Source of the DNA: Accumulibacter sp.
Lineage (GTDB): Bacteria; Pseudomonadota; Gammaproteobacteria; Burkholderiales; Rhodocyclaceae
Reading direction: 5' to 3'
DNA length: 64,000 nt
NCBI GenBank assembly: GCA_024235715.1
Contig: JACKLW010000010.1
Span: 62,001-126,000, forward strand
The translations under genes were made by a program, and so were the position numbers. Of the stretch, positions 1-64,000 are shown piece after piece; positions within the stretch are counted from its first letter, which is position 1, and each line of letters starts with the position of its first letter. Under the pieces are notes generated by a model that was given only the letters and a program-made list of their open reading frames with translations, did no database searches and was not told the DNA's origin.

Positions 1-12
1 CGTGTTTCTCAA

Positions 13-549
13 TTGTCCCGGTGGCTGCTGATTGCCGCGCTGACGGCGCTGCTGACCCCGGTTGCCGCCCTCGCCGCAGATCGCTCGGCGCTGGAAACAC
101 AGGCCAGGAACGCCTATCAGAAACTGATCGCCAGGGTCCCGGCGGCGAAAGCCCTGTCCAGGGATGCTGTCGCCGTCCTCGTGTTTCCGAAGATCACCAA
201 AGCGGGTCTCCTCGTCGGCGGGCAATACGGAGATGGCGTGCTCTTCCGGGACGGCAAAACGGCCGCTTACTACAACACCTCGGGTGCTTCGTACGGACTT
301 CAGGCCGGCGCACAGCAATACGGTTATGCGATGTTCTTCATGAACGAAAAGGCGCTCCAGACCCTGAACCAGGCCGAAGGCTTCGAAGTCGGCGTTGGCC
401 CGTCGATCGTCGTGCTCGACCAGGGCATGGCCAAGTCGCTGACCACCACCACCGCAAACAACGACATCTACGCCCTTGTCTTCGCCCAGACAGGCCTCAT
501 GGCCGGTGTCGGCCTGCAGGGCAACAAGATCACCAGACTCAGCGAGTAG
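13..549 (+). CDS. SYLF/YSC84-domain secreted protein (5' end uncertain)
   Basis: The protein is 178 residues if it starts at the TTG at 13. The frame stays open to the window edge, so the true start may lie upstream. Residues 1-21 form a hydrophobic signal peptide ending ALAA. The rest matches the SYLF (Ysc84) lipid-binding family, with AVLVFPKITKAG near residue 53, GGQYGDGV near 68, and a C-terminal half containing GVGPSIVVLD and the closing GVGLQGNKI. Family members bind phosphoinositides in eukaryotes; bacterial members are secreted or periplasmic with no settled role. It stands alone and transcribes in the same direction as malQ. Confidence 0.8.
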   Translation: MSRWLLIAALTALLTPVAALAADRSALETQARNAYQKLIARVPAAKALSRDAVAVLVFPKITKAGLLVGGQYGDGVLFRDGKTAAYYNTSGASYGLQAGAQQYGYAMFFMNEKALQTLNQAEGFEVGVGPSIVVLDQGMAKSLTTTTANNDIYALVFAQTGLMAGVGLQGNKITRLSE

Positions 550-819
550 TCAGGCCCCGTCGTAACGGTGCGCACACAGGCGCGGCGCCGCAACATCGGC
601 GCCGCGCCTGGCCCGCCCTTGCGCTCCCTGCCAAGGCATCCGATACTGGCTGCCTGCGTGCAAGTCGATCTTGCGCGACGCAGCCCCCCAACTGAATGAC
701 ATTGCTCGCATCGGACTTTGCGATGCGTGCGGCCAGCAACACGTCGTCAGACGATACAACTAACTGCTTGCCCCATTGTCCGCCAACGGGCGATGGCTCT
801 ACCCGAAAAAAGGACCCGG

Positions 820-2379
820 ATGAACTCAGCTCCCCGCCAAAGCGGCATTCTTCTGCACCCGACGTCGTTGCCCGGACCACACGGTTCCGGCGACCTCGGC
901 ACCGCCGCGTTCCACTTCGTCGACTGGCTGGTCGCCGGTGGCCAGTCGCTGTGGCAACTGCTGCCGCTGACCGGCCTTGGACCCGGTAACTCGCCCTACT
1001 CCAGCCCTTCCGCTTTCGCCGGCAACGAGTTGCTGATCGACCTGGTGCAACTGCAGGACGCCGGCTGGCTGACCCCCGCAGATCTCGCCGAAGCGCCGGT
1101 CTTCCCCGAACAGCGTATTGATTACGCAGCGGTGCGACCTTTCAGGATGGGCCAGTTGCGGCGCGCGGCCGCCCGCTTCTTCGCCAGCGGCAAGACACCC
1201 GAGCACGCGGCCTTCAGCGCCTTCTGCACAGATTCCCGCGCCTGGCTCGACGACTACGCGCTGTTCATGGCGCTCGATATCGCGCATGGCGGTGAACACG
1301 GCGCGATGTGGCAGGAGTGGCCGGCAGAGCTTGCGCACCGCAAGCCGGAAGCGCTGCGCGCGGCGGAACGTTCTCACGCCGGGGAGATCAGCTTCTGGAA
1401 GTTCTCGCAGTGGTGCTTCCATACGCAGTGGGCCAGGCTCAAAGCCTACGCCAACGCCAATCGCATCGAAATCGTCGGCGACCTGCCGATCTTCGTCGCC
1501 GGCCACAGCGCCGACGTGTGGGCCAATCCGGGGCTTTTCGACCTCGACAAGAGCGGTCATCCGCGCGTCGTCGCCGGTGTCCCGCCGGACTACTTCAGCG
1601 AAACGGGACAGCGCTGGGGCAACCCACTCTACCTCTGGTCCGCGCACGCCGCCGAACACTATCTCTGGTGGGTAGATCGCATGCGGCAAACGATGACGCT
1701 CTGCGACATCGTGCGCATCGATCATTTCCGCGGCTTCGAGTCCTACTGGGAAATTCCCGGTTCGGCCGAAACGGCCATCGACGGACTCTGGCAATCGGGG
1801 CCGGGCGAAGCAGTGTTCACCGCCATGCGTCGCGAGCTGGCCGACGAGAACGGCAAGCTGAAGATCATCGCCGAAGACCTCGGCATCATTACGCCGAAAG
1901 TCAAGAAACTGCGCGAGGACGTCGGGCTGCCGGGGATGCGCATCCTGCACTTCGCCTTCGGCGACGACGCCAGAAACCCCTACCTGCCACACAATTACGA
2001 CGCCAACACCGTCGTTTACACCGGCACGCACGACAACGACACCACCTGCGGCTGGTGGGACTCGCTCGAACAGAAAGAAAGGGACCGGGTGCACGCCTAC
2101 CTCGGCGTTGGCAGCGAGAGCAGCGAAGAGCTGTGCTGGTACCTGATCCGACTGGCTTATTCGTCGGTCGCCCAGTATTGCGTGATCCCGATGCAGGATG
2201 CGCTGGCGCTCGATACCACACACCGCATGAACCAGCCGAGCGTCGGCGAAGGATCATGGGAATGGCGCTACCGCTGGGACCAGGTTGAACCCTGGCATGC
2301 CGAGCGACTTGCCGACCTGACCGCGCTGTACGGCCGCGACTACGAGAGCCAGCATCACGTAGACGAGGACGAAAGCTGA
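820..2379 (+). CDS. malQ: 4-alpha-glucanotransferase (amylomaltase)
   Basis: GH77 amylomaltase, which transfers alpha-1,4-glucan segments in maltodextrin and glycogen metabolism in the cytoplasm. The N-terminus GILLHPTSLPGPHG and the stretch WQLLPLTGLGPGNSPYSS are family hallmarks. The three catalytic acids sit in VRIDHFRG (nucleophile Asp), IAEDLG (acid/base Glu) and GTHDNDT (stabilising Asp). The frame is open further upstream, with an ATG at 793. I chose the ATG at 820 because AGGA at 811-814 gives a properly spaced ribosome site and homologous sequence begins just after it. The resulting 519 residues is normal for the short bacterial form. Confidence 0.95.
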   Translation: MNSAPRQSGILLHPTSLPGPHGSGDLGTAAFHFVDWLVAGGQSLWQLLPLTGLGPGNSPYSSPSAFAGNELLIDLVQLQDAGWLTPADLAEAPVFPEQRIDYAAVRPFRMGQLRRAAARFFASGKTPEHAAFSAFCTDSRAWLDDYALFMALDIAHGGEHGAMWQEWPAELAHRKPEALRAAERSHAGEISFWKFSQWCFHTQWARLKAYANANRIEIVGDLPIFVAGHSADVWANPGLFDLDKSGHPRVVAGVPPDYFSETGQRWGNPLYLWSAHAAEHYLWWVDRMRQTMTLCDIVRIDHFRGFESYWEIPGSAETAIDGLWQSGPGEAVFTAMRRELADENGKLKIIAEDLGIITPKVKKLREDVGLPGMRILHFAFGDDARNPYLPHNYDANTVVYTGTHDNDTTCGWWDSLEQKERDRVHAYLGVGSESSEELCWYLIRLAYSSVAQYCVIPMQDALALDTTHRMNQPSVGEGSWEWRYRWDQVEPWHAERLADLTALYGRDYESQHHVDEDES

Positions 2380-2432
2380 TCATCTCCTGACAGGCACCCT
2401 GTGAACGTCATCAACCCCCGTACAGTCAGCGA

Positions 2433-3260
2433 ATGACGCTACCCTCGGCAGCGCTCGACGCGCTCCACGATGGCCTGAACAAGGGGGAATTCTTCATCGA
2501 GTACCTCCCCATCGTTTCCCTCGGCGACCAGACCTGCCTTGGAGCCGAGGCACTCGTCCGCTGGCGGCGGCCAGATGGGGAAATCGTTCTTCCCGGCGAG
2601 TTCATCCCGCTTGCCGAGAACACCCCGCTGTCCGGTCTGATCACCTACTGGCTGATCGACACGCTGGCCGTCGAAGTCGGCGACTGGCTGCGCGCGCACC
2701 CCGAGGCGCATCTCAGCCTCAATGTCCCGCCGGAGATTCTTGGTCGCGGCGGCCTGGAATACGCGGCCGTCAAGTCAGGTCTCGGCGAGTTTCGCTCGCA
2801 GCTGATTCTCGAAGTCACCGAGCGCGGCATTCCCGACCAGCTCGGCCTGATGGCCCTGAACAGCATGCACCGGGGCGGCATCCAGCTCGCCCTCGACGAC
2901 GTGATGATGAACGGCGCCAATCTGGCGCTCATTTCGCGCTGCAACTTCCACATCATCAAGATCGATCGCCTGCTGACCGCCGAGGTCACCCCGGAGTGCC
3001 CGCACCCCGACTGGTTACGCAGCCTGGCCGGGCTCCTGCATGCCAACGATCTGACGATCGTTGCCGAAGGCATAGAAAGCGAAGCCCAGCTGCAGGCGCT
3101 GCGCGCCGCCGGCGTGCAACTCGGACAGGGCTACCACTTCGCGCCGCCACTGGCCGCCGAAGACTTCATGGCCTATTACGCCAGAACGGCGCGGACCGCA
3201 GACTGCCTGGCGACCAGCCCTCTGGCACCATCCTCGCGAGCCGAACTGTCTCGCTCCTGA
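2433..3260 (+). CDS. EAL-domain protein (c-di-GMP phosphodiesterase-like)
   Basis: A stand-alone EAL domain of 275 residues with no visible sensor or membrane segment. The signature reads EALVRW. Metal and catalytic positions are present: Asn in LSLNVP, Glu in LEVTERG, the Asp pair in LALDDV, Lys in IIKID, Glu in VAEGIE and Gln in LGQGYHF. Loop 6, normally DDFGTGYSSL, is replaced by DDVMMNGANLAL, so activity or its regulation may be altered. It would hydrolyse c-di-GMP to pGpG if active. The window also contains a c-di-GMP riboswitch at 61130-61219. No strong ribosome site precedes the ATG. Confidence 0.88.
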   Translation: MTLPSAALDALHDGLNKGEFFIEYLPIVSLGDQTCLGAEALVRWRRPDGEIVLPGEFIPLAENTPLSGLITYWLIDTLAVEVGDWLRAHPEAHLSLNVPPEILGRGGLEYAAVKSGLGEFRSQLILEVTERGIPDQLGLMALNSMHRGGIQLALDDVMMNGANLALISRCNFHIIKIDRLLTAEVTPECPHPDWLRSLAGLLHANDLTIVAEGIESEAQLQALRAAGVQLGQGYHFAPPLAAEDFMAYYARTARTADCLATSPLAPSSRAELSRS

Positions 3261-3400
3261 CAAGCCTCGCCGGCGATCATTCGTGAGACCCCGCCGGCGT
3301 CACCGGGCGACCCGGAGCGACTACCGATGCCCGGCATGGCAGGTTCGCGAACCTGCTGTCGGCGCCAGGCCTCCCGCCGGGGCAAGCGCGCCGCCAGCCC

Positions 3401-3835
3401 TCAGTTTGAAGACCGCAGCCAGCGAACAATGCTGGCCGTGTCCATCGCCCCGGACTTGCGGGCGACCTCCCTGCCATTCCGGAAGAGCACCAGCGTCGGA
3501 ATGGAGCGGATGGCAAAGCGGGCGGCGAGCGCCTGCTCCTCTTCGGTATCGACCTTGGCCAGGCGGGCGGCCGGTTCGAGCTGCTGCGCTGCCGCCGCGA
3601 ATGCTGGCGCCATTGCCCGGCACGGGCCGCACCAAGGCGCCCAGAAATCGACCAGGACCGGCAGCTCAGACCGTTCGACATGGCGGTCGAAGCTGGCCTC
3701 CGTCAGCACGATCGGGGAGCCGTCGAAGAGCGGCGATTGGCAGTGGCCACACTGGCCGCGATCACCGAGGCGCGCTTCAGGGACGCGGTTCGGGCGATGG
3801 CAACGCGGGCAGACGACAATTTTCGAGGGAATCAT
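3401..3835 (-). CDS. trxC: thioredoxin 2 (zinc-finger thioredoxin)
   Basis: Thioredoxin of the TrxC type, a cytoplasmic dithiol-disulfide reductant. The N-terminal zinc ribbon has two CxxC pairs (VCPRCHRPNRVP and QCGHCQ), followed by a thioredoxin fold with WCGPC and the cis-proline region SIPTLVLF. The ATG at 3835 begins MIPSKIVVCPRC, the usual TrxC start. A TTG nine codons upstream is possible but less likely. The 144-residue length fits E. coli TrxC (139). It is convergent with the EAL gene. Confidence 0.95.
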   Translation of the reverse strand: MIPSKIVVCPRCHRPNRVPEARLGDRGQCGHCQSPLFDGSPIVLTEASFDRHVERSELPVLVDFWAPWCGPCRAMAPAFAAAAQQLEPAARLAKVDTEEEQALAARFAIRSIPTLVLFRNGREVARKSGAMDTASIVRWLRSSN

Positions 3836-3961
3836 GACGGCAAGCTCTGGCTCCAGGATCAATGACTTCTACATGGTGGCGCCTCGAGCACATTCAAGCC
3901 CTGCTTCGCTGGCCAGGCCGCGGGCCACGGCCCCTGCACGCGATCCGCGTGCCGCCAGCGT

Positions 3962-5182
3962 TCAGCCGCCGGTCGAAACGGCCATCGCCTCGACCTTCGC
4001 TTCGCGGATCGGCAGATTGCACAGCGCCGCCGCCGCGGCCAAGGCCATGTCTGCGTACCACATCCACGCATAATCGCCTTGCGCCGTGATCGCTATGCCG
4101 CCCAGGTAGGCGCCGAGAAAGCCGCCGATCTGATGCGAGAGCAATGTCAGCCCGAACAACGTTGCCAGGTAGCGGACACCGAAAAGCTTGCCGACGATCG
4201 CGGCGGTCGGCGGCACGGTGGCCAGCCAGGTAAAGCCCAGTCCGGCGGCGAAGAGGTAGAAGGTCAGTTCGGTCTTCGGCGCCAGCAGGTAGACGCCGAC
4301 CAGTGCCGCACGCGAAGCGTACATCCAGAACAGCACCATCTTGCTGCGGTACCTGCCGATACAGGCGCCCGCATACAGGCTGCCGGCGATGTTGGCCAGA
4401 CCGATGATGGCCAGCGACCAGCTGGCCACCGTGGCGGGAAGGCCGCACAGGGCGACCTCGCCCGGCAGGTGGGTGACCAGAAACGCAATATGGAAGCCAC
4501 AGGTGAAAAAGCCCAGATGAAGCAGGAAGTAGCTCCGGTCGCCGATCGCGCCGCGGACGGCATGCCAGAGCCCCTTGTCGTCTGGACTGGCCTCCCGCTT
4601 CGGGACCCTGTGCCGTACGAGCACGCCGATCATCGGCAAGGCCGCGAGCACCATGACCGCCAGCGACCACATCGCCCCCATCCAGCCAAAGGCGCTTATC
4701 AACTTCTGCAGCACCGGCGCGAAGACGAACTGTCCGAACGAGCCGCCGGCATTGATGACCCCTGACGCCGTGCCGCGCGCCGAAACCGGCAGGCGCTGCG
4801 CCGAGGCGCCGATGAGCACGGAAAAACTGCCGGCGCCCGACCCGATGGCCGAGAGCAGGCCGAGCGACACGACCAGCCCGAAACCCGATTCCATGAACGG
4901 GGTCAGTGCGCTGCCCGCGGCGAGAACGATCAGGCCGCCGACCAGTACCTTCTCCGGCCCGTAACGGTCGGCAATCGCGCCGGCGATTGGCTGCACGGCG
5001 CCCCACATGAACTGGGCGACCGCCAGCGCCAGGCTGATGGTGACAATGCCGAGGCCGGTGCTGGTGTTGATCGGCGAAACGAAGAGCCCGAGCGACTGCC
5101 GTGCGCCCATGGTGACCATGAGAATACCAGCGGCGGCAAGGGTGACGGGCCAGGCGCCTTTCACTGCGAGCGAGCGAAACAT
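3962..5182 (-). CDS. MFS transporter
   Basis: A major facilitator of about 406 residues with roughly 12 hydrophobic segments. The cytoplasmic loop after TM2 reads GAIADRYGPEKVL, the MFS motif A region, and there is a short central loop of charged residues (RHRVPKREASPDDK). It looks like the monocarboxylate/oxalate-formate branch, but the substrate cannot be told from sequence. The ATG at 5182 puts the first helix right after a short basic head; a TTG at 5230 would add 16 residues without helix. It is divergent from the TetR gene, so it may share the operator at 5410-5427, though that palindrome lies about 230 bases upstream. Confidence 0.85.
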   Translation of the reverse strand: MFRSLAVKGAWPVTLAAAGILMVTMGARQSLGLFVSPINTSTGLGIVTISLALAVAQFMWGAVQPIAGAIADRYGPEKVLVGGLIVLAAGSALTPFMESGFGLVVSLGLLSAIGSGAGSFSVLIGASAQRLPVSARGTASGVINAGGSFGQFVFAPVLQKLISAFGWMGAMWSLAVMVLAALPMIGVLVRHRVPKREASPDDKGLWHAVRGAIGDRSYFLLHLGFFTCGFHIAFLVTHLPGEVALCGLPATVASWSLAIIGLANIAGSLYAGACIGRYRSKMVLFWMYASRAALVGVYLLAPKTELTFYLFAAGLGFTWLATVPPTAAIVGKLFGVRYLATLFGLTLLSHQIGGFLGAYLGGIAITAQGDYAWMWYADMALAAAAALCNLPIREAKVEAMAVSTGG

Positions 5183-5409
5183 CGTCGAGCTTTCTACCGA
5201 GAGATCACCGGTCGTGTGCGTGGATTGCAATCATGGCCGCCATTGTGTGAATCCAGGCGACGCGTTACAAGCTTTTTTTCTGAATCACCAAACAGGCTCC
5301 CTGTTCCATGGCCGCCGGGCACGGCTGGCGCAGGCGGCAGGTCAGCGCGGCCAGCCGCCGGGCCGTCGCAGCGCATCGGGCACCTTCGGTCGCAGAGCCG
5401 GGCGCCGGA

Positions 5410-5427
5410 TTTGGTATTTCTACCAAA
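5410..5427. promoter_or_regulatory. palindromic operator upstream of the TetR gene
   Basis: TTTGGTA-TTTC-TACCAAA is a perfect inverted repeat with 7-base arms. It lies 43 bases before the GTG of the TetR regulator, in the divergent region. TetR proteins commonly bind such sites to repress their own operon. Binding is inferred. Confidence 0.6.
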
Positions 5428-5470
5428 CTGGCGCACAATGGCGCGGTGCACCTTATCGATGGAGTCCATC

Positions 5471-6040
5471 GTGGACGTCAAAGCGTCGGTCCTTGGGGCG
5501 GGCAGCAAGCTGCTCAAGGAACATGGCATTGCTGCCCTGACCCAACCAAGAGTGGCTAGCGCCGCCGGCGTAAAGCAAAGCCACCTCACCTACTACTTCC
5601 CGAAGCGCTCCGACCTTCTGCTGGGCATCGCGGCGCACGTCATCGACGAGACCATGTCGGCCCTTGCCTCGCGCCTCGAAACGGCGCCCCCGCAAGCCGC
5701 TTTCGCCGAAACGATCGGCGCGATGATGATCGAAGGCATTCCGCCAAGGATCATGATCGGCCTGATCGTGGCCGCCGACGAAGAACCCAACCTGAGGGTC
5801 CCGCTGCGCGAGCTGATCGGCGGGGTGCGCAAGCGCATCGAGGAGATGCTTGATCGCGTCGGCATGGCGCAGACCGGCAAGGCCGCACGAATCCTGCACG
5901 CCACTGTCGTCGGCCTGGCGATCATGCACCATGCGCAGCACACTGCCGCTTCCGCTACGGACGTCAGGGAGGGCCTCGCCGACGTCATCGATCTGCTGCT
6001 TGTAGAACAATCACCGCTGCCGACAGGCGATAGCCGATGA
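5471..6040 (+). CDS. TetR-family transcriptional regulator
   Basis: About 189 residues. The N-terminal helix-turn-helix (VKASVLGAGSKLLKEHGI, then VASAAGVKQSHLTYYFPKRSDLL) is a typical TetR DNA-binding domain, followed by a helical ligand domain. I prefer the GTG at 5471, which has GGAG at 5461-5464 six bases upstream; an in-frame ATG at 5459 is the alternative. Its stop overlaps the next gene's ATG by four bases (ATGA). The order regulator-HlyD-ABC-ABC2 resembles E. coli cecR(ybiH)-ybhGFSR, where the regulator controls the exporter. Confidence 0.9.
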   Translation: MDVKASVLGAGSKLLKEHGIAALTQPRVASAAGVKQSHLTYYFPKRSDLLLGIAAHVIDETMSALASRLETAPPQAAFAETIGAMMIEGIPPRIMIGLIVAADEEPNLRVPLRELIGGVRKRIEEMLDRVGMAQTGKAARILHATVVGLAIMHHAQHTAASATDVREGLADVIDLLLVEQSPLPTGDSR

Positions 6041-7014
6041 AGACGCCCTGCCCGAAAGCCATTGCCGCCTGTTGTGCCCTGGCCGCATCGATCCTGCTGA
6101 CCGCCTGTGGCCGTGCCGATCACGACAGCTTTCAGGGCTATGTCGAAGGGGAGTATGTGTATCTGTCAGCACCCCAAGCCGGCTACCTGAAGGAACCTGG
6201 CACGGCCCGTGGCAGCCGGGTGGCGGCGGGGAAAGCCGTTTTCGCGCTTGACGCCGAGCCGGATGGCCAGGCACTCGCCGAAGCGGAAGCGCGCACCGGT
6301 TCCGCCAGGAAGAAGCTGCAGAACCTCCAGACACCGCGTCGCCCGGCGGAGATCGCCGCCCTGCAGGCCAGGCTTCGCGCCGCAGAAGCCAGCCTGCGTC
6401 TGGCGGAAGTCCAGTTGAAGCGACAGCAGGAACTGCAGCGCAAGAACTTCGTTGCGCGGAGCAAGGTGGATGAGGCGCGCAGCACGCGTGACCAGGCAGC
6501 CGCCGAGGTTGACGCCAGCAAAGAGCAGATTGCCAGCTACCGCAGCACCCTCGGACGGCAGGCCGAACTCGGGGCAGCCGCATCGGACGTCGACGCGGCT
6601 GCCGCGCAGGCGGCACAGAAGCGCTGGATCGTCGAACGAAAGTCCGTCACCGCGCCAGCAGCCGGGGAAATTGCCGAAACCTACTACCGGCCTGGCGAAT
6701 GGGTGCCTGCCGGCGCACCCGTGGCCAGCCTGTTGCCGGATGGCGGACGACGGGTGCGCTTCTTCGTCCCCGAGACCGTCGTGGCCACGATCAGGCCCGG
6801 TGACGCGATCGACGCAAGTTGCGACGGCTGTTCAGCGCCGATCCGGGCACGCGTCGACTTCGTCGCCCCGCAAGCGGAATACACGCCGCCGGTCATCTAC
6901 AGCAGCGGCAGCCGCGAGAAGCTGGTGTTCAGGGTCGAGGCGCGGCCCGTGCCGGACCAGGCGACGCAACTTCGCCCGGGCCTGCCCGTCGATGTCCGTC
7001 TCGTTCGCCAATGA
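6037..7014 (+). CDS. HlyD/YbhG-type membrane fusion lipoprotein
   Basis: A 325-residue periplasmic adaptor for an ABC exporter. The signal peptide ends LLTACG, a lipobox with Cys24, so the protein is probably membrane-anchored by lipid. A biotinyl-lipoyl-like half (VYLSAPQAGYL) precedes an alpha-helical hairpin of Ala/Glu/Gln-rich coiled coil (about residues 80-190), then the second half (SVTAPAAGEIAETYYRPGEWV). It is translationally coupled to the regulator before it and the ATPase after it by ATGA overlaps. Confidence 0.9.
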   Translation: MKTPCPKAIAACCALAASILLTACGRADHDSFQGYVEGEYVYLSAPQAGYLKEPGTARGSRVAAGKAVFALDAEPDGQALAEAEARTGSARKKLQNLQTPRRPAEIAALQARLRAAEASLRLAEVQLKRQQELQRKNFVARSKVDEARSTRDQAAAEVDASKEQIASYRSTLGRQAELGAAASDVDAAAAQAAQKRWIVERKSVTAPAAGEIAETYYRPGEWVPAGAPVASLLPDGGRRVRFFVPETVVATIRPGDAIDASCDGCSAPIRARVDFVAPQAEYTPPVIYSSGSREKLVFRVEARPVPDQATQLRPGLPVDVRLVRQ

Positions 7015-7940
7015 GCGGCACGCTGGTCATCGATGTCGCCGGACTGAACAAGCACTTTGGCGACAAGCATGTCGTCCGCGACCTCGCGCTGCAGGTGCGC
7101 GAGGGCGAGATACTCGGTTTCCTGGGTCCCAACGGCAGCGGCAAGACGACATCCATCCGCATGCTCTGCGGCCTGCTCACCCCGGACAGTGGCCGCGGCA
7201 GCTGCCTCGGCTTCGACGTCCTGAAGGAGAGCGCATCCATCAAGCGCCAGGTCGGCTATATGACCCAGAAATTCTCGCTCTGGGACGACCTGACGATTCG
7301 CGAGAACCTGGATTTCGTTGCCCGCATGTTCGGCATGCGCAAGCGCCGGGAGGCAGTGGCGCAAGCCCTCGAGGAACTCGGCCTGGCGGGACGTCGCGAC
7401 CAGTTGGCCGGAACCCTTTCCGGCGGCTGGAAACAGCGCCTCGCGCTGGCCTCCTGCCTGCTGCATGAACCCCGCTTGCTGCTGCTCGATGAACCGACGG
7501 CGGGTGTCGATCCGAAGGCGCGGCGTGACTTCTGGGAAGAGATCCACCGCCTGTCCGCCAAAGGCATCACCGTGCTCGTCTCGACGCACTACATGGACGA
7601 GGCGGAGCGCTGTCACCAGTTGGCCTATATCGCCTACGGCGTCCTGCTGGCCTCGGGAACGGCGGCCGATGTCGTCGCCAGCCAGAAGCTGCAGACCTGC
7701 GAAATCAGCGGCGCTGGCATCCAGGGACTGGCGGAAGCGCTTCGCCAGTTGCCGGGAGTCGACCAGGTGGCCAGCTTTGGCAACACCCTGCATGTCAGCG
7801 GAACGGATGGGCAACGACTGCAATCGAGCCTGCAGGCGTTCATTGCCGGCAGGTCCTTGTCGATGACCGCGGTGGCGCCATCGCTCGAAGATGCCTTCAT
7901 CCGTCTGATGCAGGCCAGCCAGGATCAATTCCGGGGCTAG
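7011..7940 (+). CDS. ABC transporter ATP-binding protein (YbhF/CcmA-like)
   Basis: A 309-residue single ATPase domain. It shows Walker A GPNGSGKTTS, Q-loop YMTQKFSLWDDLT, signature LSGGWKQRLALA, Walker B LLLLDEPTAGVD and the H-loop STHYMDEAE, followed by a C-terminal accessory region. It would power the ABC-2 permease downstream. E. coli YbhF carries two ATPase domains in one chain; here there is one, so a homodimer is expected. The start at 7011 overlaps the adaptor stop. Confidence 0.95.
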   Translation: MSGTLVIDVAGLNKHFGDKHVVRDLALQVREGEILGFLGPNGSGKTTSIRMLCGLLTPDSGRGSCLGFDVLKESASIKRQVGYMTQKFSLWDDLTIRENLDFVARMFGMRKRREAVAQALEELGLAGRRDQLAGTLSGGWKQRLALASCLLHEPRLLLLDEPTAGVDPKARRDFWEEIHRLSAKGITVLVSTHYMDEAERCHQLAYIAYGVLLASGTAADVVASQKLQTCEISGAGIQGLAEALRQLPGVDQVASFGNTLHVSGTDGQRLQSSLQAFIAGRSLSMTAVAPSLEDAFIRLMQASQDQFRG

Positions 7941-7944
7941 CGCG

Positions 7945-9075
7945 ATGAACGCATACAACGGATTCTCCCTCCATCGCTGGCTGGGCATCATGATCAAGGA
8001 GTTCATCCAGCTCAGGCGTGACCGGCTGACCTTCGGCATGATCGTCGGAATTCCGATCATGCAGTTGCTGCTCTTCGGCTTTGCCATCAATTCCGACCCG
8101 AAGCACATGCCGACGGCAGTCGTCATGGCGGACCCCGGGCCGTTCGCCCGTTCCTATGTCGCCGCGATGCAGAACAGCGAGTATTTCCGGATCGTCGGCA
8201 GCGTCGACGAACGCGAAGCGGATCGCCTGCTCGACCGCGGAGATGTCCAGTTCGTGGTCACCTTTCCGGTGGGCTTTCATCGCGACCTGGTACGCGGCCA
8301 GATGCCGACGCTGCTCGTCGAAGCCGACGCGACCGACCCGATGGCCACCGGCGGCGCCATCTCGGTGCTCAAGCACCTGGGCATCGAGGTATTTGCGCCG
8401 GATCTTCCGGGCCTCAGGCAGCCGGCCAACGCGCCCGTCGACCTGCGCATACAACGACGCTACAACCCCGAGGGCATCACCGCCTACAACATCGTACCCG
8501 GCCTGTCGGGCGTCATTCTGACCATGACCATGATCCTGATGACCGGCCTGGCGATGACCCGGGAACGCGAGCGGGGAACCTTCGAGAACCTTCTGGCGAC
8601 GCCGGCAACACCCTTCGAGGTGATGACCGGAAAGATCGTCCCCTACATCCTCATCGGCCTCATCCAGGTGACCCTGATCTTCCTGGCGGCACGCTGGATC
8701 TTCGCGGTACCGATGCACGGAAATCTGTTCCTGCTCTATGGTGTCGTCTTGCTGTTCATCTGCGCCAACCTGACCCTGGGAATCACCTTCAGCTCGATTG
8801 CCCGGAACCAGCTGCAGGCAATGCAGATGACTTTCTTCTTTTTTCTCCCCTCCTTGCTGCTCTCGGGCTTCATGTTCCCGTTTCGTGGCATGCCGGAGTG
8901 GGCGCAGGCCGTCGGCAGCGTGCTTCCCCTGACGCATTTCGTCGTACTGGTCAGGGGAATCCTCCTCAAGGGGAACGGCCCGGAACTGCTATGGAATCAC
9001 GTCTGGCCGATCCTGCTGTTCATGCTCACCGTCCTCGCGCTCGGACTCAAGACCTTCAGGAAGACGCTGGACTGA
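7945..9075 (+). CDS. ABC-2 type permease (YbhS/YbhR-like)
   Basis: A 376-residue permease. One N-terminal transmembrane helix (FGMIVGIPIMQLLLFGFAIN) is followed by a periplasmic domain of about 140 residues and then five helices near the C-terminus, the ABC-2 layout of drug/lipid exporters. It starts four bases after the ATPase stop. E. coli has two permeases (YbhS and YbhR) in this operon; only one is present here, so the exporter would be a homodimeric permease. The substrate is unknown. Confidence 0.93.
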   Translation: MNAYNGFSLHRWLGIMIKEFIQLRRDRLTFGMIVGIPIMQLLLFGFAINSDPKHMPTAVVMADPGPFARSYVAAMQNSEYFRIVGSVDEREADRLLDRGDVQFVVTFPVGFHRDLVRGQMPTLLVEADATDPMATGGAISVLKHLGIEVFAPDLPGLRQPANAPVDLRIQRRYNPEGITAYNIVPGLSGVILTMTMILMTGLAMTRERERGTFENLLATPATPFEVMTGKIVPYILIGLIQVTLIFLAARWIFAVPMHGNLFLLYGVVLLFICANLTLGITFSSIARNQLQAMQMTFFFFLPSLLLSGFMFPFRGMPEWAQAVGSVLPLTHFVVLVRGILLKGNGPELLWNHVWPILLFMLTVLALGLKTFRKTLD

Positions 9076-9673
9076 GCTGTCGCAAGCATGTGTCGCAAGG
9101 CGCCCGGTGCGCTTCAGACAGATGCGCCGCCACCTGTCCGCCGGCCGTAGTAATTGAGCTGTCCGCACGGCAGCCAACTCGTCAAGCTCCCACCGCTCGG
9201 CCCACTAGCAGGTCGTCCCGCTCGTCGGCCATGGCGGACGGCTGGCCAGCAATGTCGAATGCGTGCCAGCACCGCTTTGCGGTACCATCATCGACGGGCA
9301 TCGCTCGGCCGGCAGCGGGCGATGGAGATCGTTTGCCGGGCGCAGTCATTGCAGCGATCGGCGTGACAGCCATTTGCCTCGCCCGCGAAACGCCGACCGA
9401 CAAGATTCTTGGTACCGCATCAAATAGACACACGCTCGATGCAAAGCCTTCTCCAGAGAGAAGCGCTGATTTCACCGCTTTTTCACGGCAAGCCACCACG
9501 CGACCGATCGATCTCATCGAGGCGCCATCTGGCCAACCGATGGGATCGGCGCTTCCAACGAAGTATGCAGCATGGTGGCCGATGCCGCTTGGTGCGCAAG
9601 AATTGTCAATCCAAAACAATGCTGTAGAGGAAAATCGTCGCATTTGAAGGCAAATAATTACTGGAGAGGAATC
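9076..9673. other. 598-base stretch without a supported gene
   Basis: No open frame here has a convincing start, ribosome site or recognisable domain. The last 200 bases are less GC-rich than the neighbourhood and run into the GGAGAGGA ribosome site of the thioesterase gene. It may hold decayed sequence. Confidence 0.5.
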
Positions 9674-10087
9674 ATGTCTGAACCCATAGAAATCCTGCGC
9701 GGAGTGGTACATCCGTGGTCTTGCGACAACTTTGGCCATATGAATGTCCGTTGGTACAGTCATTTTTTCGATGACGCTGCGTTTCACCTCTGGCCGATTT
9801 ACTGGGGGAGCCACAAGAAAATCCAGGACGAGTTTGGCATCCATACGGTAACGGCCTCTGCGACGGTACAGTTTTTGCAGGAACTGCTGGCAGGGGATTT
9901 GTTTCTGGTAGATGGTTCGTTGACCCGTATTGGCCGCAAGAGCTGTACTTTTACCGAGCGGATGCTGCATATTGATACGAAGGAGGTGCATGCCACATAC
10001 GAAACTGTAGAAGTCTTTTTTGACCCGCAGACTCGCAAGTCGACAGAGATTCCGGCCTCGATCAGGCGGGCCTTGGAAAATGCATAG
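9674..10087 (+). CDS. acyl-CoA thioesterase, hotdog fold
   Basis: A 137-residue single hotdog domain of the 4-hydroxybenzoyl-CoA thioesterase/FadM type. The active-site segment CDNFGHMNVRWYSHFFDDA carries the Asp and GHMN pattern of the family. The ATG at 9674 follows a strong GGAGAGGA ribosome site. It would hydrolyse an acyl- or aroyl-CoA; the substrate is not evident. Base composition is lower in GC than its neighbours, hinting at recent acquisition, and an ISL3 remnant follows immediately. Confidence 0.85.
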   Translation: MSEPIEILRGVVHPWSCDNFGHMNVRWYSHFFDDAAFHLWPIYWGSHKKIQDEFGIHTVTASATVQFLQELLAGDLFLVDGSLTRIGRKSCTFTERMLHIDTKEVHATYETVEVFFDPQTRKSTEIPASIRRALENA

Positions 10088-10099
10088 CCAACCGCTCAA

Positions 10100-10505
10100 C
10101 AAGACCATTGGAAGCCTGATGGCTTTTTGGCAACGTTTGTAGGCGGGCCAGGCGCTCAAACGTCAGATGCAGCGATCGACACGCATACAGTTGAGTGCTG
10201 AAGTGGCCTTGCGGGCCATCCACATCACGGCCAACACGCCTGATGAGGCGCAGCCACTGGTGAAGCGCTGGCTCGACTGGGCCAGCCGCTGCCGACTGGA
10301 ACCTTTCAAGCGCCTCGGCAGAACAATCACCAAGCATCTTCCTGGCGTCCTCAACGTTTTCCAGGCAGGCAAGCACAACGGTCGTGGCGAGGCGATGAAT
10401 CGGGCGCGTCGGGAGGCACGCGCTCGCGCCCGAGGCTATCGCCAGACTCTCCGGCGGCAGCAACCTCGCCACCACTCGATCCTTCATCGCTTGTCCGTAT
10501 CGTGC
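10100..10505 (+). pseudogene. ISL3-family transposase remnant (C-terminal DDE part)
   Basis: Reading forward, residues such as LVKRWLDWASRCRLEPFK, RTITKHLPGVLNVF and EAMNRARREARARARGYR match the end of ISL3 transposases, where W..RSRLEPFKK, GILNYF and KARGYR are conserved. A stop codon near 10141 breaks the upstream part, the N-terminal domains are missing, and the frame runs on without the usual end. I see no intact terminal repeats. This is a dead fragment, although its frame happens to stay open into the gene at 10839. Confidence 0.7.
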
Positions 10506-10838
10506 CATTTCGTTACCTCGCTATCGCCCCCAAGTTTCAGATTCTATCGAGGCGGCAACTACTCTGACACAGGGGGCGACGCTGAAGGCGGGGGGCCGCC
10601 ATCCTCGCGAAGAAGATCGACATCGGTTTTATCGGCGATCCGGTCACCTAACAGGTCGAGGTCGACGTCTTTCCGCACCTTCTGCAGGAGGAGCGGGCGC
10701 AGACTGTATTGTGCTGTTGCAGGGTTTCCGAGGGGGGCCGTGAACCATCGACTTGAGTCCCGGCCCAGACAAGCAGCGATTTCATGGCTCGTACCCGTAC
10801 TCGGCTACGACAAGGCGGAAAAGGAAGGGGTGCAGAAG
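10506..10838. other. spacer between ISL3 remnant and dimethylformamidase-like gene
   Basis: The frame of the transposase remnant is open through here, but the residues match nothing I recognise. It probably contains the promoter of the following gene and decayed sequence. AAGGAAGG at 10821-10828 looks like the ribosome site for the GTG at 10839. Confidence 0.4.
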
Positions 10839-12386
10839 GTGACCGACGACCAAACGTTCTACGACGACATCGAGGGGTACTGCGGGCGGCTCAGCTACGG
10901 GCACGGTGATCGCGTCTCGCTGCATGTCTCGACACGCAGCAGAAGATACGACGTGCGCGTCGAGCGCTGGGGCGCAGCCCGCGAGCTCGTGTGGAGTGCG
11001 ACCGGCGTTGCGGGCGCGTACTTCGAAGCACCGGCCGATGCCGATGCGCAGGGGTGTCGATGGCCGATCGGCGTCGCGTTCGCGGTCGCCGCGGGCTGGA
11101 GGTCGGGGTTTTACCTCGTCACACTTACCGCCCATGACGCGCTGGCCGGACGCGACGTGGCCCACGCCGGCTTCGTGGTGCGGGGCGATCCGAACGATAA
11201 GGCACGCGCGCTCTACGTGCTCGACACCAACACCTGGCATGCATACAACACGTGGGGTGGGTGCAGCCTCTACACGGGCGGCCACAAGGTGTCTCATGCG
11301 CGTCCGTTCGCGCGCGGGATGCTGTGTCGTCCAGAGGTCGACCGTGACGATCGCAAGGCTCGGCCTCGCCGCTGGGGAGAGGAACCGGACGTCGATGGGG
11401 CGATCTTCCAGCGGTATCGAACCGAGCATGGCTATCCCGCGGCCATCGGCTCGACGGGCTGGTTCAGTCATGCACGACGCTTCGTCGAATGGGCTGAAAG
11501 GGCGGGGTACAGGCTTGACTACGCAGTGTCGACGGACCTTGAGCAGCATCCGGATCTACTGGTCGGGTATGACCTGGCGCTCTGCGTCGGTCACGACGAG
11601 TACTGGTCAGCCGGACAACGGCAAGCGTTGGACAGCCACGTCAGACGCGGCGGCCACCTCGCGAACTTCTCCGGCAACACGAGCTACTGGCAGGTCCGGC
11701 TCGACGAGGCACCGGGCGGCACTGCGATGGTCTGCTACAAGTACACGGCCCACAAAAACGATCCCGTGATCGCCGGGGGCCGACCCACGGAGATGACCGG
11801 GATGTGGGCTGATCCACTCGTCGGCCGTCCGGAATGGGAACTCCTCGGGGCCAGTTCCACATTCGGCCTGTACCACCGTTTTGGTGCGGCCACGCCTCGG
11901 GGTGTCGGAGGATTCGTCGTGTACCGCGCCGACCACTGGATGTTCGCTGGAACGGGTCTGACCTACGGCGACGTCCTCGGTGCCGACGACGGGATCGTCG
12001 GCTACGAGACGCTCGGTTGTCCGGTCAACTTCGACGACCTCCAGTTGCCGGTCGCTGCCGAGCGCCCGGGCCTGCCCCAGGAGATCGAGATCGTGGCCTT
12101 TACACCATCGAGCAATCTCGCCGTCGGGGAGTACCCCGCCTCGATCTCCGCGCTCACCGACCAGGGCGATCTTGAGTTCATCGCATCGCGGATATACGGC
12201 GACACGAGCAAGGCAAATCTCGCGCGGGTGCGGCACGGCAACTCGGTGATGCTGACCTGTCGACCTGCCGGCGCGGCCGGCGGCGAAGTGGTGACGATCG
12301 GCACCGTCGATTGGGTGTTCGGACTCGCCACCGACCCTGCGGTCGCCAGAGTCACCGCCAACGTGCTCGACCATCTGCTCGGCTGA
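10839..12386 (+). CDS. N,N-dimethylformamidase large-subunit-like protein
   Basis: About 515 residues from the GTG at 10839 (GTG at 10830 is an alternative). The opening IEGYCGRLSYGHGDRVSLHV resembles the beta-sandwich start of the family. The core contains LDTNTWHAYNTWGGCSLY, VGHDEYWSAGQRQALDSHV and GGHLANFSGNTSYWQ, matching the C-terminal domain of the N,N-dimethylformamidase beta subunit (DMFA2_C). Known enzymes use an iron site to hydrolyse dimethylformamide to dimethylamine and formate, together with a small subunit. I see no small-subunit gene, so the real substrate is uncertain. It follows an IS remnant and stands alone, consistent with transfer. Confidence 0.75.
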   Translation: MTDDQTFYDDIEGYCGRLSYGHGDRVSLHVSTRSRRYDVRVERWGAARELVWSATGVAGAYFEAPADADAQGCRWPIGVAFAVAAGWRSGFYLVTLTAHDALAGRDVAHAGFVVRGDPNDKARALYVLDTNTWHAYNTWGGCSLYTGGHKVSHARPFARGMLCRPEVDRDDRKARPRRWGEEPDVDGAIFQRYRTEHGYPAAIGSTGWFSHARRFVEWAERAGYRLDYAVSTDLEQHPDLLVGYDLALCVGHDEYWSAGQRQALDSHVRRGGHLANFSGNTSYWQVRLDEAPGGTAMVCYKYTAHKNDPVIAGGRPTEMTGMWADPLVGRPEWELLGASSTFGLYHRFGAATPRGVGGFVVYRADHWMFAGTGLTYGDVLGADDGIVGYETLGCPVNFDDLQLPVAAERPGLPQEIEIVAFTPSSNLAVGEYPASISALTDQGDLEFIASRIYGDTSKANLARVRHGNSVMLTCRPAGAAGGEVVTIGTVDWVFGLATDPAVARVTANVLDHLLG

Positions 12387-12898
12387 CCAGCAAGATCGCT
12401 TTCGCTCGCACCCCGGTTCACCACCGGCAGCCGCTAGGCGATGCATGGCTGACCAAGTCAGTGCCAGAGGTCAACCTTGGCTCTCGGCGAACAGGCGTCT
12501 GACGGCTGGCGTGGATGCCAATCTGCTTCCGCAGGATCTTGCCGCCGTTCGAATCGGTCAAACTTCGACCTCAAGTACCGGGGGCGGACCACGGTCGCTG
12601 AAGTATTCCGAGAGTATTGAGCGCAGATCACAAGACGGTTCATGCCAGAAAGCTGTCCTCGACGCTTGCGAAAGGCAGCAGTCGCCGGACCGGTCGTACG
12701 AGCCGGCCAGGGTCTGGAAGTGTTGGTGCCGTCTCGAACACCTGCTCGCCCGCGCACCAGCGCTTGGCGGAGCCAGTCGTGGCGAACTGTGCGATGCCCT
12801 TCAGGCCGAAATGACCGCGAGCCACGCCTTCCTTCTCGACGAACGGTTGCGCCAGTTCGAGGACCTCGAAGCGCGCATCGCGCGCTGTGGCGCCGTCC
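12387..12898. other. 512-base stretch without a supported gene
   Basis: Open frames on both strands overlap here but none has a ribosome site or a recognisable motif. It lies between two unrelated genes pointing toward it and may hold decayed sequence. Confidence 0.45.
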
Positions 12899-13642
12899 TC
12901 ACGGGTCGCTCCCTGTTTCGAGGTGTCGCCGCTGCTCGCCAGACGCCAGTTCGCCCACGCTCTCGGCGCTGCGATGTCCGCGGCCCCTGCTGGCGGACAC
13001 ATCGGGAGCCGTGCCACGAAGGGCTGCATTCGTCAAGCGCCTGATCTGCCGATCCTGTTCGCCTGAGAGCAAGCACAACGCGCAGACCGCGCCGACGAGA
13101 GCAGAGAACATGTCGGACTGCGTGTCCCAGGGATCACCCTGCGTCCCGAGAAACTCGTCTGCGCCTTGGCCCATCAGGAGCGCGGCGCCCCACTCCAGGA
13201 ACTCATAGCATGCGCTGATCGCGAGCACGATGCAGAGAACGTTGAAGACGAGCATCTTTCGGCCCAGCACGTACGCACCCCGAACGAGTATCTCTCGCGC
13301 CACCAGCGCCGGCACAAAGCCTTGAAAGAAATGCCCGATCTTGTCGTACGGATTGCGAGCGAGATCGAGGTAGTCGGCAATCTGGAAGCCGAGCGGAACA
13401 CGGGCATAGGTGTAAGCGCCGCCAAGCATGAGTACCGACGCATGCAGGAAGATGCAGACGTAGAGCAGCGTCGTAAGCGGAAACCGCTTGTACGTACCGA
13501 GCAGCACAGGTATTGCGATGAAGATGGGAAACACTTCCATCGCCCATGTCGCCCGGTCGTAAGGCCTGGCGCCAGAAAGTGCGAGGAGTAAAAGTAGCAG
13601 AACCAGCGCGAGGACGAGAAGGATCGAACGGTGCGCGTGCAT
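12899..13642 (-). CDS. DUF2238 (YjdF-like) inner-membrane protein
   Basis: A 247-residue protein with about five to six transmembrane helices. The family signature is clear: ARNPYDKIGHFFQGFVPALV, then CYEFLEWGAALLMG and GTQGDPWDTQSDMFSALVG. The function of the family is unknown. Homologs usually end soon after the last helix (about residue 205). Here some 40 hydrophilic residues follow (from SGEQDRQIRRL), suggesting either a species-specific tail or a frameshift near the end that lost the original stop. Confidence 0.85.
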   Translation of the reverse strand: MHAHRSILLVLALVLLLLLLALSGARPYDRATWAMEVFPIFIAIPVLLGTYKRFPLTTLLYVCIFLHASVLMLGGAYTYARVPLGFQIADYLDLARNPYDKIGHFFQGFVPALVAREILVRGAYVLGRKMLVFNVLCIVLAISACYEFLEWGAALLMGQGADEFLGTQGDPWDTQSDMFSALVGAVCALCLLSGEQDRQIRRLTNAALRGTAPDVSASRGRGHRSAESVGELASGEQRRHLETGSDP

Positions 13643-13697
13643 GTGCAGGTCAACCCGACGAGTTGGTGCTTGCTCGTAGCGATACCGGACGTCGCCG

Positions 13698-13988
13698 TCA
13701 GGCGAGCTGCCGGAAGCGGTGAATCAGTGGCGGCTGCGCCAGCAACTCGCTGGCCAGCCTGACCGCCTCCGCCACATGCGCGGTCGCCAGGTGCGCGTCG
13801 GCGGCGGCCTGATCAGTCCATAGCTCGACCGTCACGAACTCGCGTGCATCGTCCTGATTGTGGAAAAGGTCGTAGCCCAGGCAGCCGTCTTCCGCACGGC
13901 TCGGGCCGCAAAGCTCGCGCAATACCGTTGCCAACGCCGTCTCGCTGCCTGCCCGGGCAGTCAGCCGGGCCATGATCCTGATCGTCAT
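13698..13988 (-). CDS. antibiotic biosynthesis monooxygenase (ABM) domain protein, YgiN-like
   Basis: A 96-residue single ABM domain: MTIRIMARLTARAGSE, then PSRAEDGCLGYDLFHN and FVTVELWTDQAAADAHL. Such ferredoxin-like dimers act as quinol monooxygenases or heme/aromatic oxygenases. The specific substrate is not inferable. It lies 66 bases downstream of the DUF2236 gene on the same strand, so the two may be co-transcribed. Confidence 0.87.
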   Translation of the reverse strand: MTIRIMARLTARAGSETALATVLRELCGPSRAEDGCLGYDLFHNQDDAREFVTVELWTDQAAADAHLATAHVAEAVRLASELLAQPPLIHRFRQLA

Positions 13989-14054
13989 CCTCTCTGCCTC
14001 CTGCTCGTTGCGTTCGTCCCGGGCGCGGCGTCCGATGGCGGCGCCGCAGGTCGA

Positions 14055-14957
14055 TTATCTCTCCGTTGCGCTGCCCGCAGCGCCGTTCTGGCCAGAAAAC
14101 GGGCAGCGCAGCGCAGTCGCCCCGTCCGCCTGGTCCGCTGCTGGCGGCCCCAGCGATTCGATCCGATAGCCACCAGGATAGTCGAGTCTTGGCAACTGCG
14201 TGCGCAGCTTCGGCTGCCGACGTTTTGGCAGCCAGCGTAGTGCCCGTGCGCGTGTCCGCAGCGTCCTCTCGGCGAGCCACGCCAGCCAGCGCGGCGCCGG
14301 GCGCAAGGCGAGCGCGGCGAGCAGCGGCGGATCGAGCAGGGCGTGAATGCTGTTGCGGACGAGTGGCCGCAATGGCGCCGGGAACCAGGCGGCAAAGAGT
14401 TCGCGTGTCGCCAGGGCAACGCGCTGGCTGGCGACGGTGCAGCGAAAATTGTCGGCTTCGTACTGGCGGCTGTAACGTTCGAACTCTGCATAGTCCTCGG
14501 GTATGTCGCGGATCGACATGCGCTCGCCGATCTGCCGCCAGAACCAGAACCAGGCCAGCGTTTCGCTTTCCGTCATGCGTCGCCAGCCAAAACGCACGTT
14601 CCAGCGGATGGGCTCGAAGACGAAGCTCGACAGTACATACAGAAAATCCTCGTTGGCGATGCGGAAACGTCCATGCAAGGCGTTGATGCGCGCGATCGCG
14701 CGCGCGCCGCGCGCACTGTCGAAACCATGCTCGATGATCTCGCTCACCAGCAGATCGGTGTCGTCGTAGCGTTTCTGCGGGCGCTTCTCGAATTCCCCGC
14801 TGCCGTGCAGCAAGCCGCCGATGCGTGTTGCCGCGAAGGTCCGGAACAGGGCGAGTTCGAGCGCCCGCGTGGTGTCCCAGGGAAAGGCGACGGTCGCAAG
14901 ATGCCGTGCGATCGTCTGGCAGTCTCGTCTGGGATCGGGTTCCTGCATTGGGGTCAT
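14055..14957 (-). CDS. DUF2236 / MpaB-like oxygenase-family protein
   Basis: About 300 residues. The region RINALHGRFRIANEDFLYVLSSFVF..RWNVRFGWRRMTESE and the following WFWFWRQIGERMSIRDIP match DUF2236, the family of ER-bound MpaB oxygenase and latex-clearing-protein relatives, with a conserved His in NALHGRF that could be a heme or metal ligand. The C-terminal tail is rich in Arg and Pro and not conserved. Its reaction is unknown. The small ABM monooxygenase follows downstream, which is at least consistent with an oxygenase role. Confidence 0.75.
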   Translation of the reverse strand: MTPMQEPDPRRDCQTIARHLATVAFPWDTTRALELALFRTFAATRIGGLLHGSGEFEKRPQKRYDDTDLLVSEIIEHGFDSARGARAIARINALHGRFRIANEDFLYVLSSFVFEPIRWNVRFGWRRMTESETLAWFWFWRQIGERMSIRDIPEDYAEFERYSRQYEADNFRCTVASQRVALATRELFAAWFPAPLRPLVRNSIHALLDPPLLAALALRPAPRWLAWLAERTLRTRARALRWLPKRRQPKLRTQLPRLDYPGGYRIESLGPPAADQADGATALRCPFSGQNGAAGSATER

Positions 14958-15782
14958 GCGCTTCGTCTCGCGATATCAACTACGCGCACCATTATAGGCG
15001 ACGCCCGGTAGACGCCGTGGCGTTCTCCTTCGCAAGGATGCTGAAACCGGCTGCAGAACGGCGGCCTACTGTAGTGACGAGATCAGCGGTTGTCTGTCGG
15101 CCCGGATCTGGGCACGGGGTGGTCCGCGGAACGGCTGCTGCCCGTCCTGAAGGGCCGCCTGACCATCCATGCGTTGCCCGAAAACAGGCGCTTCGTGTCT
15201 CCCGGATCCTGCGCCGCAGCCGCCACTGAATGGGCCAACTGCGCCCGGACCTGTTTGCACGTTCCTGCCTCACCACCGACCCGCAGCCTGGTTCAGACCT
15301 TGTCCCGTCGATCCGCTACGAGAAACAGCCGGGCGAACCGGGACGGGTGACCTGCGTGTTCCGCGTCGACGCGTACCATGAACAATAGACCTCACACGGT
15401 CTTTCTACCCGCGGTTTCAGAATGGCGATGTTCCATTCGCAGGCGAGCCGATTCGTCGTACGGCCGGGTCGTTTCGCTCTACACATCGTGTTTCGCTGGC
15501 GCTGGCGATCGCCATCCGCTGGGCCTGCACGGCGCTGCGGATCGCAGCTCCCGAATCCCCCGGGTCGCCGGAGCACTTGCCCGCACGAAAATCTCAAGCT
15601 GGCTTGCGGACGCTGCTTCCGGCCGACAAGCGATGGGGACGCCCGCGCAGCGGATCCTGCCGCGGCTCGGCCAGAAGCCGGCGAATTGACTGTGGCACCC
15701 GGCCTCGCCGATACTTGCGCAACGCATGGTTATCAGGCGCATGTGGAGATGAGCGCAGGCTCGATCAGGAATGGAGGCGAAG
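14958..15782. other. 825-base stretch without a supported gene
   Basis: Several short open frames exist on both strands, none with a ribosome site and a family match. The interval separates divergent genes and is much longer than needed for two promoters, so it may contain eroded genes. Confidence 0.45.
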
Positions 15783-16313
15783 ATGGACGGGGTTTTTCTG
15801 ACATGGCGACGCAGGCTGATTGTCGTCAGTGCGCTGCTGGTTTCTGCCTGCGCCGGTTACAGCGGCAGCAATCTCACGCCCGGCGTATCGACGCTGCCCG
15901 AGGTCGTCGCCTCGATGGGGCACCCGGCGATGGCCTGGACGAACCCCGATGGCAGCGAACAGTTGGCGTACCCGCGCGGCCCGGGCGGCACGCAGACCTT
16001 CATGGCCTATATTGGAGCCGACAGACGACTGCAGCGCATCGAACAGGTGCTGGACACGGCGCATTTTGCGCGCATCCAGCCGGGGATGAGTCAGGACGAG
16101 GTGCTGCGCGTGCTGGGTCCGTCGGGATCGATCTGGACCCAGTTCTACTCGCGCAGCAATCAGCTGGCATGGTCGTGGCTGTTCTGCAACGACTGGAACG
16201 TGCAGGAATTCTTTGACGTGATGTTCGACGCAAGCAGCGGTATCGTGGTTTCCACCGGGCAGCACCCGAACCTGATGGGCCTGGATGGTATTCAGCCCTA
16301 TTGCGGGCAGTGA
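15783..16313 (+). CDS. BamE/SmpA-like outer-membrane lipoprotein
   Basis: About 176 residues from the ATG at 15783, which has GGAGG at 15773-15777 five bases before it (an ATG at 15771 lies within that site). The signal peptide ends LLVSACAG, a lipobox. Two BamE-like repeats follow: LTPGVSTLPEVVASMGHPA and IQPGMSQDEVLRVLGPSG, the pattern of SmpA/OmlA proteins that precedes a small beta domain. BamE itself assists outer-membrane protein assembly; this longer double-repeat protein is a relative of unknown role. Confidence 0.75.
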   Translation: MDGVFLTWRRRLIVVSALLVSACAGYSGSNLTPGVSTLPEVVASMGHPAMAWTNPDGSEQLAYPRGPGGTQTFMAYIGADRRLQRIEQVLDTAHFARIQPGMSQDEVLRVLGPSGSIWTQFYSRSNQLAWSWLFCNDWNVQEFFDVMFDASSGIVVSTGQHPNLMGLDGIQPYCGQ

Positions 16314-16521
16314 CGGATGCCCGGGAGGACTCGCCGCTGCGGGCGAATCGCTGCGTGGCGCGCTGCACACCCGGCGCGCTGCCGGCGATCGCGCTCGCCA
16401 GGCGGCCGGCCTCATGGCTTGCTGATCGGCGTTGTTGGCATCATCGCCGAGAGCGAGCGGGAAACACTGTGCGCTCATCCTGTACACGAGCCTCGCCCCG
16501 AAAACAATGAAAGGACAAACG

Positions 16522-17355
16522 ATGACTGACAAGGAAACCAACACCCGCCTGCTCGACAGGTTGCGCACTCAGCGCGAGCTTGGGCTACCGCCATTGGCCG
16601 GCAAGAAAGGAATTGTCCTCGGGATTGCCAACGACCAGTCCATTGCCTGGGGCTGTGCGCAGGCATTCCGCGGGCTCGGCGCCGACCTCTGCATCACCTA
16701 CCTCAATGAAAAATCGCGGAAGTTCACCGAGCCGCTGGCGCAGGCGCTCGATGTCCCGCCGGCGCTGTATCTGCCCTGCGACGTTCGCGAAGAAGGGCAA
16801 CTGGAAGCAGTGTTCGCGGCCGTCGAAAAGCAGTGGGGCCGGCTCGACTTTGCCCTGCATTCGATTGCCTTTGCGCCGCGCGATGATCTACATGGCCGGG
16901 TGGTGGACTGCTCGCGCGAGGGCTTCCTGATGGCCATGGATGTCTCCTGCCATTCGTTCATCCACATGGCCAGGCTGGCCGAACCGCTGATGAAGGAAGG
17001 CGGCACCCTGTTCACCATGAGTTACTTCGGCGCGGAAAAGGTCGTCGAGAACTACAACGTGATGGGACCGGTGAAAGCGGCGCTCGAAGCGACGTCGCGG
17101 TATCTGGCGGCTGAACTGGGTCCCAAGGGCATTCGCGTCAACCCGATCTCGCCGGGCCCGATCGCGACCCGCGCGGCGTCGGGTATCGGCCGTTTCGACG
17201 AACTGATGGAGAAGGCTGCCGCGCGTGCGCCGTCGCGCATGCTGGTGACCATCGAGGATGTCGGCATGGCCACTGCCTTTCTGGCGACCGACTACGCGAA
17301 GCTGCTGACCGGCGACACCACCTACGTGGACGGCGGCTACCACGTGCTTGGCTGA
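16522..17355 (+). CDS. fabI: enoyl-[acyl-carrier-protein] reductase (NADH)
   Basis: FabI-type short-chain dehydrogenase, the last reductive step in fatty-acid elongation. The cofactor site reads GIVLGIANDQSIAWG, the FabI variant of the Rossmann motif. The active site is YFGAEKVVENYNVMGPVK, with the conserved second Tyr and the Lys seven residues later. The C-terminus GDTTYVDGGYHVLG is typical. The ATG at 16522 has AAAGGA six bases upstream. The protein carries about 20 extra N-terminal residues relative to E. coli FabI. It is monocistronic. Confidence 0.95.
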   Translation: MTDKETNTRLLDRLRTQRELGLPPLAGKKGIVLGIANDQSIAWGCAQAFRGLGADLCITYLNEKSRKFTEPLAQALDVPPALYLPCDVREEGQLEAVFAAVEKQWGRLDFALHSIAFAPRDDLHGRVVDCSREGFLMAMDVSCHSFIHMARLAEPLMKEGGTLFTMSYFGAEKVVENYNVMGPVKAALEATSRYLAAELGPKGIRVNPISPGPIATRAASGIGRFDELMEKAAARAPSRMLVTIEDVGMATAFLATDYAKLLTGDTTYVDGGYHVLG

Positions 17356-17371
17356 CGGTCATGACATGCCG

Positions 17372-17550
17372 GGAGACCCTGGCTCATGAAAATCATGACC
17401 GCCCTTCCCCACTTGCAGTGCGCATTCCGGCTTGCGCGCCGGAAGCGTTCGACGGGCTGGGCGCATGCGCCCGGAATTCCCCGTCTCACCCCGCCCCTTC
17501 TCGCGCGCGGGAAGAAGGGAGAGTCGTGAGTCGCAGACGCGGCTTTCACA
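17372..17550. repeat. dispersed intergenic repeat, long copy
   Basis: This interval matches 56090-56192 at both ends: CATGAAAATCATGACCGC here against CATGAAAGTCATGACCGC there, then a CCCTTCT...AGAAGGG hairpin followed by GTGAGTCGCAGACGCG against GTGAGTCGCAAACGCG. This copy has an extra block of roughly 80 bases between the two conserved ends, containing a GGGCGCATGCGCCC palindrome. It is a non-coding repeat of unknown function. Confidence 0.7.
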
Positions 17551-17604
17551 TTTGCGCGTACTGAGATCGAGCGTCTTACGCGGCCAGCGCGCAGAAGTGG
17601 ATAA

Positions 17605-20061
17605 ATGTCCATGACTGCCGCAGGCCGCCGCCTTCTCGTCATCGCCGCCGCCCTGGCGGCGTTCGTGGCCCTTGCTGCTGCCGTTGCGATCGCGCTGGTC
17701 GACGTCAATCGCTACAAGCCGGAGATCGCAGCGGCGGTCAGGAAGCACACTGGCCGCACGCTGCAAATGAAGGGCGATCTCGGCCTGTCGATCTTTCCGA
17801 CGCTGGCGATCGATCTCCCGGCAAGCAGTCTTTCGGCCCGGGACAGCGACGCGGAGTTCCTCGGCTTTGCGTCGGCGCGGATCGCAATCGCCCTGCTGCC
17901 CCTGCTGCGCCAGAAGGTCGTCATCGAGTCGATTGACCTGCGGCAGGCGCGGGCGACGATGAGCACGCATAGAGACGGCAGCGGCGAGGCGCCAGAAGCG
18001 GGCACGGTCTCGGTACAAGCCGCCGAGGACTCGCGGCACGCGCCCGGACCGCGCGGCGACAGCGAAGCAAGTGACCGGGAGCCGAGTTGGGAGGTTCGCC
18101 GCCTGGTGCTCAGCGACGCGGCGATCACGCTACGCGACGAGCCCAGCGGGAAGGTGGTCGTGCTCTCGGCGATCAACCTGGAAACCGGCCGCCTGGCGCC
18201 GCAGACGCAAGTCCCGCTTGCGCTGACCGCGCAACTCGCCTCGCGCGCGCCGGAACTCGCTGGCGCACTCGAAGTCACGGCAACCCTGGACTTCGATCCG
18301 GCCGTCTCGGCGTTTGCCGCCAGCGACCTCAAGCTCGCCTTCACCGGTACACACGACAGGCAGGCCTTGCGCGCATCGCTCACGGCCGGCCGCGTATCGC
18401 GCCAGGCCGCCGATATGCTCAGCGTCGCGCAACTCGGCGTGCGCGCAGAGGGCATGCGTGCCGCGGACGCCTGGGCTTTCGCCGCCAGCGCCGCGCGACT
18501 CTCTATCGACGGCCAGGCGCTGAGCAGCGCTGCCATCGAGGCCAGCGTATCGCTGGCCGGCGCGCAGGCATTCGAGGCACAAGTCACGCTCGACCGCATC
18601 ACCGGCTCGAAGTCACCGCAGCCACCGCAGCCACCGCAGCCACCGCAGCCACCGAAGTCAGCAAACTCGTCGCAGCCACAATGGTCGCTGCTCGCCGAAG
18701 ACTTCCTGCTCACGGCAAGGCGACGCGATGGGCCGCTGGCGGTACAACTCCGCGTCGGCGGTCCGCTCAGCATCGGTCTCGAAAACCAGACCCTCGCCCT
18801 GCCCCACTTCGACGGCGATATCGTCATCGAGGACCCACAGATACCCGAAGGCAAGGCACGGCTGCCGCTTGCTGGCTCGATGACCTTCGACGCCGGGCAG
18901 GAACGCGGCAAGCTGCAGTTCGCCTCCGGCGCAGCCGAGGCAAGTTTCAAGGCGATCATCGACTTCAGCAATTTCGCGCAGCCGGAAATCGGCTTCGACC
19001 TGCAGGCCGCGCGACTCGATCTCGACCGCTACCTGAGGCCCGCCGCCCCGACGCCACCAGATGCCCCTGCCACTGCCACCCCTGCGCCCGCCCGCCAGGC
19101 GGCGGCCAGCATGTCCGGCCGCAGCGACCGCGCGAGCGCCGAGCTCGTTCGCGTTGCCGCGGCGAACCCGGCCCCGGCGGCCCCGCCAACGGCTCGAGAC
19201 GGCGCCTCCTCGTCACCGTGGCGCAAGCTGCGGGTCGACGGCAGGCTGCAGATCGAGGAACTGCAGGCGCGCGGGATGAAGGCAACCGTCGTGCGCGCCA
19301 GCGTGCACAACGCTGCGGGCCGAACCGTGATCGCTCCGCTGAGCGCTGGACTCTACGGCGGCAAGATGGGCGGCGACCTGACCTTGGAGGCACCAGAGAA
19401 GCGCCTGTCCCTGAAGATGTCGCTGACCGATGTCGACTTCGGTGCCATGGCGCGCGACGCGCTCGCGCGCAGCGACCTCAGCGGCCGGGGCAATGTCGAC
19501 CTGGCCTTGTCAGCCGCCGGCGAGTCGCGCGCAGAACGGATCCGTTCTGCGCAGGGGACGGCGCGCTTCGCGCTGCGCGACGTCGCGCTGGTCGGCATCG
19601 ACCTGTCTGCGGTCATCGGCGAGGTCCAGGCAGCCTTGCGCGGCGGCGGTACGCAGCTCGGCAGGATCGACCGCTCCAGACGCACCCTGCTGTCGCGCCT
19701 GAGCGGCAGCGTCAAGCTTGCCAACGGCATCGCCCGCAATGACGATCTCGACGGCATGGCGCCACGGCTCCTACTCGGCGGCCAGGGCCAGTACGACCTC
19801 TTCTCCGACAAGCTCGATTACACGCTGCGCGTGGCGATGACCGCCGATCGGCGGCCCAGCTCGAAGCTGCTGCGGGCACTCGATGGCTTTCCGGTTCCGG
19901 TGCAGGTCAGCGGACCAGCGAACGACCTGCGCTACTCGATCAGCCTGAAGGATGTCGCCGCCGACGCACTGGCCCGGCACGGCGCCGACGTCCGCGACGC
20001 ACTTGTCGAAAAAGCGGAAGAGTTTCTCGGCAAGCTCTTTGGCGGTAGCCGGAAGAAGTAG
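17605..20061 (+). CDS. AsmA-family protein
   Basis: An 818-residue protein. It has one N-terminal transmembrane helix (about residues 9-31), then a start typical of AsmA (VDVNRYKPEIAAAVRKHTGRTLQMKGDLGLSIFPTLAID) and a C-terminal AsmA_2 region (YGGKMGGDLTLEAPEKRLSLKMSLTDVDF, LSGRGNVDLALSAAG). AsmA proteins are envelope bridge-like proteins linked to outer-membrane lipid homeostasis. Two low-complexity linkers are present: a Pro-Gln stretch near residue 340 encoded by a 9-base tandem repeat, and an Ala/Pro-rich linker near 480-530. It is convergent with nirH. Confidence 0.9.
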   Translation: MSMTAAGRRLLVIAAALAAFVALAAAVAIALVDVNRYKPEIAAAVRKHTGRTLQMKGDLGLSIFPTLAIDLPASSLSARDSDAEFLGFASARIAIALLPLLRQKVVIESIDLRQARATMSTHRDGSGEAPEAGTVSVQAAEDSRHAPGPRGDSEASDREPSWEVRRLVLSDAAITLRDEPSGKVVVLSAINLETGRLAPQTQVPLALTAQLASRAPELAGALEVTATLDFDPAVSAFAASDLKLAFTGTHDRQALRASLTAGRVSRQAADMLSVAQLGVRAEGMRAADAWAFAASAARLSIDGQALSSAAIEASVSLAGAQAFEAQVTLDRITGSKSPQPPQPPQPPQPPKSANSSQPQWSLLAEDFLLTARRRDGPLAVQLRVGGPLSIGLENQTLALPHFDGDIVIEDPQIPEGKARLPLAGSMTFDAGQERGKLQFASGAAEASFKAIIDFSNFAQPEIGFDLQAARLDLDRYLRPAAPTPPDAPATATPAPARQAAASMSGRSDRASAELVRVAAANPAPAAPPTARDGASSSPWRKLRVDGRLQIEELQARGMKATVVRASVHNAAGRTVIAPLSAGLYGGKMGGDLTLEAPEKRLSLKMSLTDVDFGAMARDALARSDLSGRGNVDLALSAAGESRAERIRSAQGTARFALRDVALVGIDLSAVIGEVQAALRGGGTQLGRIDRSRRTLLSRLSGSVKLANGIARNDDLDGMAPRLLLGGQGQYDLFSDKLDYTLRVAMTADRRPSSKLLRALDGFPVPVQVSGPANDLRYSISLKDVAADALARHGADVRDALVEKAEEFLGKLFGGSRKK
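18613..18657 (+). repeat. 9-base tandem repeat inside the AsmA gene
   Basis: About five in-frame copies of CCACCGCAG (the first and last imperfect) encode a PQPPQPPQPP linker. Length change here would keep the frame. Confidence 0.85.
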
Positions 20062-20087
20062 TGGCGAGAGGCCCGGCCCGGGAGGCC

Positions 20088-20576
20088 TCAGGCGCCGATT
20101 CTGAGGCCGGTCTTCTTCAGAATGCCGGTCGAAAAGAGGACATCGTGCGCCCGGCAATCCGCACCCAGGAGTTCGGCAATTTCGCCGACCTTGGCCAGCA
20201 CTTCGGCGCGGGAAGCGCCATGCACCATGGCAAACAGGCTGTACGGCCATTCCGGGAGCTTGCGCGGACGGTGGTAGCAGTGGGTGACGAAATCGAGCGC
20301 ACCGATGCGTGCGCCGAGTTCGTCGATGCGCTCGTCGGGGACGTCCCAGACACTCATCCCGTTGGCGGTATAGCCGATGGCGTAGTGGTTGGGCACTGCA
20401 CCGATGCGGCGGATGATGCCGCTGTCGAGCATGCGCGCCAGCCGCGCCATCACTTCCGCTGGCGGAATGCCCACTTCATCCGCCAGCTGGTGATAGGGAC
20501 GGGAGACCAGGGGCAGACCACTCTGTGTCGCCAGGATCAGGCGGCGATCGATCGGGTCGACGGGCGCAGCGCTCAT
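20088..20576 (-). CDS. nirH: siroheme decarboxylase subunit NirH (heme d1 synthesis)
   Basis: About 162 residues from the ATG at 20576 (MSAAPVDPIDRRL). It has an AsnC/Lrp-like winged helix (LILATQSGLPLVSRPYHQLADEVG) and the C-terminal AsnC-like half with THCYHRPRKLPEWPYSLFAMVHG, characteristic of NirD/L/G/H proteins. Together these proteins decarboxylate siroheme to 12,18-didecarboxysiroheme on the way to heme d1 of cytochrome cd1 nitrite reductase. The ATG overlaps the nirG stop by four bases. The assignment to H rather than L or G rests on order. Confidence 0.85.
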   Translation of the reverse strand: MSAAPVDPIDRRLILATQSGLPLVSRPYHQLADEVGIPPAEVMARLARMLDSGIIRRIGAVPNHYAIGYTANGMSVWDVPDERIDELGARIGALDFVTHCYHRPRKLPEWPYSLFAMVHGASRAEVLAKVGEIAELLGADCRAHDVLFSTGILKKTGLRIGA

Positions 20577-21052
20577 GCTCGCACCGCCAGCTTCATCTCG
20601 ACGAAGTATTCCTGCAGCTTGGGGAAGGAAAAGACCGGCAAGCCGCTGGCCTCTTCGATACTGCGTACGGCGGCTGCGATGCCGTCGGCGGTCTCGGTGG
20701 CCAGGACGAACCACATGTTGAAAGCGCAGTTGCGGTCGCTTTCGCGCCGGTAGTTGTGCGCCACCTGCGGAAAGGCATTGACCACCTCGAGGACCCGCTG
20801 CCAGTCGGCATCGGGAACGCGCATCGCGGCGAGAACGAAAGCGCCACCCATGCGCTCGACCTGAAACATCGGGCCGAAGCGGGTCAGCACCCGCGCATCG
20901 AGCATCGCCTGCAGGCGTTCGAGCAATAGCGCCTCGCTGATTTCTAGCGCCCTGGCGACTTCGGCATAGGGTCGCTCGCAGATCGGGAAGCCACCCTGCA
21001 GACCATCGATGATTGCCCGGTCGATGGCGTCGATACTGGCCGCCTCACGCAT
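20573..21052 (-). CDS. nirG: siroheme decarboxylase subunit NirG
   Basis: A 159-residue member of the same AsnC/Lrp-like family as its neighbours. It has IIDGLQGGFPICERPYAEVARAL at the N-terminus and VAHNYRRES..CAFNMWFVLAT in the C-terminal domain, the NirD/NirG-type variant (HNY..R..NMWFV) rather than the CYHRP type. It overlaps nirDL by eight bases and nirH by four, so the three are one translationally coupled unit. Confidence 0.85.
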   Translation of the reverse strand: MREAASIDAIDRAIIDGLQGGFPICERPYAEVARALEISEALLLERLQAMLDARVLTRFGPMFQVERMGGAFVLAAMRVPDADWQRVLEVVNAFPQVAHNYRRESDRNCAFNMWFVLATETADGIAAAVRSIEEASGLPVFSFPKLQEYFVEMKLAVRA

Positions 21053-22025
21053 AGCGCGCGCCGTTCTGCTTGAAGCGTGTCAGCGAGAAGAGAACGTCAT
21101 GTGCGTAGTCCTCGAGGTGCAGACGGGCGCGCAACTCGACGATCCTCGCCTCGACGTCGGCGCGGACCTGACCGTGGATCATGCAGAACAGGTTGAAGCG
21201 CCACTCCGGAAGCACCCGCGGACGCTGATAGCAGAGCGTCACGCCCGGCTCACGGGCTAGGATCTCGCCCTTTTCTGCGACCACTGCATCGGGAACGTCG
21301 TGTACCAGCATGGCATTCGCCCGGTAGCCGAGTTCGTGATGTCTGACGACTACCCCAAAGCGCTTGATGACGCCCTCGGCACACCAGCGACGGATGCGTT
21401 CGAGAACCTCGCCCTCGTCGCAACCGACACGGCTGGCGAGCACCGAAAATGGCCGGATGAACAGCGGCAGACCTTCCTGCAGGGCCATTACCAGCCGGCG
21501 TTCGAACTCGTCGAGCGGCCGTGGCGCAATGAACGCCTGCCGGCGCACCCGGGCAGGCAGCGGCTTCGCGGCCTTGCCGTCGAGCGCAAACCCGAGATCG
21601 ATGTGAAATTCGTGCAGCAGGGGCAGGCGCAGCAACGGGTAGCCGGCAGCATGCTCGATGGCGCCCAGCGCCGCCTGCAGGCGGCCTTCCGATCCGGCGG
21701 TGACGACGAACCAGAGGTTGTAGCGGTGCTCGCGCTCGTAATTGTGGTTGACCTCCGGGAAGCGATTGACCGTCTCGGCGACGGCGGCAAGCGTTTCCGG
21801 CGACACGGCCATTGCGGCCAGGGTGCTGGCGCCGATGCGCTTCGGCGCAAAGACGGCGCCGACGCGCGCGATTTTTCCCTGCCGGCGCAGCGTCTCGAGC
21901 AGGCGCAGGACGGCGCTTTCGGCGATACCGAGCTTTTCTGCCAGTTCGGCGAACGGCGCCGGGCAGAGCGGGAAGTCTTTCTGGAAGTCGTTGAGCAAAC
22001 GAAAATCGAGCGCCTCGTCGGTCAT
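21045..22025 (-). CDS. nirDL: fused siroheme decarboxylase NirDL
   Basis: About 326 residues from the ATG at 22025 (MTDEALDFRLLND). Two complete AsnC-like units lie in tandem. The first (to about residue 150) has VNHNYEREHRYNLWFVVT, the NirD type. The second has LALQEGLPLF-like helix-turn-helix sequence and TLCYQRPRVLPEWRFNLFCMIHG, the NirL type. Such a D-L fusion is known from Paracoccus and other nir clusters. The gene begins seven bases after the nirF stop. Confidence 0.9.
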   Translation of the reverse strand: MTDEALDFRLLNDFQKDFPLCPAPFAELAEKLGIAESAVLRLLETLRRQGKIARVGAVFAPKRIGASTLAAMAVSPETLAAVAETVNRFPEVNHNYEREHRYNLWFVVTAGSEGRLQAALGAIEHAAGYPLLRLPLLHEFHIDLGFALDGKAAKPLPARVRRQAFIAPRPLDEFERRLVMALQEGLPLFIRPFSVLASRVGCDEGEVLERIRRWCAEGVIKRFGVVVRHHELGYRANAMLVHDVPDAVVAEKGEILAREPGVTLCYQRPRVLPEWRFNLFCMIHGQVRADVEARIVELRARLHLEDYAHDVLFSLTRFKQNGARYA

Positions 22026-22032
22026 TTCGGCC

Positions 22033-23208
22033 TCAGAATCCCGTGCGCTGGGCGCGGCTGGTAAAGAAGATGCCGCTCGGTGCCTGCGCGGCAAACTCGC
22101 CCACTTTGGTCAGTGTCGCCGTATCGTAGATCACCACCTTGTTGTCGTCACGCGCCGAAAGCCAGACCTGCTCGCCACGCGGCGTGAACTCCATGTGCAG
22201 TATCGCCTTGCCAGGTTCGAGCGTCTCCACCACCTTGCCGGTCAGCGTGTCGATCACCTGCACCCAGCCGTTGTCCGGAAAGGCGAAATTGACCCACACC
22301 TGCCGACCGTCGGGCCGCGCGATGACGAACACCGGCTGCCCCTTGACCGCGATGCGGCCGGCTTCCTGCCAGTTGCTGGCGGACACCACCAGCACCTCGT
22401 GCCGACCGACCGCGGGCAGATAGGCCTTGCCCTGCGCCATCGACCAGCCGCGCAGATGCGGCATCTTGTAGACCGGCAACTTCTCTTCGCCGCGCCCGTA
22501 GTGGTCCATGATCCGTCGCGCGCCTTTCTCCGGCTGCCAGGTGTCGAGCAGGACCACGCCATCCTCACCGAACAGGCCGGACAGATAATAGCGCCCATCC
22601 GGCGTCACCAGTCCGTCGTAGGGCTGCACGCCGGCAGGATAGCGCTGCGTCGTCGGATGGTGTGGGTCGGAGAAGTCGCTGATCCAGATCTCGCCGCCGT
22701 CGAAAAGCGCGTAGGCGAAACGGTTGCCGGAAAGATCGGTCAGGCCGACCACTTTCGAAAAGTGCCCGGGGGCGTATTCGGCCGGCACTTCGGAAAGAAG
22801 ATCGAGGGTGTCGGCGTCGAAAGCCTTGATCCCGCCCGGCTTGTAATTCTGCGCGACGACGATCCGACCGTCCTGCGAAATCGAGCCGCCGATGGCGTTG
22901 CCCGACTGCAGCACGCGCTTGACGATCCGCGCTTCGAGCAGATCAACCTTGGTCAGCCCGCCATCACGACCAAAGACGTAGGCGTAGCGGCCGTCCCGCG
23001 AATACACCGCCGAGGCATGCGAAAGGTCGCCGAGTCCGCTGATCGTTGCATACGGCTTGCCACGGCTGGTATCGATCAGGCTGACCTGACCACTGGCGCG
23101 CTCGATCACCAGCCCCAGGTCGCCGGTACCGCGCAGGTGTGGCGCGGCGCAGCCGGCAAGCACAACGATCGACAGCAGGGAAAACAGTTTTCGAATCATG
23201 GTCTTCAC
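22033..23208 (-). CDS. nirF: heme d1 biosynthesis protein NirF
   Basis: A 391-residue cytochrome-cd1-like eight-bladed propeller without a heme c domain. The signal peptide ends VVLAGCAAP, a lipobox, so it is a periplasmic lipoprotein. Blade repeats include SRDGRYAYVFGRDGGLTKVDLLEARIV, ISQDGRIVVAQNYKPGGIKAFDADTL and VTPDGRYYLSGLFGEDGVVLLDT. NirF acts late in heme d1 synthesis in the periplasm, converting the precursor to dihydro-d1. The order nirF-nirDL-nirG-nirH is the classical one. nirS, nirE and nirJ are not in this window. Confidence 0.93.
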   Translation of the reverse strand: MKTMIRKLFSLLSIVVLAGCAAPHLRGTGDLGLVIERASGQVSLIDTSRGKPYATISGLGDLSHASAVYSRDGRYAYVFGRDGGLTKVDLLEARIVKRVLQSGNAIGGSISQDGRIVVAQNYKPGGIKAFDADTLDLLSEVPAEYAPGHFSKVVGLTDLSGNRFAYALFDGGEIWISDFSDPHHPTTQRYPAGVQPYDGLVTPDGRYYLSGLFGEDGVVLLDTWQPEKGARRIMDHYGRGEEKLPVYKMPHLRGWSMAQGKAYLPAVGRHEVLVVSASNWQEAGRIAVKGQPVFVIARPDGRQVWVNFAFPDNGWVQVIDTLTGKVVETLEPGKAILHMEFTPRGEQVWLSARDDNKVVIYDTATLTKVGEFAAQAPSGIFFTSRAQRTGF

Positions 23209-23620
23209 TCAAACAGCGCCAGCGGCGCATCAACAAGACAGTGCCCGTGGGCACGATCAGCCATCGTCGGATGCCGGGATTCACCTCTCTTCCTCTCCCC
23301 GGCCCCTTTCCCGCGAGGGGAGAGCGGCTGTGCTTCAGGCAGCTCTTCCACCGCTGCGCAATCGTAACACTGCTCGACGGCCCACTTGGCGCTCAGAGAA
23401 GCGGAGTGACAGCCGCATCCGTCCCCGACGCGCTCACGACGCCAGGTTCGATGCTTTCCCGGGTACCACCGATCAGCGAAGTGTAGTTCATCTCGCACGC
23501 ATGGCCGAGATCGTGCGACCGATCGCGCTTGTCGACGTCCTCCACGGCGATGCCGACGACTGTTCCCCTGCCCGTGCATCCGGCCGGGTGGTCAGCAGAA
23601 GATGATTCATCGCTGCCGCT
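23209..23620. other. 412-base interval upstream of nirF, with a hairpin
   Basis: No supported gene. CTCTCCCC and GGGGAGAG at about 23293-23324 form an eight-base stem around a CGGCCCCTTTCCCGCG-type loop, resembling the hairpin-containing intergenic repeats elsewhere in the window but with different flanks. I see no FNR-type box here. Confidence 0.5.
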
Positions 23621-24094
23621 TCACTTGCCCTGCGCCAGAATGCTCTGTTTCATTTCCCGATACGAAACGCTATCCGCTTCCGGACGGGCGACAGCCGCGA
23701 ACTGGTAGCCCATCGGACTCTTCTTCCCCGGCAGATAGTGCGCGTGGCGAGCGTCGATCCAGCCACCCATGCGATAGTCGGCAACCCAGAATTCGCTGTT
23801 CGGCGTCTCCTCGTTGAACGGCCGTTGCGACAGCCAGAACATGGCACAACCGATATCGTCGAACTTCCAGGCCGTGCCGTCTGGATCGCGAATCTGCGCC
23901 GCGAAGCGCTTGTCACTGATGATCATGCCGCAGCGTGGGTCGGTGTCGCGATGCCACTTGACCTGGGCCGGACCGCTGCTCGGCTCGCCGCTGCACGCGA
24001 CCAGCGACCAGGCCGCGCCGGCGCTGAGCAAGGGGCGGAAACACGGCGAAAGCGTCGCTGCCGGAAGAACCTCGAGGAATCGCCGTCTTTTCAC
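23621..24094 (-). CDS. NosL-like lipoprotein
   Basis: A 157-residue protein. Its N-terminal signal contains a possible lipobox (SLVACS). The mature region reads DPRCGMIISDKRFAAQIRDPDGTAWKFDDIGCAMFWL, matching NosL, where CGM..s and the following KFDDIGC segment form the Cu(I)-binding fold. NosL delivers copper to nitrous-oxide reductase; NosL-like proteins also occur outside nos clusters. Here it lies between a diheme cytochrome and nirF, so a role in maturation of a denitrification enzyme or a copper chaperone role is plausible but inferred. Confidence 0.78.
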   Translation of the reverse strand: MKRRRFLEVLPAATLSPCFRPLLSAGAAWSLVACSGEPSSGPAQVKWHRDTDPRCGMIISDKRFAAQIRDPDGTAWKFDDIGCAMFWLSQRPFNEETPNSEFWVADYRMGGWIDARHAHYLPGKKSPMGYQFAAVARPEADSVSYREMKQSILAQGK

Positions 24095-24276
24095 TGTTGT
24101 CAGTACCTCACTGCAGAACGACCCGACGGGTCGCCTTGGTCAGCGCATGCTCCGGAAGATCCTGGTCCAGCCACTTGCGCTTTGAACGTCGCTGAATCGT
24201 TGCAACTTGTCCATCCCGTCATGCCCGTGCGCCGTGGCCGGGGTCGCTTGCGCGACCGTGCTTCGGGGCACGGCCA

Positions 24277-25032
24277 TCACTTGTCTGACGGTCCGAATTT
24301 CCGGGGCCCGCTCTCGCCCTTTGGCGTGCACATATTGCCCGGCATCACCAGACTCGATTGATAGGCTGAAATGGCGACGAGTTGTTTGTCGTCGTACTTC
24401 TTGATGATCCTGACCATGTCCGGGTTGGCGTTGCGGCGCCGACCATCGCGAATCTCGGTCATCTGGCGCAGCAGGTACTTGTAATGCTGACCGGCGATCA
24501 CCGGATAGAACTTCTCCTTTACCCCCTGCCCATTCGGGCCGTGGCAGTCCTGGCATTCCTTCTCGTAGAGAGCCTTGCCGGTCGCCAGCTGCACCGCTGC
24601 GTCGGGACCTTCGTATCTGCCGTGGTCGACGGGAATGCACAGGGATTCGATATGGCTTGCGACATCGGCCAGTTCCTGCGGGTCGGTCAGGGTCGCAGCA
24701 AAGGGGTACATAGCCGGGTTGTCACGCACGCCGGCACGGATATCGGCCATCTGCTTGATCAACACGGTGGCGTGCTGGCCCGCCAGCTGGGGGAAGGTGC
24801 CATCGGGACGACCAGCGCCCGACGGCAGGTGGCAGGCGCCACAGAGCTCGTAACCCTCCGCGCCGCGCTTCTTGTCGCCCTTGAGTTGCAGGGCCTCCGC
24901 CTTCTCGCCCGTCTCGGCGTTCCACTGGTAGGTCTTGTCCTCGATACCCTGCGCCCCGGGTGGCGGCGGGCCGGCTTGCGCGGCACCCGCCGCGATCATC
25001 GCCAGCGAAGCGGCCATAATCAGTTGCTTCAT
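24277..25032 (-). CDS. periplasmic diheme cytochrome c (c4-like)
   Basis: 251 residues with a signal peptide ending AAQA. Two heme-c motifs are present, CGACH (Cys64-His68) and CQDCH (Cys160-His164), in two homologous halves each followed by a methionine-containing helix region (DNPAMYPF and NANPDMVRI). This matches class I c4-type cytochromes that shuttle electrons from the bc1 complex to terminal oxidases or nitrite reductase. It heads the minus-strand run of nir genes; an FNR-type box lies about 265 bases upstream of the start. Confidence 0.9.
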   Translation of the reverse strand: MKQLIMAASLAMIAAGAAQAGPPPPGAQGIEDKTYQWNAETGEKAEALQLKGDKKRGAEGYELCGACHLPSGAGRPDGTFPQLAGQHATVLIKQMADIRAGVRDNPAMYPFAATLTDPQELADVASHIESLCIPVDHGRYEGPDAAVQLATGKALYEKECQDCHGPNGQGVKEKFYPVIAGQHYKYLLRQMTEIRDGRRRNANPDMVRIIKKYDDKQLVAISAYQSSLVMPGNMCTPKGESGPRKFGPSDK

Positions 25033-25457
25033 TGTTCTGTCCCCAATGATGGAGAAACCATGGCCGCCAATCCAGCAAGCGGCCGACGTCTGGCGCCGTC
25101 GTCAGCCGCCAGTCGCTGCGAGGCGGCCGGCAGGTCCTGCTGCGAAAGGCTTCGACGCCGTTTGCACCATGCGATACTTGACTGTCTCGCTGCCGTTGAG
25201 CAATTTGCGGAGTGCTGTCCGATCCCTATCACCAGGCGACATGGCGCCACTGCGGCAATATGCCGCACATTGTGCGGAGAAGCGCTGCGGGATAATTTGA
25301 GCTCCATCAATTTTCCTGCCGAGCCGCAGCTTCGTGCAATAACCGGCTCACCACTTTGCTGCGGCGCGGCTGCTGGCTGCCCTGCAGGCCGTTGCCTCGA
25401 CGAACCTTGCGCCCGTGTGATCGACCGGCGGCGCCCACTGACTGACCGGACGTCCGC
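25033..25457. other. 425-base divergent promoter region
   Basis: This lies between the cytochrome c gene (minus) and the copper-delivery operon (plus). Apart from the FNR-type box listed separately I see no gene in it. Confidence 0.6.
25297..25310. promoter_or_regulatory. FNR/ANR-type binding site
   Basis: TTGAGCTCCATCAA differs from the consensus TTGAT-N4-ATCAA at one position. It sits 264 bases upstream of the cytochrome c start and 147 bases upstream of the GTG of the 25458 gene. Anaerobic control would suit both the cytochrome/nir genes and copper delivery, but which promoter it serves is not clear. Confidence 0.5.
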
Positions 25458-25928
25458 GTGCTTACCAAGAACCTCCTGCTCGACGCAGCGATCCTCCTCA
25501 CCCTGGCCATTCTCGGCGTCATCGGCTACAGGCTGGCACCGCTGCTCAGCCCGAAGGCCGATATCGCACTGCCGCTATCGAGCTGCAAGCTGGAGCAGCA
25601 GAGCTGCACGGCGACGCTCCCCGACGGCGGCGAGCTCGAGTTCTCGATCGAACCGCGGCCGATCCCGGCGCTCAAGCCCTTGCAGCTGCAGGCAAGTTTC
25701 CGAGGCAGTGAGGTACGCAAGGTCGAAGTCGACTTCGCCGGCACGGAAATGAAGATGGGATACAACCGGCCGCAGCTCACAGGCCAGCCGGGCAGTCCCC
25801 CCCGATTCTCGGGGCAGGCAAGCCTGCCCGTTTGCATCACCGGGAGCATGGAATGGGATGCCACCGTGCTCGTCGATACCGGCACGGCGCTGGTGGCGGT
25901 GCCATTCCGCTTCCAGACCGGCAACTGA
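25458..25928 (+). CDS. membrane-anchored protein of a copper-delivery operon, unknown function
   Basis: A 156-residue protein starting at GTG 25458. One N-terminal transmembrane helix (LLLDAAILLTLAILGVIGY) is followed by a periplasmic beta-rich domain with Cys residues near 43, 50 and 125 (SSCKLEQQSC and PVCITG). I do not recognise the family with certainty. It precedes the SCO1-like gene by 15 bases, so it is very likely co-transcribed and involved in periplasmic copper handling or cytochrome oxidase assembly. Confidence 0.75.
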   Translation: MLTKNLLLDAAILLTLAILGVIGYRLAPLLSPKADIALPLSSCKLEQQSCTATLPDGGELEFSIEPRPIPALKPLQLQASFRGSEVRKVEVDFAGTEMKMGYNRPQLTGQPGSPPRFSGQASLPVCITGSMEWDATVLVDTGTALVAVPFRFQTGN

Positions 25929-25943
25929 AGCCGGCACCCGCGC

Positions 25944-26579
25944 ATGAAGAACCGCGCCCTGCTGATCGGCCTGCTTGTCGTGCTGAGCGCGATGCTGATC
26001 CTCGTCATTGGCTTCTGGGAACCGCAGGGGCCGCCGACAGCCAGCAGCGTTGGTCAGCAGGGCCGGCTGGCGACGGCAGCACCCCCGGCGGGCGGCGATT
26101 TCACCCTGCAGGGGCCACGCGGTCCGGTGGCACTCGCCGACTATCGTGGCCGAGTGGTCCTGATCTACTTCGGCTACACCTACTGCCCGGACGTCTGCCC
26201 GACCTCACTGGCGCTGATCGCCCAGGCGCTCTCCGGACTCCAGGCGAGCGAGCGGCAGCGGGTACAGGCCCTGTTCATCTCGGTGGACCCGCAGCGAGAC
26301 AGCGCTGCGCGCCTGCAGGAATACGCACCCTTCTTTCACCCGGCGCTCGTCGGCCTGAGCGGCACGCCACGGGAGATCGCGGGCGTCGCCGCGCAGTATG
26401 GCGCCAGCTATCAACTGCAAGCGCCGAACGCACAGGGGCAATACACCGTCGACCACTCATCGGCGACCTACCTGATCGATCCGCAGGGAAAGCTGGCATT
26501 GACTCTGCCGCACGCCGCATCACCCGAACAGCTCATTGCCGCCATCCGCCGACACCTGCCCCCAATCGACGGCAGATGA
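25944..26579 (+). CDS. SCO1/SenC/PrrC-type copper chaperone
   Basis: 211 residues: an N-terminal anchor helix (LLIGLLVVLSAMLILVIGF) and a thioredoxin-like SCO domain. The copper ligands are present: the CxxxC motif YCPDVCP (Cys81, Cys85) and the distal His171 in TVDHSS. SCO proteins insert copper into the CuA site of cytochrome oxidase or act as thiol reductants. It lies between an uncharacterised membrane protein and a PCuAC gene, the common partner set. Confidence 0.94.
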   Translation: MKNRALLIGLLVVLSAMLILVIGFWEPQGPPTASSVGQQGRLATAAPPAGGDFTLQGPRGPVALADYRGRVVLIYFGYTYCPDVCPTSLALIAQALSGLQASERQRVQALFISVDPQRDSAARLQEYAPFFHPALVGLSGTPREIAGVAAQYGASYQLQAPNAQGQYTVDHSSATYLIDPQGKLALTLPHAASPEQLIAAIRRHLPPIDGR

Positions 26580-26635
26580 CGCCGGCAGTGCCGCGGTCGA
26601 ACCCCATACCCGTACTGACCGGAGAACCGACGACC

Positions 26636-27115
26636 ATGCGCTTCCCGCACCGCCCCCTTGTCTTAGCCATCGCGGCGACAATCGCCCTGCCTCTGCCCAT
26701 TCTTGCCGGCGAATCGGAGCTGACCATCGTCGATGCCTACGTACGCATGGTGCCGCCGGGGAGTCCCAACACCGCGGCTTTCATGACCATCAACAACAGC
26801 GGCAGCAGCAAGCACAAGCTGGTACAGGCGGAAAGCCCGGTCGCCAGGAGAGGGGAACTGCACACACATATCAACGACCGGGGCGTGATGCGCATGCGTC
26901 AGGTGCCGGCGATCGAGATCGACGCCGCCGGGCAGACCCAGCTCAAGCCCGGCGGTTACCACGTGATGCTGCTCGACCTGCAGGCTTCACTGAAAGAAGG
27001 CGACACCGTGCCACTCACCCTGCGCTTCGACGACGGCAGCACAAAGGAGATCGACGCAGCGGTCAAGAAACCGCAGACGGTCATGCCAGCCGGGGACGGC
27101 GCGATGAAGCACTGA
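26636..27115 (+). CDS. PCuAC periplasmic copper chaperone
   Basis: About 159 residues with a signal peptide ending ILAG. The PCuAC copper motif H(M)x10Mx21HxM is recognisable in GELHTHINDRGVMRMRQV and KPGGYHVMLLD. PCuAC transfers Cu(I) to the CuA centre, usually together with SCO1, which is encoded just upstream. The ATG at 26636 is preceded by GGAG at 26621-26624. Confidence 0.93.
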   Translation: MRFPHRPLVLAIAATIALPLPILAGESELTIVDAYVRMVPPGSPNTAAFMTINNSGSSKHKLVQAESPVARRGELHTHINDRGVMRMRQVPAIEIDAAGQTQLKPGGYHVMLLDLQASLKEGDTVPLTLRFDDGSTKEIDAAVKKPQTVMPAGDGAMKH

Positions 27116-27124
27116 ACGCCCCGC

Positions 27125-27295
27125 CTATCGCTGCGCGCCATGGGTCCGCGACTTGCGACGCCAGCAGGCGGGCTTCCGCAAGGCGGACAGATCGAGTTGC
27201 GAAGGCGCAAAGATCTCCTGGGCAAGCGCCCGGCGATGATGCTCCGCCACATAGACGCCGGCGATCTGCTCAAACCACTTCTGAATGCGATTCAT
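27125..27295 (-). CDS. small uncharacterised protein (56 residues)
   Basis: The ATG at 27295 is preceded by GGAG with nine-base spacing, and the frame runs 56 codons to a TAG. The product begins MNRIQKWFEQIAGVYVAEHH, has an amphipathic N-terminal helix and an Arg/Lys-rich tail (CWRRKSRTHGAQR). No family is recognised. It is convergent with the PCuAC gene (stop only ten bases away) and divergent from the Nudix gene, with a LexA-like palindrome between them. Confidence 0.6.
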   Translation of the reverse strand: MNRIQKWFEQIAGVYVAEHHRRALAQEIFAPSQLDLSALRKPACWRRKSRTHGAQR

Positions 27296-27370
27296 GGTGA
27301 GTCACTCCTCTGTCGGAAACGATTGATCGAATTTCGAAATCGCTGCAGCTGGAGCAAGAATAACGTATAG

Positions 27371-27386
27371 CTGTACGCATGTACAG
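27371..27386. promoter_or_regulatory. LexA-like palindrome between small gene and Nudix gene
   Basis: CTGTACGCATGTACAG is a perfect inverted repeat with six-base arms and fits the SOS-box form CTGT-N8-ACAG. It lies 75 bases upstream of the small minus-strand gene and 95 upstream of the Nudix ATG. LexA binding is an inference from the pattern alone. Confidence 0.4.
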
Positions 27387-27481
27387 TGGTTTGTGTGGCG
27401 GCTCCGCGGACCGGGCAGGCGACGGGCGGCAAAGTCGCGGCGGGATTGGCTTTGCTTCCTGCGTTCGGCCACAATTGGCGA

Positions 27482-28072
27482 ATGCCACGAAAACCAATGA
27501 GAGCGAAGGTCCTGCAGGCAGATACCGCCTACCGGGGATTCTTCCAGCTTCGTCGCCTTACCGTCGAGCACGAGCTTTTTGACGGCGGCAGCAGCGGCCC
27601 CGTACAACGCGAAGTCCTGCATCGCAGCGACGTCGCTGCCGCCCTGCTCTACGACCCGGGCGCCGACAAGCTGGTTTTCGTCGAACAGTATCGTGCCGGC
27701 GCGCACCTGGCCGGCACTGGTCCCTGGCTGCTCGACATCGTCGCCGGCCGCATCGAAGGCGGACAGACGCCGCTCGACACGATCCGCCGCGAAATTGCCG
27801 AAGAGGCCGGACTGACTGCGAAGACGATCGAGGGCATCGGCGTCTATCTCACGGCGCCGCACCTGTCGAGCGAACGCGTGCACCTGTATTGCGCGATGGT
27901 TGACGCCAGCGCCGTGGACGGACTCCATGGCCTGGCGCATGAGGGCGAGGATATCCGTCCGCTCGTCGTGAAGCGCAGCGAAGCACTTCGCCTGCTGCGG
28001 GAGCAGCCGCTGTCGCTATGGGCAGGCCTGGCGCTGGCCTGGCTCGGCAACAGACTTGGGACCGCCCCATGA
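27482..28072 (+). CDS. Nudix hydrolase, ADP-ribose pyrophosphatase-like
   Basis: 196 residues from the ATG at 27482. The Nudix box is GRIEGGQ..REIAEEAGL, closely following the NudF (ADP-sugar pyrophosphatase) type, preceded by the family segment LVFVEQYRAGA. The first conserved Glu of the box (G-x5-E) is Gln here; the REUxEExGU half with the metal-binding glutamates is intact. It probably hydrolyses ADP-ribose to AMP and ribose 5-phosphate. The ATG is preceded by sequence with no clear ribosome site. Confidence 0.88.
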   Translation: MPRKPMRAKVLQADTAYRGFFQLRRLTVEHELFDGGSSGPVQREVLHRSDVAAALLYDPGADKLVFVEQYRAGAHLAGTGPWLLDIVAGRIEGGQTPLDTIRREIAEEAGLTAKTIEGIGVYLTAPHLSSERVHLYCAMVDASAVDGLHGLAHEGEDIRPLVVKRSEALRLLREQPLSLWAGLALAWLGNRLGTAP

Positions 28073-28297
28073 CTGCTCGGCGGTGAGCAGGCCGCCACGG
28101 GCAGTCCGGCCATTTTTGCTGCCTGCCGGCACGAAGTGATACGAACGGTTCCACCTTGCGACCGATGATCAGAATGGCTTCCGGGAGAGCCATCCCCGCC
28201 GGGGCGAATCAGAATTCCCTCTACATTTCCGTGTACTGCAGCGATCATTTGGCTGCGGCTTGCCTGCGCAACCGTGATTGAGAGTGAGAGGTGCGTG

Positions 28298-31012
28298 ATG
28301 CAACATCATGAAGACACAAGACCGCCCGCTGACCAGCACCGCATTGCGCTGGAAGCATTGCAGCAGCGCCTGCACTGCACCGCGGAGGGACTGAGCACGG
28401 CCGAGGCCGAGCGGCGGTTGGTGGAGTTCGGCAGCAATGAGCTGCGTGTACGCAGAGAGACGCCCGAGATCGTCAAGTTCCTGCGCCAGTTTGCCAACTT
28501 CTTCGCACTGCTGCTCTTCGTCGGCTCGGCACTGGCTTTTCTTGCCGATTACCTGCAGCCGGGCGAAGGCAACTTCCACATCGGCGTCGCGCTGCTGGCG
28601 GTGGTCCTGCTCAACGCGCTGTTCACCTACATTCAGGAGCATCAGAGCGAACGCATCATGGAGAGCTTTCGCAACATGCTGCCGCAGATGATCAGCGTGC
28701 AACGCGATGGGCAGATGGCGCGCATCGAGGCGCGACTGCTCGTGCCCGGCGACGTGATCCTGCTGGAAGAGGGCGACCGGGTGCCGGCCGACGGGCGACT
28801 GATAGAGGTGAATCAGCTCAAGGTGGACCATTCCTCCCTGACCGGCGAGAGCGAACCGCAGCTGCGCAAAGTGACCTGCACCCATGACAACCTGATGGAG
28901 AGCCGGAACATGGTGTTCTCCGGCACGCTGGTGCAAAGCGGCAATGGCCGCGCGCTGGTGTACGGCACCGGCATGAACACGCAGATCGGCCAGATCGTGC
29001 AACTGACCAAGGAGGCGGCTACGGTGGAGACGCCGATCCGCAAGGAGTTGCGCCATTTCATCCGCATCATCTCCACCATCGCCATTGCGCTTGGGCTACT
29101 GTTCTTTACGCTCAGCGTGGCGCTCGGCAATCCCTTCATCGGCAGTCTGATCTTCGCCATCGGCATCATCGTGGCCAACGTGCCGGAAGGTCTGTTGCCG
29201 ACCGTAACGCTGGCGCTGACCATGGCCTCCAAACGCATGGCCAAGAAGAACGCGCTGATCAAGAACCTGGAGGCGGTGGAGACGCTGGGTTCGACGACGG
29301 TGATCTGCACCGACAAGACCGGCACCATCACGCAGAACCAAATGAGGGCCACCACGCTGGTGCTGGGCGAACGCGAATGGTCGGCCGATCAGAGTGGACT
29401 GTCGCAGGCAGAAGGTTTCGCCGAGGCCTGGGCGACCATGGCGCTGTGCAACAACGCACGACTGACCGCTGATCACTACCTCGGCGATCCGACCGAGGGC
29501 GCCCTCTTGCTTCTGGCACAAGGTTTGCAGTCCATCGGCGATCTGCCGGCGCGCTTCCCGCGCGTGCATGAAAGTCCGTTCGACTCGGCCAGCAGGCGCA
29601 TGATCACCACGCACAAAGCCGGGAATGGTCGGCCCAATCTCGCCTGTATGAAGGGTGCGCCGGAGGTCGTACTCAAGAAGTGCACGCATCGTCTGCATCG
29701 GGGCGAGCGGATCGAATTCGACGAGCCGGCCCGTCGCAAGGCGCTGGCGTTGTACGAAGTGCTGGCGGTGCGTGGCGAGCGCGTGCTGGCACTCGCCAGC
29801 AAGACGACCGACGCCGACGCGGCCAGCGAGGATGATTTCGTCTATCTGGGATTGGTGGGCATGCTCGATCCGCCGCGCCCGGAGATCGCCGAAGCGATCG
29901 ACAAATGCCGCAGCGCCGGCATCCGCGTCTTCATGATCACCGGTGACTACCACACCACTGCCGAGTCCATCGCCCGTCAGGTTGGCCTGTTCACCGGCGA
30001 CGGTCAGGTAGTCGTGGGGGAGAAGCTGCTGCAGATGAGCGAGCAGGAACTCTCCGTCCTGCTGGACAGTCGCGAGCTGGTGTTCGCACGCAGCACGCCT
30101 CAGCAGAAGCTTCGGATCGTCAACGCGTTGCAGAAAAAGGGCGAGGTCGTCACCGTCACCGGCGATGGCGTGAACGATGCCCCGGCGTTGAAAAACGCCA
30201 ACATGGGCGTGGCGATGGGCGTATCCGGTACCGAGGTGGCGAAAGAGGCGGCGGACATGGTGCTGATGGACGACAACTTCGCCACCATCGTGCAGGCCAT
30301 CGAAGAGGGGCGCACCATCTTCGCCAACATCAAGAAGTTCATCGCCTATATCCTGACCAGCAACATCCCGGAAATACTGCCTTTCATCGCTTTCGTGGCG
30401 ATCGATGCGCCGCTGGCGCTGACCGTGGTGCTGATCCTGACCATCGACCTGGGCACCGACCTGTTGCCGGCGTTGGGGCTGGGACGCGAGCTGCCGGAAC
30501 ACGACGTGATGAAACAAGCGCCGCGCCGACGCGACGAAAGACTGCTGACCTGGCCGCTGCTGGGGATGAGCTACGGCATCATGGGCATGCTGCAGGCCGC
30601 CGCCGGCTTCTTCGCGTTCTTCGTCGTGCTGCATCAGGGAGGCTGGGTGTGGGGCGGCGAGTTGCCGACCTCGGGTTTGCTCTACCGGACTGCGGTCACG
30701 TCCTTCTTTGCCGCGGTGGTCATCTGCCAGGTGGCGGATGTGCTGATCTGCCGCACGCGGCGGCAGAGCCTCCTGTCCGCCGGCATCTTCCGCAACAAGC
30801 TGATCTGGGTGGGTATCGCGGCCGAACTCGGGCTGCTCGCGGCGATCTCGCAGATCGAGTTCCTGCAGCCGTTCTTCGGCACCGCAGCGATAGGCTGGTT
30901 CGAAATCTCGCTGGCATTGCCGTTCGCGGCAGCGATCCTGCTCGGTGACGAGTTCAGGCGCTGGCTGATCCGGCGCGACAACCGTTTCGTGCAGCGCTGG
31001 CTGACCTGGTAG
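28298..31012 (+). CDS. P-type ATPase of the Na+/K+ (IIC) type
   Basis: About 904 residues with the complete P2 layout: cation N-terminal domain, TGES in the actuator (DHSSLTGESEP), TM4 with IVANVPEGLLPT, phosphorylation site ICTDKTGTITQN, nucleotide domain with KGAPE, hinge GDGVNDAPAL, and ten predicted helices. TM4-TM6 sequences (SNIPEILPF and TIDLGTDLLPALGLGRE) match the alpha subunit of animal Na+/K+-ATPase more than bacterial Ca2+ pumps. The ATG at 28298 is preceded by GAGAGG. No beta-subunit gene is nearby. Ion specificity is inferred. Confidence 0.88.
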   Translation: MQHHEDTRPPADQHRIALEALQQRLHCTAEGLSTAEAERRLVEFGSNELRVRRETPEIVKFLRQFANFFALLLFVGSALAFLADYLQPGEGNFHIGVALLAVVLLNALFTYIQEHQSERIMESFRNMLPQMISVQRDGQMARIEARLLVPGDVILLEEGDRVPADGRLIEVNQLKVDHSSLTGESEPQLRKVTCTHDNLMESRNMVFSGTLVQSGNGRALVYGTGMNTQIGQIVQLTKEAATVETPIRKELRHFIRIISTIAIALGLLFFTLSVALGNPFIGSLIFAIGIIVANVPEGLLPTVTLALTMASKRMAKKNALIKNLEAVETLGSTTVICTDKTGTITQNQMRATTLVLGEREWSADQSGLSQAEGFAEAWATMALCNNARLTADHYLGDPTEGALLLLAQGLQSIGDLPARFPRVHESPFDSASRRMITTHKAGNGRPNLACMKGAPEVVLKKCTHRLHRGERIEFDEPARRKALALYEVLAVRGERVLALASKTTDADAASEDDFVYLGLVGMLDPPRPEIAEAIDKCRSAGIRVFMITGDYHTTAESIARQVGLFTGDGQVVVGEKLLQMSEQELSVLLDSRELVFARSTPQQKLRIVNALQKKGEVVTVTGDGVNDAPALKNANMGVAMGVSGTEVAKEAADMVLMDDNFATIVQAIEEGRTIFANIKKFIAYILTSNIPEILPFIAFVAIDAPLALTVVLILTIDLGTDLLPALGLGRELPEHDVMKQAPRRRDERLLTWPLLGMSYGIMGMLQAAAGFFAFFVVLHQGGWVWGGELPTSGLLYRTAVTSFFAAVVICQVADVLICRTRRQSLLSAGIFRNKLIWVGIAAELGLLAAISQIEFLQPFFGTAAIGWFEISLALPFAAAILLGDEFRRWLIRRDNRFVQRWLTW

Positions 31013-31368
31013 CCCCGGACCGCAGGGATCTGCGCGGGATCGTGCATTTGGCCGCTGTGACGACCAAGACGCGTCGCTTGCGCTCGGCTCATTTCCGGCA
31101 TCGTCGGAACAGCCCCGGCGACCGCGACCGAGAAACCGATCAAGTGCATGTGTCGCGACGAGGAGCAAGTGACCGGCTTTCGCCAGGCTTGTAACGCTGT
31201 AACGGATGACGTCGACGATGGTTGGGGCGAGCCGTACCGCCCGTTGCAGCTTGGCAACCCGCTGTGCAAATGCCATATCCGCCTGATCAATACCGACGAG
31301 GCAATTCGCCCGTGTCCCGAACCCCGTAGCCCGGTACAATCCCCTACCCCCGTTCAGGATCCCTCGGC
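31013..31368. other. 356-base stretch without a supported gene
   Basis: Nothing recognisable lies between the ATPase stop and csx16. No clear terminator is visible. Confidence 0.5.
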
Positions 31369-31665
31369 ATGAGCATTTGGTTCATCTCCCGCCATACTGG
31401 CGCCATCGCATGGGCCAAACGGCAGGGCATGGTTGTCGACCACCAACTCGGCCACCTTGATCCACAGCAGGTCGCCGCCGGCGACACGGTGATTGGCACC
31501 CTGCCGATCAACCTGGCTGCCGAAGTCTGCGCCCGCGAAGCCAAGTACTACCACCCCTCGCTGCGCCTGCCGCCCGCTCTGCGCGGCACGGAGCTCGACG
31601 CCGACCAACTTGAAGAACTGGATGCCCGCCTCGAACGCTACCTGATACAGCGCCTCACGCCGTGA
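31369..31665 (+). CDS. csx16: CRISPR-associated protein Csx16
   Basis: 98 residues matching the Csx16 (VVA1548) family along its length: WFISRHTGAIAWAKRQG, the HLDPQQVAAGDTVIGTLPI core and an end rich in Leu/Glu (LPPALRGTELDADQLEEL). Csx16 is an accessory protein usually found with type III systems that make cyclic oligoadenylates, and its family has been linked to degrading those signals. Here it lies 444 bases before csb1 of a type I-G locus, with an ISAs1 remnant in between. No Cas10 is present in the window. Confidence 0.88.
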   Translation: MSIWFISRHTGAIAWAKRQGMVVDHQLGHLDPQQVAAGDTVIGTLPINLAAEVCAREAKYYHPSLRLPPALRGTELDADQLEELDARLERYLIQRLTP

Positions 31666-31879
31666 ACCGCCGCTGGCATAGCCCGCAAGAAGCCAGCGAC
31701 CTCATCGTTTCACGGGCCGGCGTGGCGCAGCGCGGGCCAGCATCTCCGTTCAGCAGACCGCTGCCGGCAGCCCGGTCCATACAATTCCCTCGGGCAAGCT
31801 GGCCCGCCCGATGCGGCCCTGGAAGCCGCGTGCCGGAAGCGCATAACAACGCATATCGACATACGTGATCAAAAACAGG

Positions 31880-32030
31880 CCGTTTTGCATCGAGAATGCT
31901 GACCCTGCTCACCCAGCGGCGAAACGCACTCTCGAATTGCTTTGGGTCAAGTGCCCGGAAGACCTGCAGAAACGTCTCCTCGGAAGGAACGCCGTTCTTG
32001 ATGAATAGGGATTGTATGACAACGTAACGA
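31880..32030 (-). pseudogene. ISAs1-family transposase fragment
   Basis: Read on the minus strand, NGVPSEETFLQVFRALDP and KQFESAFRRWVSRVS match the N-terminal DDE_Tnp_1-associated region of ISAs1 transposases (usually GIPSHDTFGRVFALLDP..FE..F..WV). Only about 50 codons remain. The rest of the 31666-32109 interval holds nothing else I can identify. Confidence 0.65.
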
Positions 32031-32109
32031 CTGGCCGCCATAGAGGCGGCACGGGATAGAATGCGAAATCATCCGCAGCACGGTTATCGCCAACGATCAG
32101 GAGACGAAA

Positions 32110-33222
32110 ATGCCCGACCTCTACACGACCATCAGGGCCGCTGTCATCGACGCCGCCGGGATCGGCGTCAATGCGACCCTCGCGGCGATCAGCGGGAGCC
32201 GCCATGTCCTGCCTCCAACTTATGCGGATGCACCGCACAAGCACAACATGACCGAGCCTGGCGCCAATGGAATGGCTGCTTGGGTCAGCATCGACAGCGC
32301 CGCATCCTTCGCCAACCGGATGGAAGATCAACTGAAGCGCGCAGACCTGGGGTTTGATCCGCTCCGCGTCCACGTGGCTGGTCGGACGTTGTCGACACTG
32401 GAAATGCCTCATCGGGCCTACGACGCGATCCTTCGCGACGCCTGGCTCGACGGCAAGTCTTTCCGCAACACCACAATAGGGCAGGAAGTCATCAGCGCCT
32501 GCGCGACGAATGCCTCGGCCATGCTGCGATACGATCCCTCGGTGCTGCTGTTCGGCGGTTGGGACTCGACAAGAATCGGGCGCAAGACGAACGATGGTAA
32601 CAAGTGGCCGGCATCCGTGAGCGTCGAAATCTGCGGCAGAAACGCTGTCGTAGTCCAGCGAGCTGGCTACCGGATTGATCCATTGAGGATGAAGGGTGAT
32701 GACCAAGATATTGTGGAGGACGAAGACGGAAGCTGGCACCTTGTCACTTCGGACGCAGAAAAGAAACTGCCCGCAAAGAGCAACGCGAACAAGAATATCT
32801 TCCCGCGACGCGTGAAGCCGTCAGAGATCAACCATGGCAACGCCTTGAGCCTGGATCCCAAGGGCGTACTGGTCGATGAGATCGAACTTTTCGGAACCTT
32901 GAGCTTGACTCGCCTGCGCCGCTATCGGTTTGGCGGCACCGCTGATGATGACGTGGCCGCGCGCACGCTGCTTGCACTGATGGGCATCTATGGAATTGCC
33001 GCGGTCATCGAGGATGGGCTAGACCTGCGCCGGGACTGTGAACTGGTCGCCGACAACGTTGTCTGGGCTATTCGGGGAACGAACCGCAGCGAGGCTTTCA
33101 ACGTCACCCTAGCGGATGCTCGCCAAGCACTGGAGCACGCGCTTTCCGTCGTCAAGCTGGCCGACCCGGTCCTGTTTGAGGCTGACGACAACCTGGAGCA
33201 GTTGGTCGCGCGGAGCCGCTAG
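32110..33222 (+). CDS. csb1: type I-G Cas7 (Csb1, GSU0053 family)
   Basis: A 370-residue Cas7-group backbone protein of the type I-G (formerly I-U) Cascade, which coats the crRNA spacer. Family features include FNRMEDQ-like FANRMEDQLKRADL, the segment TLEMPHRAYDAILRD, FGGWDS (residues about 155-160), PSEINHGNALSLDPKGVLVDEIE and LSLTRLRRYRF. The ATG at 32110 follows AGGAG. Its stop overlaps the GTG start of csb2 (TAGTG), so the two are coupled. Confidence 0.92.
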   Translation: MPDLYTTIRAAVIDAAGIGVNATLAAISGSRHVLPPTYADAPHKHNMTEPGANGMAAWVSIDSAASFANRMEDQLKRADLGFDPLRVHVAGRTLSTLEMPHRAYDAILRDAWLDGKSFRNTTIGQEVISACATNASAMLRYDPSVLLFGGWDSTRIGRKTNDGNKWPASVSVEICGRNAVVVQRAGYRIDPLRMKGDDQDIVEDEDGSWHLVTSDAEKKLPAKSNANKNIFPRRVKPSEINHGNALSLDPKGVLVDEIELFGTLSLTRLRRYRFGGTADDDVAARTLLALMGIYGIAAVIEDGLDLRRDCELVADNVVWAIRGTNRSEAFNVTLADARQALEHALSVVKLADPVLFEADDNLEQLVARSR

Positions 33223-34541
33223 TGCTCGCGCTGCGCATCGACTTTCTCAACCGCCTCTACCACGCCGCGGACCCGACGGCGCACAGTGCGCCGGAGTGGC
33301 CACCGAATCCTGATCGAGTGTTTCAGGCGCTCGTGTCCGCAGCATACGGCACCGGCATCTCCCCAGCGCCTCTGCGAGCGTTGGAGGGTCAGGCACCGGA
33401 GCTGGCTTTTGGCGATGCACGAGCCAGCAGCACAGGTTCCATCTATACGGCGGCGGCCTGGCTGGCAAAATCCAAACGGGACCCGTGGAGTCGAACCAAT
33501 GTCCCCAAGTACGACCCCGTCATGGTGGATATCGCTGACCCCGTCTACCTGATCTGGCCGGCGGGCCCCGACGACCTGCGCGCGCCGCTGGCCGCAATCG
33601 CCGCGGGCGTCACCTATCTGGGCCGCGCCAAGACGCCTGTCGCGGTCTCGGTAGTCTCGGAGGTGCCCTCCATGCCACACCATCTGGCACCCTCGCGGAC
33701 CGGGGAGCAACTCCTCAGAGTGGCCCAAGCGGGCCGACTCGATGAACTGGATGCAGCTTTCGACGCTGGAAGACGAGCCTCTGTCGCCGGCATGGTCGGC
33801 TACACGGACATTGTCGACCGCATAGCACCCTCTCCCTGGGGCGAGCTGCTGCCACTTCGCCCCAAGCGCCTGATCGATATCCGCCGCACTGCTCAACTGG
33901 CCGACGGTCTGCGGGCAGCCGTGCTTGGCCGGGCGGGAGACGGTGCCCCGCTTCTGCTCCACGGTCACGGTGGTGATCATGCCGCTTGGGCGATCATTCC
34001 CGACGTTGGCCACGCCCACGCTCGGGGTCACGTGCTTGGCCTCGGTTTGTGGCTTCCTCGCGGCATCGACGAACAGGCGCGCACCGATTGCGTGCTACCG
34101 CTGATGGAGGTCGACTATGTGATCTTCGGCGACCGGCAAGTAGACGTCGGCATGCCGTCGGCACACCAACAGGCGCCGAGGGGCCTTTCCCGGCAAACCT
34201 GGTGCCGGCCGTCCCGGACTTGGGCCTCCGTCACTCCGGTGGTGCTCGACCGCCATCCCAAACGAGGCCAGCTCGCCGAAGATGTGGTCGCCGACTCGGT
34301 CGAGATGGCTGGCTATCCCCGCCCGGTGGACGTGGAACTGGGGCAGGGTTCAGTCTTCAAGGGCGTGCCGTTCGCGCGCGAGTTTAGGCCGCGCAGCCGC
34401 GGGTGCTGGACACACGTCGCCCTGACGTTCCACCATCGTGTCGCCGGGCCTCTGCTTGTCGGCAGGGATCGGCACTTCGGCATGGGCCTGTTACGCCCTG
34501 CCGATGATCTGCGAGCGCCCCCGCGAAAGGATACAGTCTAG
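33222..34541 (+). CDS. csb2: type I-G Cas5-Cas6 fusion (Csb2, GSU0054 family)
   Basis: 439 residues starting at GTG 33222. The N-terminal RAMP half resembles Cas5 (LRIDFLNRLYHAAD, then EWPPNPDRVFQALVSAAYG), which caps the 5' handle. The C-terminal half carries the Cas6-like glycine-rich loop GPLLVGRDRHFGMGLLRP with nearby histidines (TFHHRV) that would process pre-crRNA. In type I-G this one protein replaces separate Cas5 and Cas6. It sits nine bases before cas3. Confidence 0.92.
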   Translation: MLALRIDFLNRLYHAADPTAHSAPEWPPNPDRVFQALVSAAYGTGISPAPLRALEGQAPELAFGDARASSTGSIYTAAAWLAKSKRDPWSRTNVPKYDPVMVDIADPVYLIWPAGPDDLRAPLAAIAAGVTYLGRAKTPVAVSVVSEVPSMPHHLAPSRTGEQLLRVAQAGRLDELDAAFDAGRRASVAGMVGYTDIVDRIAPSPWGELLPLRPKRLIDIRRTAQLADGLRAAVLGRAGDGAPLLLHGHGGDHAAWAIIPDVGHAHARGHVLGLGLWLPRGIDEQARTDCVLPLMEVDYVIFGDRQVDVGMPSAHQQAPRGLSRQTWCRPSRTWASVTPVVLDRHPKRGQLAEDVVADSVEMAGYPRPVDVELGQGSVFKGVPFAREFRPRSRGCWTHVALTFHHRVAGPLLVGRDRHFGMGLLRPADDLRAPPRKDTV

Positions 34542-34550
34542 ATCGACGCC

Positions 34551-36938
34551 ATGTCAGAAAACACACAAGGTTTTCCATCCTGGTACGAAGAACGCCACGG
34601 CTATCAGCCGTTTCCGTGGCAGACGTCACTGGCCAAGCGAATCGCCGCGGGGGATTGGCCGGAAGCGCTCACACCGCCCACCGGTAGCGGCAAGACCGCC
34701 GTGATCGACATTTGGTTATGGGCGCGCCAACAAGGACATCGCGTTCCAAGACGACTGGTATACGTGATCGACCGTCGCCTGGTCGTTGACGGCGTCACTG
34801 CATACGCGACCGCCCTCGCCGCCAGCCTCGACGAGCACGAGCGGCCCGCCGTTGTCACCATGCGCGGTGGCATGACCGTAGACGATGTGTGGCTCGTTGA
34901 TCCTTTGCGCCTCGCCGTCATCGTCTCCACGGTCGATCAAGTGGGCTCCAGGCTGCTGTTCAGCGGGTACGGGATCAGTCCGAAGGCTGCCTCCATTCAT
35001 GCCGGGCTGCTCGGCAACGATGCCCTCTTCGTCGTCGATGAGGTTCATCTGGTTCGGCCGCTGCTGCAGACTCTGGACAGCATCGCTACCCAGCGCGGAG
35101 GCGCCCTGTCATTGCCTTGGCATGTGCTACCGATGTCCGCCACCTGGACAGGCGCCAATACCCACGGACTCACCGACGCCGATTGGGCGCATCCTGTACT
35201 GTCGCGAAGGCTCAAGGCCGCCAAGCCCGCACGGCTGATCAAGCTGCCAGCCGACGGCACCGACTTCCCCCGCACGTTAGCCGACGAGGCGCTGAAACTC
35301 CGCCAAGAAGGTGCCGGAGTAGTCGCCGTCGTGTGTAACCGCGTCGACCGAGCACGGGCAGTATTCGAGCACCTGAGAAGCCATGGCGAGGCAGTACTCC
35401 TGACCGGCCGCATACGCCCCTCCGACAAGGCGGCCTTGACACAAGAATACCTTCCAAGAATGGCCGTCGGAAGTCGCGGGCACCGCGACCCGCTCTTCGT
35501 CGTCGCAACACAGACCATCGAGGTGGGCGCGGACCTGGATATGGACGCCCTGGTTACCGAGTGTGCGCCGCTCTCCGCCCTTCTCCAACGAGCGGGGCGC
35601 CTCAACCGCCTGGGAGAACTGGCGAGCGCGTCGATGGTGATCGTCTACCAGACGCCGTTGATGAAATCCGACCCCATCTACGGCGAGGACATGGAACGAA
35701 CCTGGAAATGGCTCAACGCAGTGGCGGCGGGTAATCCGAAGACCGTCGACTTCGGCATCGGTGCAATGATGCACCTAATGGCCCAGCAGCAGCCCCCACA
35801 GGAAGACGAGCAGGAGGCGCCGGTCTTATTGCCCGCTCACGTCGACATGCTGTCGCAGACGTCTATACGCCATGGCATCAACGTTGCGCCCTGGCTGCAC
35901 GGCTGGAAATCCGGCTCGGCGGACGTTTTCCTATGCTGGCGTGCCGACCTTTCGAAGGTGTCCGTCGAGGCGGCGCCACCGGCCCAACAGGAACTGTTGG
36001 CAGTGCCCCTCTATGCGCTGCACCGCTGGAGCGCTGAGATCGCCGACATCGAAGGCGGCGAATCGATGAGGCGCACCCATGGCAAGGGTCGCGAGTGTAT
36101 CCGGTGGGATGGCGAGGAAGCACTGGAGATCAACACCGGCGCGGCGCGGGCCGGGGATACTCTTGTGCTTCCGGTCACTGCAGGAGGCGCCGACCAGTAC
36201 GGCTGGGCGCCGCGCTCCACAGTAGCGGTCACCGACGTCGGCGACACGGTGAGGCGTGTTCGACTGCATCCGGCTGTCCATCCCGAATTGGCAGACGAGA
36301 TTCGTGCGCTGCTCGGCGATGAGGATGCCGACGCCCTTGCTTGGCAAGACCTGGCGAGTCGAACCGACGTGCTTGACGGTGAACCAGGGCGAGTCCTGGC
36401 TTATCCAGGCGGCTGTCTGGTCTTGCGCGCGACAGAGTCGACCAGTCAGAGTGCGGTGCGCAAGGTGGCTCTCCGGGATCATCAACAGGCGGTCGGCGCG
36501 CGCGCTGCGACCCTGGCGCAGGGTAGCGGGCTGGGCCATGAGCTAGTCGAGGCAGTGCGGCGGGCAGGCGCCGGGCACGACACCGGCAAGCAGGATCGCC
36601 GCTGGCAGGCGATGGTCGGCGGCGACGGGTCGCTGCTGCTCGCGAAAGGCCCCGGCGGCGACACCCGCTGGATCAGTCTTCCGCGTGGTTGGCGACACGA
36701 AATGGCGTCGGCCGTTCACCAACACGACCCGCTGGTGCGGTACCTGGTAGGTAGCCACCATGGCCATGGCAGACCAATGCTGCCTGCGGCACCCGATATC
36801 GCTCTCTGGCGACAACTGGACGGCTGGGCAGAGTCTGCTGCCGAGTTGCAGGAGACCTACGGTCCTTGGGGCCTGGCCTATCTGGAGGCGCTGGTGCGGC
36901 TCGCGGATTGGAGCGTGAGCGCGGAGGAACAGGCGTGA
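34551..36938 (+). CDS. cas3: type I-G Cas3 helicase with C-terminal HD nuclease
   Basis: 795 residues. The helicase comes first: Walker A PPTGSGKTA (about residue 44), DEVH box VVDEVHLV (about 163), motif III PMSATW and motif VI QRAGRLNRLG. The HD nuclease is at the C-terminus (GHDTGKQDRRWQ, RHEMAS and VGSHHGHGRPM), the reverse of the order in most type I Cas3 proteins but normal for the GSU0051/Cas3u type. It unwinds and degrades target DNA recruited by Cascade. The stop overlaps the next gene by four bases (GTGA). Confidence 0.93.
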   Translation: MSENTQGFPSWYEERHGYQPFPWQTSLAKRIAAGDWPEALTPPTGSGKTAVIDIWLWARQQGHRVPRRLVYVIDRRLVVDGVTAYATALAASLDEHERPAVVTMRGGMTVDDVWLVDPLRLAVIVSTVDQVGSRLLFSGYGISPKAASIHAGLLGNDALFVVDEVHLVRPLLQTLDSIATQRGGALSLPWHVLPMSATWTGANTHGLTDADWAHPVLSRRLKAAKPARLIKLPADGTDFPRTLADEALKLRQEGAGVVAVVCNRVDRARAVFEHLRSHGEAVLLTGRIRPSDKAALTQEYLPRMAVGSRGHRDPLFVVATQTIEVGADLDMDALVTECAPLSALLQRAGRLNRLGELASASMVIVYQTPLMKSDPIYGEDMERTWKWLNAVAAGNPKTVDFGIGAMMHLMAQQQPPQEDEQEAPVLLPAHVDMLSQTSIRHGINVAPWLHGWKSGSADVFLCWRADLSKVSVEAAPPAQQELLAVPLYALHRWSAEIADIEGGESMRRTHGKGRECIRWDGEEALEINTGAARAGDTLVLPVTAGGADQYGWAPRSTVAVTDVGDTVRRVRLHPAVHPELADEIRALLGDEDADALAWQDLASRTDVLDGEPGRVLAYPGGCLVLRATESTSQSAVRKVALRDHQQAVGARAATLAQGSGLGHELVEAVRRAGAGHDTGKQDRRWQAMVGGDGSLLLAKGPGGDTRWISLPRGWRHEMASAVHQHDPLVRYLVGSHHGHGRPMLPAAPDIALWRQLDGWAESAAELQETYGPWGLAYLEALVRLADWSVSAEEQA

Positions 36939-37798
36939 AGCTCACCGCATTGCGACCGAACAACCCCGTTGCGGTCATGGCCGCCTACGGGGCTCTGCGC
37001 CTGTTGCCTGGCGCAAGGCTGCGCTGGGATGGCCCCTGCCCGGAGTTGGAGTGGAAAGGCGACGTGATTGACCAACTCGCCGGACGCCTCCAGGAGCGGC
37101 TCACAGCGCCGGAAGTGAACTTGATCGACGACGCACGTGCGATCGATGGAGCGGCGGCCTACCGGCAACTTGGCGACCATATGCCTAGCGAGTGGCTGAT
37201 CGCATATGCTGCTGAGACGTCTACGGGGCTCAACCGAAAGGGTCTGCGGTTGCTCGGGGGACCACACCAGTTCATTGCCAACGCGCGCAGGATCATGGAA
37301 TCACTTCTCAAGAAGGACGTCCGCCGGAAGCTCCAAGAAGGCTTGCTTGGTCCTTGGCGCTACGAGGACAAGGGCCTGCAGGCCTGGGGCTGGGATGCGG
37401 CTGCCAGAATCGACGCGGCAGCGGTCCCCATGAACGTTAGTTCGGCAGACAAATTCGGTGTCCTGGGGGCCTACTGGCTGGCATGGGAGTCTCTCCCGTT
37501 CTGGCCAATGGTCAACGGATACACAGTAGGCATGGCGAAACATTACTGGGTCTACCCGACCTGTGCCGAATGGCTCGGCGCAGGCGGATTGCGTGCGCTG
37601 ATCCTAGGCGCGGCGGGACTGCATGACCGAGAAGCACAAGCGCTGGGTGTAACTCGGTGGCGCTCCGAGAAGATCGTCAGTGGAAAAATGGGCGCGGTAC
37701 TGGGTTGGGCACTGCCCGTTCCCGCGCGAACCCCTAGTGGCCGAGGAAACACTGGGAGGTTCGCGCGCGTGGAAAGCCACGCAGGATCAATCGATTGA
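36935..37798 (+). CDS. putative type I-G Cas8-like subunit (GSU0052-like)
   Basis: 287 residues from the GTG at 36935, overlapping the cas3 stop. The N-terminus VKLTALRPNNPVAVMAAYGALRLL and the motif LRWDGPCPELEW are typical of a small protein that follows cas3 in type I-G loci and is treated as a divergent large subunit (Cas8u2) or a Cas3-extension family. No larger Csx17/Cas8 gene is present, so this is the best candidate for PAM recognition in the complex. Assignment is by position and weak family resemblance. Confidence 0.65.
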   Translation: MKLTALRPNNPVAVMAAYGALRLLPGARLRWDGPCPELEWKGDVIDQLAGRLQERLTAPEVNLIDDARAIDGAAAYRQLGDHMPSEWLIAYAAETSTGLNRKGLRLLGGPHQFIANARRIMESLLKKDVRRKLQEGLLGPWRYEDKGLQAWGWDAAARIDAAAVPMNVSSADKFGVLGAYWLAWESLPFWPMVNGYTVGMAKHYWVYPTCAEWLGAGGLRALILGAAGLHDREAQALGVTRWRSEKIVSGKMGAVLGWALPVPARTPSGRGNTGRFARVESHAGSID

Positions 37799-37900
37799 GG
37801 CCGATGGAACCGCTAGACTTCCGTTGCGCGTACGTACGCCGGACAGGTTCGCGCGAAAGCGCCGGTTTTGGCTATGGAATCAGGCAGCTGAAGAGGAGCC
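37799..37900 (+). promoter_or_regulatory. probable CRISPR leader
   Basis: About 100 bases between the last cas gene and the first repeat. They contain the perfect 12-base palindrome GCGTACGTACGC at 37828-37839. The leader side is deduced from the degenerate repeat at the other end of the array. Confidence 0.5.
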
Positions 37901-38366
37901 GCCGCATCTCGCCCTTCGGGGCGGGCTTCGTTGAAGGTTCGGCCTTGTGCATGGCGCGATCGCTGTGCGGCAGCCGCATCTCGCCCTTCGGGGCGGGCTT
38001 CGTTGAAGGGCCGTTGAAACGGAAGCCCGCATCGACCTCACCAGGCCGCATCTCGCCCTTCGGGGCGGGCTTCGTTGAAGGCAGGGCGACCACGCCAACG
38101 CGCAGAAGGTCGAGCGCCGCATCTCGCCCTTCGGGGCGGGCTTCGTTGAAGGTTGACCACCCACGCGGCGGCGAAGCCGTCGGCGCGCCGCATCTCGCCC
38201 TTCGGGGCGGGCTTCGTTGAAGGCGCTGAGACGTGAAACCGCGTGCCGCGGGTGCAGGCCGCATCTCGCCCTTCGGGGCGGGCTTCGTTGAAAGTCATCG
38301 CGCAGATGGTCGGCCTCCTTGATCTGCGCTATCGTATCCCGCCCGTCGGGGTAGGCTTCGGTTCAG
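37901..38366 (+). CRISPR. CRISPR array, seven repeats and six spacers (type I-G)
   Basis: Repeats of 36 bases start at 37901, 37973, 38045, 38116, 38187, 38258 and 38331, with spacers of 35-37 bases. Repeats 1-5 are identical, beginning GCCGCATCTCG and ending GGGCTTCGTTGAAG. Repeat 6 has an A at its last base, and the terminal repeat at 38331 is strongly diverged, marking the trailer end. The centre CGCCC-TTCG-GGGCG can form a five-base-pair hairpin with a UUCG loop. It is transcribed forward, directly downstream of the cas genes. Confidence 0.97.
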
Positions 38367-38584
38367 CGGAGACCCTCCGGTCACCTCATTACGCGATAGA
38401 CGGTTCGGGTCGCCTCGGCCCTATCGAGAACTACGCACACGAAATCGGCAGACACCGTTACCGCGTAACACCTGCGTCAATCAGGTACCGACCCGGCCAA
38501 GCACCAGGTTCTGCTTTGGCGGAAGTGGTTCGGATTGCCCGAATCCGGCTACATGGTGGCTACACGAAAGCCAGAAAGCAAAAA

Positions 38585-38604
38585 GCCAACCTGGGCAGGT
38601 TGGC
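38585..38604 (-). terminator. intrinsic terminator of tRNA-Ser
   Basis: Read on the minus strand, a GCCAACC-TGCCCA-GGTTGGC hairpin with seven paired bases is followed by TTTTT, just downstream of the tRNA. Confidence 0.85.
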
Positions 38605-38620
38605 CTAAGTGCTTTATTCC

Positions 38621-38710
<90 letters not shown>

Positions 38711-38891
38711 GACGGGGCGCAATGTTAGCACAAGATGTGCCAGGCAAAAGCGCTGGCGGCAAGATTCTTCGGGGCAATCGCATGAATCTCATGCAACACC
38801 GAACAGTTCGGCACTGAAGGTGTCGGCGACTGCCTGCGCCAGCAATTTCCACGAGATCGTGCCCGACTTTCGCGGACAGCGCGGGGCAGAC

Positions 38892-38930
38892 GCAGCGGGC
38901 GAGCGAAACGAAGCGTCGCCTGCCCGCTGC
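38892..38930 (-). terminator. hairpin after dddY, possible terminator
   Basis: GCAGCGGGC and GCCCGCTGC form a nine-base stem starting eight bases past the dddY stop. No clear run of U follows, so termination by it is uncertain. Confidence 0.4.
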
Positions 38931-38938
38931 GTGCCGAC

Positions 38939-40144
38939 TCAGGGCTTCCAGTCGTGCAGGTCGCAGACCGCCTTGTCGCCCGGCATCATCCCCTTTGGCC
39001 CATTCTTGCCGACGGCCGGCCGGCACAGGCGAGTGCTCTGCTCGTTGTCCTGCGCGGTCGAACGTGCCCAGACGGTGACCAGGCCGGAGTTCTCGATGGT
39101 CTGATTGCAGCCGTCGATGGCGTAGAAGGCATGGATGGCGTTACGTTCGAAGTAGGTCAGCCACTCCTTGTCCGGGTCCTGGTTGGCGAACCATTTCTTC
39201 CATTTTCCCTGGGAGCCGTCGACGGCCACCTGCCAGCCCTTTTCCTTCCGCTCCTGCGTGAACTGGTCACTGTCCCAGTGCATGACCATGTACTTGTTCT
39301 GGTCGATGCACTGCGGCTTGGTCAAGGTCATGTAGATCTCCTGCGGATGGTGATAGTGGAAAGGGTAGGAGGTGTTGAAGAGCTGCACGGTCATGCCGAT
39401 CTCGGCGCCGACCTTCTCGCCGTCGATCTCCTTGATGCGCAGGTTGCCCCACGGACCCATCAGCTCGGCATAGAGATAGCCGCCGCGGAAACGGTCGCTG
39501 CCTGCCGCCGGATTCTCCGCGTAGAACGGTATCCAGCCCACCGACGACCACAGTGTCGGCAGACCGTTGATGCTGATGTCCCGTTTCCAGTGCGGCCTGG
39601 TGTCGGTGCGCGCGGCGACCGCGACGAAGTTCTCGTTGAGTTCCATTCCCGCCGTGCCGATTGCCCCGCCCATTTTCGCGTAATAGTCGGTCAGCAAGGG
39701 GCGATTGAGCCATTGCGCTGTCGCCGACAGCTTCTGCACCGACGCACCGGGCGTGTAGAGCGCGAAGGCTGGATAGTCTTTCTGCGGATCGAAGCAGGCT
39801 TTCGCCTTCTCCGGCTCGGCGACGACTGCCTTGAGATGCTTGGCCAGCAGTTCGATGTCGCGATAGCGCATGATGCAGCGGCTCTGCTGTTTGCCGGTTG
39901 CCGATTGATACGTCTGGATAGTGGCCTCGGCGGAATCCAGGCATTGGCCGCTGGGCGTCTGCAGCACCTTGAGGTACTCGTCGAGATAGATCAGTGACTC
40001 GTTCCAGAACGCGTCAACCAGTTTCTGCTCTTCGCTACTGTACTGTTTTTGCTGCACATCGTCCTGACACTTGAACTCCGCTGCCAGCGCCGACGAGCAC
40101 GCCAACGTCGTCGCCACCGCAAAAACCGTGATTTGCTTGCGCAT
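38939..40144 (-). CDS. dddY: periplasmic DMSP lyase, DddY-like
   Basis: 401 residues with a Sec signal peptide ([20 protein letters not shown], cleavage near AAEF). A C-terminal cupin carries [14 protein letters not shown], in which His263, His265, Glu269 and Tyr271 fall at the same numbers as the zinc ligands and catalytic Tyr I recall for DddY, and His338 (RNAIHAF) supplies the remaining ligand. DddY cleaves dimethylsulfoniopropionate to acrylate and dimethyl sulfide in the periplasm. The ATG has GGAG eight bases upstream. It lies 77 bases downstream of acuI on the same strand, whose product disposes of acryloyl-CoA. Related cupin proteins of unknown substrate remain an alternative. Confidence 0.85.
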
Positions 40145-40221
40145 TGTCTCTTCTCCTCACCAGGTGAATGGTTTGCCGGTTCCCTGCCTGCGCCGGATCC
40201 CTCTGTCTTGCTTCCTTGCCA

Positions 40222-40710
40222 TCAGCGATTTACATCGACGACCACGCGACCGCGCACCTTGCCTTCAAGCAGCTGGCTGGCGACCGGAATGGCTTCGTCA
40301 AGGCCAATCTCGTTGGTGATCAGGCCGAGCTTCGCAAGGTCCAGATCGAGGCCCAGGCGCTGCCATGCCAGCAGGCGATCGGGACGCGGACACATGACGC
40401 TATCGACACCGGCCAGCGTCACGCCGCGCAGGATGAAAGGTGCGACGCTGGACGGGAAATCCATGCCGCCGGCCAGACCACAGGCGGCCACCACGCCACG
40501 GTAGCTGGTCGTCGCGCAGACGTTGGCCAGGGTATGGCTGCCGACCACATCGACCGCACCTGCCCAGCGTTCCCGGCCCAGAGGCTTGCCCGGTGACGAA
40601 AAGAGCGAACGATCGAGTACCTCGGTGGCGCCCAGCCGTTTGACGTAATCGCCCTCCTCCGGCCGACCGCTGACGCCAACCACCGTGTAGCCGAGTCTGG
40701 ACAATACGGA
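40222..40710 (-). CDS. acuI: acuI exon 2 (C-terminal part of acryloyl-CoA reductase)
   Basis: This is the 3' part of acuI, encoding 162 residues from SVLSRLGYTVVGVSGRPEE to GRVVVDVNR and a TGA. It contains the second half of the nucleotide-binding domain and the C-terminal catalytic fold of the YhdH/AcuI family (ACGLAGGMDFPSSVAPFILRGVTLAGVDSV). The frame continues exactly from exon 1 if bases 40711-42548 are removed. Without splicing this part would not be made from the acuI start. Confidence 0.9.
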   Translation of the reverse strand, partial: SVLSRLGYTVVGVSGRPEEGDYVKRLGATEVLDRSLFSSPGKPLGRERWAGAVDVVGSHTLANVCATTSYRGVVAACGLAGGMDFPSSVAPFILRGVTLAGVDSVMCPRPDRLLAWQRLGLDLDLAKLGLITNEIGLDEAIPVASQLLEGKVRGRVVVDVNR

Positions 40711-42548
40711 ATCGGGATAGGGGCAGTCAGTTTCCGGACCGACCCCTCCCACACCACCCGGCATGCGGGTCCGCACCGGGCGGTTCGAGAAGTTGAGGTC
40801 ATGAAAGCCGTGGTACGCCGAGTCGGTCAAAGTAGGCGATGGGCATGAGCCTGTTCAACTCAAGCCGGCTGTTGTGCCACCAGCGAGTGGTATTGCCCGC
40901 CACCCTCGCTGCTTGGTCTGAACTTGCACCCAATGTCCGCAATTCCCGATAGATCGTCGTTCCCCGTCGCCAGTGCTTGAGCTGCAAAGCACGCAGGCGG
41001 TGTCGCAGCCATTCGTCCAGTCCACGAAAGACCCCGGGCGTCTGCGCCAATTGGAAATAGGCTTTCCAACCGGGCATGTAACGCCGCAGTTCTTGCGCAA
41101 CTTCGTCGAGGCTGCGTCCGCACGTCCGGCGAGTGATTTGCCGAATGCGCTGCTTGAAGGTGTCGATGGCCTTGGTTGCCACTGAACGCTTAACCTCACC
41201 CCCTGCGGCACGCCACAGAGCAAAACCGAGGAACTTGCGGCCGGTCGCGCGAGCAACAGCAGTCTTGGTTTCATTCACCTTCAAGTGAAGTCGGTCGTAG
41301 AGTTTTCGCAGTCCGTCCAGCACTCGTTCGCCGGCTTTCCGACTGCGCACATAGACATTGCAGTCGTCAGCATAGCGCACGAACCGATGGCCACGTCGCT
41401 CCAGTTCCCGATCCACTTCGTCCAGCAACACGTTGGCCAGAAGCGGCGATAGCGGTCCGCCTTGCGGGGTGCCCTCGTATCGCTCCATGACCACGCCGCC
41501 GTCCATGATGCCCGCCGCAAGGTATCGCCGAATCAGCCGAAGTACGGCTTTGTCGTCGATCCGCTTGGCTAGCCGATCCATGAGTACGTCGTGATTGACC
41601 CGATCAAAGAACTTTTCCAAATCAACATCCACCACCACCTTCCAGCCTGCTTGCACATGGCACTGCGCTTGTCGCACCGCATCATGCGCACGTCGGCCCG
41701 GTCGAAAGCCGTAGCTGTGTTCGGAGAACGTCGGATCGATCAGGGGTTGCAGAACTTGCAGCAGGGCTTGCTGGATAAGCCGATCGATCACGGTGGGTAT
41801 CCCCAGCTCCCGCATCCCGCCCCCAGATTTGGGTATCTGCACCCGGCGTACCGGCCGTGGCCGATAGCGTCCCGTTTGCAGGTCTTCCCTGATCCGGAGC
41901 CAGTGCGTCTTGAGATACTCAGTCGTGGCTTCGATCGTCAGTCCATCTACCCCAGCACTACCGCGATTGGCCTTGACGCGTTTCCACGCCATGGCCATAT
42001 TCCCTCTCGCGAGCGCCTGCGTCAGCAGGTCGTCTCGCCCCAAGCCTTCGCTCCCTTGTCCCGCCAGCCGTACTTCATCGCGTCCGATTCCCGGCAAGGC
42101 TTCACCCGGCCCGCTTTCGGTTCGCCCCGGTTGCCCAGGCTTCTGATGCACTGCACGTCCAAGAGACATGGTTGTCGGCTTTCCTTCTCGTTCGGCCCTT
42201 CACTCCACGCAGGCAGCTACTACGGCCTCTGCTGACTCCTCGCTCCGCGTTTCCGCGTCGACCTTTCAGCCATGAGGCGAGGTCTCCCCAGGTAAGAACG
42301 CGATCCTTCCCCGCACAGCCGCCAGATTTACGCCGCCTGAGCCTTGGCCACGAGAGCTTCGCGGATCGTTGCCCGCTCGCCCTGCTCGGCTGCGCCTCGT
42401 ATCTGGTTCTTGTCCATCGGCTCGCGGTTTCGCTCCACGCTTCCTCCCCACACTCGGTCGCCCTCGTGCAGTTGCGCTTCACTTCGTTTGCTGTGGCCAA
42501 CTTACGGGAGGACTTCCACCTCCAAGATCGCGCCCATGCTGGGCGCAC
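40711..42548 (-). mobile_element. group II intron inserted in acuI
   Basis: An 1838-base element on the minus strand. It begins GTGCGCCCAGC, matching the GUGYG start of group II introns, and ends in CCCTATCCCGAT. Upstream of the end, GCCCGGTGCGGACCCGCATGCCGGGT lies in the position expected for domain V (seen at about 40748-40790 on the plus strand). The reverse transcriptase gene is inside. Excision joins GTCGCCGTT to TCCGTATTGTCC, restoring the reading frame and the family sequence [16 protein letters not shown]. Confidence 0.88.
40799..42169 (-). CDS. ltrA: group II intron reverse transcriptase/maturase (LtrA type)
   Basis: 456 residues. The RT domain has RT0-RT7 motifs including [58 protein letters not shown], the [11 protein letters not shown] block, [15 protein letters not shown], the catalytic RYADDCNVY and FLGF. 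The maturase (X) domain follows ([26 protein letters not shown]). No HNH endonuclease is present at the C-terminus. It would splice and mobilise its host intron, and it appears intact. Confidence 0.95.
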
Positions 42549-43043
42549 AACGGCGACGCTGCCGACACCGCCGGCAGCGCCGGTAACCAGAATTTCGCCC
42601 CTGTCCGGCGTCACACCGTGGCGTTCGAGGGCGAGGACGCAGAGCATCGCGGTGTAACCGGCGGTGCCGATGGCCATCGCCTGTTGCGGTGTGAATTGCA
42701 CCGGTAGCGGTACCAGCCAGTCACCGTTGAGGCGGGCTTTCTGCGCCAGGCCGCCCCAGTGCACTTCGCCGACACCCCAGCCGTTGAGTACGACGGAGTC
42801 ACCGGGCTTGTACGCCGAGTGGCTGCTCGCCTCGACAGTACCGACCAGATCGACGCCTGGAACCATCGGGAACCTGCGAACCACCGGGCCCTTGCCGGTA
42901 ATGGCGAGACCGTCCTTGTAGTTGAGAGTCGAATGACTCACCCGGACGGTCACGTCGCCATCGGGCAGCTGGGCGTCATCGATTTCGCGCACTGCCGCCC
43001 GATAACCCGCCTCGTCCTTCTCGATCAGAATCCCTTTGAACAT
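42549..43043 (-). CDS. acuI: acuI exon 1 (N-terminal part of acryloyl-CoA reductase)
   Basis: 165 codons from the ATG at 43043, preceded by AAGGAG, up to the intron. The sequence [45 protein letters not shown] and [11 protein letters not shown] is the N-terminal GroES-like domain and cofactor site of the AcuI/YhdH MDR family, which reduces acryloyl-CoA to propionyl-CoA with NADPH. Spliced, the gene encodes 327 residues, the usual family length. The unspliced frame instead runs into the intron and ends as a 313-residue chimera. Confidence 0.92.
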
Positions 43044-43061
43044 ATCCTCACTCCTTCGGTT

Positions 43062-43091
43062 GTATTAGACCATTCGTCTAATATTTGACAA
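43062..43091 (-). promoter_or_regulatory. sigma70-type promoter of acuI
   Basis: On the minus strand, TTGTCA (43086-43091) and TAATAC (43062-43067) are separated by 18 bases, ending 18 bases before the acuI ATG. The palindrome at 43064-43082 fills the spacer and overlaps the -10 element. Confidence 0.65.
43064..43082. promoter_or_regulatory. operator 1 in the acuI promoter
   Basis: ATTAGACCATTCGTCTAAT is a perfect palindrome with seven-base arms and a five-base centre. The TAGAC...GTCTA form resembles operators of NemR/AcuR-like TetR repressors. No such regulator gene lies next to it in this window. Confidence 0.6.
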
Positions 43092-43197
43092 GGAAAAACG
43101 GCGCGATAGCACGCCGGATTGCGCAGAAACGCTTCCTCAGGAACCGATCAGCGCCGGCCGGACGGCCGGAAGCAATATCAGAGTCCGTGGAAACGAT

Positions 43198-43216
43198 ATT
43201 AGACTACTTGTCTATT
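43198..43216. promoter_or_regulatory. operator 2 upstream of acuI
   Basis: ATTAGACTACTTGTCTATT repeats operator 1 with one arm mismatch, 134 bases upstream of it. The rest of the 43044-43365 interval holds no supported gene. Two copies suggest cooperative or looping repression, or control of a second promoter. Confidence 0.5.
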
Positions 43217-43365
43217 AATTGCAAGCCGACGGGAGTCAGGGCCATCGCATGCATCTCATGCAAGGCCCAGGCGTCGCGCGCGGAAGGTATCGACAGTGGC
43301 GCCGATCAGGTGCCGACGCTCGCCGGCTTCGAGAAAATGCTGGCCGCACTCGCGGCCGAACCTCC

Positions 43366-44658
<1,293 letters not shown>

Positions 44659-44768
44659 TCAGGTTGGCGATCACGGCAGCCGCGAATCGGCGCTCCTTCG
44701 CCCCGCCGCCAGCCCAACCGGGCATGGCTGCACGAGCGCGAAACGGCGCTGGTCGGCCGGCAGTCCGC

Positions 44769-46085
44769 CTATTCTTTCTTCTTTCCGGCCTGGCGATCGA
44801 GCTCGCGCAGGTGCGCCAGCTTCTCGCCAATTCTAATCTCGAGACCCCGCTCGACCGGCCGGTACCACTCGACCGCCGGCATGCCTTCCGGGAAATAGGT
44901 CTCGCCGGCGGCATAGGCTTCGGCCTGGTCATGCGCGTAGCGGTAGTCCCTGCCGTAGCCGAGTTGTTTCATCAGCCGCGTCGGGGCGTTGCGTAGATGG
45001 ACCGGCACCGGCCGCGAGCTGTCGGCAGCGACGAAACTTCGCGCCGCATTATACGCGAGGTAGGCGGCGTTCGATTTGGCCGCCATCGTCAGGTACAGCA
45101 CCGCCTCGGCAAGCGCCAGTTCGCCTTCAGGCGAACCGAGGCGTTCGAAGGTCTCGGCGGCATCGAGGGCGATTCGTGCCGCGCGCGGATCGGCCAGGCC
45201 GATATCCTCCCAGGCCATGCGCACGATACGCCGCGCCAGATAGCGCGCATCGGCGCCGCCGTCGAGCATGCGGCAGAACCAGTACAGGGCGGCATCGGGC
45301 GATGAGCCGCGCACCGCCTTGTGCAGCGCCGAGATCTGGTCGTAGAAGGCGTCACCGCCCTTGTCGAAACGGCGCAGGCTCTGTGCCAGCGTGGCCTCGA
45401 CGAAGGCACCGTCGACGCGGCTTGCCCCGGCGGTCACGGCAGCAGTGCCGATCTGTTCGAGGTGGTTGAGCAGACGCCTTGCATCACCGTCGGCAAGGCC
45501 GATCAGGCGTTCGCGCGCGTCGTCGTCGAAGTTCAGCCCGGGCAATGCGCGCGCGCTGGCGCGCTCGAAGAGCAGCCCCATCTCTTCCACCGAAAGAGGA
45601 TGCAACACATAGACCGACGCCCGCGAGAGCAGCGCCGAGTTGACCTCGAAAGACGGATTTTCCGTGGTGGCGCCGACAAAAGTCAGCAGCCCGCCTTCGA
45701 CATAGGGCAGAAAGGCATCCTGCTGCGCCTTGTTGAAACGATGCACCTCGTCGACGAAGAGAATCGTGCGCCGCCCGTGGTGAGCGCGCGTCGCCTCGGC
45801 GCGCGCCACCGCCTCGCGGATCTCCCTGACGCCCGAAAAGACCGCCGAGAGGGCGATGAAGTCGGCGTCGAAGGCGTCCGCCATCAGGCGCGCCAGGGTG
45901 GTCTTGCCGACCCCGGGCGGCCCCCACAGGATCATGCTGTGCAATTGCCCGGAACGGAAGGCCATTTCCAGCGGCTTGCCCGGCGCGAGCAGATGCGCCT
46001 GCCCGATGACCTCGGCCAGGATCCTGGGGCGCAATCGCTCGGCCAGCGGTGCATCGGCACGATTCACCGTAAACAGATCGTCCAT
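44769..46085 (-). CDS. rarA: replication-associated recombination protein A (AAA+ ATPase)
   Basis: 438 residues. The clamp-loader-like AAA+ core has LWGPPGVGKTTLARL (Walker A), TILFVDEVHRFNKAQQDAFLP (Walker B), TENPSFEVNSALLSR (sensor 1), then the tetramerisation and MgsA C-terminal domains (AVRGSSPDAALYWFCRML, ARRIVRMAWEDIGLADP). RarA acts at stalled replication forks with RecA and SSB. The ATG at 46085 is 40 codons before the Walker A, as usual. Confidence 0.96.
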   Translation of the reverse strand: MDDLFTVNRADAPLAERLRPRILAEVIGQAHLLAPGKPLEMAFRSGQLHSMILWGPPGVGKTTLARLMADAFDADFIALSAVFSGVREIREAVARAEATRAHHGRRTILFVDEVHRFNKAQQDAFLPYVEGGLLTFVGATTENPSFEVNSALLSRASVYVLHPLSVEEMGLLFERASARALPGLNFDDDARERLIGLADGDARRLLNHLEQIGTAAVTAGASRVDGAFVEATLAQSLRRFDKGGDAFYDQISALHKAVRGSSPDAALYWFCRMLDGGADARYLARRIVRMAWEDIGLADPRAARIALDAAETFERLGSPEGELALAEAVLYLTMAAKSNAAYLAYNAARSFVAADSSRPVPVHLRNAPTRLMKQLGYGRDYRYAHDQAEAYAAGETYFPEGMPAVEWYRPVERGLEIRIGEKLAHLRELDRQAGKKKE

Positions 46086-46378
46086 CCGTCCTTTCCGTCA
46101 ATGCCAGGGCGGCAGCCCTTGCCGCCGCCTGCTGCCCATCGTTGGACATGCAAGGCACGCATGCTAGCAGCTTTCCGGCGCCGCGGGCCGCCGGCAGGCG
46201 GCACATGCGTCCCTTGCAAGGCCATGCGCACGGGCCGGAAAGCTGCCAATGACATCGTCTTCGCAGGACATCGCGTCGTCCGTTGAGCGGCATTGTGAAA
46301 TTGCGCACGGAAGCGCCTGGCGACCCGCGCTATCCTTCGCTCATCACTTCCAGAGCGCTCCGCAAGAGGGGGCCAGCC

Positions 46379-46606
46379 ATGAAAAAGACCCGCATCACGC
46401 GCAGCAGGTTCGACAGGCGTCAGAGCGACATCGGCCCACCGGCAAAGATCGTCGAACGCCGCCGCAGACCCGAGCGTCGTCTCCCCGAGATTTCCGAAGT
46501 CCCCTTCGCGGCGTTCGTGTCAGCGTTTACCGCACTGCGCCAGAACATTGCAGCACACGGGCTTTCCCCGGTTTCTGCGAAAACCCTTTCTCCGTCCAGT
46601 GGTTGA
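46379..46606 (+). CDS. small basic protein, paralog of the 47151 gene
   Basis: 75 residues from the ATG at 46379. The N-terminal half, FDRRQSDIGPPAKIVERRRR then PERRLPEISEVPFAAF, aligns position by position with the protein encoded at 47151-47357 (FDRRTRDMGPPNKLAERRHR then PERRLPELTDMAFEEF). It has no membrane segment or Cys pairs. The Arg-rich part may bind nucleic acid, which is speculation. A strong terminator at 46722-46749 follows. Confidence 0.65.
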   Translation: MKKTRITRSRFDRRQSDIGPPAKIVERRRRPERRLPEISEVPFAAFVSAFTALRQNIAAHGLSPVSAKTLSPSSG

Positions 46607-46721
46607 GAATCGACACCATGTCGCGGGTGTCCTGCTCGGGATAGCGCTTTAGTCTGGCGTCAGCGATGTAGCAAGAAGCGCAGGGCTGAATTCGGCCCTG
46701 CCCCGACCCCACCGAGCAATT

Positions 46722-46749
46722 GACCGGGTGCAATGCCCGGTCTTTTTTT
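46722..46749 (+). terminator. intrinsic terminator
   Basis: GACCGGG-TGCAATG-CCCGGTC is a seven-base-pair hairpin followed directly by seven T residues. Confidence 0.9.
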
Positions 46750-47150
46750 GTCCTGCCTTCCTGCTGCAGACGCGCTGCGACAGATCGGCGCCGCACCTGC
46801 CAACGACCCGCAGTCCTCGACGGACGGCGCCCGGCCTGCGGCCGCTGAATGGCGTTTCGGCGTCGATCAGTGGCATCGATGGCGGCGCCGCGATGCCACT
46901 GACAGCAACCCTCACGCCGAGCGTTTGAGCGGTAGCAGGGGCAAGCATGTCGAAGGTCAGCACGCTGCGGGTGGAACCGGGCCCGCGCTGCGGGTGACTG
47001 CGCCGTCGCGGCAGCCCGATGCTCTTGCGCCTTGCACCAGATAAATTCGCTTTATTGCTTAACGGTGTGATTTTGTGCACGGACCAGGCTGTTGGGCGGC
47101 GCTACCGTTGCTCCATTCCTTCCATAACCGCTGAAGCAGACATTCCATCG
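46750..47150. other. 401-base spacer between the two small paralogous genes
   Basis: I see no gene here. The final 100 bases are less GC-rich (around TTCGCTTTATTGCTTAACGG) and probably hold the promoter of the 47151 gene. Confidence 0.5.
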
Positions 47151-47357
47151 ATGAAAAGGCAGAACACTCGTAGCGGATTCGACCGGCGCACGCGCGACAT
47201 GGGCCCACCGAACAAACTGGCTGAACGACGCCACAGGCCCGAGCGTCGCCTGCCCGAACTCACGGACATGGCCTTTGAGGAGTTCGAGGCGGAACTGGCC
47301 GCCCAGGGCAAGCAGGCTTCTGCATTCCTGGCGTCTTCCTCGTCATCCGCTTCCTGA
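47151..47357 (+). CDS. small basic protein, paralog of the 46379 gene
   Basis: 68 residues. The shared core is RSGFDRRTRDMGPPNKLAER followed by RPERRLPEL and an acidic/Ala/Ser-rich tail (EEFEAELAAQGKQASAFLA). Conservation with the 46379 protein ends after the LPE motif, which marks a conserved N-terminal unit of about 45 residues with variable tails. No family is recognised. Confidence 0.65.
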   Translation: MKRQNTRSGFDRRTRDMGPPNKLAERRHRPERRLPELTDMAFEEFEAELAAQGKQASAFLASSSSSAS

Positions 47358-47523
47358 CGGCGGCAGCGCGTCCCCCAGTCATGCTGCGCAGCAGATCGCT
47401 GGTCCGCGCCAGCGATGTCGCGAGACCCTGATCCGCGTTGCAGACGCTGCCTGCCCCGTTTTGCCACGGGCCAGCCGACGAGAAGAATGGCAGAACCCCC
47501 CCTCCTCGCCCCCCGGCGCGGAC

Positions 47524-48921
47524 TCAGGAAAGCGGCTGGTGGGCGTCGAGAACCGACTGTTCGAGATCGGTGAAGGCTTCGCTGACATAGAGACCCAAAC
47601 GCTCGAGGTTCGGCAGTTCGTCGGTGGCGATCAGGCCGAAGAAGAGCTGACCGGCATAGCTGAACAGCGTGATGTTGAGCAGGTTGCCGGCCGGCAGCGT
47701 ACTGATCGGATGCAGTTCCTCCATTCTCGCGCCCTTGATGTACAGGAACTCGGGCGGACCGGGGATGTTCGATACCAGGGTGTTTCCGATCGGCGGCAGG
47801 CGTTCGCTGAGACCCAGCATTTCGGCAAGTTGCGCCACCACCCCGGTGATCAGCGTGTAGGACTCGATGGCGTCGGGCGCGACGCTGTCGATCATCGAGC
47901 GCACATTGCGCAGCGAAAAACCGATGTTGCGCAGGCGCACGTAAGGGTCGTCCGTTGGCGGCGAGAGTTCGACCTGGATGATGCCGATCTTGTTGCCGGT
48001 GCCGTGTTCGCCTTCCCTGCGCAGGTTGACCGGCATCTGGATGGTAATCGGCCTTTTCAGATCGACGCCCTCATCCTGCAGATAGTGGTGCAGAGCGCCG
48101 TCGAGGCAGGTCAGCGCGACGTGATTCAGGGTCGACCGCGTCCTGGCACAAATCAGCTTGACCCGCGCCATGCTCACGCTGGCCGTCGCAAACTGGCGAC
48201 CCGCGGTCACCTGCCCGGTCAGCGGCGTGTTCCCGTCAGCGACGAAGGGCAGCGATATGGCGTTCTTGGTCAACCTGGCGCCTTCGAGGGCCAGCATCGC
48301 GGCCAGGCGAGCAATTCCCAGCAGGCGCGTGCCGGCACCCGAGAGATCAGCGAGCAGCGATTGGGTCATCTTCTCCCTGGCCTGCTTCGCCTTGCCGTCT
48401 GCGCGACCATGGCGAACCGACCACAGCGGCCGCAATCTCAGGTCAGTCGCTGTCGACGCCAGCGACTCCGCCGCCCAGCGCACCATCGTCACGCCGTCGG
48501 CACTGGCATGATGCATCTTGACGTACAGCGCGAAACGGCGTTCGCTCAGACCGTCGATGACGTGCACTTCCCAGAGCGGGCGAGCACGGTCGAGCATCGG
48601 TTGATGCAGCGCCGAAACCAGGCGGTAGAGATCCTGCCGCCGGTTTTTTCCCCGGCGCAGCTTGTGGTAGAAGAGATGCTCTTCGAGGTCCACCGATGCA
48701 ACCTCTTCCCAGGTCGGCATCCCGGTCAGCGAGAAGTGGATGACACGGTTGAACGGCGACGCGACGTCAGTGACGCCAAGCAGATCCTGGTACAGATCGG
48801 CCGCGAAGGCGGCTGGCGACCTGGCTGGCCGTTTGTAGATCATCAACCCGCCGACATGTTTCGGGCTGGCCTCCGACTCGGCGATGAAGAACGCCAGATC
48901 GAGCAAGGACAGTTTGTTCAT
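47524..48921 (-). CDS. wax ester synthase/diacylglycerol acyltransferase (WS/DGAT)
   Basis: 465 residues from the ATG at 48921 (GAGG six bases upstream). The N-terminal catalytic motif HHxxxDG is KMHHASADGVTMV (about residue 137). The C-terminal half contains NHVALTCLDGALHHYL, PVNLRREGEHGTGNKIG and GNTLVSNIPGPPEFLYIKG, all WS/DGAT hallmarks. It esterifies fatty alcohols or diacylglycerol with acyl-CoA for neutral-lipid storage. It is divergent from the phasin gene, another storage-granule function. Confidence 0.92.
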   Translation of the reverse strand: MNKLSLLDLAFFIAESEASPKHVGGLMIYKRPARSPAAFAADLYQDLLGVTDVASPFNRVIHFSLTGMPTWEEVASVDLEEHLFYHKLRRGKNRRQDLYRLVSALHQPMLDRARPLWEVHVIDGLSERRFALYVKMHHASADGVTMVRWAAESLASTATDLRLRPLWSVRHGRADGKAKQAREKMTQSLLADLSGAGTRLLGIARLAAMLALEGARLTKNAISLPFVADGNTPLTGQVTAGRQFATASVSMARVKLICARTRSTLNHVALTCLDGALHHYLQDEGVDLKRPITIQMPVNLRREGEHGTGNKIGIIQVELSPPTDDPYVRLRNIGFSLRNVRSMIDSVAPDAIESYTLITGVVAQLAEMLGLSERLPPIGNTLVSNIPGPPEFLYIKGARMEELHPISTLPAGNLLNITLFSYAGQLFFGLIATDELPNLERLGLYVSEAFTDLEQSVLDAHQPLS

Positions 48922-49076
48922 CGAGACCTCAACTTCCTTCCTGTCATGCGCTGCAAAAAATGCGTAGCGGCGCCTCAGCCCAGCTGCATGTGGCGTGGGC
49001 GAGCCGAATGTCGCGCTCACTGCGTCCGATGGCCGCGTCTCCCTGGCCTGCCAAGGATAGCGCATCGCGAGACCGT

Positions 49077-49122
49077 CACTTTAGAGGAAAACACCCAGGC
49101 ATTTAGTGTGTGCCCTCTAGTG
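49077..49122. promoter_or_regulatory. imperfect inverted repeat upstream of the phasin gene
   Basis: CACTTTAGAGG and CCTCTAGTG face each other across about 26 bases, 81-126 bases before the phasin ATG and in the divergent region with the WS/DGAT gene. It could be an operator or an mRNA stem. Confidence 0.35.
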
Positions 49123-49202
49123 ATCGTCGCTAGACTGAGTCTCGTCAGCTGTACGGGCAGTTGCGGGAATCTTCATATCCAGACAGAACAAGGAGAAACA
49201 GA

Positions 49203-49694
49203 ATGAGCAAGACACAGACAACAGCGATCGATCGGCTCGGCAACGAGCAATTCCTGCTGAAAGCCCAGGAATCGACACGCAGGCTTTGGCTCTTCAGCCT
49301 CGGCGCCTACTCGCTGGCGACCAGGACCGGCGCCGAGGCTTTTCAAGCGCTCGTCCGGGAAGGCAAGGCCTTCAGGCCGAAAGCGCGTCGGCAGATCAAG
49401 GAAACATCCGCGGAACTGATGAGCAGCGCTACCGACAGCATCGATCGCGGCGAGAAGCTGGTCAGGAATCGGCTTATCGAGCCGCTGAACTTTCTGGTGC
49501 TGGCGAGCAAGCGCGACGTCGAGCAGCTTTCGCAGCGTCTGGCACAACTGACCGCCGAGGTGCGCAAGCTGGGCGGGACGAAGGATCAGCCAGCAACAAG
49601 AAAACCGGCAGCAAAAGCCGCCGCCAAGGCGGTGGCAGCGTCGACGGTCAGCGAAAGCGCCGACAGCGAGCCAACGATGGCCGCTGCTTCCTGA
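49203..49694 (+). CDS. phasin-like PHA-granule-associated protein
   Basis: 163 residues after a strong AAGGAG site. The N-terminal helical part (TRRLWLFSLGAYSLATRTGAEAFQALVREG) and the central KLVRNRLIEPLNFLVLASKRDVEQLSQRLAQL match the poly(hydroxyalkanoate) granule-associated family (PhaF/PhaI type). The C-terminus is Ala/Lys/Pro-rich (KPAAKAAAKAVAAS), shorter than the histone-like tail of PhaF. It would coat PHA granules and may link them to DNA. Confidence 0.82.
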   Translation: MSKTQTTAIDRLGNEQFLLKAQESTRRLWLFSLGAYSLATRTGAEAFQALVREGKAFRPKARRQIKETSAELMSSATDSIDRGEKLVRNRLIEPLNFLVLASKRDVEQLSQRLAQLTAEVRKLGGTKDQPATRKPAAKAAAKAVAASTVSESADSEPTMAAAS

Positions 49695-49788
49695 CGGTCA
49701 CTGCGCAGCGCGAGAGATCCCGGCAGCGACAACGGCTTCCCGGTCCCCGGCTGCGCAGGCAAAGGAAAAGCTGAAGCAGGCGTGAATG

Positions 49789-49817
49789 ACCGCCAGCTGC
49801 AACACGCAGCTGGCGGT
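49789..49817. terminator. bidirectional hairpin between phasin and LysR genes
   Basis: ACCGCCAGCTGC and GCAGCTGGCGGT pair perfectly over 12 bases around AACAC. The two genes converge on it. There is no long U run on either side. Confidence 0.55.
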
Positions 49818-49820
49818 TGC

Positions 49821-50783
49821 CTATCCCTCCCGCACCTTGGCCGCCTCGCCGAGCAACCACTTGCGGAAGGTGCTTACCGTCGGCCGCTCGGCGACGGCTT
49901 CGGAGACCACCAGGTAATAGGCCTGCCTGGGGCGGATGACGATATCGAAAGGCATCACCAGACGACCGGCAGCGACCTCGGCTTCCACCAGCGGTTTGGA
50001 TGCCAGGGCAACGCCGACGCCGTCGATCGCCGCCGCGAGGGCCAGGCCGGGGTCGCTGATCTGGGTACCGGCATCCTGGTCGATACCGGTAACCCCGGCG
50101 AGCTGTAGCCACTGCGCCCAGGTCGGAAGGTCGTGCAGGTCGAGCTGCGATTCGGATTCGTGATGGAGCAGATTGTGACGCCGCAGATCGGCAGGCACGT
50201 TCAGGGGCCGCATTCCCTTCAGCAGCAGCGGACTGCACACCGCCGTGTACGCTGGCGCAAAAAGCCGGTCGACGCGGCAGCCGTCGTAGTGGCCGCTACC
50301 GTAGCGAATGAAGGTCTCCGTCTTGTCGTCGCGGACGTCGACGTTTTCCAGACCCGACACGCGCGGCGCGTCGCTGGCGTCAATGGCGTCGATCGACGTG
50401 GCGACGTGCAGGCGAATCTCGGGGTGTGCGGCCGAGAAATCCGGCAGATGACGGATCAGCCAGCGCGCCGCAAAAGCCGGCGGCGAGGTCACCACCAGCC
50501 GCCCGCCAAGCGCTCGCTGGCGGGTGCTTTCGATTGCTGCGGCGAAGCACTCGAGGCCCTCGCGCACCTTGGGCAGCATCGCCCGGCCTTCGCGTGTCAG
50601 TTCCAGGGCCCGCGTCAGCCGCTTGAAGAGGGGGAAGTCAAGGTATTCCTCGAGGCCGCGAATCTGATGACTGATCGCCGTCGGCGTCACCGAAAGTTCC
50701 GCAGCCGCGTCCTTGAAACTCAGGTGACGCGCGGCCGCCTCAAAAGCGCGCAGCGAGCTCAGCGGTGGCAGACGGTAAGTCAT
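49821..50783 (-). CDS. LysR-family transcriptional regulator (GcvA-like)
   Basis: 320 residues. The N-terminal winged helix (LSSLRAFEAAARHLSFKDAA, then LSVTPTAISHQIRGLEEYL) is of the GcvA/AmpR type, followed by a substrate-binding domain (RLVVTSPPAFAARWLIRHLPDF). The effector is unknown. It is divergent from the small gene at 50906, a possible target. Confidence 0.93.
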   Translation of the reverse strand: MTYRLPPLSSLRAFEAAARHLSFKDAAAELSVTPTAISHQIRGLEEYLDFPLFKRLTRALELTREGRAMLPKVREGLECFAAAIESTRQRALGGRLVVTSPPAFAARWLIRHLPDFSAAHPEIRLHVATSIDAIDASDAPRVSGLENVDVRDDKTETFIRYGSGHYDGCRVDRLFAPAYTAVCSPLLLKGMRPLNVPADLRRHNLLHHESESQLDLHDLPTWAQWLQLAGVTGIDQDAGTQISDPGLALAAAIDGVGVALASKPLVEAEVAAGRLVMPFDIVIRPRQAYYLVVSEAVAERPTVSTFRKWLLGEAAKVREG

Positions 50784-50905
50784 ATGGATGAGATATTCTC
50801 ACGCATCGGCTGACATTTGATCGTTTGCCGGCGCCGCAGCGAACAAATAAAGTTACGCCGAACTCTCGAAAACCGAGAACAACGCAAGGAAAGAAGGAAC
50901 CCCAA

Positions 50906-51136
50906 ATGAGAACCGACCTGAACCATGACCAGATCACGATGATCATCGAACGTGCACGCAACGAACGTGGTATCGCCGCTGGCAGATTTCTCGCCACGAC
51001 CATCCACAAGCTGCTGGACTGGACGGAAAAGGGCGCTCAACAGACCCCGCAGGCGCAGGCACGGAAGCCGGTAGGCTACCACTTGAACAGCGAAGGCCCG
51101 CACGCCAACGCCTTCGACACATCGGCCTTCGTCTGA
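50906..51136 (+). CDS. small protein, paralog of the 51217 gene
   Basis: 76 residues; AAGGA precedes the ATG. It begins MRTDLNHDQITMIIERARNE, an amphipathic helix shared with the next gene (MKTPLSHDQMNMIMERAHRE), then ATTIHKLLDW and a hydrophilic tail. No family is recognised. It is divergent from the LysR gene. Confidence 0.65.
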   Translation: MRTDLNHDQITMIIERARNERGIAAGRFLATTIHKLLDWTEKGAQQTPQAQARKPVGYHLNSEGPHANAFDTSAFV

Positions 51137-51216
51137 TCCCTGGCCGCCACGCAAGGACGGAAACGTCCTGCTGCCAACTCTCACCACGCGAAAACACTAC
51201 AGGAACACGAAGCAAA

Positions 51217-51396
51217 ATGAAAACCCCTCTCAGCCACGACCAGATGAACATGATCATGGAACGTGCGCACCGCGAGCGCAATGCCGCCATCCGCGACCTC
51301 TTCGCCACGCTCCCCGGCAAACTTCTCGATCTGGCCTCAGCAGGCTTCGAGAAGCTCGCGCAGACCCTGCTGGCCGACGCGAAGGCAGGCCGTTAG
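51217..51396 (+). CDS. small protein, paralog of the 50906 gene
   Basis: 59 residues, ending KLAQTLLADAKAGR. The first 22 residues align with the 50906 product without gaps (HDQ, MI, ERA and ER conserved), after which both keep a short helix (LFATLPGKLLDLAS here, FLATTIHKLLDWTE there). The genes lie 80 bases apart on the same strand and look like a tandem duplication. Confidence 0.62.
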   Translation: MKTPLSHDQMNMIMERAHRERNAAIRDLFATLPGKLLDLASAGFEKLAQTLLADAKAGR

Positions 51397-51569
51397 AGCC
51401 TTTTGCCCGCCTCCCCCTCTCCCTCGCCCCCCTCCTCCGCGAGGCTTGAGGGGTGCAGGCAGGTAGCCGGGCAGCACTCGCAAGTCCTGCGCCCCTGGCG
51501 GCGCTGGCGGCCGTGACAGGATGCGGATCACGAAGTACGATGTCGCTCCAGCCAGCCACGGACCGGACC

Positions 51570-51995
51570 ATGCCCAGAATAAAGATCGATCTCCCCGAGC
51601 GTTTCGTCTACTCGACCGAGATCACCCTCTATCTCAGCCACATGAATTTTGCCGGGCACCTCGACAACGCGCTGTTGTTGTCCGTGGTATCGGAGGCGCG
51701 GGCGCGCTTCTTCATGGCTCTGGGTTATAGCGAACTGAACGTCGACGGAGTCGGCATCGTCGTCGCCGACGCGGCAGTGCAGTACAGGTCCGAGGCCTTC
51801 CACGGCGAAGTGATGGTCGTCGGCATGAGCGCAGCCGAGTTCAGTGGCAAGGGTTGCGATCTCCTGTGGAGAATGCACGACAAGGCCAGCCAGCGCGAAG
51901 TCGCGCGTGGCAAGACCGGGATCGTCTTCTTCGACTACACGGCGCGCGCGGTGGCGGGGGTTCCGGAGACCTTCCGGGCACGCGCCGCCTCCTGA
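51570..51995 (+). CDS. acyl-CoA thioesterase, hotdog fold
   Basis: 141 residues from the ATG at 51570. The active-site region LSHMNFAGHLDNALLLSVVSEARARFF fits the 4HBT hotdog family (Asp in HLDN-type motif). Further markers are VVADAAVQYRSEAFHGE and GIVFFDYTARAVAGVP. It is a different subtype from the thioesterase at 9674. Physiological substrate unknown. It converges with the CBS-domain gene. Confidence 0.8.
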   Translation: MPRIKIDLPERFVYSTEITLYLSHMNFAGHLDNALLLSVVSEARARFFMALGYSELNVDGVGIVVADAAVQYRSEAFHGEVMVVGMSAAEFSGKGCDLLWRMHDKASQREVARGKTGIVFFDYTARAVAGVPETFRARAAS

Positions 51996-52044
51996 ACCGA
52001 TCCGCACCGCCCGGCGGCAGCGGCTCGACGGTCACGACCGCCGT

Positions 52045-53508
52045 CTAGGCGGGCGCGTACTCGCGAATGAGGCGCTTCTGCAGGGAAGCAACCTGTTTGA
52101 GCGACTCCTTCAGGATCAGGCGATCAAGTTCGTGCAGTTCATCCGGATCGACACGATTGGAAAGCGCATCGCCGCCGGCGTGCACCTGCTGTTCGAGCCG
52201 CAGGCGCTGGATGTGCTGGAAAGCATCGATCATCGTCGCCATGTCGGAGGCCGCGACCCCCGTCTGTTCCCCCGTCACCCGCAGGCGCTCGACGGTACTG
52301 GTATCCGGTATCTGACGGGCCAGGGCATAGACCCGCGCCGCGTCGACGAAGGGCCGTGAGCCGTGCTTCTTCAGATCGATGGTATTCGGGAAGTCCTTGT
52401 CGAGACCGGTCCGAAAACCTTTCCACCAGCTGAGTGGCGACTCCCAGTTCAGCGTGTTCTCGACCATCGCGCGCAGGAAGATCGGATACGAGTGCGCCCT
52501 GGCCAGCAGCCAGCTACGCAGGTCGTTGGCCAGCGACTCCTGTCCATAGAGGCCGCGCAGATCGAAGAAGATGCTCGAATTCAGCAAGGCATCCGGTTGC
52601 GGGCTTTCCAGCCAGCCGAAAAACGCCGCTCGCCATTCGTCGACCGACAGACACCACTGCGGATTGCTGGCCATGATGTTGCCCTTGCACAGCGGAAAGC
52701 CGCAGGCATCGAGCGCCACGTTCACGGCCCGCGCAAACGGCAGGAAAGCTTCGCGCAGGGCCGCCGCCTGCTCGTCGGAATCGGCTGCAAAGATCAGGCC
52801 GTTGTCCTGATCGGTGGCCAGCGTCTGCTCCAGCCGCCCTTCCGAGCCGAACACCAGCCAGCACCATTGCACGTAAGGCAGATCGTACTGGCCGGCGACC
52901 AGTTCGATCACCTGCAGCGTCAGCAGGTCGTTGAGTGAAGAGAGACGGTTGCAGAGCGCGTCGGCGCTCACCCGCTCGGCGACCAGACGGCCGACCAGAG
53001 CGCGGATATCGCCCGCCAGGGCAACCAGCGTCGGCAGATCGCGCGCCGCCAGGATGGCTTTCACCAGATCGGTACTCTGCGCACCCGGCAGGGTATACAG
53101 ATCCGTCTGTGAAACGAGATTGTAGTAGCGGCCGTCGGCTTCGGTGAGCACCAGGTGGTGCAGGCCTCGGCGGACCATCATCACGCTCGCCTGGTGGGCG
53201 GTGCTGTCAGCCGGCAGGGTAATCAGGCCACCGGTCATCACGGCGGCGATCGGCGCCTGCAGATCGCCGGCTTCGATGGCCACTCGCCGCAGCACGTCGT
53301 GCAGGGTGATGATCCCCAGGGGCACCCGGCTCTGGTCATCGATCACCACCACCGCGTCGGCGTGCGTCTTGTCGAGGAGCAGCAGGGTCTCGCGAATGCT
53401 GGTCGACGGCCCGACGACCAGCGGCACACTGCGCACCAGATGGCGCAGTGCCACGTATGGGGAGAAAGGTGTCGCGCGCGCGGTTGGCTCAGTACTTGAG
53501 TCGGGCAT
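52045..53508 (-). CDS. CBS-domain / DUF294 putative nucleotidyltransferase
   Basis: 487 residues from the ATG at 53508 (a start at 53532 is possible). Two CBS domains (about residues 25-145) precede a GlnD-like DUF294 nucleotidyltransferase with VFGSEGRLEQTLATDQDNGLI and a C-terminal DUF294_C helical domain. Such proteins probably sense adenine nucleotides through CBS and modify a partner; the target is unknown. It overlaps the DnaQ gene by 20 bases. The pairing with DnaQ and a symporter-kinase is widespread in proteobacteria. Confidence 0.9.
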   Translation of the reverse strand: MPDSSTEPTARATPFSPYVALRHLVRSVPLVVGPSTSIRETLLLLDKTHADAVVVIDDQSRVPLGIITLHDVLRRVAIEAGDLQAPIAAVMTGGLITLPADSTAHQASVMMVRRGLHHLVLTEADGRYYNLVSQTDLYTLPGAQSTDLVKAILAARDLPTLVALAGDIRALVGRLVAERVSADALCNRLSSLNDLLTLQVIELVAGQYDLPYVQWCWLVFGSEGRLEQTLATDQDNGLIFAADSDEQAAALREAFLPFARAVNVALDACGFPLCKGNIMASNPQWCLSVDEWRAAFFGWLESPQPDALLNSSIFFDLRGLYGQESLANDLRSWLLARAHSYPIFLRAMVENTLNWESPLSWWKGFRTGLDKDFPNTIDLKKHGSRPFVDAARVYALARQIPDTSTVERLRVTGEQTGVAASDMATMIDAFQHIQRLRLEQQVHAGGDALSNRVDPDELHELDRLILKESLKQVASLQKRLIREYAPA

Positions 53509-55684
53509 GGTAAGTCCTCTCGCTGGCTTCACGCGCTTGCCGCAGGGTCGTGATTCCCATTTCGGCCAGCAACGGCAGCATCTTCAGAAAGACCTCGCCG
53601 GTGACCATCGCGTCGCCCAGCGCCGTGTGCCGTCCGAAGACCGAGACGCCGAGGCGCTCGGCAATCGCCTCCAGGCGATGCGTGTTCTGGTTGGGTTGCA
53701 GAACCGCCGAGAGCAGCAGCGTATCGAGTACCGGATGATCGAAGCGCACGCCGGTCTGTCGTTCCTTGAGCTGCAGAAAACGCATGTCGAAAGCGGCGTT
53801 GTGGCCGACCAGCACGGTATCCGCGCAGAACGCATGGAAGGCCGGCAACACGGCCGTGATCACCGGCTGCCCGGCGAGCATCTCGCGCGTGATGCCGTGC
53901 ACCTTCACCGAACGCTGCGACAGGGGACGCTTGGGATCGACCAGTTGGTCGAAGCACTCGTGGCGCAACAGGCGGCGGTTGACGATGCGCGTCGCTCCGA
54001 TCTGGATGATCTCGTCGCCTGCAGAAGGTTCAAGCCCCGTCGTTTCGGTATCGAAAATGGTGTAGGAGAGTTCAGCGAGCGGCCGGTCGTCGAGTTCATG
54101 GCTGCCGGTCGACCAGCGAAAGATATCGAAGTCATAGAACTCCGGACGCTCGGCCTCGCCCGCCGAGACGATGGGTCGCGGCAACTCCTGGGGTGCCGCC
54201 GCCGCGGGCAGCATGGTCCTGAAGAAGGCGCGATGGGAAACGCGTTCGCGCTGGAACCAGATCTCGCCGTTGCAGCGTTCGATCACGTCGACGACGCTGA
54301 GTGGCAAGGTGTCTCTGCCAATGGTCATCGGATCCTGCAACCAGATCATCGCCGCTTCGTTGTTCAGGAAGGTACCCACCCAGTACAGGTCGAGTTGCGC
54401 CAGGTGACCGCTGCGCTTCAGCGAAAGGCGCACTTCGCGGACCTCGTACTCGTCCTGCAAGCGCAGCGCCAGGTAGCTCAGGGCCTGCAGAAGCCCGAAG
54501 CTGTCGACGCGCAGCCACAGGTCTTCATCGACGTTCTCGGGCTTCACCGACAACCTGCGATGTTCGTCGTTGCCGCTCTCGGTGATCCGTCTGGCAGCCA
54601 CCTCGACCAGTTCGGCGCCGAGGATTTCCTCGAGCAACCAGCGTTCGCGCAGGTCGTTCGAAAAAGCCGCCGCCGCTTTCTCGAATTGCGCCGACAGCGC
54701 GCCCGTCTCGTCACGGAGAACGCCCAGGAAGCGATCACGCTGCTCGGGTGGCATATCCGAGAAATCGGAAAGCATCTCCGACGCAGCACGAATGCTCCCC
54801 AAAGGCCCGCGCCCTCCCTCGATCAGCGACTGGATCAGGGCATCGCGCCGTGCATGGCGTTCGTTGGTACTGGTCACGTCTTCGAGCACCAGCACGAAGC
54901 CGGTAATCGACAGCCCCCCGACCTGTGCGCCGGACTGGCCATCACTGCCCAGCACCGGCGACATGTGCGCGCGCAGCAGGCGCCCGGCGCGCGTCGCGGT
55001 GACGAACTGCGCGGAACCGAGAAGCTTCTTGCGATCCGCGCCCGACTCGTCGCGACTGACCGACTGCAAACGTTCCAGCGCGTGCTCGATCAGCGCCCGG
55101 TCGAAGACCGTGTAGATCGAGCGCCCCAGACCAAGCAATTCGGCATTGCTGCCATCGGCACCTGCAGAGAGCTCCTGCTTCGCCCGCTGGTTGTAGAGCA
55201 GCACCCGGCCATCCAGATTGCAGACCACGACGCTCTGACTGAGATCGGCCATCAGCGCCGCCAGACGGCTGCGCTCCTCTTCGAGCGAAGCGCGTGCTTC
55301 GCGGACGCGCTCGGCGACGTCGTGGTCGAGGGCATCGCGTGCGCCGAGAAGCTGGTTGGCGGCCTGCGCGAGGGCGCGCAGTTCGGGCGTTGCCGGTTCG
55401 GACAAACGCAGGCCGCTGTGTGCGGTCATCGCCGCCAGATCTTCGGCCATGCGCAGAGGGGCATTGACATAGCGCGCATAGCAGCCGGCGATCACCAGGT
55501 AACTCGCACCAGCGGCCGCCAGCGCCAGCAGCAGCAGGACAAAGATGCGGCCCTCGGGCGACCAGCCATCGCCAGCGGATCCGCCTTCGGTGGCCCACAT
55601 CACGATCGCCGTTGCAAACACCACGGCAAGCAGAAACAGAGCCGCAAACGTCCCCGCCAGGACGAGCTTGCGCGCCGCCTTCAT
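53489..55684 (-). CDS. membrane PAS-sensor protein fused to DnaQ-type 3'-5' exonuclease
   Basis: 731 residues. Two N-terminal transmembrane helices (about residues 8-30 and 47-68) are followed by a HAMP-like region, a PAS domain (VVVCNLDGRVLLYNQRA), a degenerate kinase-like section (SLIEGGRGPLGSIRAASEML, without a clear ATP-binding end), and a C-terminal DEDDh exonuclease: FDTETTGLEP, GHNAAFDMRFL and HTALGDAMVT carry the acidic residues and His. Its nucleic-acid substrate is unknown. It directly abuts the response-regulator stop codon. Confidence 0.9.
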   Translation of the reverse strand: MKAARKLVLAGTFAALFLLAVVFATAIVMWATEGGSAGDGWSPEGRIFVLLLLALAAAGASYLVIAGCYARYVNAPLRMAEDLAAMTAHSGLRLSEPATPELRALAQAANQLLGARDALDHDVAERVREARASLEEERSRLAALMADLSQSVVVCNLDGRVLLYNQRAKQELSAGADGSNAELLGLGRSIYTVFDRALIEHALERLQSVSRDESGADRKKLLGSAQFVTATRAGRLLRAHMSPVLGSDGQSGAQVGGLSITGFVLVLEDVTSTNERHARRDALIQSLIEGGRGPLGSIRAASEMLSDFSDMPPEQRDRFLGVLRDETGALSAQFEKAAAAFSNDLRERWLLEEILGAELVEVAARRITESGNDEHRRLSVKPENVDEDLWLRVDSFGLLQALSYLALRLQDEYEVREVRLSLKRSGHLAQLDLYWVGTFLNNEAAMIWLQDPMTIGRDTLPLSVVDVIERCNGEIWFQRERVSHRAFFRTMLPAAAAPQELPRPIVSAGEAERPEFYDFDIFRWSTGSHELDDRPLAELSYTIFDTETTGLEPSAGDEIIQIGATRIVNRRLLRHECFDQLVDPKRPLSQRSVKVHGITREMLAGQPVITAVLPAFHAFCADTVLVGHNAAFDMRFLQLKERQTGVRFDHPVLDTLLLSAVLQPNQNTHRLEAIAERLGVSVFGRHTALGDAMVTGEVFLKMLPLLAEMGITTLRQAREASERTYHARLKY

Positions 55685-56053
55685 CTACATCTCCAGGAGC
55701 TTGCGCACCTCGGCGAGTAGCTCCTTGGTGGAAAAAGGTTTCGTCATGTAGCCGTCGGCGCCCAGGCCGAGACCCTTGCTGACTTCGGTGTCGCGGCCCT
55801 TGGCGGTCAGCATCAGGATCCGCGTCTCGCTCAACTCGGGGTCGGCGCGCAGGGACTGACAGACGTCGAAGCCGTTCATCTTGGGCATCATCACGTCGAG
55901 CAGGACGAGATCCGGCTTTTCGGCACGCACTTTGGCCAGGGCCTCTTCGCCATCGCCAGCCACCAGCACCTCGAAACCTTCGCGGCGCAGCAGAAACTCG
56001 ATCGAAATGACAATATTTTGCTCGTCGTCGGCAATCAGGATTTTCTTGCTCAT
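55685..56053 (-). CDS. single-domain response regulator (CheY-like)
   Basis: 122 residues with only a receiver domain. The acidic pocket is ADDE (residues 8-11), the phosphorylation site Asp53 in LVLLDVMMPKMNG, and Lys in GYMTKPFS. The gene lies downstream of the symporter-kinase and upstream of the DnaQ fusion, so it is the likely phospho-acceptor of that kinase, passing the signal by protein contact since it has no output domain. Confidence 0.93.
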   Translation of the reverse strand: MSKKILIADDEQNIVISIEFLLRREGFEVLVAGDGEEALAKVRAEKPDLVLLDVMMPKMNGFDVCQSLRADPELSETRILMLTAKGRDTEVSKGLGLGADGYMTKPFSTKELLAEVRKLLEM

Positions 56054-56089
56054 CAACACTCCGCAATTGAATTAACGATCATGACACGT

Positions 56090-56192
56090 AGGGATACCCA
56101 GGATCATGAAAGTCATGACCGCACCCTCTTTCCCAACCCTTCTCCCGCACGCGGAGAAGGGAGTTTCGTGAGTCGCAAACGCGACTGTCACG
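56090..56192. repeat. dispersed intergenic repeat, short copy
   Basis: This is the second copy of the element at 17372-17550, lacking its central block. It contains a perfect nine-base-pair hairpin, CCCTTCTCC...GGAGAAGGG, and lies between the kinase and response-regulator genes. Confidence 0.7.
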
Positions 56193-56206
56193 TCAACTGC
56201 CAAGAG

Positions 56207-58972
56207 TCACACCGCCGTGTCAGGCGATACCTCGACTTGCTGCGCATGTGCAAAGGGCAACGTAAAGCGAAACGTCGCCCCCTCCCCCGGTGCGCTTTCC
56301 ACCCACAGCTGGCCACCGAAGTGCTCGACGATACGCCGGCTGATCGGCAGGCCGAGGCCGGTACCAGACGGCTTGGCGGTCATCGTATCGCCTACCTGGC
56401 GAAATTTCTCGAAAACCAGCTGCTGGTCCTCCGGACGAATTCCCGGCCCGTTGTCGGCCACGCTGACTTCCAGACCGTCTGCCCGCCGCCCCAGCGTGAC
56501 GCTGATCCGGCCGCTGCCCTGTTTCAGGAACTTGACCGCGTTGGACAGCAGATTCAGCATCACCTGGATCAGACGATCGCGGTCGGCAAGGATCAGCGGT
56601 AGATTATCGGGCAGATCGACCTCGACGTGCGCCTCTTTCTCGCGCATCAGCTGGCTCGTTGCGGCAATCGACTGCTCGATGACCTCCTTGAGGTCGAGCT
56701 CGCAGCCGTTCCAGTCGGCTCTCCCAGATTCGATTTTTGCCAGATCGAGCGTCTGGTTGATGAGGCGTGTCAGACGCTCGGTCTCGCTGACGATCAGGCC
56801 GAGAAAGCGCTCGCGGTCGGGGAGGTGCATCTTCGGATCGTCGCGCAGCAGTTCCGACAAGGCGCGGATCGAGGTCAGCGGCGTACGCAGCTCGTGCGTC
56901 ACCGACGACATGATATCGTCCTTGACACGATCGAGCTCCTGCAGGCGCTCGTTGGCTGCCTGCAGTTCCAGCGTCGCCGCGGTCAGCTCGCGCGACTTGC
57001 GCTCGAGCTCGCGGCTGTAGGTGCGTAACTGCGACGCCTCGTCGAGGATATGCATCACCTCCTCGATACTCAGCGGCTCCTCCTTGGCCACCGAGGCGAC
57101 CATCACCCGCGCAGAAGCGCTGCCGATGGCCCCGGCCAGCAAGGATTCCGCGAATTGCACCAGCTTTGCGTCGGCCTCGGGCGTGACGTCGTCGCTGTTG
57201 CCACGACGACGCGCAAAGGCGGCGAAGGCCGATTGCGCCCTCGCCGGTCCGAGAAAGCGGCCAACCAGTTCCTGCAGATCGCTGACCTGCGCTCGCCCAC
57301 GCCACAGAACCGCCCCGCCCTGCCCGGTGTCTTTGAGCGCATCGACGAACAGGGTCGCTTGAGTCGCTTCGGCAACCATCGGCGGGCGCAGCAGCGACAC
57401 GCCTACATAGGCGCCGATGTTGGCGAAGAAACTCCAGAACAGACAATGCGCGATCTCGCCCATACCGGCCAGGCCGAACAGCTGCTGAGGCCTCAGCAGC
57501 TCGACGCCGAAGAAACCCTGCATGAGGAAATCACCGGGAAGCCAGCCCGATTTCGCGAACGACGGCAACAGCAAGGTATAGGTCCACACCATGAACCCTG
57601 CCGACAAACCCGCCAGGGCACCACCGCGGGTGCCGCCGCGCCAGTACATGCCGCCGATCAGGGCGGGGGCGAACTGGGCAACGGCCGAAAAGCTGATCAG
57701 CCCGATGGCGACCAGCGCGTAGGCCTCGCCCGCCAGTCGGAAGTAAAGGTAGCCGAGCAACAGGATGACCACGATGGCGCCTCTACGAATTCCGAGCAGC
57801 AGACCCGACAGGTCCTTCGATTCCTCCAGCGCTGCCCGGTTGTGGCGCAACAACATGGGCATGACGAGGTCGTTGCAGACCATGGTCGACAAGGCGATGG
57901 TCTCGACGATGACCATGCCGGTCGCCGACGACAGGCCACCGATGAAGACCAGCAAGGTCAGTCCCTCCTGGCGCTGCGACATTGGCAGGGTCAGCACGAA
58001 GGTATCTGCATCGACGCCCTGACCGGCGAAATGCAGCAGCCCGCCGACCGCGATCGGCAGGACGAAGATATTGATCAACAGGAGATAGAGCGGGAACAGC
58101 CACGCAGCACGCCTCAGGTGCGCCTCGTTGACGTTCTCGACGACAGCGACCTGGAATTGCCGCGGCAGGAAGAGAATTGCCAACCCGGACAGGACAATAA
58201 GTGAAAACCACCCGGTGTAGCCGTCGCCCGACGGAATCGCCTTCAGCAGTCCCCGCACCTCCTCGCGGACCTCGACATGATCGAAGATGTCGCCAAAGCC
58301 GTTGTACATGCCGTAGGTGACGAACACCCCGACCGCCAAGAAGGCGACAAGCTTGACAACGGACTCCATGGCGATCGCCGCCACCATTCCTTCGTGGCGT
58401 TCCGTGGCATCGAGATGCCGGGTGCCGAAAACGATGGTGAAGGCCGCCAGGATCAAGGCGATGTAGAAGCTGATGTCGGCGCCGACGGTCATCGCCGCAC
58501 TGCGATGGGGCATGACGATCTCCGGATAGCCGAGAAGCAGACCGACGGTGTTGGAGACGGCCTTGAGCTGCAGCGATATGTACGGAATGATGCCGATCAC
58601 GGCGATGATGGTCACCAGGCCACCCAGGCCATGGCTCTTGCCGTAGCGCGAGGAAATGAAGTCCGCGATCGACGTGATGCGGTTGGCCTTGACGATGCGA
58701 ATCATTTTCAGGAGCACGATCCAGCCAAGCGCCATGGCCAGCGTCGGACCGAGGTACACGGGCAGGAAGCCGATTCCCGAGACGGCGGCTCGTCCGACGC
58801 TGCCGTAGAAGGTCCAGGTCGTGCAGTAAACCGCCATCGACAACGCATAGATGGTCGGGTTGGCAATGATCGACCTCCCTTGATCGGCGCGCCGGTCACC
58901 CCACCAGGCGACCGCAAACAGCAAGCCCAGATAGAGCAGCGAGACGACGATGACTACCGGGGGCTCGAGCAT
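56207..58972 (-). CDS. sodium/solute symporter-histidine kinase (CbrA/CrbS-like)
   Basis: 921 residues. The first 500 or so form an SLC5-type sodium/solute symporter with about 13 helices (for example YCTTWTFYGSVGRAA and SIADFISSRYGKS). A linker and coiled coil (LRTYSRELERKSRELTAATLELQ) lead to a histidine kinase with H-box SSVTHELRTPLTSIR, N-box LNLLSNAVKF, G1 VADNGPGIRPEDQ and G2 GTGLGLPISRRIVEHFGG. Relatives CbrA and CrbS sense or transport substrates such as histidine or acetate and control carbon use. The ligand here is unknown. Confidence 0.94.
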   Translation of the reverse strand: MLEPPVVIVVSLLYLGLLFAVAWWGDRRADQGRSIIANPTIYALSMAVYCTTWTFYGSVGRAAVSGIGFLPVYLGPTLAMALGWIVLLKMIRIVKANRITSIADFISSRYGKSHGLGGLVTIIAVIGIIPYISLQLKAVSNTVGLLLGYPEIVMPHRSAAMTVGADISFYIALILAAFTIVFGTRHLDATERHEGMVAAIAMESVVKLVAFLAVGVFVTYGMYNGFGDIFDHVEVREEVRGLLKAIPSGDGYTGWFSLIVLSGLAILFLPRQFQVAVVENVNEAHLRRAAWLFPLYLLLINIFVLPIAVGGLLHFAGQGVDADTFVLTLPMSQRQEGLTLLVFIGGLSSATGMVIVETIALSTMVCNDLVMPMLLRHNRAALEESKDLSGLLLGIRRGAIVVILLLGYLYFRLAGEAYALVAIGLISFSAVAQFAPALIGGMYWRGGTRGGALAGLSAGFMVWTYTLLLPSFAKSGWLPGDFLMQGFFGVELLRPQQLFGLAGMGEIAHCLFWSFFANIGAYVGVSLLRPPMVAEATQATLFVDALKDTGQGGAVLWRGRAQVSDLQELVGRFLGPARAQSAFAAFARRRGNSDDVTPEADAKLVQFAESLLAGAIGSASARVMVASVAKEEPLSIEEVMHILDEASQLRTYSRELERKSRELTAATLELQAANERLQELDRVKDDIMSSVTHELRTPLTSIRALSELLRDDPKMHLPDRERFLGLIVSETERLTRLINQTLDLAKIESGRADWNGCELDLKEVIEQSIAATSQLMREKEAHVEVDLPDNLPLILADRDRLIQVMLNLLSNAVKFLKQGSGRISVTLGRRADGLEVSVADNGPGIRPEDQQLVFEKFRQVGDTMTAKPSGTGLGLPISRRIVEHFGGQLWVESAPGEGATFRFTLPFAHAQQVEVSPDTAV

Positions 58973-58981
58973 CCTTGCCGG

Positions 58982-59182
58982 CTACTTGACGAGACGTTCG
59001 ACGGACCAGGCCATCAGGCCGATCACGAAGGCCCAGGCCAGGAAGATGTAGACAAAGAGCAGAGGAACGTTGAAGACCTCCGCTGGCCGATCGAAGATCG
59101 ACAGCAGCGGGTAATTGAACAGTACACAACCGATGAAGAAGGCTGCGATCAAGCGGTCACCCGCCAAGACTCTGCGATGCAT
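58982..59182 (-). CDS. small two-helix membrane protein upstream of the symporter-kinase
   Basis: 66 residues from the ATG at 59182, which has GGAGG just upstream. Two transmembrane helices are evident (LIAAFFIGCVLFNYPLLSIF and FNVPLLFVYIFLAWAFVIGL). It ends nine bases before the kinase start, so the two are co-translated. Its size and place resemble CbrX, the small protein preceding cbrA in Pseudomonas; this equivalence is inferred from position. Confidence 0.75.
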   Translation of the reverse strand: MHRRVLAGDRLIAAFFIGCVLFNYPLLSIFDRPAEVFNVPLLFVYIFLAWAFVIGLMAWSVERLVK

Positions 59183-59309
59183 CTCACCCTCCCGCCTCGA
59201 AAGGACCTGGTACGGAAACCGCTTCGCCCGGCCAATGCGCCCCCGCGAGCCATTGTCGATGGGCGGCGGCCATGCTGCCCGCCGTCGATTTCGTCGAGGA
59301 ACTTGCCGC

Positions 59310-59915
59310 ATGATCCGCCCCGCTCTCGACTGGCAGCGACGCGCCGCCAGCAAGACCTACTGCGGCATTCGTCACGATTTCGCCAAAGGCATGCCCACAT
59401 TGTCATCAATCGCCCCGAGCCGCGCAATGCCTTTCGGCTGGAAAGCTTTGGCCATCTGCTCGACGCCACCCACCAGGCGCAGTTTGACGCCGGCGTCGGG
59501 GTGATCGTCCTCAAGGACGCCGGGCAGGAAGCGTTCTGCTCTGGCGGCGATCCGACCGCGCGTGGCGACGATGACGGCTGTCACGATGAATCGGGTGTGC
59601 CGCAGCTCGACGTGCTCGACCTGCAGATGCAGATTCGCCGCTGCCCGGAACCGGTGGTGGCAATGGTCGCCGCTTACGCCGTCGGCGGCGGGCATGTGCT
59701 GCATCTGGTCTGCGACCTCACGATTGCCGCCGAGAATGCCCGCTCCGGACGGACCGGCCCGCGTATCGGCAGCGTCGACGCCGCCCCTGGCGCCGGCCTC
59801 ATGGCGCGTGCCGTGCGCCCCAAGCGGGCCAGGAAATCCGGCTCTTCTGCCGGCCATACGCCGCCGCGGCGGCACTGGCCATGCAGCAATGCCGAGCCGA
59901 TGACAGCGCCGGCAC
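59310..59915 (+). pseudogene. decayed menB-like enoyl-CoA hydratase/isomerase gene
   Basis: Across three frames the sequence reads like 1,4-dihydroxy-2-naphthoyl-CoA synthase or a close relative: first TYCGIRHDFAKG, then after a shift near 59390 IVINRPEPRNAF, VGVIVLKDAG, AFCSGGDPTARGDD, PVVAMVAAYAVGGGHVLHLV and CDLTIAAENA, then after a second shift near 59825 QEIRLFCRPYAAAAALAMQQ. The conserved GQTGP..GSFD region is altered to GRTGPRIGSVD. The C-terminal quarter is missing. It is not expected to give an active product. Confidence 0.8.
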
Positions 59916-59922
59916 CAGGCGA

Positions 59923-60756
59923 TCAGCCCGTCACACCGCCGGGGGCGATGCGCTGCAGGATCTGGCGCAGCTTGGCCTTGATTTGGCGGGCATTCTCGGG
60001 CCCCATGCGCATCAGGATCTTCTGACCCGCCGGGCGCCTTTCGAGCGTCGGGTCGGCGAATTCATAGCGTACCCATGGCCGCGGTGAATCGCCCGCGCCC
60101 TTCGCCAGGGGCAGGATCAACTGCACCGGTCCGCTCAGGTCGGGAGTCGCCAGCAACTGGTCGATGACTTCCACCAGGCGGTTGTTGAAATACTTGCCGG
60201 GATAGCCAAGTTCGACGTACGCCTGCTGCAGGATCGGGTACATGCGCACATACAGGGCCACCGCAGCATCGCTGTCGACGGCCGACACGAAGCGCACGAA
60301 CGCCGCGTACCGTTGCGCGTTGGCGTCGGCCATATAGCTTGCGCCATCGCGCTCGCTCACCAGGAAGCGCCCCGAAGCCGGAAGCACCGGCCACAGCCGC
60401 GAAGCGGAGTGGCCACGTGCGAGGCTGTCGACAGTTGCTACCACATGGCGCGCGAAGTCCCGCACATCAAGAAACGACAACACCTGCTGACGACCAAGCA
60501 GGTCGACCAGCGCATCGTTCACCGCGGTGCCGTTATCGGCAAGAGCTGGCAGCGGCTCCTCGGGCGGCGGCTTGATCGCCTCGATCGCGTGGTGCAGCGG
60601 CGCCGGCGGCGGAAGCGGCGCCTCGACCACCGCGAGGTCGGGAGCGGCGATCGGTGCCGGCGCCTCGCGTGGCCGGAACTGTGACCACAGGTAAACAACC
60701 GCAGCCAGCCCCAGCAGGGCCAGGCCGCCAACTAGCAAGCGCGACAAATGCTTCAT
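59923..60756 (-). CDS. DUF3014-domain membrane-anchored protein
   Basis: 277 residues. One N-terminal transmembrane helix (LLVGGLALLGLAAVVYLWSQF) is followed by a Pro/Ala-rich linker (to about residue 70) and a DUF3014 domain: LPALADNGTAVNDALVDLLGRQ, FARHVVATVDSLARGH, and YVELGYPGKYFNNRLVEVIDQLLATP. The function of the family is unknown. The stop lies just past the decayed menB-like gene. Confidence 0.88.
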   Translation of the reverse strand: MKHLSRLLVGGLALLGLAAVVYLWSQFRPREAPAPIAAPDLAVVEAPLPPPAPLHHAIEAIKPPPEEPLPALADNGTAVNDALVDLLGRQQVLSFLDVRDFARHVVATVDSLARGHSASRLWPVLPASGRFLVSERDGASYMADANAQRYAAFVRFVSAVDSDAAVALYVRMYPILQQAYVELGYPGKYFNNRLVEVIDQLLATPDLSGPVQLILPLAKGAGDSPRPWVRYEFADPTLERRPAGQKILMRMGPENARQIKAKLRQILQRIAPGGVTG

Positions 60757-61048
60757 TGGATCCTCGCGTTACGGGTGTCCGGACCATTTCGAGAGCGTGA
60801 TTCTACACTCACGCGCGAGGCATACATGCCACCCCGCGACCGACCGCGGCGGTCGCACTTTGGGCGGCAGCAAGACGCCTTGGCGCCTACACGCAGCCCC
60901 ATTACCAACTCCGCTTTCGTCAGTCGCCCGCCCGGTGTTTCCAAAAATAACGCCGAGCGCAACCCATTTCGCATCTCGCCCCTGCTGTCCTCGCCGCTCC
61001 CCCTCGTGACGAATCGCAATTTGTCGCTCTCCCACTCGGGCAAAGCGG

Positions 61049-61075
61049 TTGACAGTTGTCAACGGTCGGTATAGT
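61049..61075 (+). promoter_or_regulatory. sigma70-type promoter before the riboswitch
   Basis: TTGACA at 61049-61054 and TATAGT at 61070-61075 are separated by 15 bases, slightly short of optimal. TTGACAGTTGTCAA is itself a palindrome covering the -35 box. The rest of 60757-61048 holds nothing I can identify. Confidence 0.6.
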
Positions 61076-61129
61076 CTCGAGCGCAGTCTGCCCATACACA
61101 GAGAGTAAGACTGTTCCTTGTACAGGAGC

Positions 61130-61219
61130 GGCAGACTGAGTTGACAAAGGCAAACCGTGCGAGAGCGCGGGACGCAAAGTAACCGGTCTGAAGGCTTCGG
61201 CCAAGACAGCGGGACTGCC
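61130..61219 (+). ncRNA. cyclic-di-GMP-I (GEMM) riboswitch
   Basis: The segment contains the GEMM core GGCAAACC (61149-61156), a GAGA tetraloop hairpin, GGGACGCAAAG (the tetraloop receptor and ligand strand), a hairpin closed by TTCG, and AGCGGGACTGCC at the end. GGCAG at 61130-61134 pairs with CTGCC at 61215-61219 to close the aptamer. It lies 156 bases before the ATG of the secreted protease gene and 55 bases past the promoter. I see no U-rich terminator after it, so control may be translational. Confidence 0.9.
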
Positions 61220-61375
61220 AACGAATCAGAGGTCGCTTGGGGCGTCGAGCATACGGCGCTAGACGATTGATGCTGCAGGCAACTGTATTGCAGATTGACG
61301 TCGCTGTCCAGCAACCAACGTGATGAGGCTCCCTGTGCTGTGTCGAATCCAGGCCTGCACATGAGGAGTCTTTTG

Positions 61376-64000
61376 ATGTTGACAAGCCAGGTTCCCCTCT
61401 TGCCCAGCTGGATTCGTTCCTGCCTTCTCCTCCTCATCGTCACCGTAGCGCCACCGGTTTCTTCCGAACCGCAACAGCCCGCCTACGTACCGGGCCGGCT
61501 CTTGATCCAGCAACGCGCCGGTCTCAGCGACGCAGAAGTCGATAAGTCCTTGAAGCCGCACGGCGCAAGGCGAATCGGCAAGATTGCAGCAATCAACGTG
61601 CACATCGTTCAACTGCCGGTGACCGCCGACGCCAGCGCGGTCGCCACTGCCTTGTCAAACAACCGGCTCTTCAAGCACGTCGAACGCGACCGCATCCTCG
61701 CCCCCGCTGCCGCCACCAACGACCCGTCGCTGCCGAGCCAATGGCATCTCGCCAAGATTGGCGCGCCGATGGCATGGAACATCACCCATGGCAATGACGT
61801 CACCATCGCCATTCTGGATACCGGTGTCGACGACCGCCATCCAGACCTTGCAGCGCAAATGGTTCCCGGCTGGAATGCCTACGATCAAAATGCCGACACG
61901 TCGGACGTTCATGGTCACGGCACGGCGGTCGCAGGCACCGCCGCGGCGACGGGAAACAATGCGCTCGGCGTTGCCTCGGTCGCCTATGGTTCGAAAATAA
62001 TGCCGATCCGGATTTCCGACCCGCAAGGCTACGCCCCGGTCAGCGCGATTGCCGCGGGACTGGTGTGGGCAGCGGATCACGGCGCCAGAGTTGCCAGCAT
62101 CAGCCATGAGTACGCCAGCAACGCCGCCACCATAGACAGTGCGGCGCAGTACTTCAAGGGCAAGGAGGGCCTGACCATCGCTGCCGCTGGGAATCGCGGC
62201 CAGGGCGAGAACATTGCCTCCACCGGCAATATGGTGATCGTGTCGGCAACCGATCGGGATGACCGGGTCCCATCCTGGTCGAGCTTTGGCACTTACATTA
62301 ACATCGCCGCACCTGGCCAAGACATCCTGACGACCACCCGTGGGGGCGGTTACGGCCACTGGTCTGGAACCTCTGTCGCCACCGCAGTGGTGGCCGGTAC
62401 CGCGGCGCTGATGATTGCGGCCAATCCGGCGCTGTCGACCAGCCAGATCCAGAGCATCCTTTACTCGACAGCCGTTGACCTCGGAGGCGTCGGCAAAGAC
62501 GAACACTACGGTGCCGGCCGCGTCGACGCGGCGCAGGCAACGCGATTGGCAGCAGCCACGCCGTCGGCGAACCCGCCGGCGCCGACCGTCACCATCTCCG
62601 CACCCGCGGGAGGTACTGTCGGCGGGCTGGTGCTGGTCGATGTTGCGGCTAGCCACAGCGTCAGCGTCGCGCGGGTCGAACTCGCCGTCAATGGCAAGAC
62701 CTACGCGACCGACACCACCTCGCCGCACGGCTTCGTTTGGGATACGACCGCTGTGCCCGATGGCGTTGTAACCCTGACTGCATACGCCTATGATGCGGCC
62801 GGCAACTACACAAGCGCGCAGCCGGTGCGTGTGATGGTCGCCAACAGCAAGGCAGCGTCGCCGGACACTCCTTCACCGACGCAGGCAGCACAGTCGAAAT
62901 CAATCGCGGCCCCCGCTCCGGCCGCAATGCCGGCGGCCGGCGCCAACGCTGCAGCACTCCCGCAGGCTGCCGCGATTGAGGGCGCCGCTGCCACGGTTAT
63001 CTCCGCAACCAGCTTCAGCGGACGCGGTTGGTATGTTGATTCCGTGCTCGGGAATGACCAGCAGGCCGGTACCCTGGCGCAGCCATGGAAGACGCTCGCG
63101 CGAGCCACGCAGAATGTCTACGCGGCGGGAGATGCGCTGCTGCTCAAGTGTGGCAGCACCTGGCGCGAGGCCACCGCCCTGAGCAACGCCAACGCGCCCG
63201 CCGGAGGTCTGGTCATCGGAAGCTATGGCAGCAACTGCTCGGCCAGTAACCGCCCGAAGGTGTCCGGCGCCGATCTGATCGGCGGCGTGACCTGGACCAT
63301 AGAGGCGGGCTTCGGTGGCCGCCCGGTATATGTGGCCACCTGGCCGAAAGCGGTGAAGACCCTTTACTGGAACGGAACGCCAATGGCGCCTGCCCGCCAC
63401 CCCAACTTTAACGGCGTCGGCCAGGAATTTGCGCTCGTCGCGAGCGTCCTCAACGCGTCGGCATTCAAGCGCGCGACGGGCGAGCTCGCAGCCATAGGCT
63501 CTGATCTCGTGGGTGCCACGGTATATGTGCGCAGCAACCCGTGGGCCATGGAATCGCGCGAAGTGCTGAGCAGCTCCAGCGATGGAACGATAGCAACGAC
63601 GGTACCGTTTTATGGTGGCGTCGACGCCGGCGAAGGCTATTTCTTCGAAGGCAAGCTGGCTTTGCTCGATAGCCCGGGGGAGTGGCACTATGACGCGGCG
63701 GCAAAACGTCTGTACGTGTGGACGCCTACCGGCCAGAGCCCGGTCACCGGCGTTCTGGAGAGCGGCCAGCGCCCCAACGGCCTGACCATCTGGCAGGCAA
63801 ATGGTACGCGCATCGAAAACATCGTCTTCGAGCGTCAGCTCGAACGCGGACTGTTCGTGATCGATGCGCCGAACACGCAGGTTACCGATGTCGTTGCGCA
63901 GGACGCCGGCCTCACCGGGATAGAGATCGTCAGCAGCACGGCCGACGGCTGGTCCGCCGACAGTCGCGTCACCCGTGCCCTGGTGCGCAATGCGGGCACC
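61376..64000 (+). CDS. secreted S8 serine protease with Ig-like and beta-helix domains (3' end beyond window)
   Basis: 875 codons are visible without a stop. GAGGAG lies seven bases before the ATG at 61376. A signal peptide ends near VSSEP. The subtilase domain has the triad Asp148 (ILDTGVD), His181 (HGHGTAVAG) and Ser333 (SGTSVATA). An Ig-like domain follows (about 400-485: TVTISAPAGGTVGG to TLTAYAYDAAGNY), then an Ala/Pro linker and a region from about 550 (GRGWYVDSVLGND, TLAQPWKTLARATQNV) resembling right-handed beta-helix polysaccharide-binding or lyase proteins. It is controlled by the c-di-GMP riboswitch, consistent with a matrix or adhesion role. Confidence 0.92.
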   Translation, partial: MLTSQVPLLPSWIRSCLLLLIVTVAPPVSSEPQQPAYVPGRLLIQQRAGLSDAEVDKSLKPHGARRIGKIAAINVHIVQLPVTADASAVATALSNNRLFKHVERDRILAPAAATNDPSLPSQWHLAKIGAPMAWNITHGNDVTIAILDTGVDDRHPDLAAQMVPGWNAYDQNADTSDVHGHGTAVAGTAAATGNNALGVASVAYGSKIMPIRISDPQGYAPVSAIAAGLVWAADHGARVASISHEYASNAATIDSAAQYFKGKEGLTIAAAGNRGQGENIASTGNMVIVSATDRDDRVPSWSSFGTYINIAAPGQDILTTTRGGGYGHWSGTSVATAVVAGTAALMIAANPALSTSQIQSILYSTAVDLGGVGKDEHYGAGRVDAAQATRLAAATPSANPPAPTVTISAPAGGTVGGLVLVDVAASHSVSVARVELAVNGKTYATDTTSPHGFVWDTTAVPDGVVTLTAYAYDAAGNYTSAQPVRVMVANSKAASPDTPSPTQAAQSKSIAAPAPAAMPAAGANAAALPQAAAIEGAAATVISATSFSGRGWYVDSVLGNDQQAGTLAQPWKTLARATQNVYAAGDALLLKCGSTWREATALSNANAPAGGLVIGSYGSNCSASNRPKVSGADLIGGVTWTIEAGFGGRPVYVATWPKAVKTLYWNGTPMAPARHPNFNGVGQEFALVASVLNASAFKRATGELAAIGSDLVGATVYVRSNPWAMESREVLSSSSDGTIATTVPFYGGVDAGEGYFFEGKLALLDSPGEWHYDAAAKRLYVWTPTGQSPVTGVLESGQRPNGLTIWQANGTRIENIVFERQLERGLFVIDAPNTQVTDVVAQDAGLTGIEIVSSTADGWSADSRVTRALVRNAGT

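Follow-up and report, generated by a model that had tools for sequence, protein, structure and literature searches.

Does the reading frame at 38939-40144 of an Accumulibacter contig encode a genuine lyase of dimethylsulfoniopropionate (DMSP), and does the gene unit around it still work? The stretch of DNA analysed here (64 kb, hereafter the window) belongs to contig C10 of a 4.14-Mb genome, 90.5% complete and with a reported contamination of 0.33%. Read jointly, the features listed in Table 1 very probably represent a periplasmic DddY lyase, encoded in an acuI-dddY unit that is mobile within Accumulibacter and whose acuI has recently received a group IIC intron. Enzyme and gene pair are of known kinds. 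New are the host genus, the split acuI and the location between serS and tRNA-Ser, furthermore the probable loss of acuR with two operators left and the decay of the unit in two other Accumulibacter.

Table 1. Features of the acuI-dddY cassette and its flanks (window positions).
Feature	Position	Strand	Basis
serS, insertion-site flank	43366..44649	-	TIGR00414, 541.3 bits
57-nt imperfect direct repeat, serS side of cassette	43236..43292	+	repeat D2
AcuR-type operator 1 (putative), overlaps TTGCAA-n17-TAATAT hexamer pair	43197..43217	.	pattern scan
AcuR-type operator 2 (putative), overlaps TTGTCA-n18-TAATAC hexamer pair	43063..43083	.	pattern scan
acuI exon 1, codons 1-165	42549..43043	-	alignment with intact Ca. 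A. regalis acuI
Hairpin in acuI coding sequence, just before intron insertion point	42554..42582	-	folding
Group IIC intron, 1838 nt, 5' GTGCG ... 3' GAT	40711..42548	-	regalis acuI, C5 copy, Rfam RF02001 and RF01998
Intron-encoded reverse transcriptase/maturase	40799..42169	-	RVT_1 and GIIM; TIGR04416, 420.9 bits; GsI-IIC RT
acuI exon 2, codons 166-327 and stop	40222..40710	-	alignment with regalis acuI
dddY, DMSP lyase DddY, 401 aa, ATG start	38939..40144	-	NF043049, 5xkx match
Predicted Sec signal peptide of DddY, residues 1-21	40082..40144	-	read by eye
Cupin motif, residues 263-271 (H263, H265, E269, Y271)	39332..39358	-	alignment; same in 5xkx
His338 codon, distant site residue	39131..39133	-	alignment
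57-nt imperfect direct repeat, tRNA side of cassette	38769..38825	+	repeat D2
tRNA-Ser(CGA), other insertion-site flank	38621..38710	-	Rfam search

The lyase and its relatives

The first-pass annotation had proposed a DddY-like DMSP lyase with all of its catalytic residues and, as a check, a profile search against DddY. Run here, this search matches the NCBIfam DddY equivalog NF043049 over the complete protein (residues 1-401 of 401, 839.7 bits against a cut-off of 800, E = 2.7e-253), and the proposal is borne out by this match, by the solved chain 5xkx and by six site residues. Pfam DMSP_lyase is matched with 38.6 bits (cut-off 27), and the Shewanella-type DddY model of NCBIfam gives 306.7 bits, below its cut-off of 650. 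There are two strong PDB matches, a DddY sequence and the Y260A variant of it (5xkx/5xky and 5y4k/8hle, E about 1e-220); the former entries bear the label 'Uncharacterized protein' and the latter 'DMSP lyase DddY'. The chain 5xkx, presumably from Acinetobacter bereziniae, aligns gapless to residues 10-401 with 295 of 392 residues identical (75%, E = 1e-220). Y260, H263, H265, E269, Y271 and H338 are all present, in numbering identical to 5xkx, and none of the six varies among 11 aligned DddY homologues. We take them to be the cupin metal site and the tyrosine base of DddY, with individual roles that are assumed for all except Y260. The Tyr260Ala mutant of DddY was used to trap dimethylsulfoxonium propionate (DMSOP) in a co-crystal (PMC10686828).

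That the site residues come together in one site of the fold is favoured by the gapless alignment, at 75% identity, with a solved chain; an AlphaFold2 model of the protein, calculated from the 11-row alignment, has a mean pLDDT of 46.4, too low to be of use. Compared with the solved chains (5xkx, 5xky, 5y4k, 8hle) the protein possesses the same site residues in a gapless fit and differs in host lineage and in the sequence of its signal peptide. Its N-terminus is of Sec-type appearance, judged by eye. By family membership and residues, the protein is, at the level of its sequence, a DddY. The dN/dS ratio of 0.158 between dddY of the window and that of Candidatus Accumulibacter regalis, which has the nearest full-length DddY (90%), indicates purifying selection.

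Among the genomes of the genus, dddY is found in 4 of 28 including the window's own, two of the four containing only broken pieces. The family sample has it in 11 of 395 genomes (short pieces only in two of these, G500 and G655) and the order sample in one of 399, the window's own. A scan of genome contigs with DddY, a single-protein query that reaches close relatives only, yields 13 loci in three Accumulibacter (regalis, appositus and aalborgensis), Thauera, Denitromonas halophila, a Zoogloeaceae, three Rhodocyclaceae MAGs, one Competibacteraceae MAG, two Rhodospirillales MAGs and Henriciella. In nine of the 13, acuI lies immediately before dddY (L006-L010, L014-L017); it follows dddY in L011 and L012, is reduced to a remnant of 33 aa in L013, and was not found at L018. 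DddY has no match in 72,556 plasmid records, and a plasmid vehicle is therefore not supported. The four Accumulibacter rows, two being fragments, group in a tree of full-length alignment, with a fork supported at 80/98; a tree from 96 columns gave no resolution, owing to the conservation of this segment.

A DMSP lyase had also been called unexpected in a bacterium of this kind, which is correct in part. It is so for the order sample, with one genome in 399, and for the literature, in which a search that covers few subscription papers found none naming both Accumulibacter and dddY; one paper mentions dddY and a wastewater library, but apart (PMC4029986). It is less so in view of dddY in Thauera, Denitromonas, other Rhodocyclaceae, the Competibacteraceae MAG and the betaproteobacterium Alcaligenes faecalis (PMC3338564). 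The pairing with acuI is ordinary, because the unit is known from A. faecalis and also occurs in other Rhodocyclales. In A. faecalis acuI-dddY is described as co-transcribed and acrylate-inducible (PMC3338564). As in the published account of the strain M3A unit, acuI is located immediately 5' of dddY in the same direction; in contrast to it, the neighbours in the window are serS and tRNA-Ser instead of acuN, acuK, dddA, dddC, dddZ and dddR, and acuI is split by an intron (PMC3338564).

acuI and its group IIC intron

The gene acuI ends 77 nt upstream of dddY and consists of two pieces around a reverse transcriptase (Pfam and NCBIfam), with group II intron domains in between (Rfam). The pieces score 303 and 255.8 bits, each below the AcuI cut-off of 440, against 576.7 bits for acuI of Ca. 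A. regalis, where the gene is uninterrupted. The earlier claim of a pairing with acuI accordingly holds for gene order and kinship and fails for an intact acuI. In comparison with regalis acuI the intron is a clean 1838-nt gap between codons 165 and 166, in sense orientation and with both ends present. Exons joined by script result in an in-frame, stop-free 327 aa, and a spliced mRNA would encode an intact AcuI of this length. Because acuI is in two pieces around a group IIC intron, its product can exist only with intron splicing, and the split gene may simply be dead.

A second, identical 1838-nt copy of the intron in the same genome (G000:C5:904723-906560, the C5 copy) fixes the boundaries independently, and a third copy, likewise 100% identical, is present in the genome taken as Ca. 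A. regalis (G001:C39:1194-3031, L111). Since identical copies occur in both genomes and the acuI of regalis is uninterrupted, the intron appears young and mobile across species. The insertion into acuI looks recent, so that selection on the acuI exons says little. The intron is identical in regalis even though serS and six neighbouring genes have dS values of 0.52-0.72 between the two genomes, an observation that points to recent interspecies transfer of the intron. Genome G025 contains, in seven contigs, seven matches of 223 nt to the 5' end of the intron, 84-85% identical, either fragments or a small intron family.

The insertion point lies 5 nt after a hairpin of 12 pairs within acuI, the codons of which presumably specify the glycine-rich nucleotide-binding motif. 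Within the gene, just 5 of 949 positions, this one among them, attain the stability of this flank, as do only 1% of random 45-mers; of 200 shuffled sequences each, 4 fold as well as the acuI flank, none as well as that of C5 and 6 as well as the uninterrupted site of regalis. The C5 copy is situated directly 3' of a terminator-like hairpin, and terminator stems are the usual targets of group IIC introns. These introns recognise a stem-loop at the 5' exon (PMC7161350). Of 11 flanks 5' to the intron and its kin (without L115 and L120, whose 5' end is missing, and with the L118 flank taken from a 39-nt partial match, itself behind the apparent end of another intron), 9 rank roughly within the top 5% for stability when set against 2,200 random 45-mers drawn from these loci. 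The flanks of L111, the identical regalis copy (24%), and L119 (41%) are unexceptional in this control, which weakens the notion of a hairpin before every intron copy.

A group IIC retro-intron seems to have landed recently in acuI, behind a coding hairpin resembling terminator stems. With group IIC introns (GsI-IIC) the window copy shares its reverse transcriptase kinship (438.9 bits to the GsI-IIC RT versus 134.8 to LtrA, PDB), the position just past a hairpin, and an RT in which no HNH domain was found (Pfam, E 0.001); unlike them, it resides inside a conserved protein-coding gene and not behind a terminator. A search for EBS1 pairings gave several weak candidates, which were not used (best GGCGGCG at intron position 212, 7/7 pairs with acuI and 6/7 with C5).

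Location, history and operators of the cassette

In the window acuI-dddY sits between serS and tRNA-Ser(CGA). The corresponding stretch was obtained from 16 of the 27 other genomes of the genus, with one (L082, wrong side) uninformative. The junction is closed in 14 of the 15 informative relatives, with the tRNA 78 to 147 nt past serS; at L079 no tRNA was found after serS. Closed junctions include those of regalis, appositus and aalborgensis (L070, L071, L077), which carry the cassette elsewhere: regalis and appositus at a common locus close to uvrA that is syntenic on either side, and aalborgensis adjoining acuR. Two 57-nt repeats, 74% identical to each other, flank the cassette in the window, and their core, among the loci compared, is confined to those of the own genome. 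Apart from the intron, the stretch from 43225 to 38912 is homologous to the regalis cassette.

In the comparison with regalis, dddY has a dS of 0.354 and the two acuI exons have 0.31 and 0.289, while serS reaches 0.52 and six genes near it 0.58-0.72. The values for serS and its neighbours stem from a set of 13 ORFs, of which these seven are quoted; three have no counterpart in the fetched piece, the plus-strand ORFs 57050-58204 and 58277-60025 are left out as non-genes (dN at or above dS), and ORF 59923-60756 is outside the quoted range (0.976). The lower dS of the cassette is consistent with a transfer inside the genus that postdates the separation of the species, and codon bias could contribute. 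The acuI-dddY unit behaves as a mobile cassette inside Accumulibacter, with differing loci, acuR seemingly lost and decay in two members. Beyond the tRNA the window contains a Type I-G CRISPR-Cas system (34551-38365; Cas3g with 744 bits and an adjacent Cas3-extension protein), and from 37898, near tRNA-Ser, an array of about six repeat-spacer units of 71-73 nt.

Two copies of the motif TAGAC-n5-GTCTA are present in the 64-kb window, each of them upstream of acuI, and there is none in 100 shuffles. Both sites resemble the proven AcuR operator of Rhodobacter sphaeroides, TAATAGAC-n6-GTCTATTA (PMC3017554), and acuI and dddY would form one unit behind them. In the window as well as in regalis the two sites have a start-to-start spacing of 134 nt and no intervening acuR, therefore acuR has probably been lost from the cassette. 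The best AcuR match in the own genome (90.5% complete) has 36 bits against a cut-off of 247; 8 of the 28 genus genomes exceed this cut-off, including G001, G009 and G004 (taken as regalis, appositus and aalborgensis). The loci of Thauera UBA6194 (L009) and L015 possess one such operator before acuR and one before acuI. With these acuR-acuI-dddY loci the window shares the acuI-dddY order and the operator type, whereas they keep acuR; dddY of L015 is incomplete, without an inner part. In aalborgensis the site before acuI fits the pattern, that before acuR was recognised by eye alone, and no AcuR-type operator was found in L007, L008 and L016. The acuR-acuI-dddL operon of R. sphaeroides likewise has acuI upstream of the lyase gene and an inverted-repeat operator overlapping the promoter; it differs in its lyase family, and the window has two operators and no acuR (PMC3017554).

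The hexamer pairs linked to the operators derive from a looser pattern without control, and the promoters are weakly supported; a consensus promoter scan found none of these hexamers. A terminator-like hairpin with a T tail (43099-43116, minus strand) is located between the operators just before acuI, one of two such sites versus 3.9 expected by chance; it may act as an attenuator or represent what is left of the end of a lost gene.

Predicted pathway and state of the operon

Lyase activity, export, pathway, splicing and regulation are predictions from sequence. Secreted to the periplasm, DddY would eliminate dimethyl sulfide (DMS) from DMSP by means of the cupin metal site and tyrosine base of its family, leaving acrylate, and would probably also release DMSO from DMSOP. 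The acrylate would be imported, converted to acryloyl-CoA by PrpE and reduced by AcuI to propionyl-CoA, a polymer precursor in Accumulibacter. Known DddY enzymes are reported to act in the periplasm, where they split DMSP into DMS and acrylate (PMC3338564, PMC5395565).

PrpE is over cut-off in the own genome (1059.8 bits, C8:84854-86731). A second gene of the acrylyl-CoA-reductase family, 1.25 kb from prpE (C8:87983-88957), is matched by TIGR02823 with 429.3 bits against 297.25, and its protein misses the AcuI equivalog cut-off (350.9 versus 440). Because PrpE and this second gene are present, acrylate could reach propionyl-CoA even with a silent split acuI. Both genes, the latter of the YhdH/AcuI family, are close together on one strand (G000:C8:84854-88957, L040), on a contig different from that of dddY. 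In the window a protein of the WS/DGAT (wax ester/triacylglycerol synthase) family, encoded at 47524-49065 (minus strand), has 309.4 bits, just below the cut-off of 309.95, in a lineage that is polymer-storing. It is conceivable, if doubtful, that DddY would be made from every read-through transcript and AcuI only after splicing, with the repressor lost and acrylate handling set by splicing efficiency; a mobile route from DMSP to propionyl-CoA would then feed polymer storage in a phosphate-accumulating organism.

The main competitor of a working operon, a reading to which we give somewhat less than an even chance, agrees on the identity of the gene and differs on whether the operon works: a genuine DddY would be carried along in a decaying passenger, with acuI knocked out, the regulator lost and little benefit in sludge. 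The split acuI and the absence of an AcuR over cut-off point in this direction, as does the reductase-family gene at C8:87983-88957, which could cover the loss of acuI, and furthermore the state of the cassette in two relatives. In appositus (L013, 6637-7873) dddY is 34 nt longer and shifted in frame by what looks like a tandem duplication, and acuI is down to its 33-aa piece; aalborgensis retains about residues 197-376 of dddY, with acuI of full length and acuR both over cut-off. These cases rest on draft genomes, in which assembly error is possible, and the broken dddY of both species suggests weak selection for the trait. Decay is opposed by the intact dddY of the window with its dN/dS of 0.158 to regalis, by the intron lying between codons in sense orientation with both ends, and by the acuI-dddY pair of regalis, which is intact.

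To our knowledge there is no source of DMSP for the habitat, which counts against a working DMSP operon. The habitat is presumably non-marine, and a DddY-like cupin might act in freshwater or wastewater mainly on another substrate, DMSOP or some other 3-substituted propionate, the more so as DMSOP, too, is split into DMSO and acrylate by the DddY enzymes of A. faecalis and A. bereziniae (PMC10686828). Such a shift is improbable: this cleavage is less efficient and DMSP is preferred (PMC10686828), all site residues equal those of the solved DddY chain, and the linkage to acuI together with the AcuR-type operators points to acrylate as the product. A misjoin of the cassette or of an intron junction in the draft genome, suggested by the intron occurring twice at 100% identity, a classical place for such errors, and by the absence of the cassette from the serS-tRNA site of the relatives examined, is hardly credible with two in-frame halves of one gene flanking the intron, homology to the regalis cassette on both sides of it and through dddY, and a reported contamination of 0.33%.

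For the biology of the introns, the locus is a clear natural example: a group IIC intron has inserted at a hairpin within the coding sequence of a metabolic gene, and a near relative has both the uninterrupted gene and the identical intron elsewhere. A DMSP lyase gene is carried by the Competibacteraceae MAG as well. With a DMSP lyase in this model polyphosphate-accumulating genus, DMSP could be turned by wastewater biomass into DMS, which is an odorant and a climate-relevant gas.
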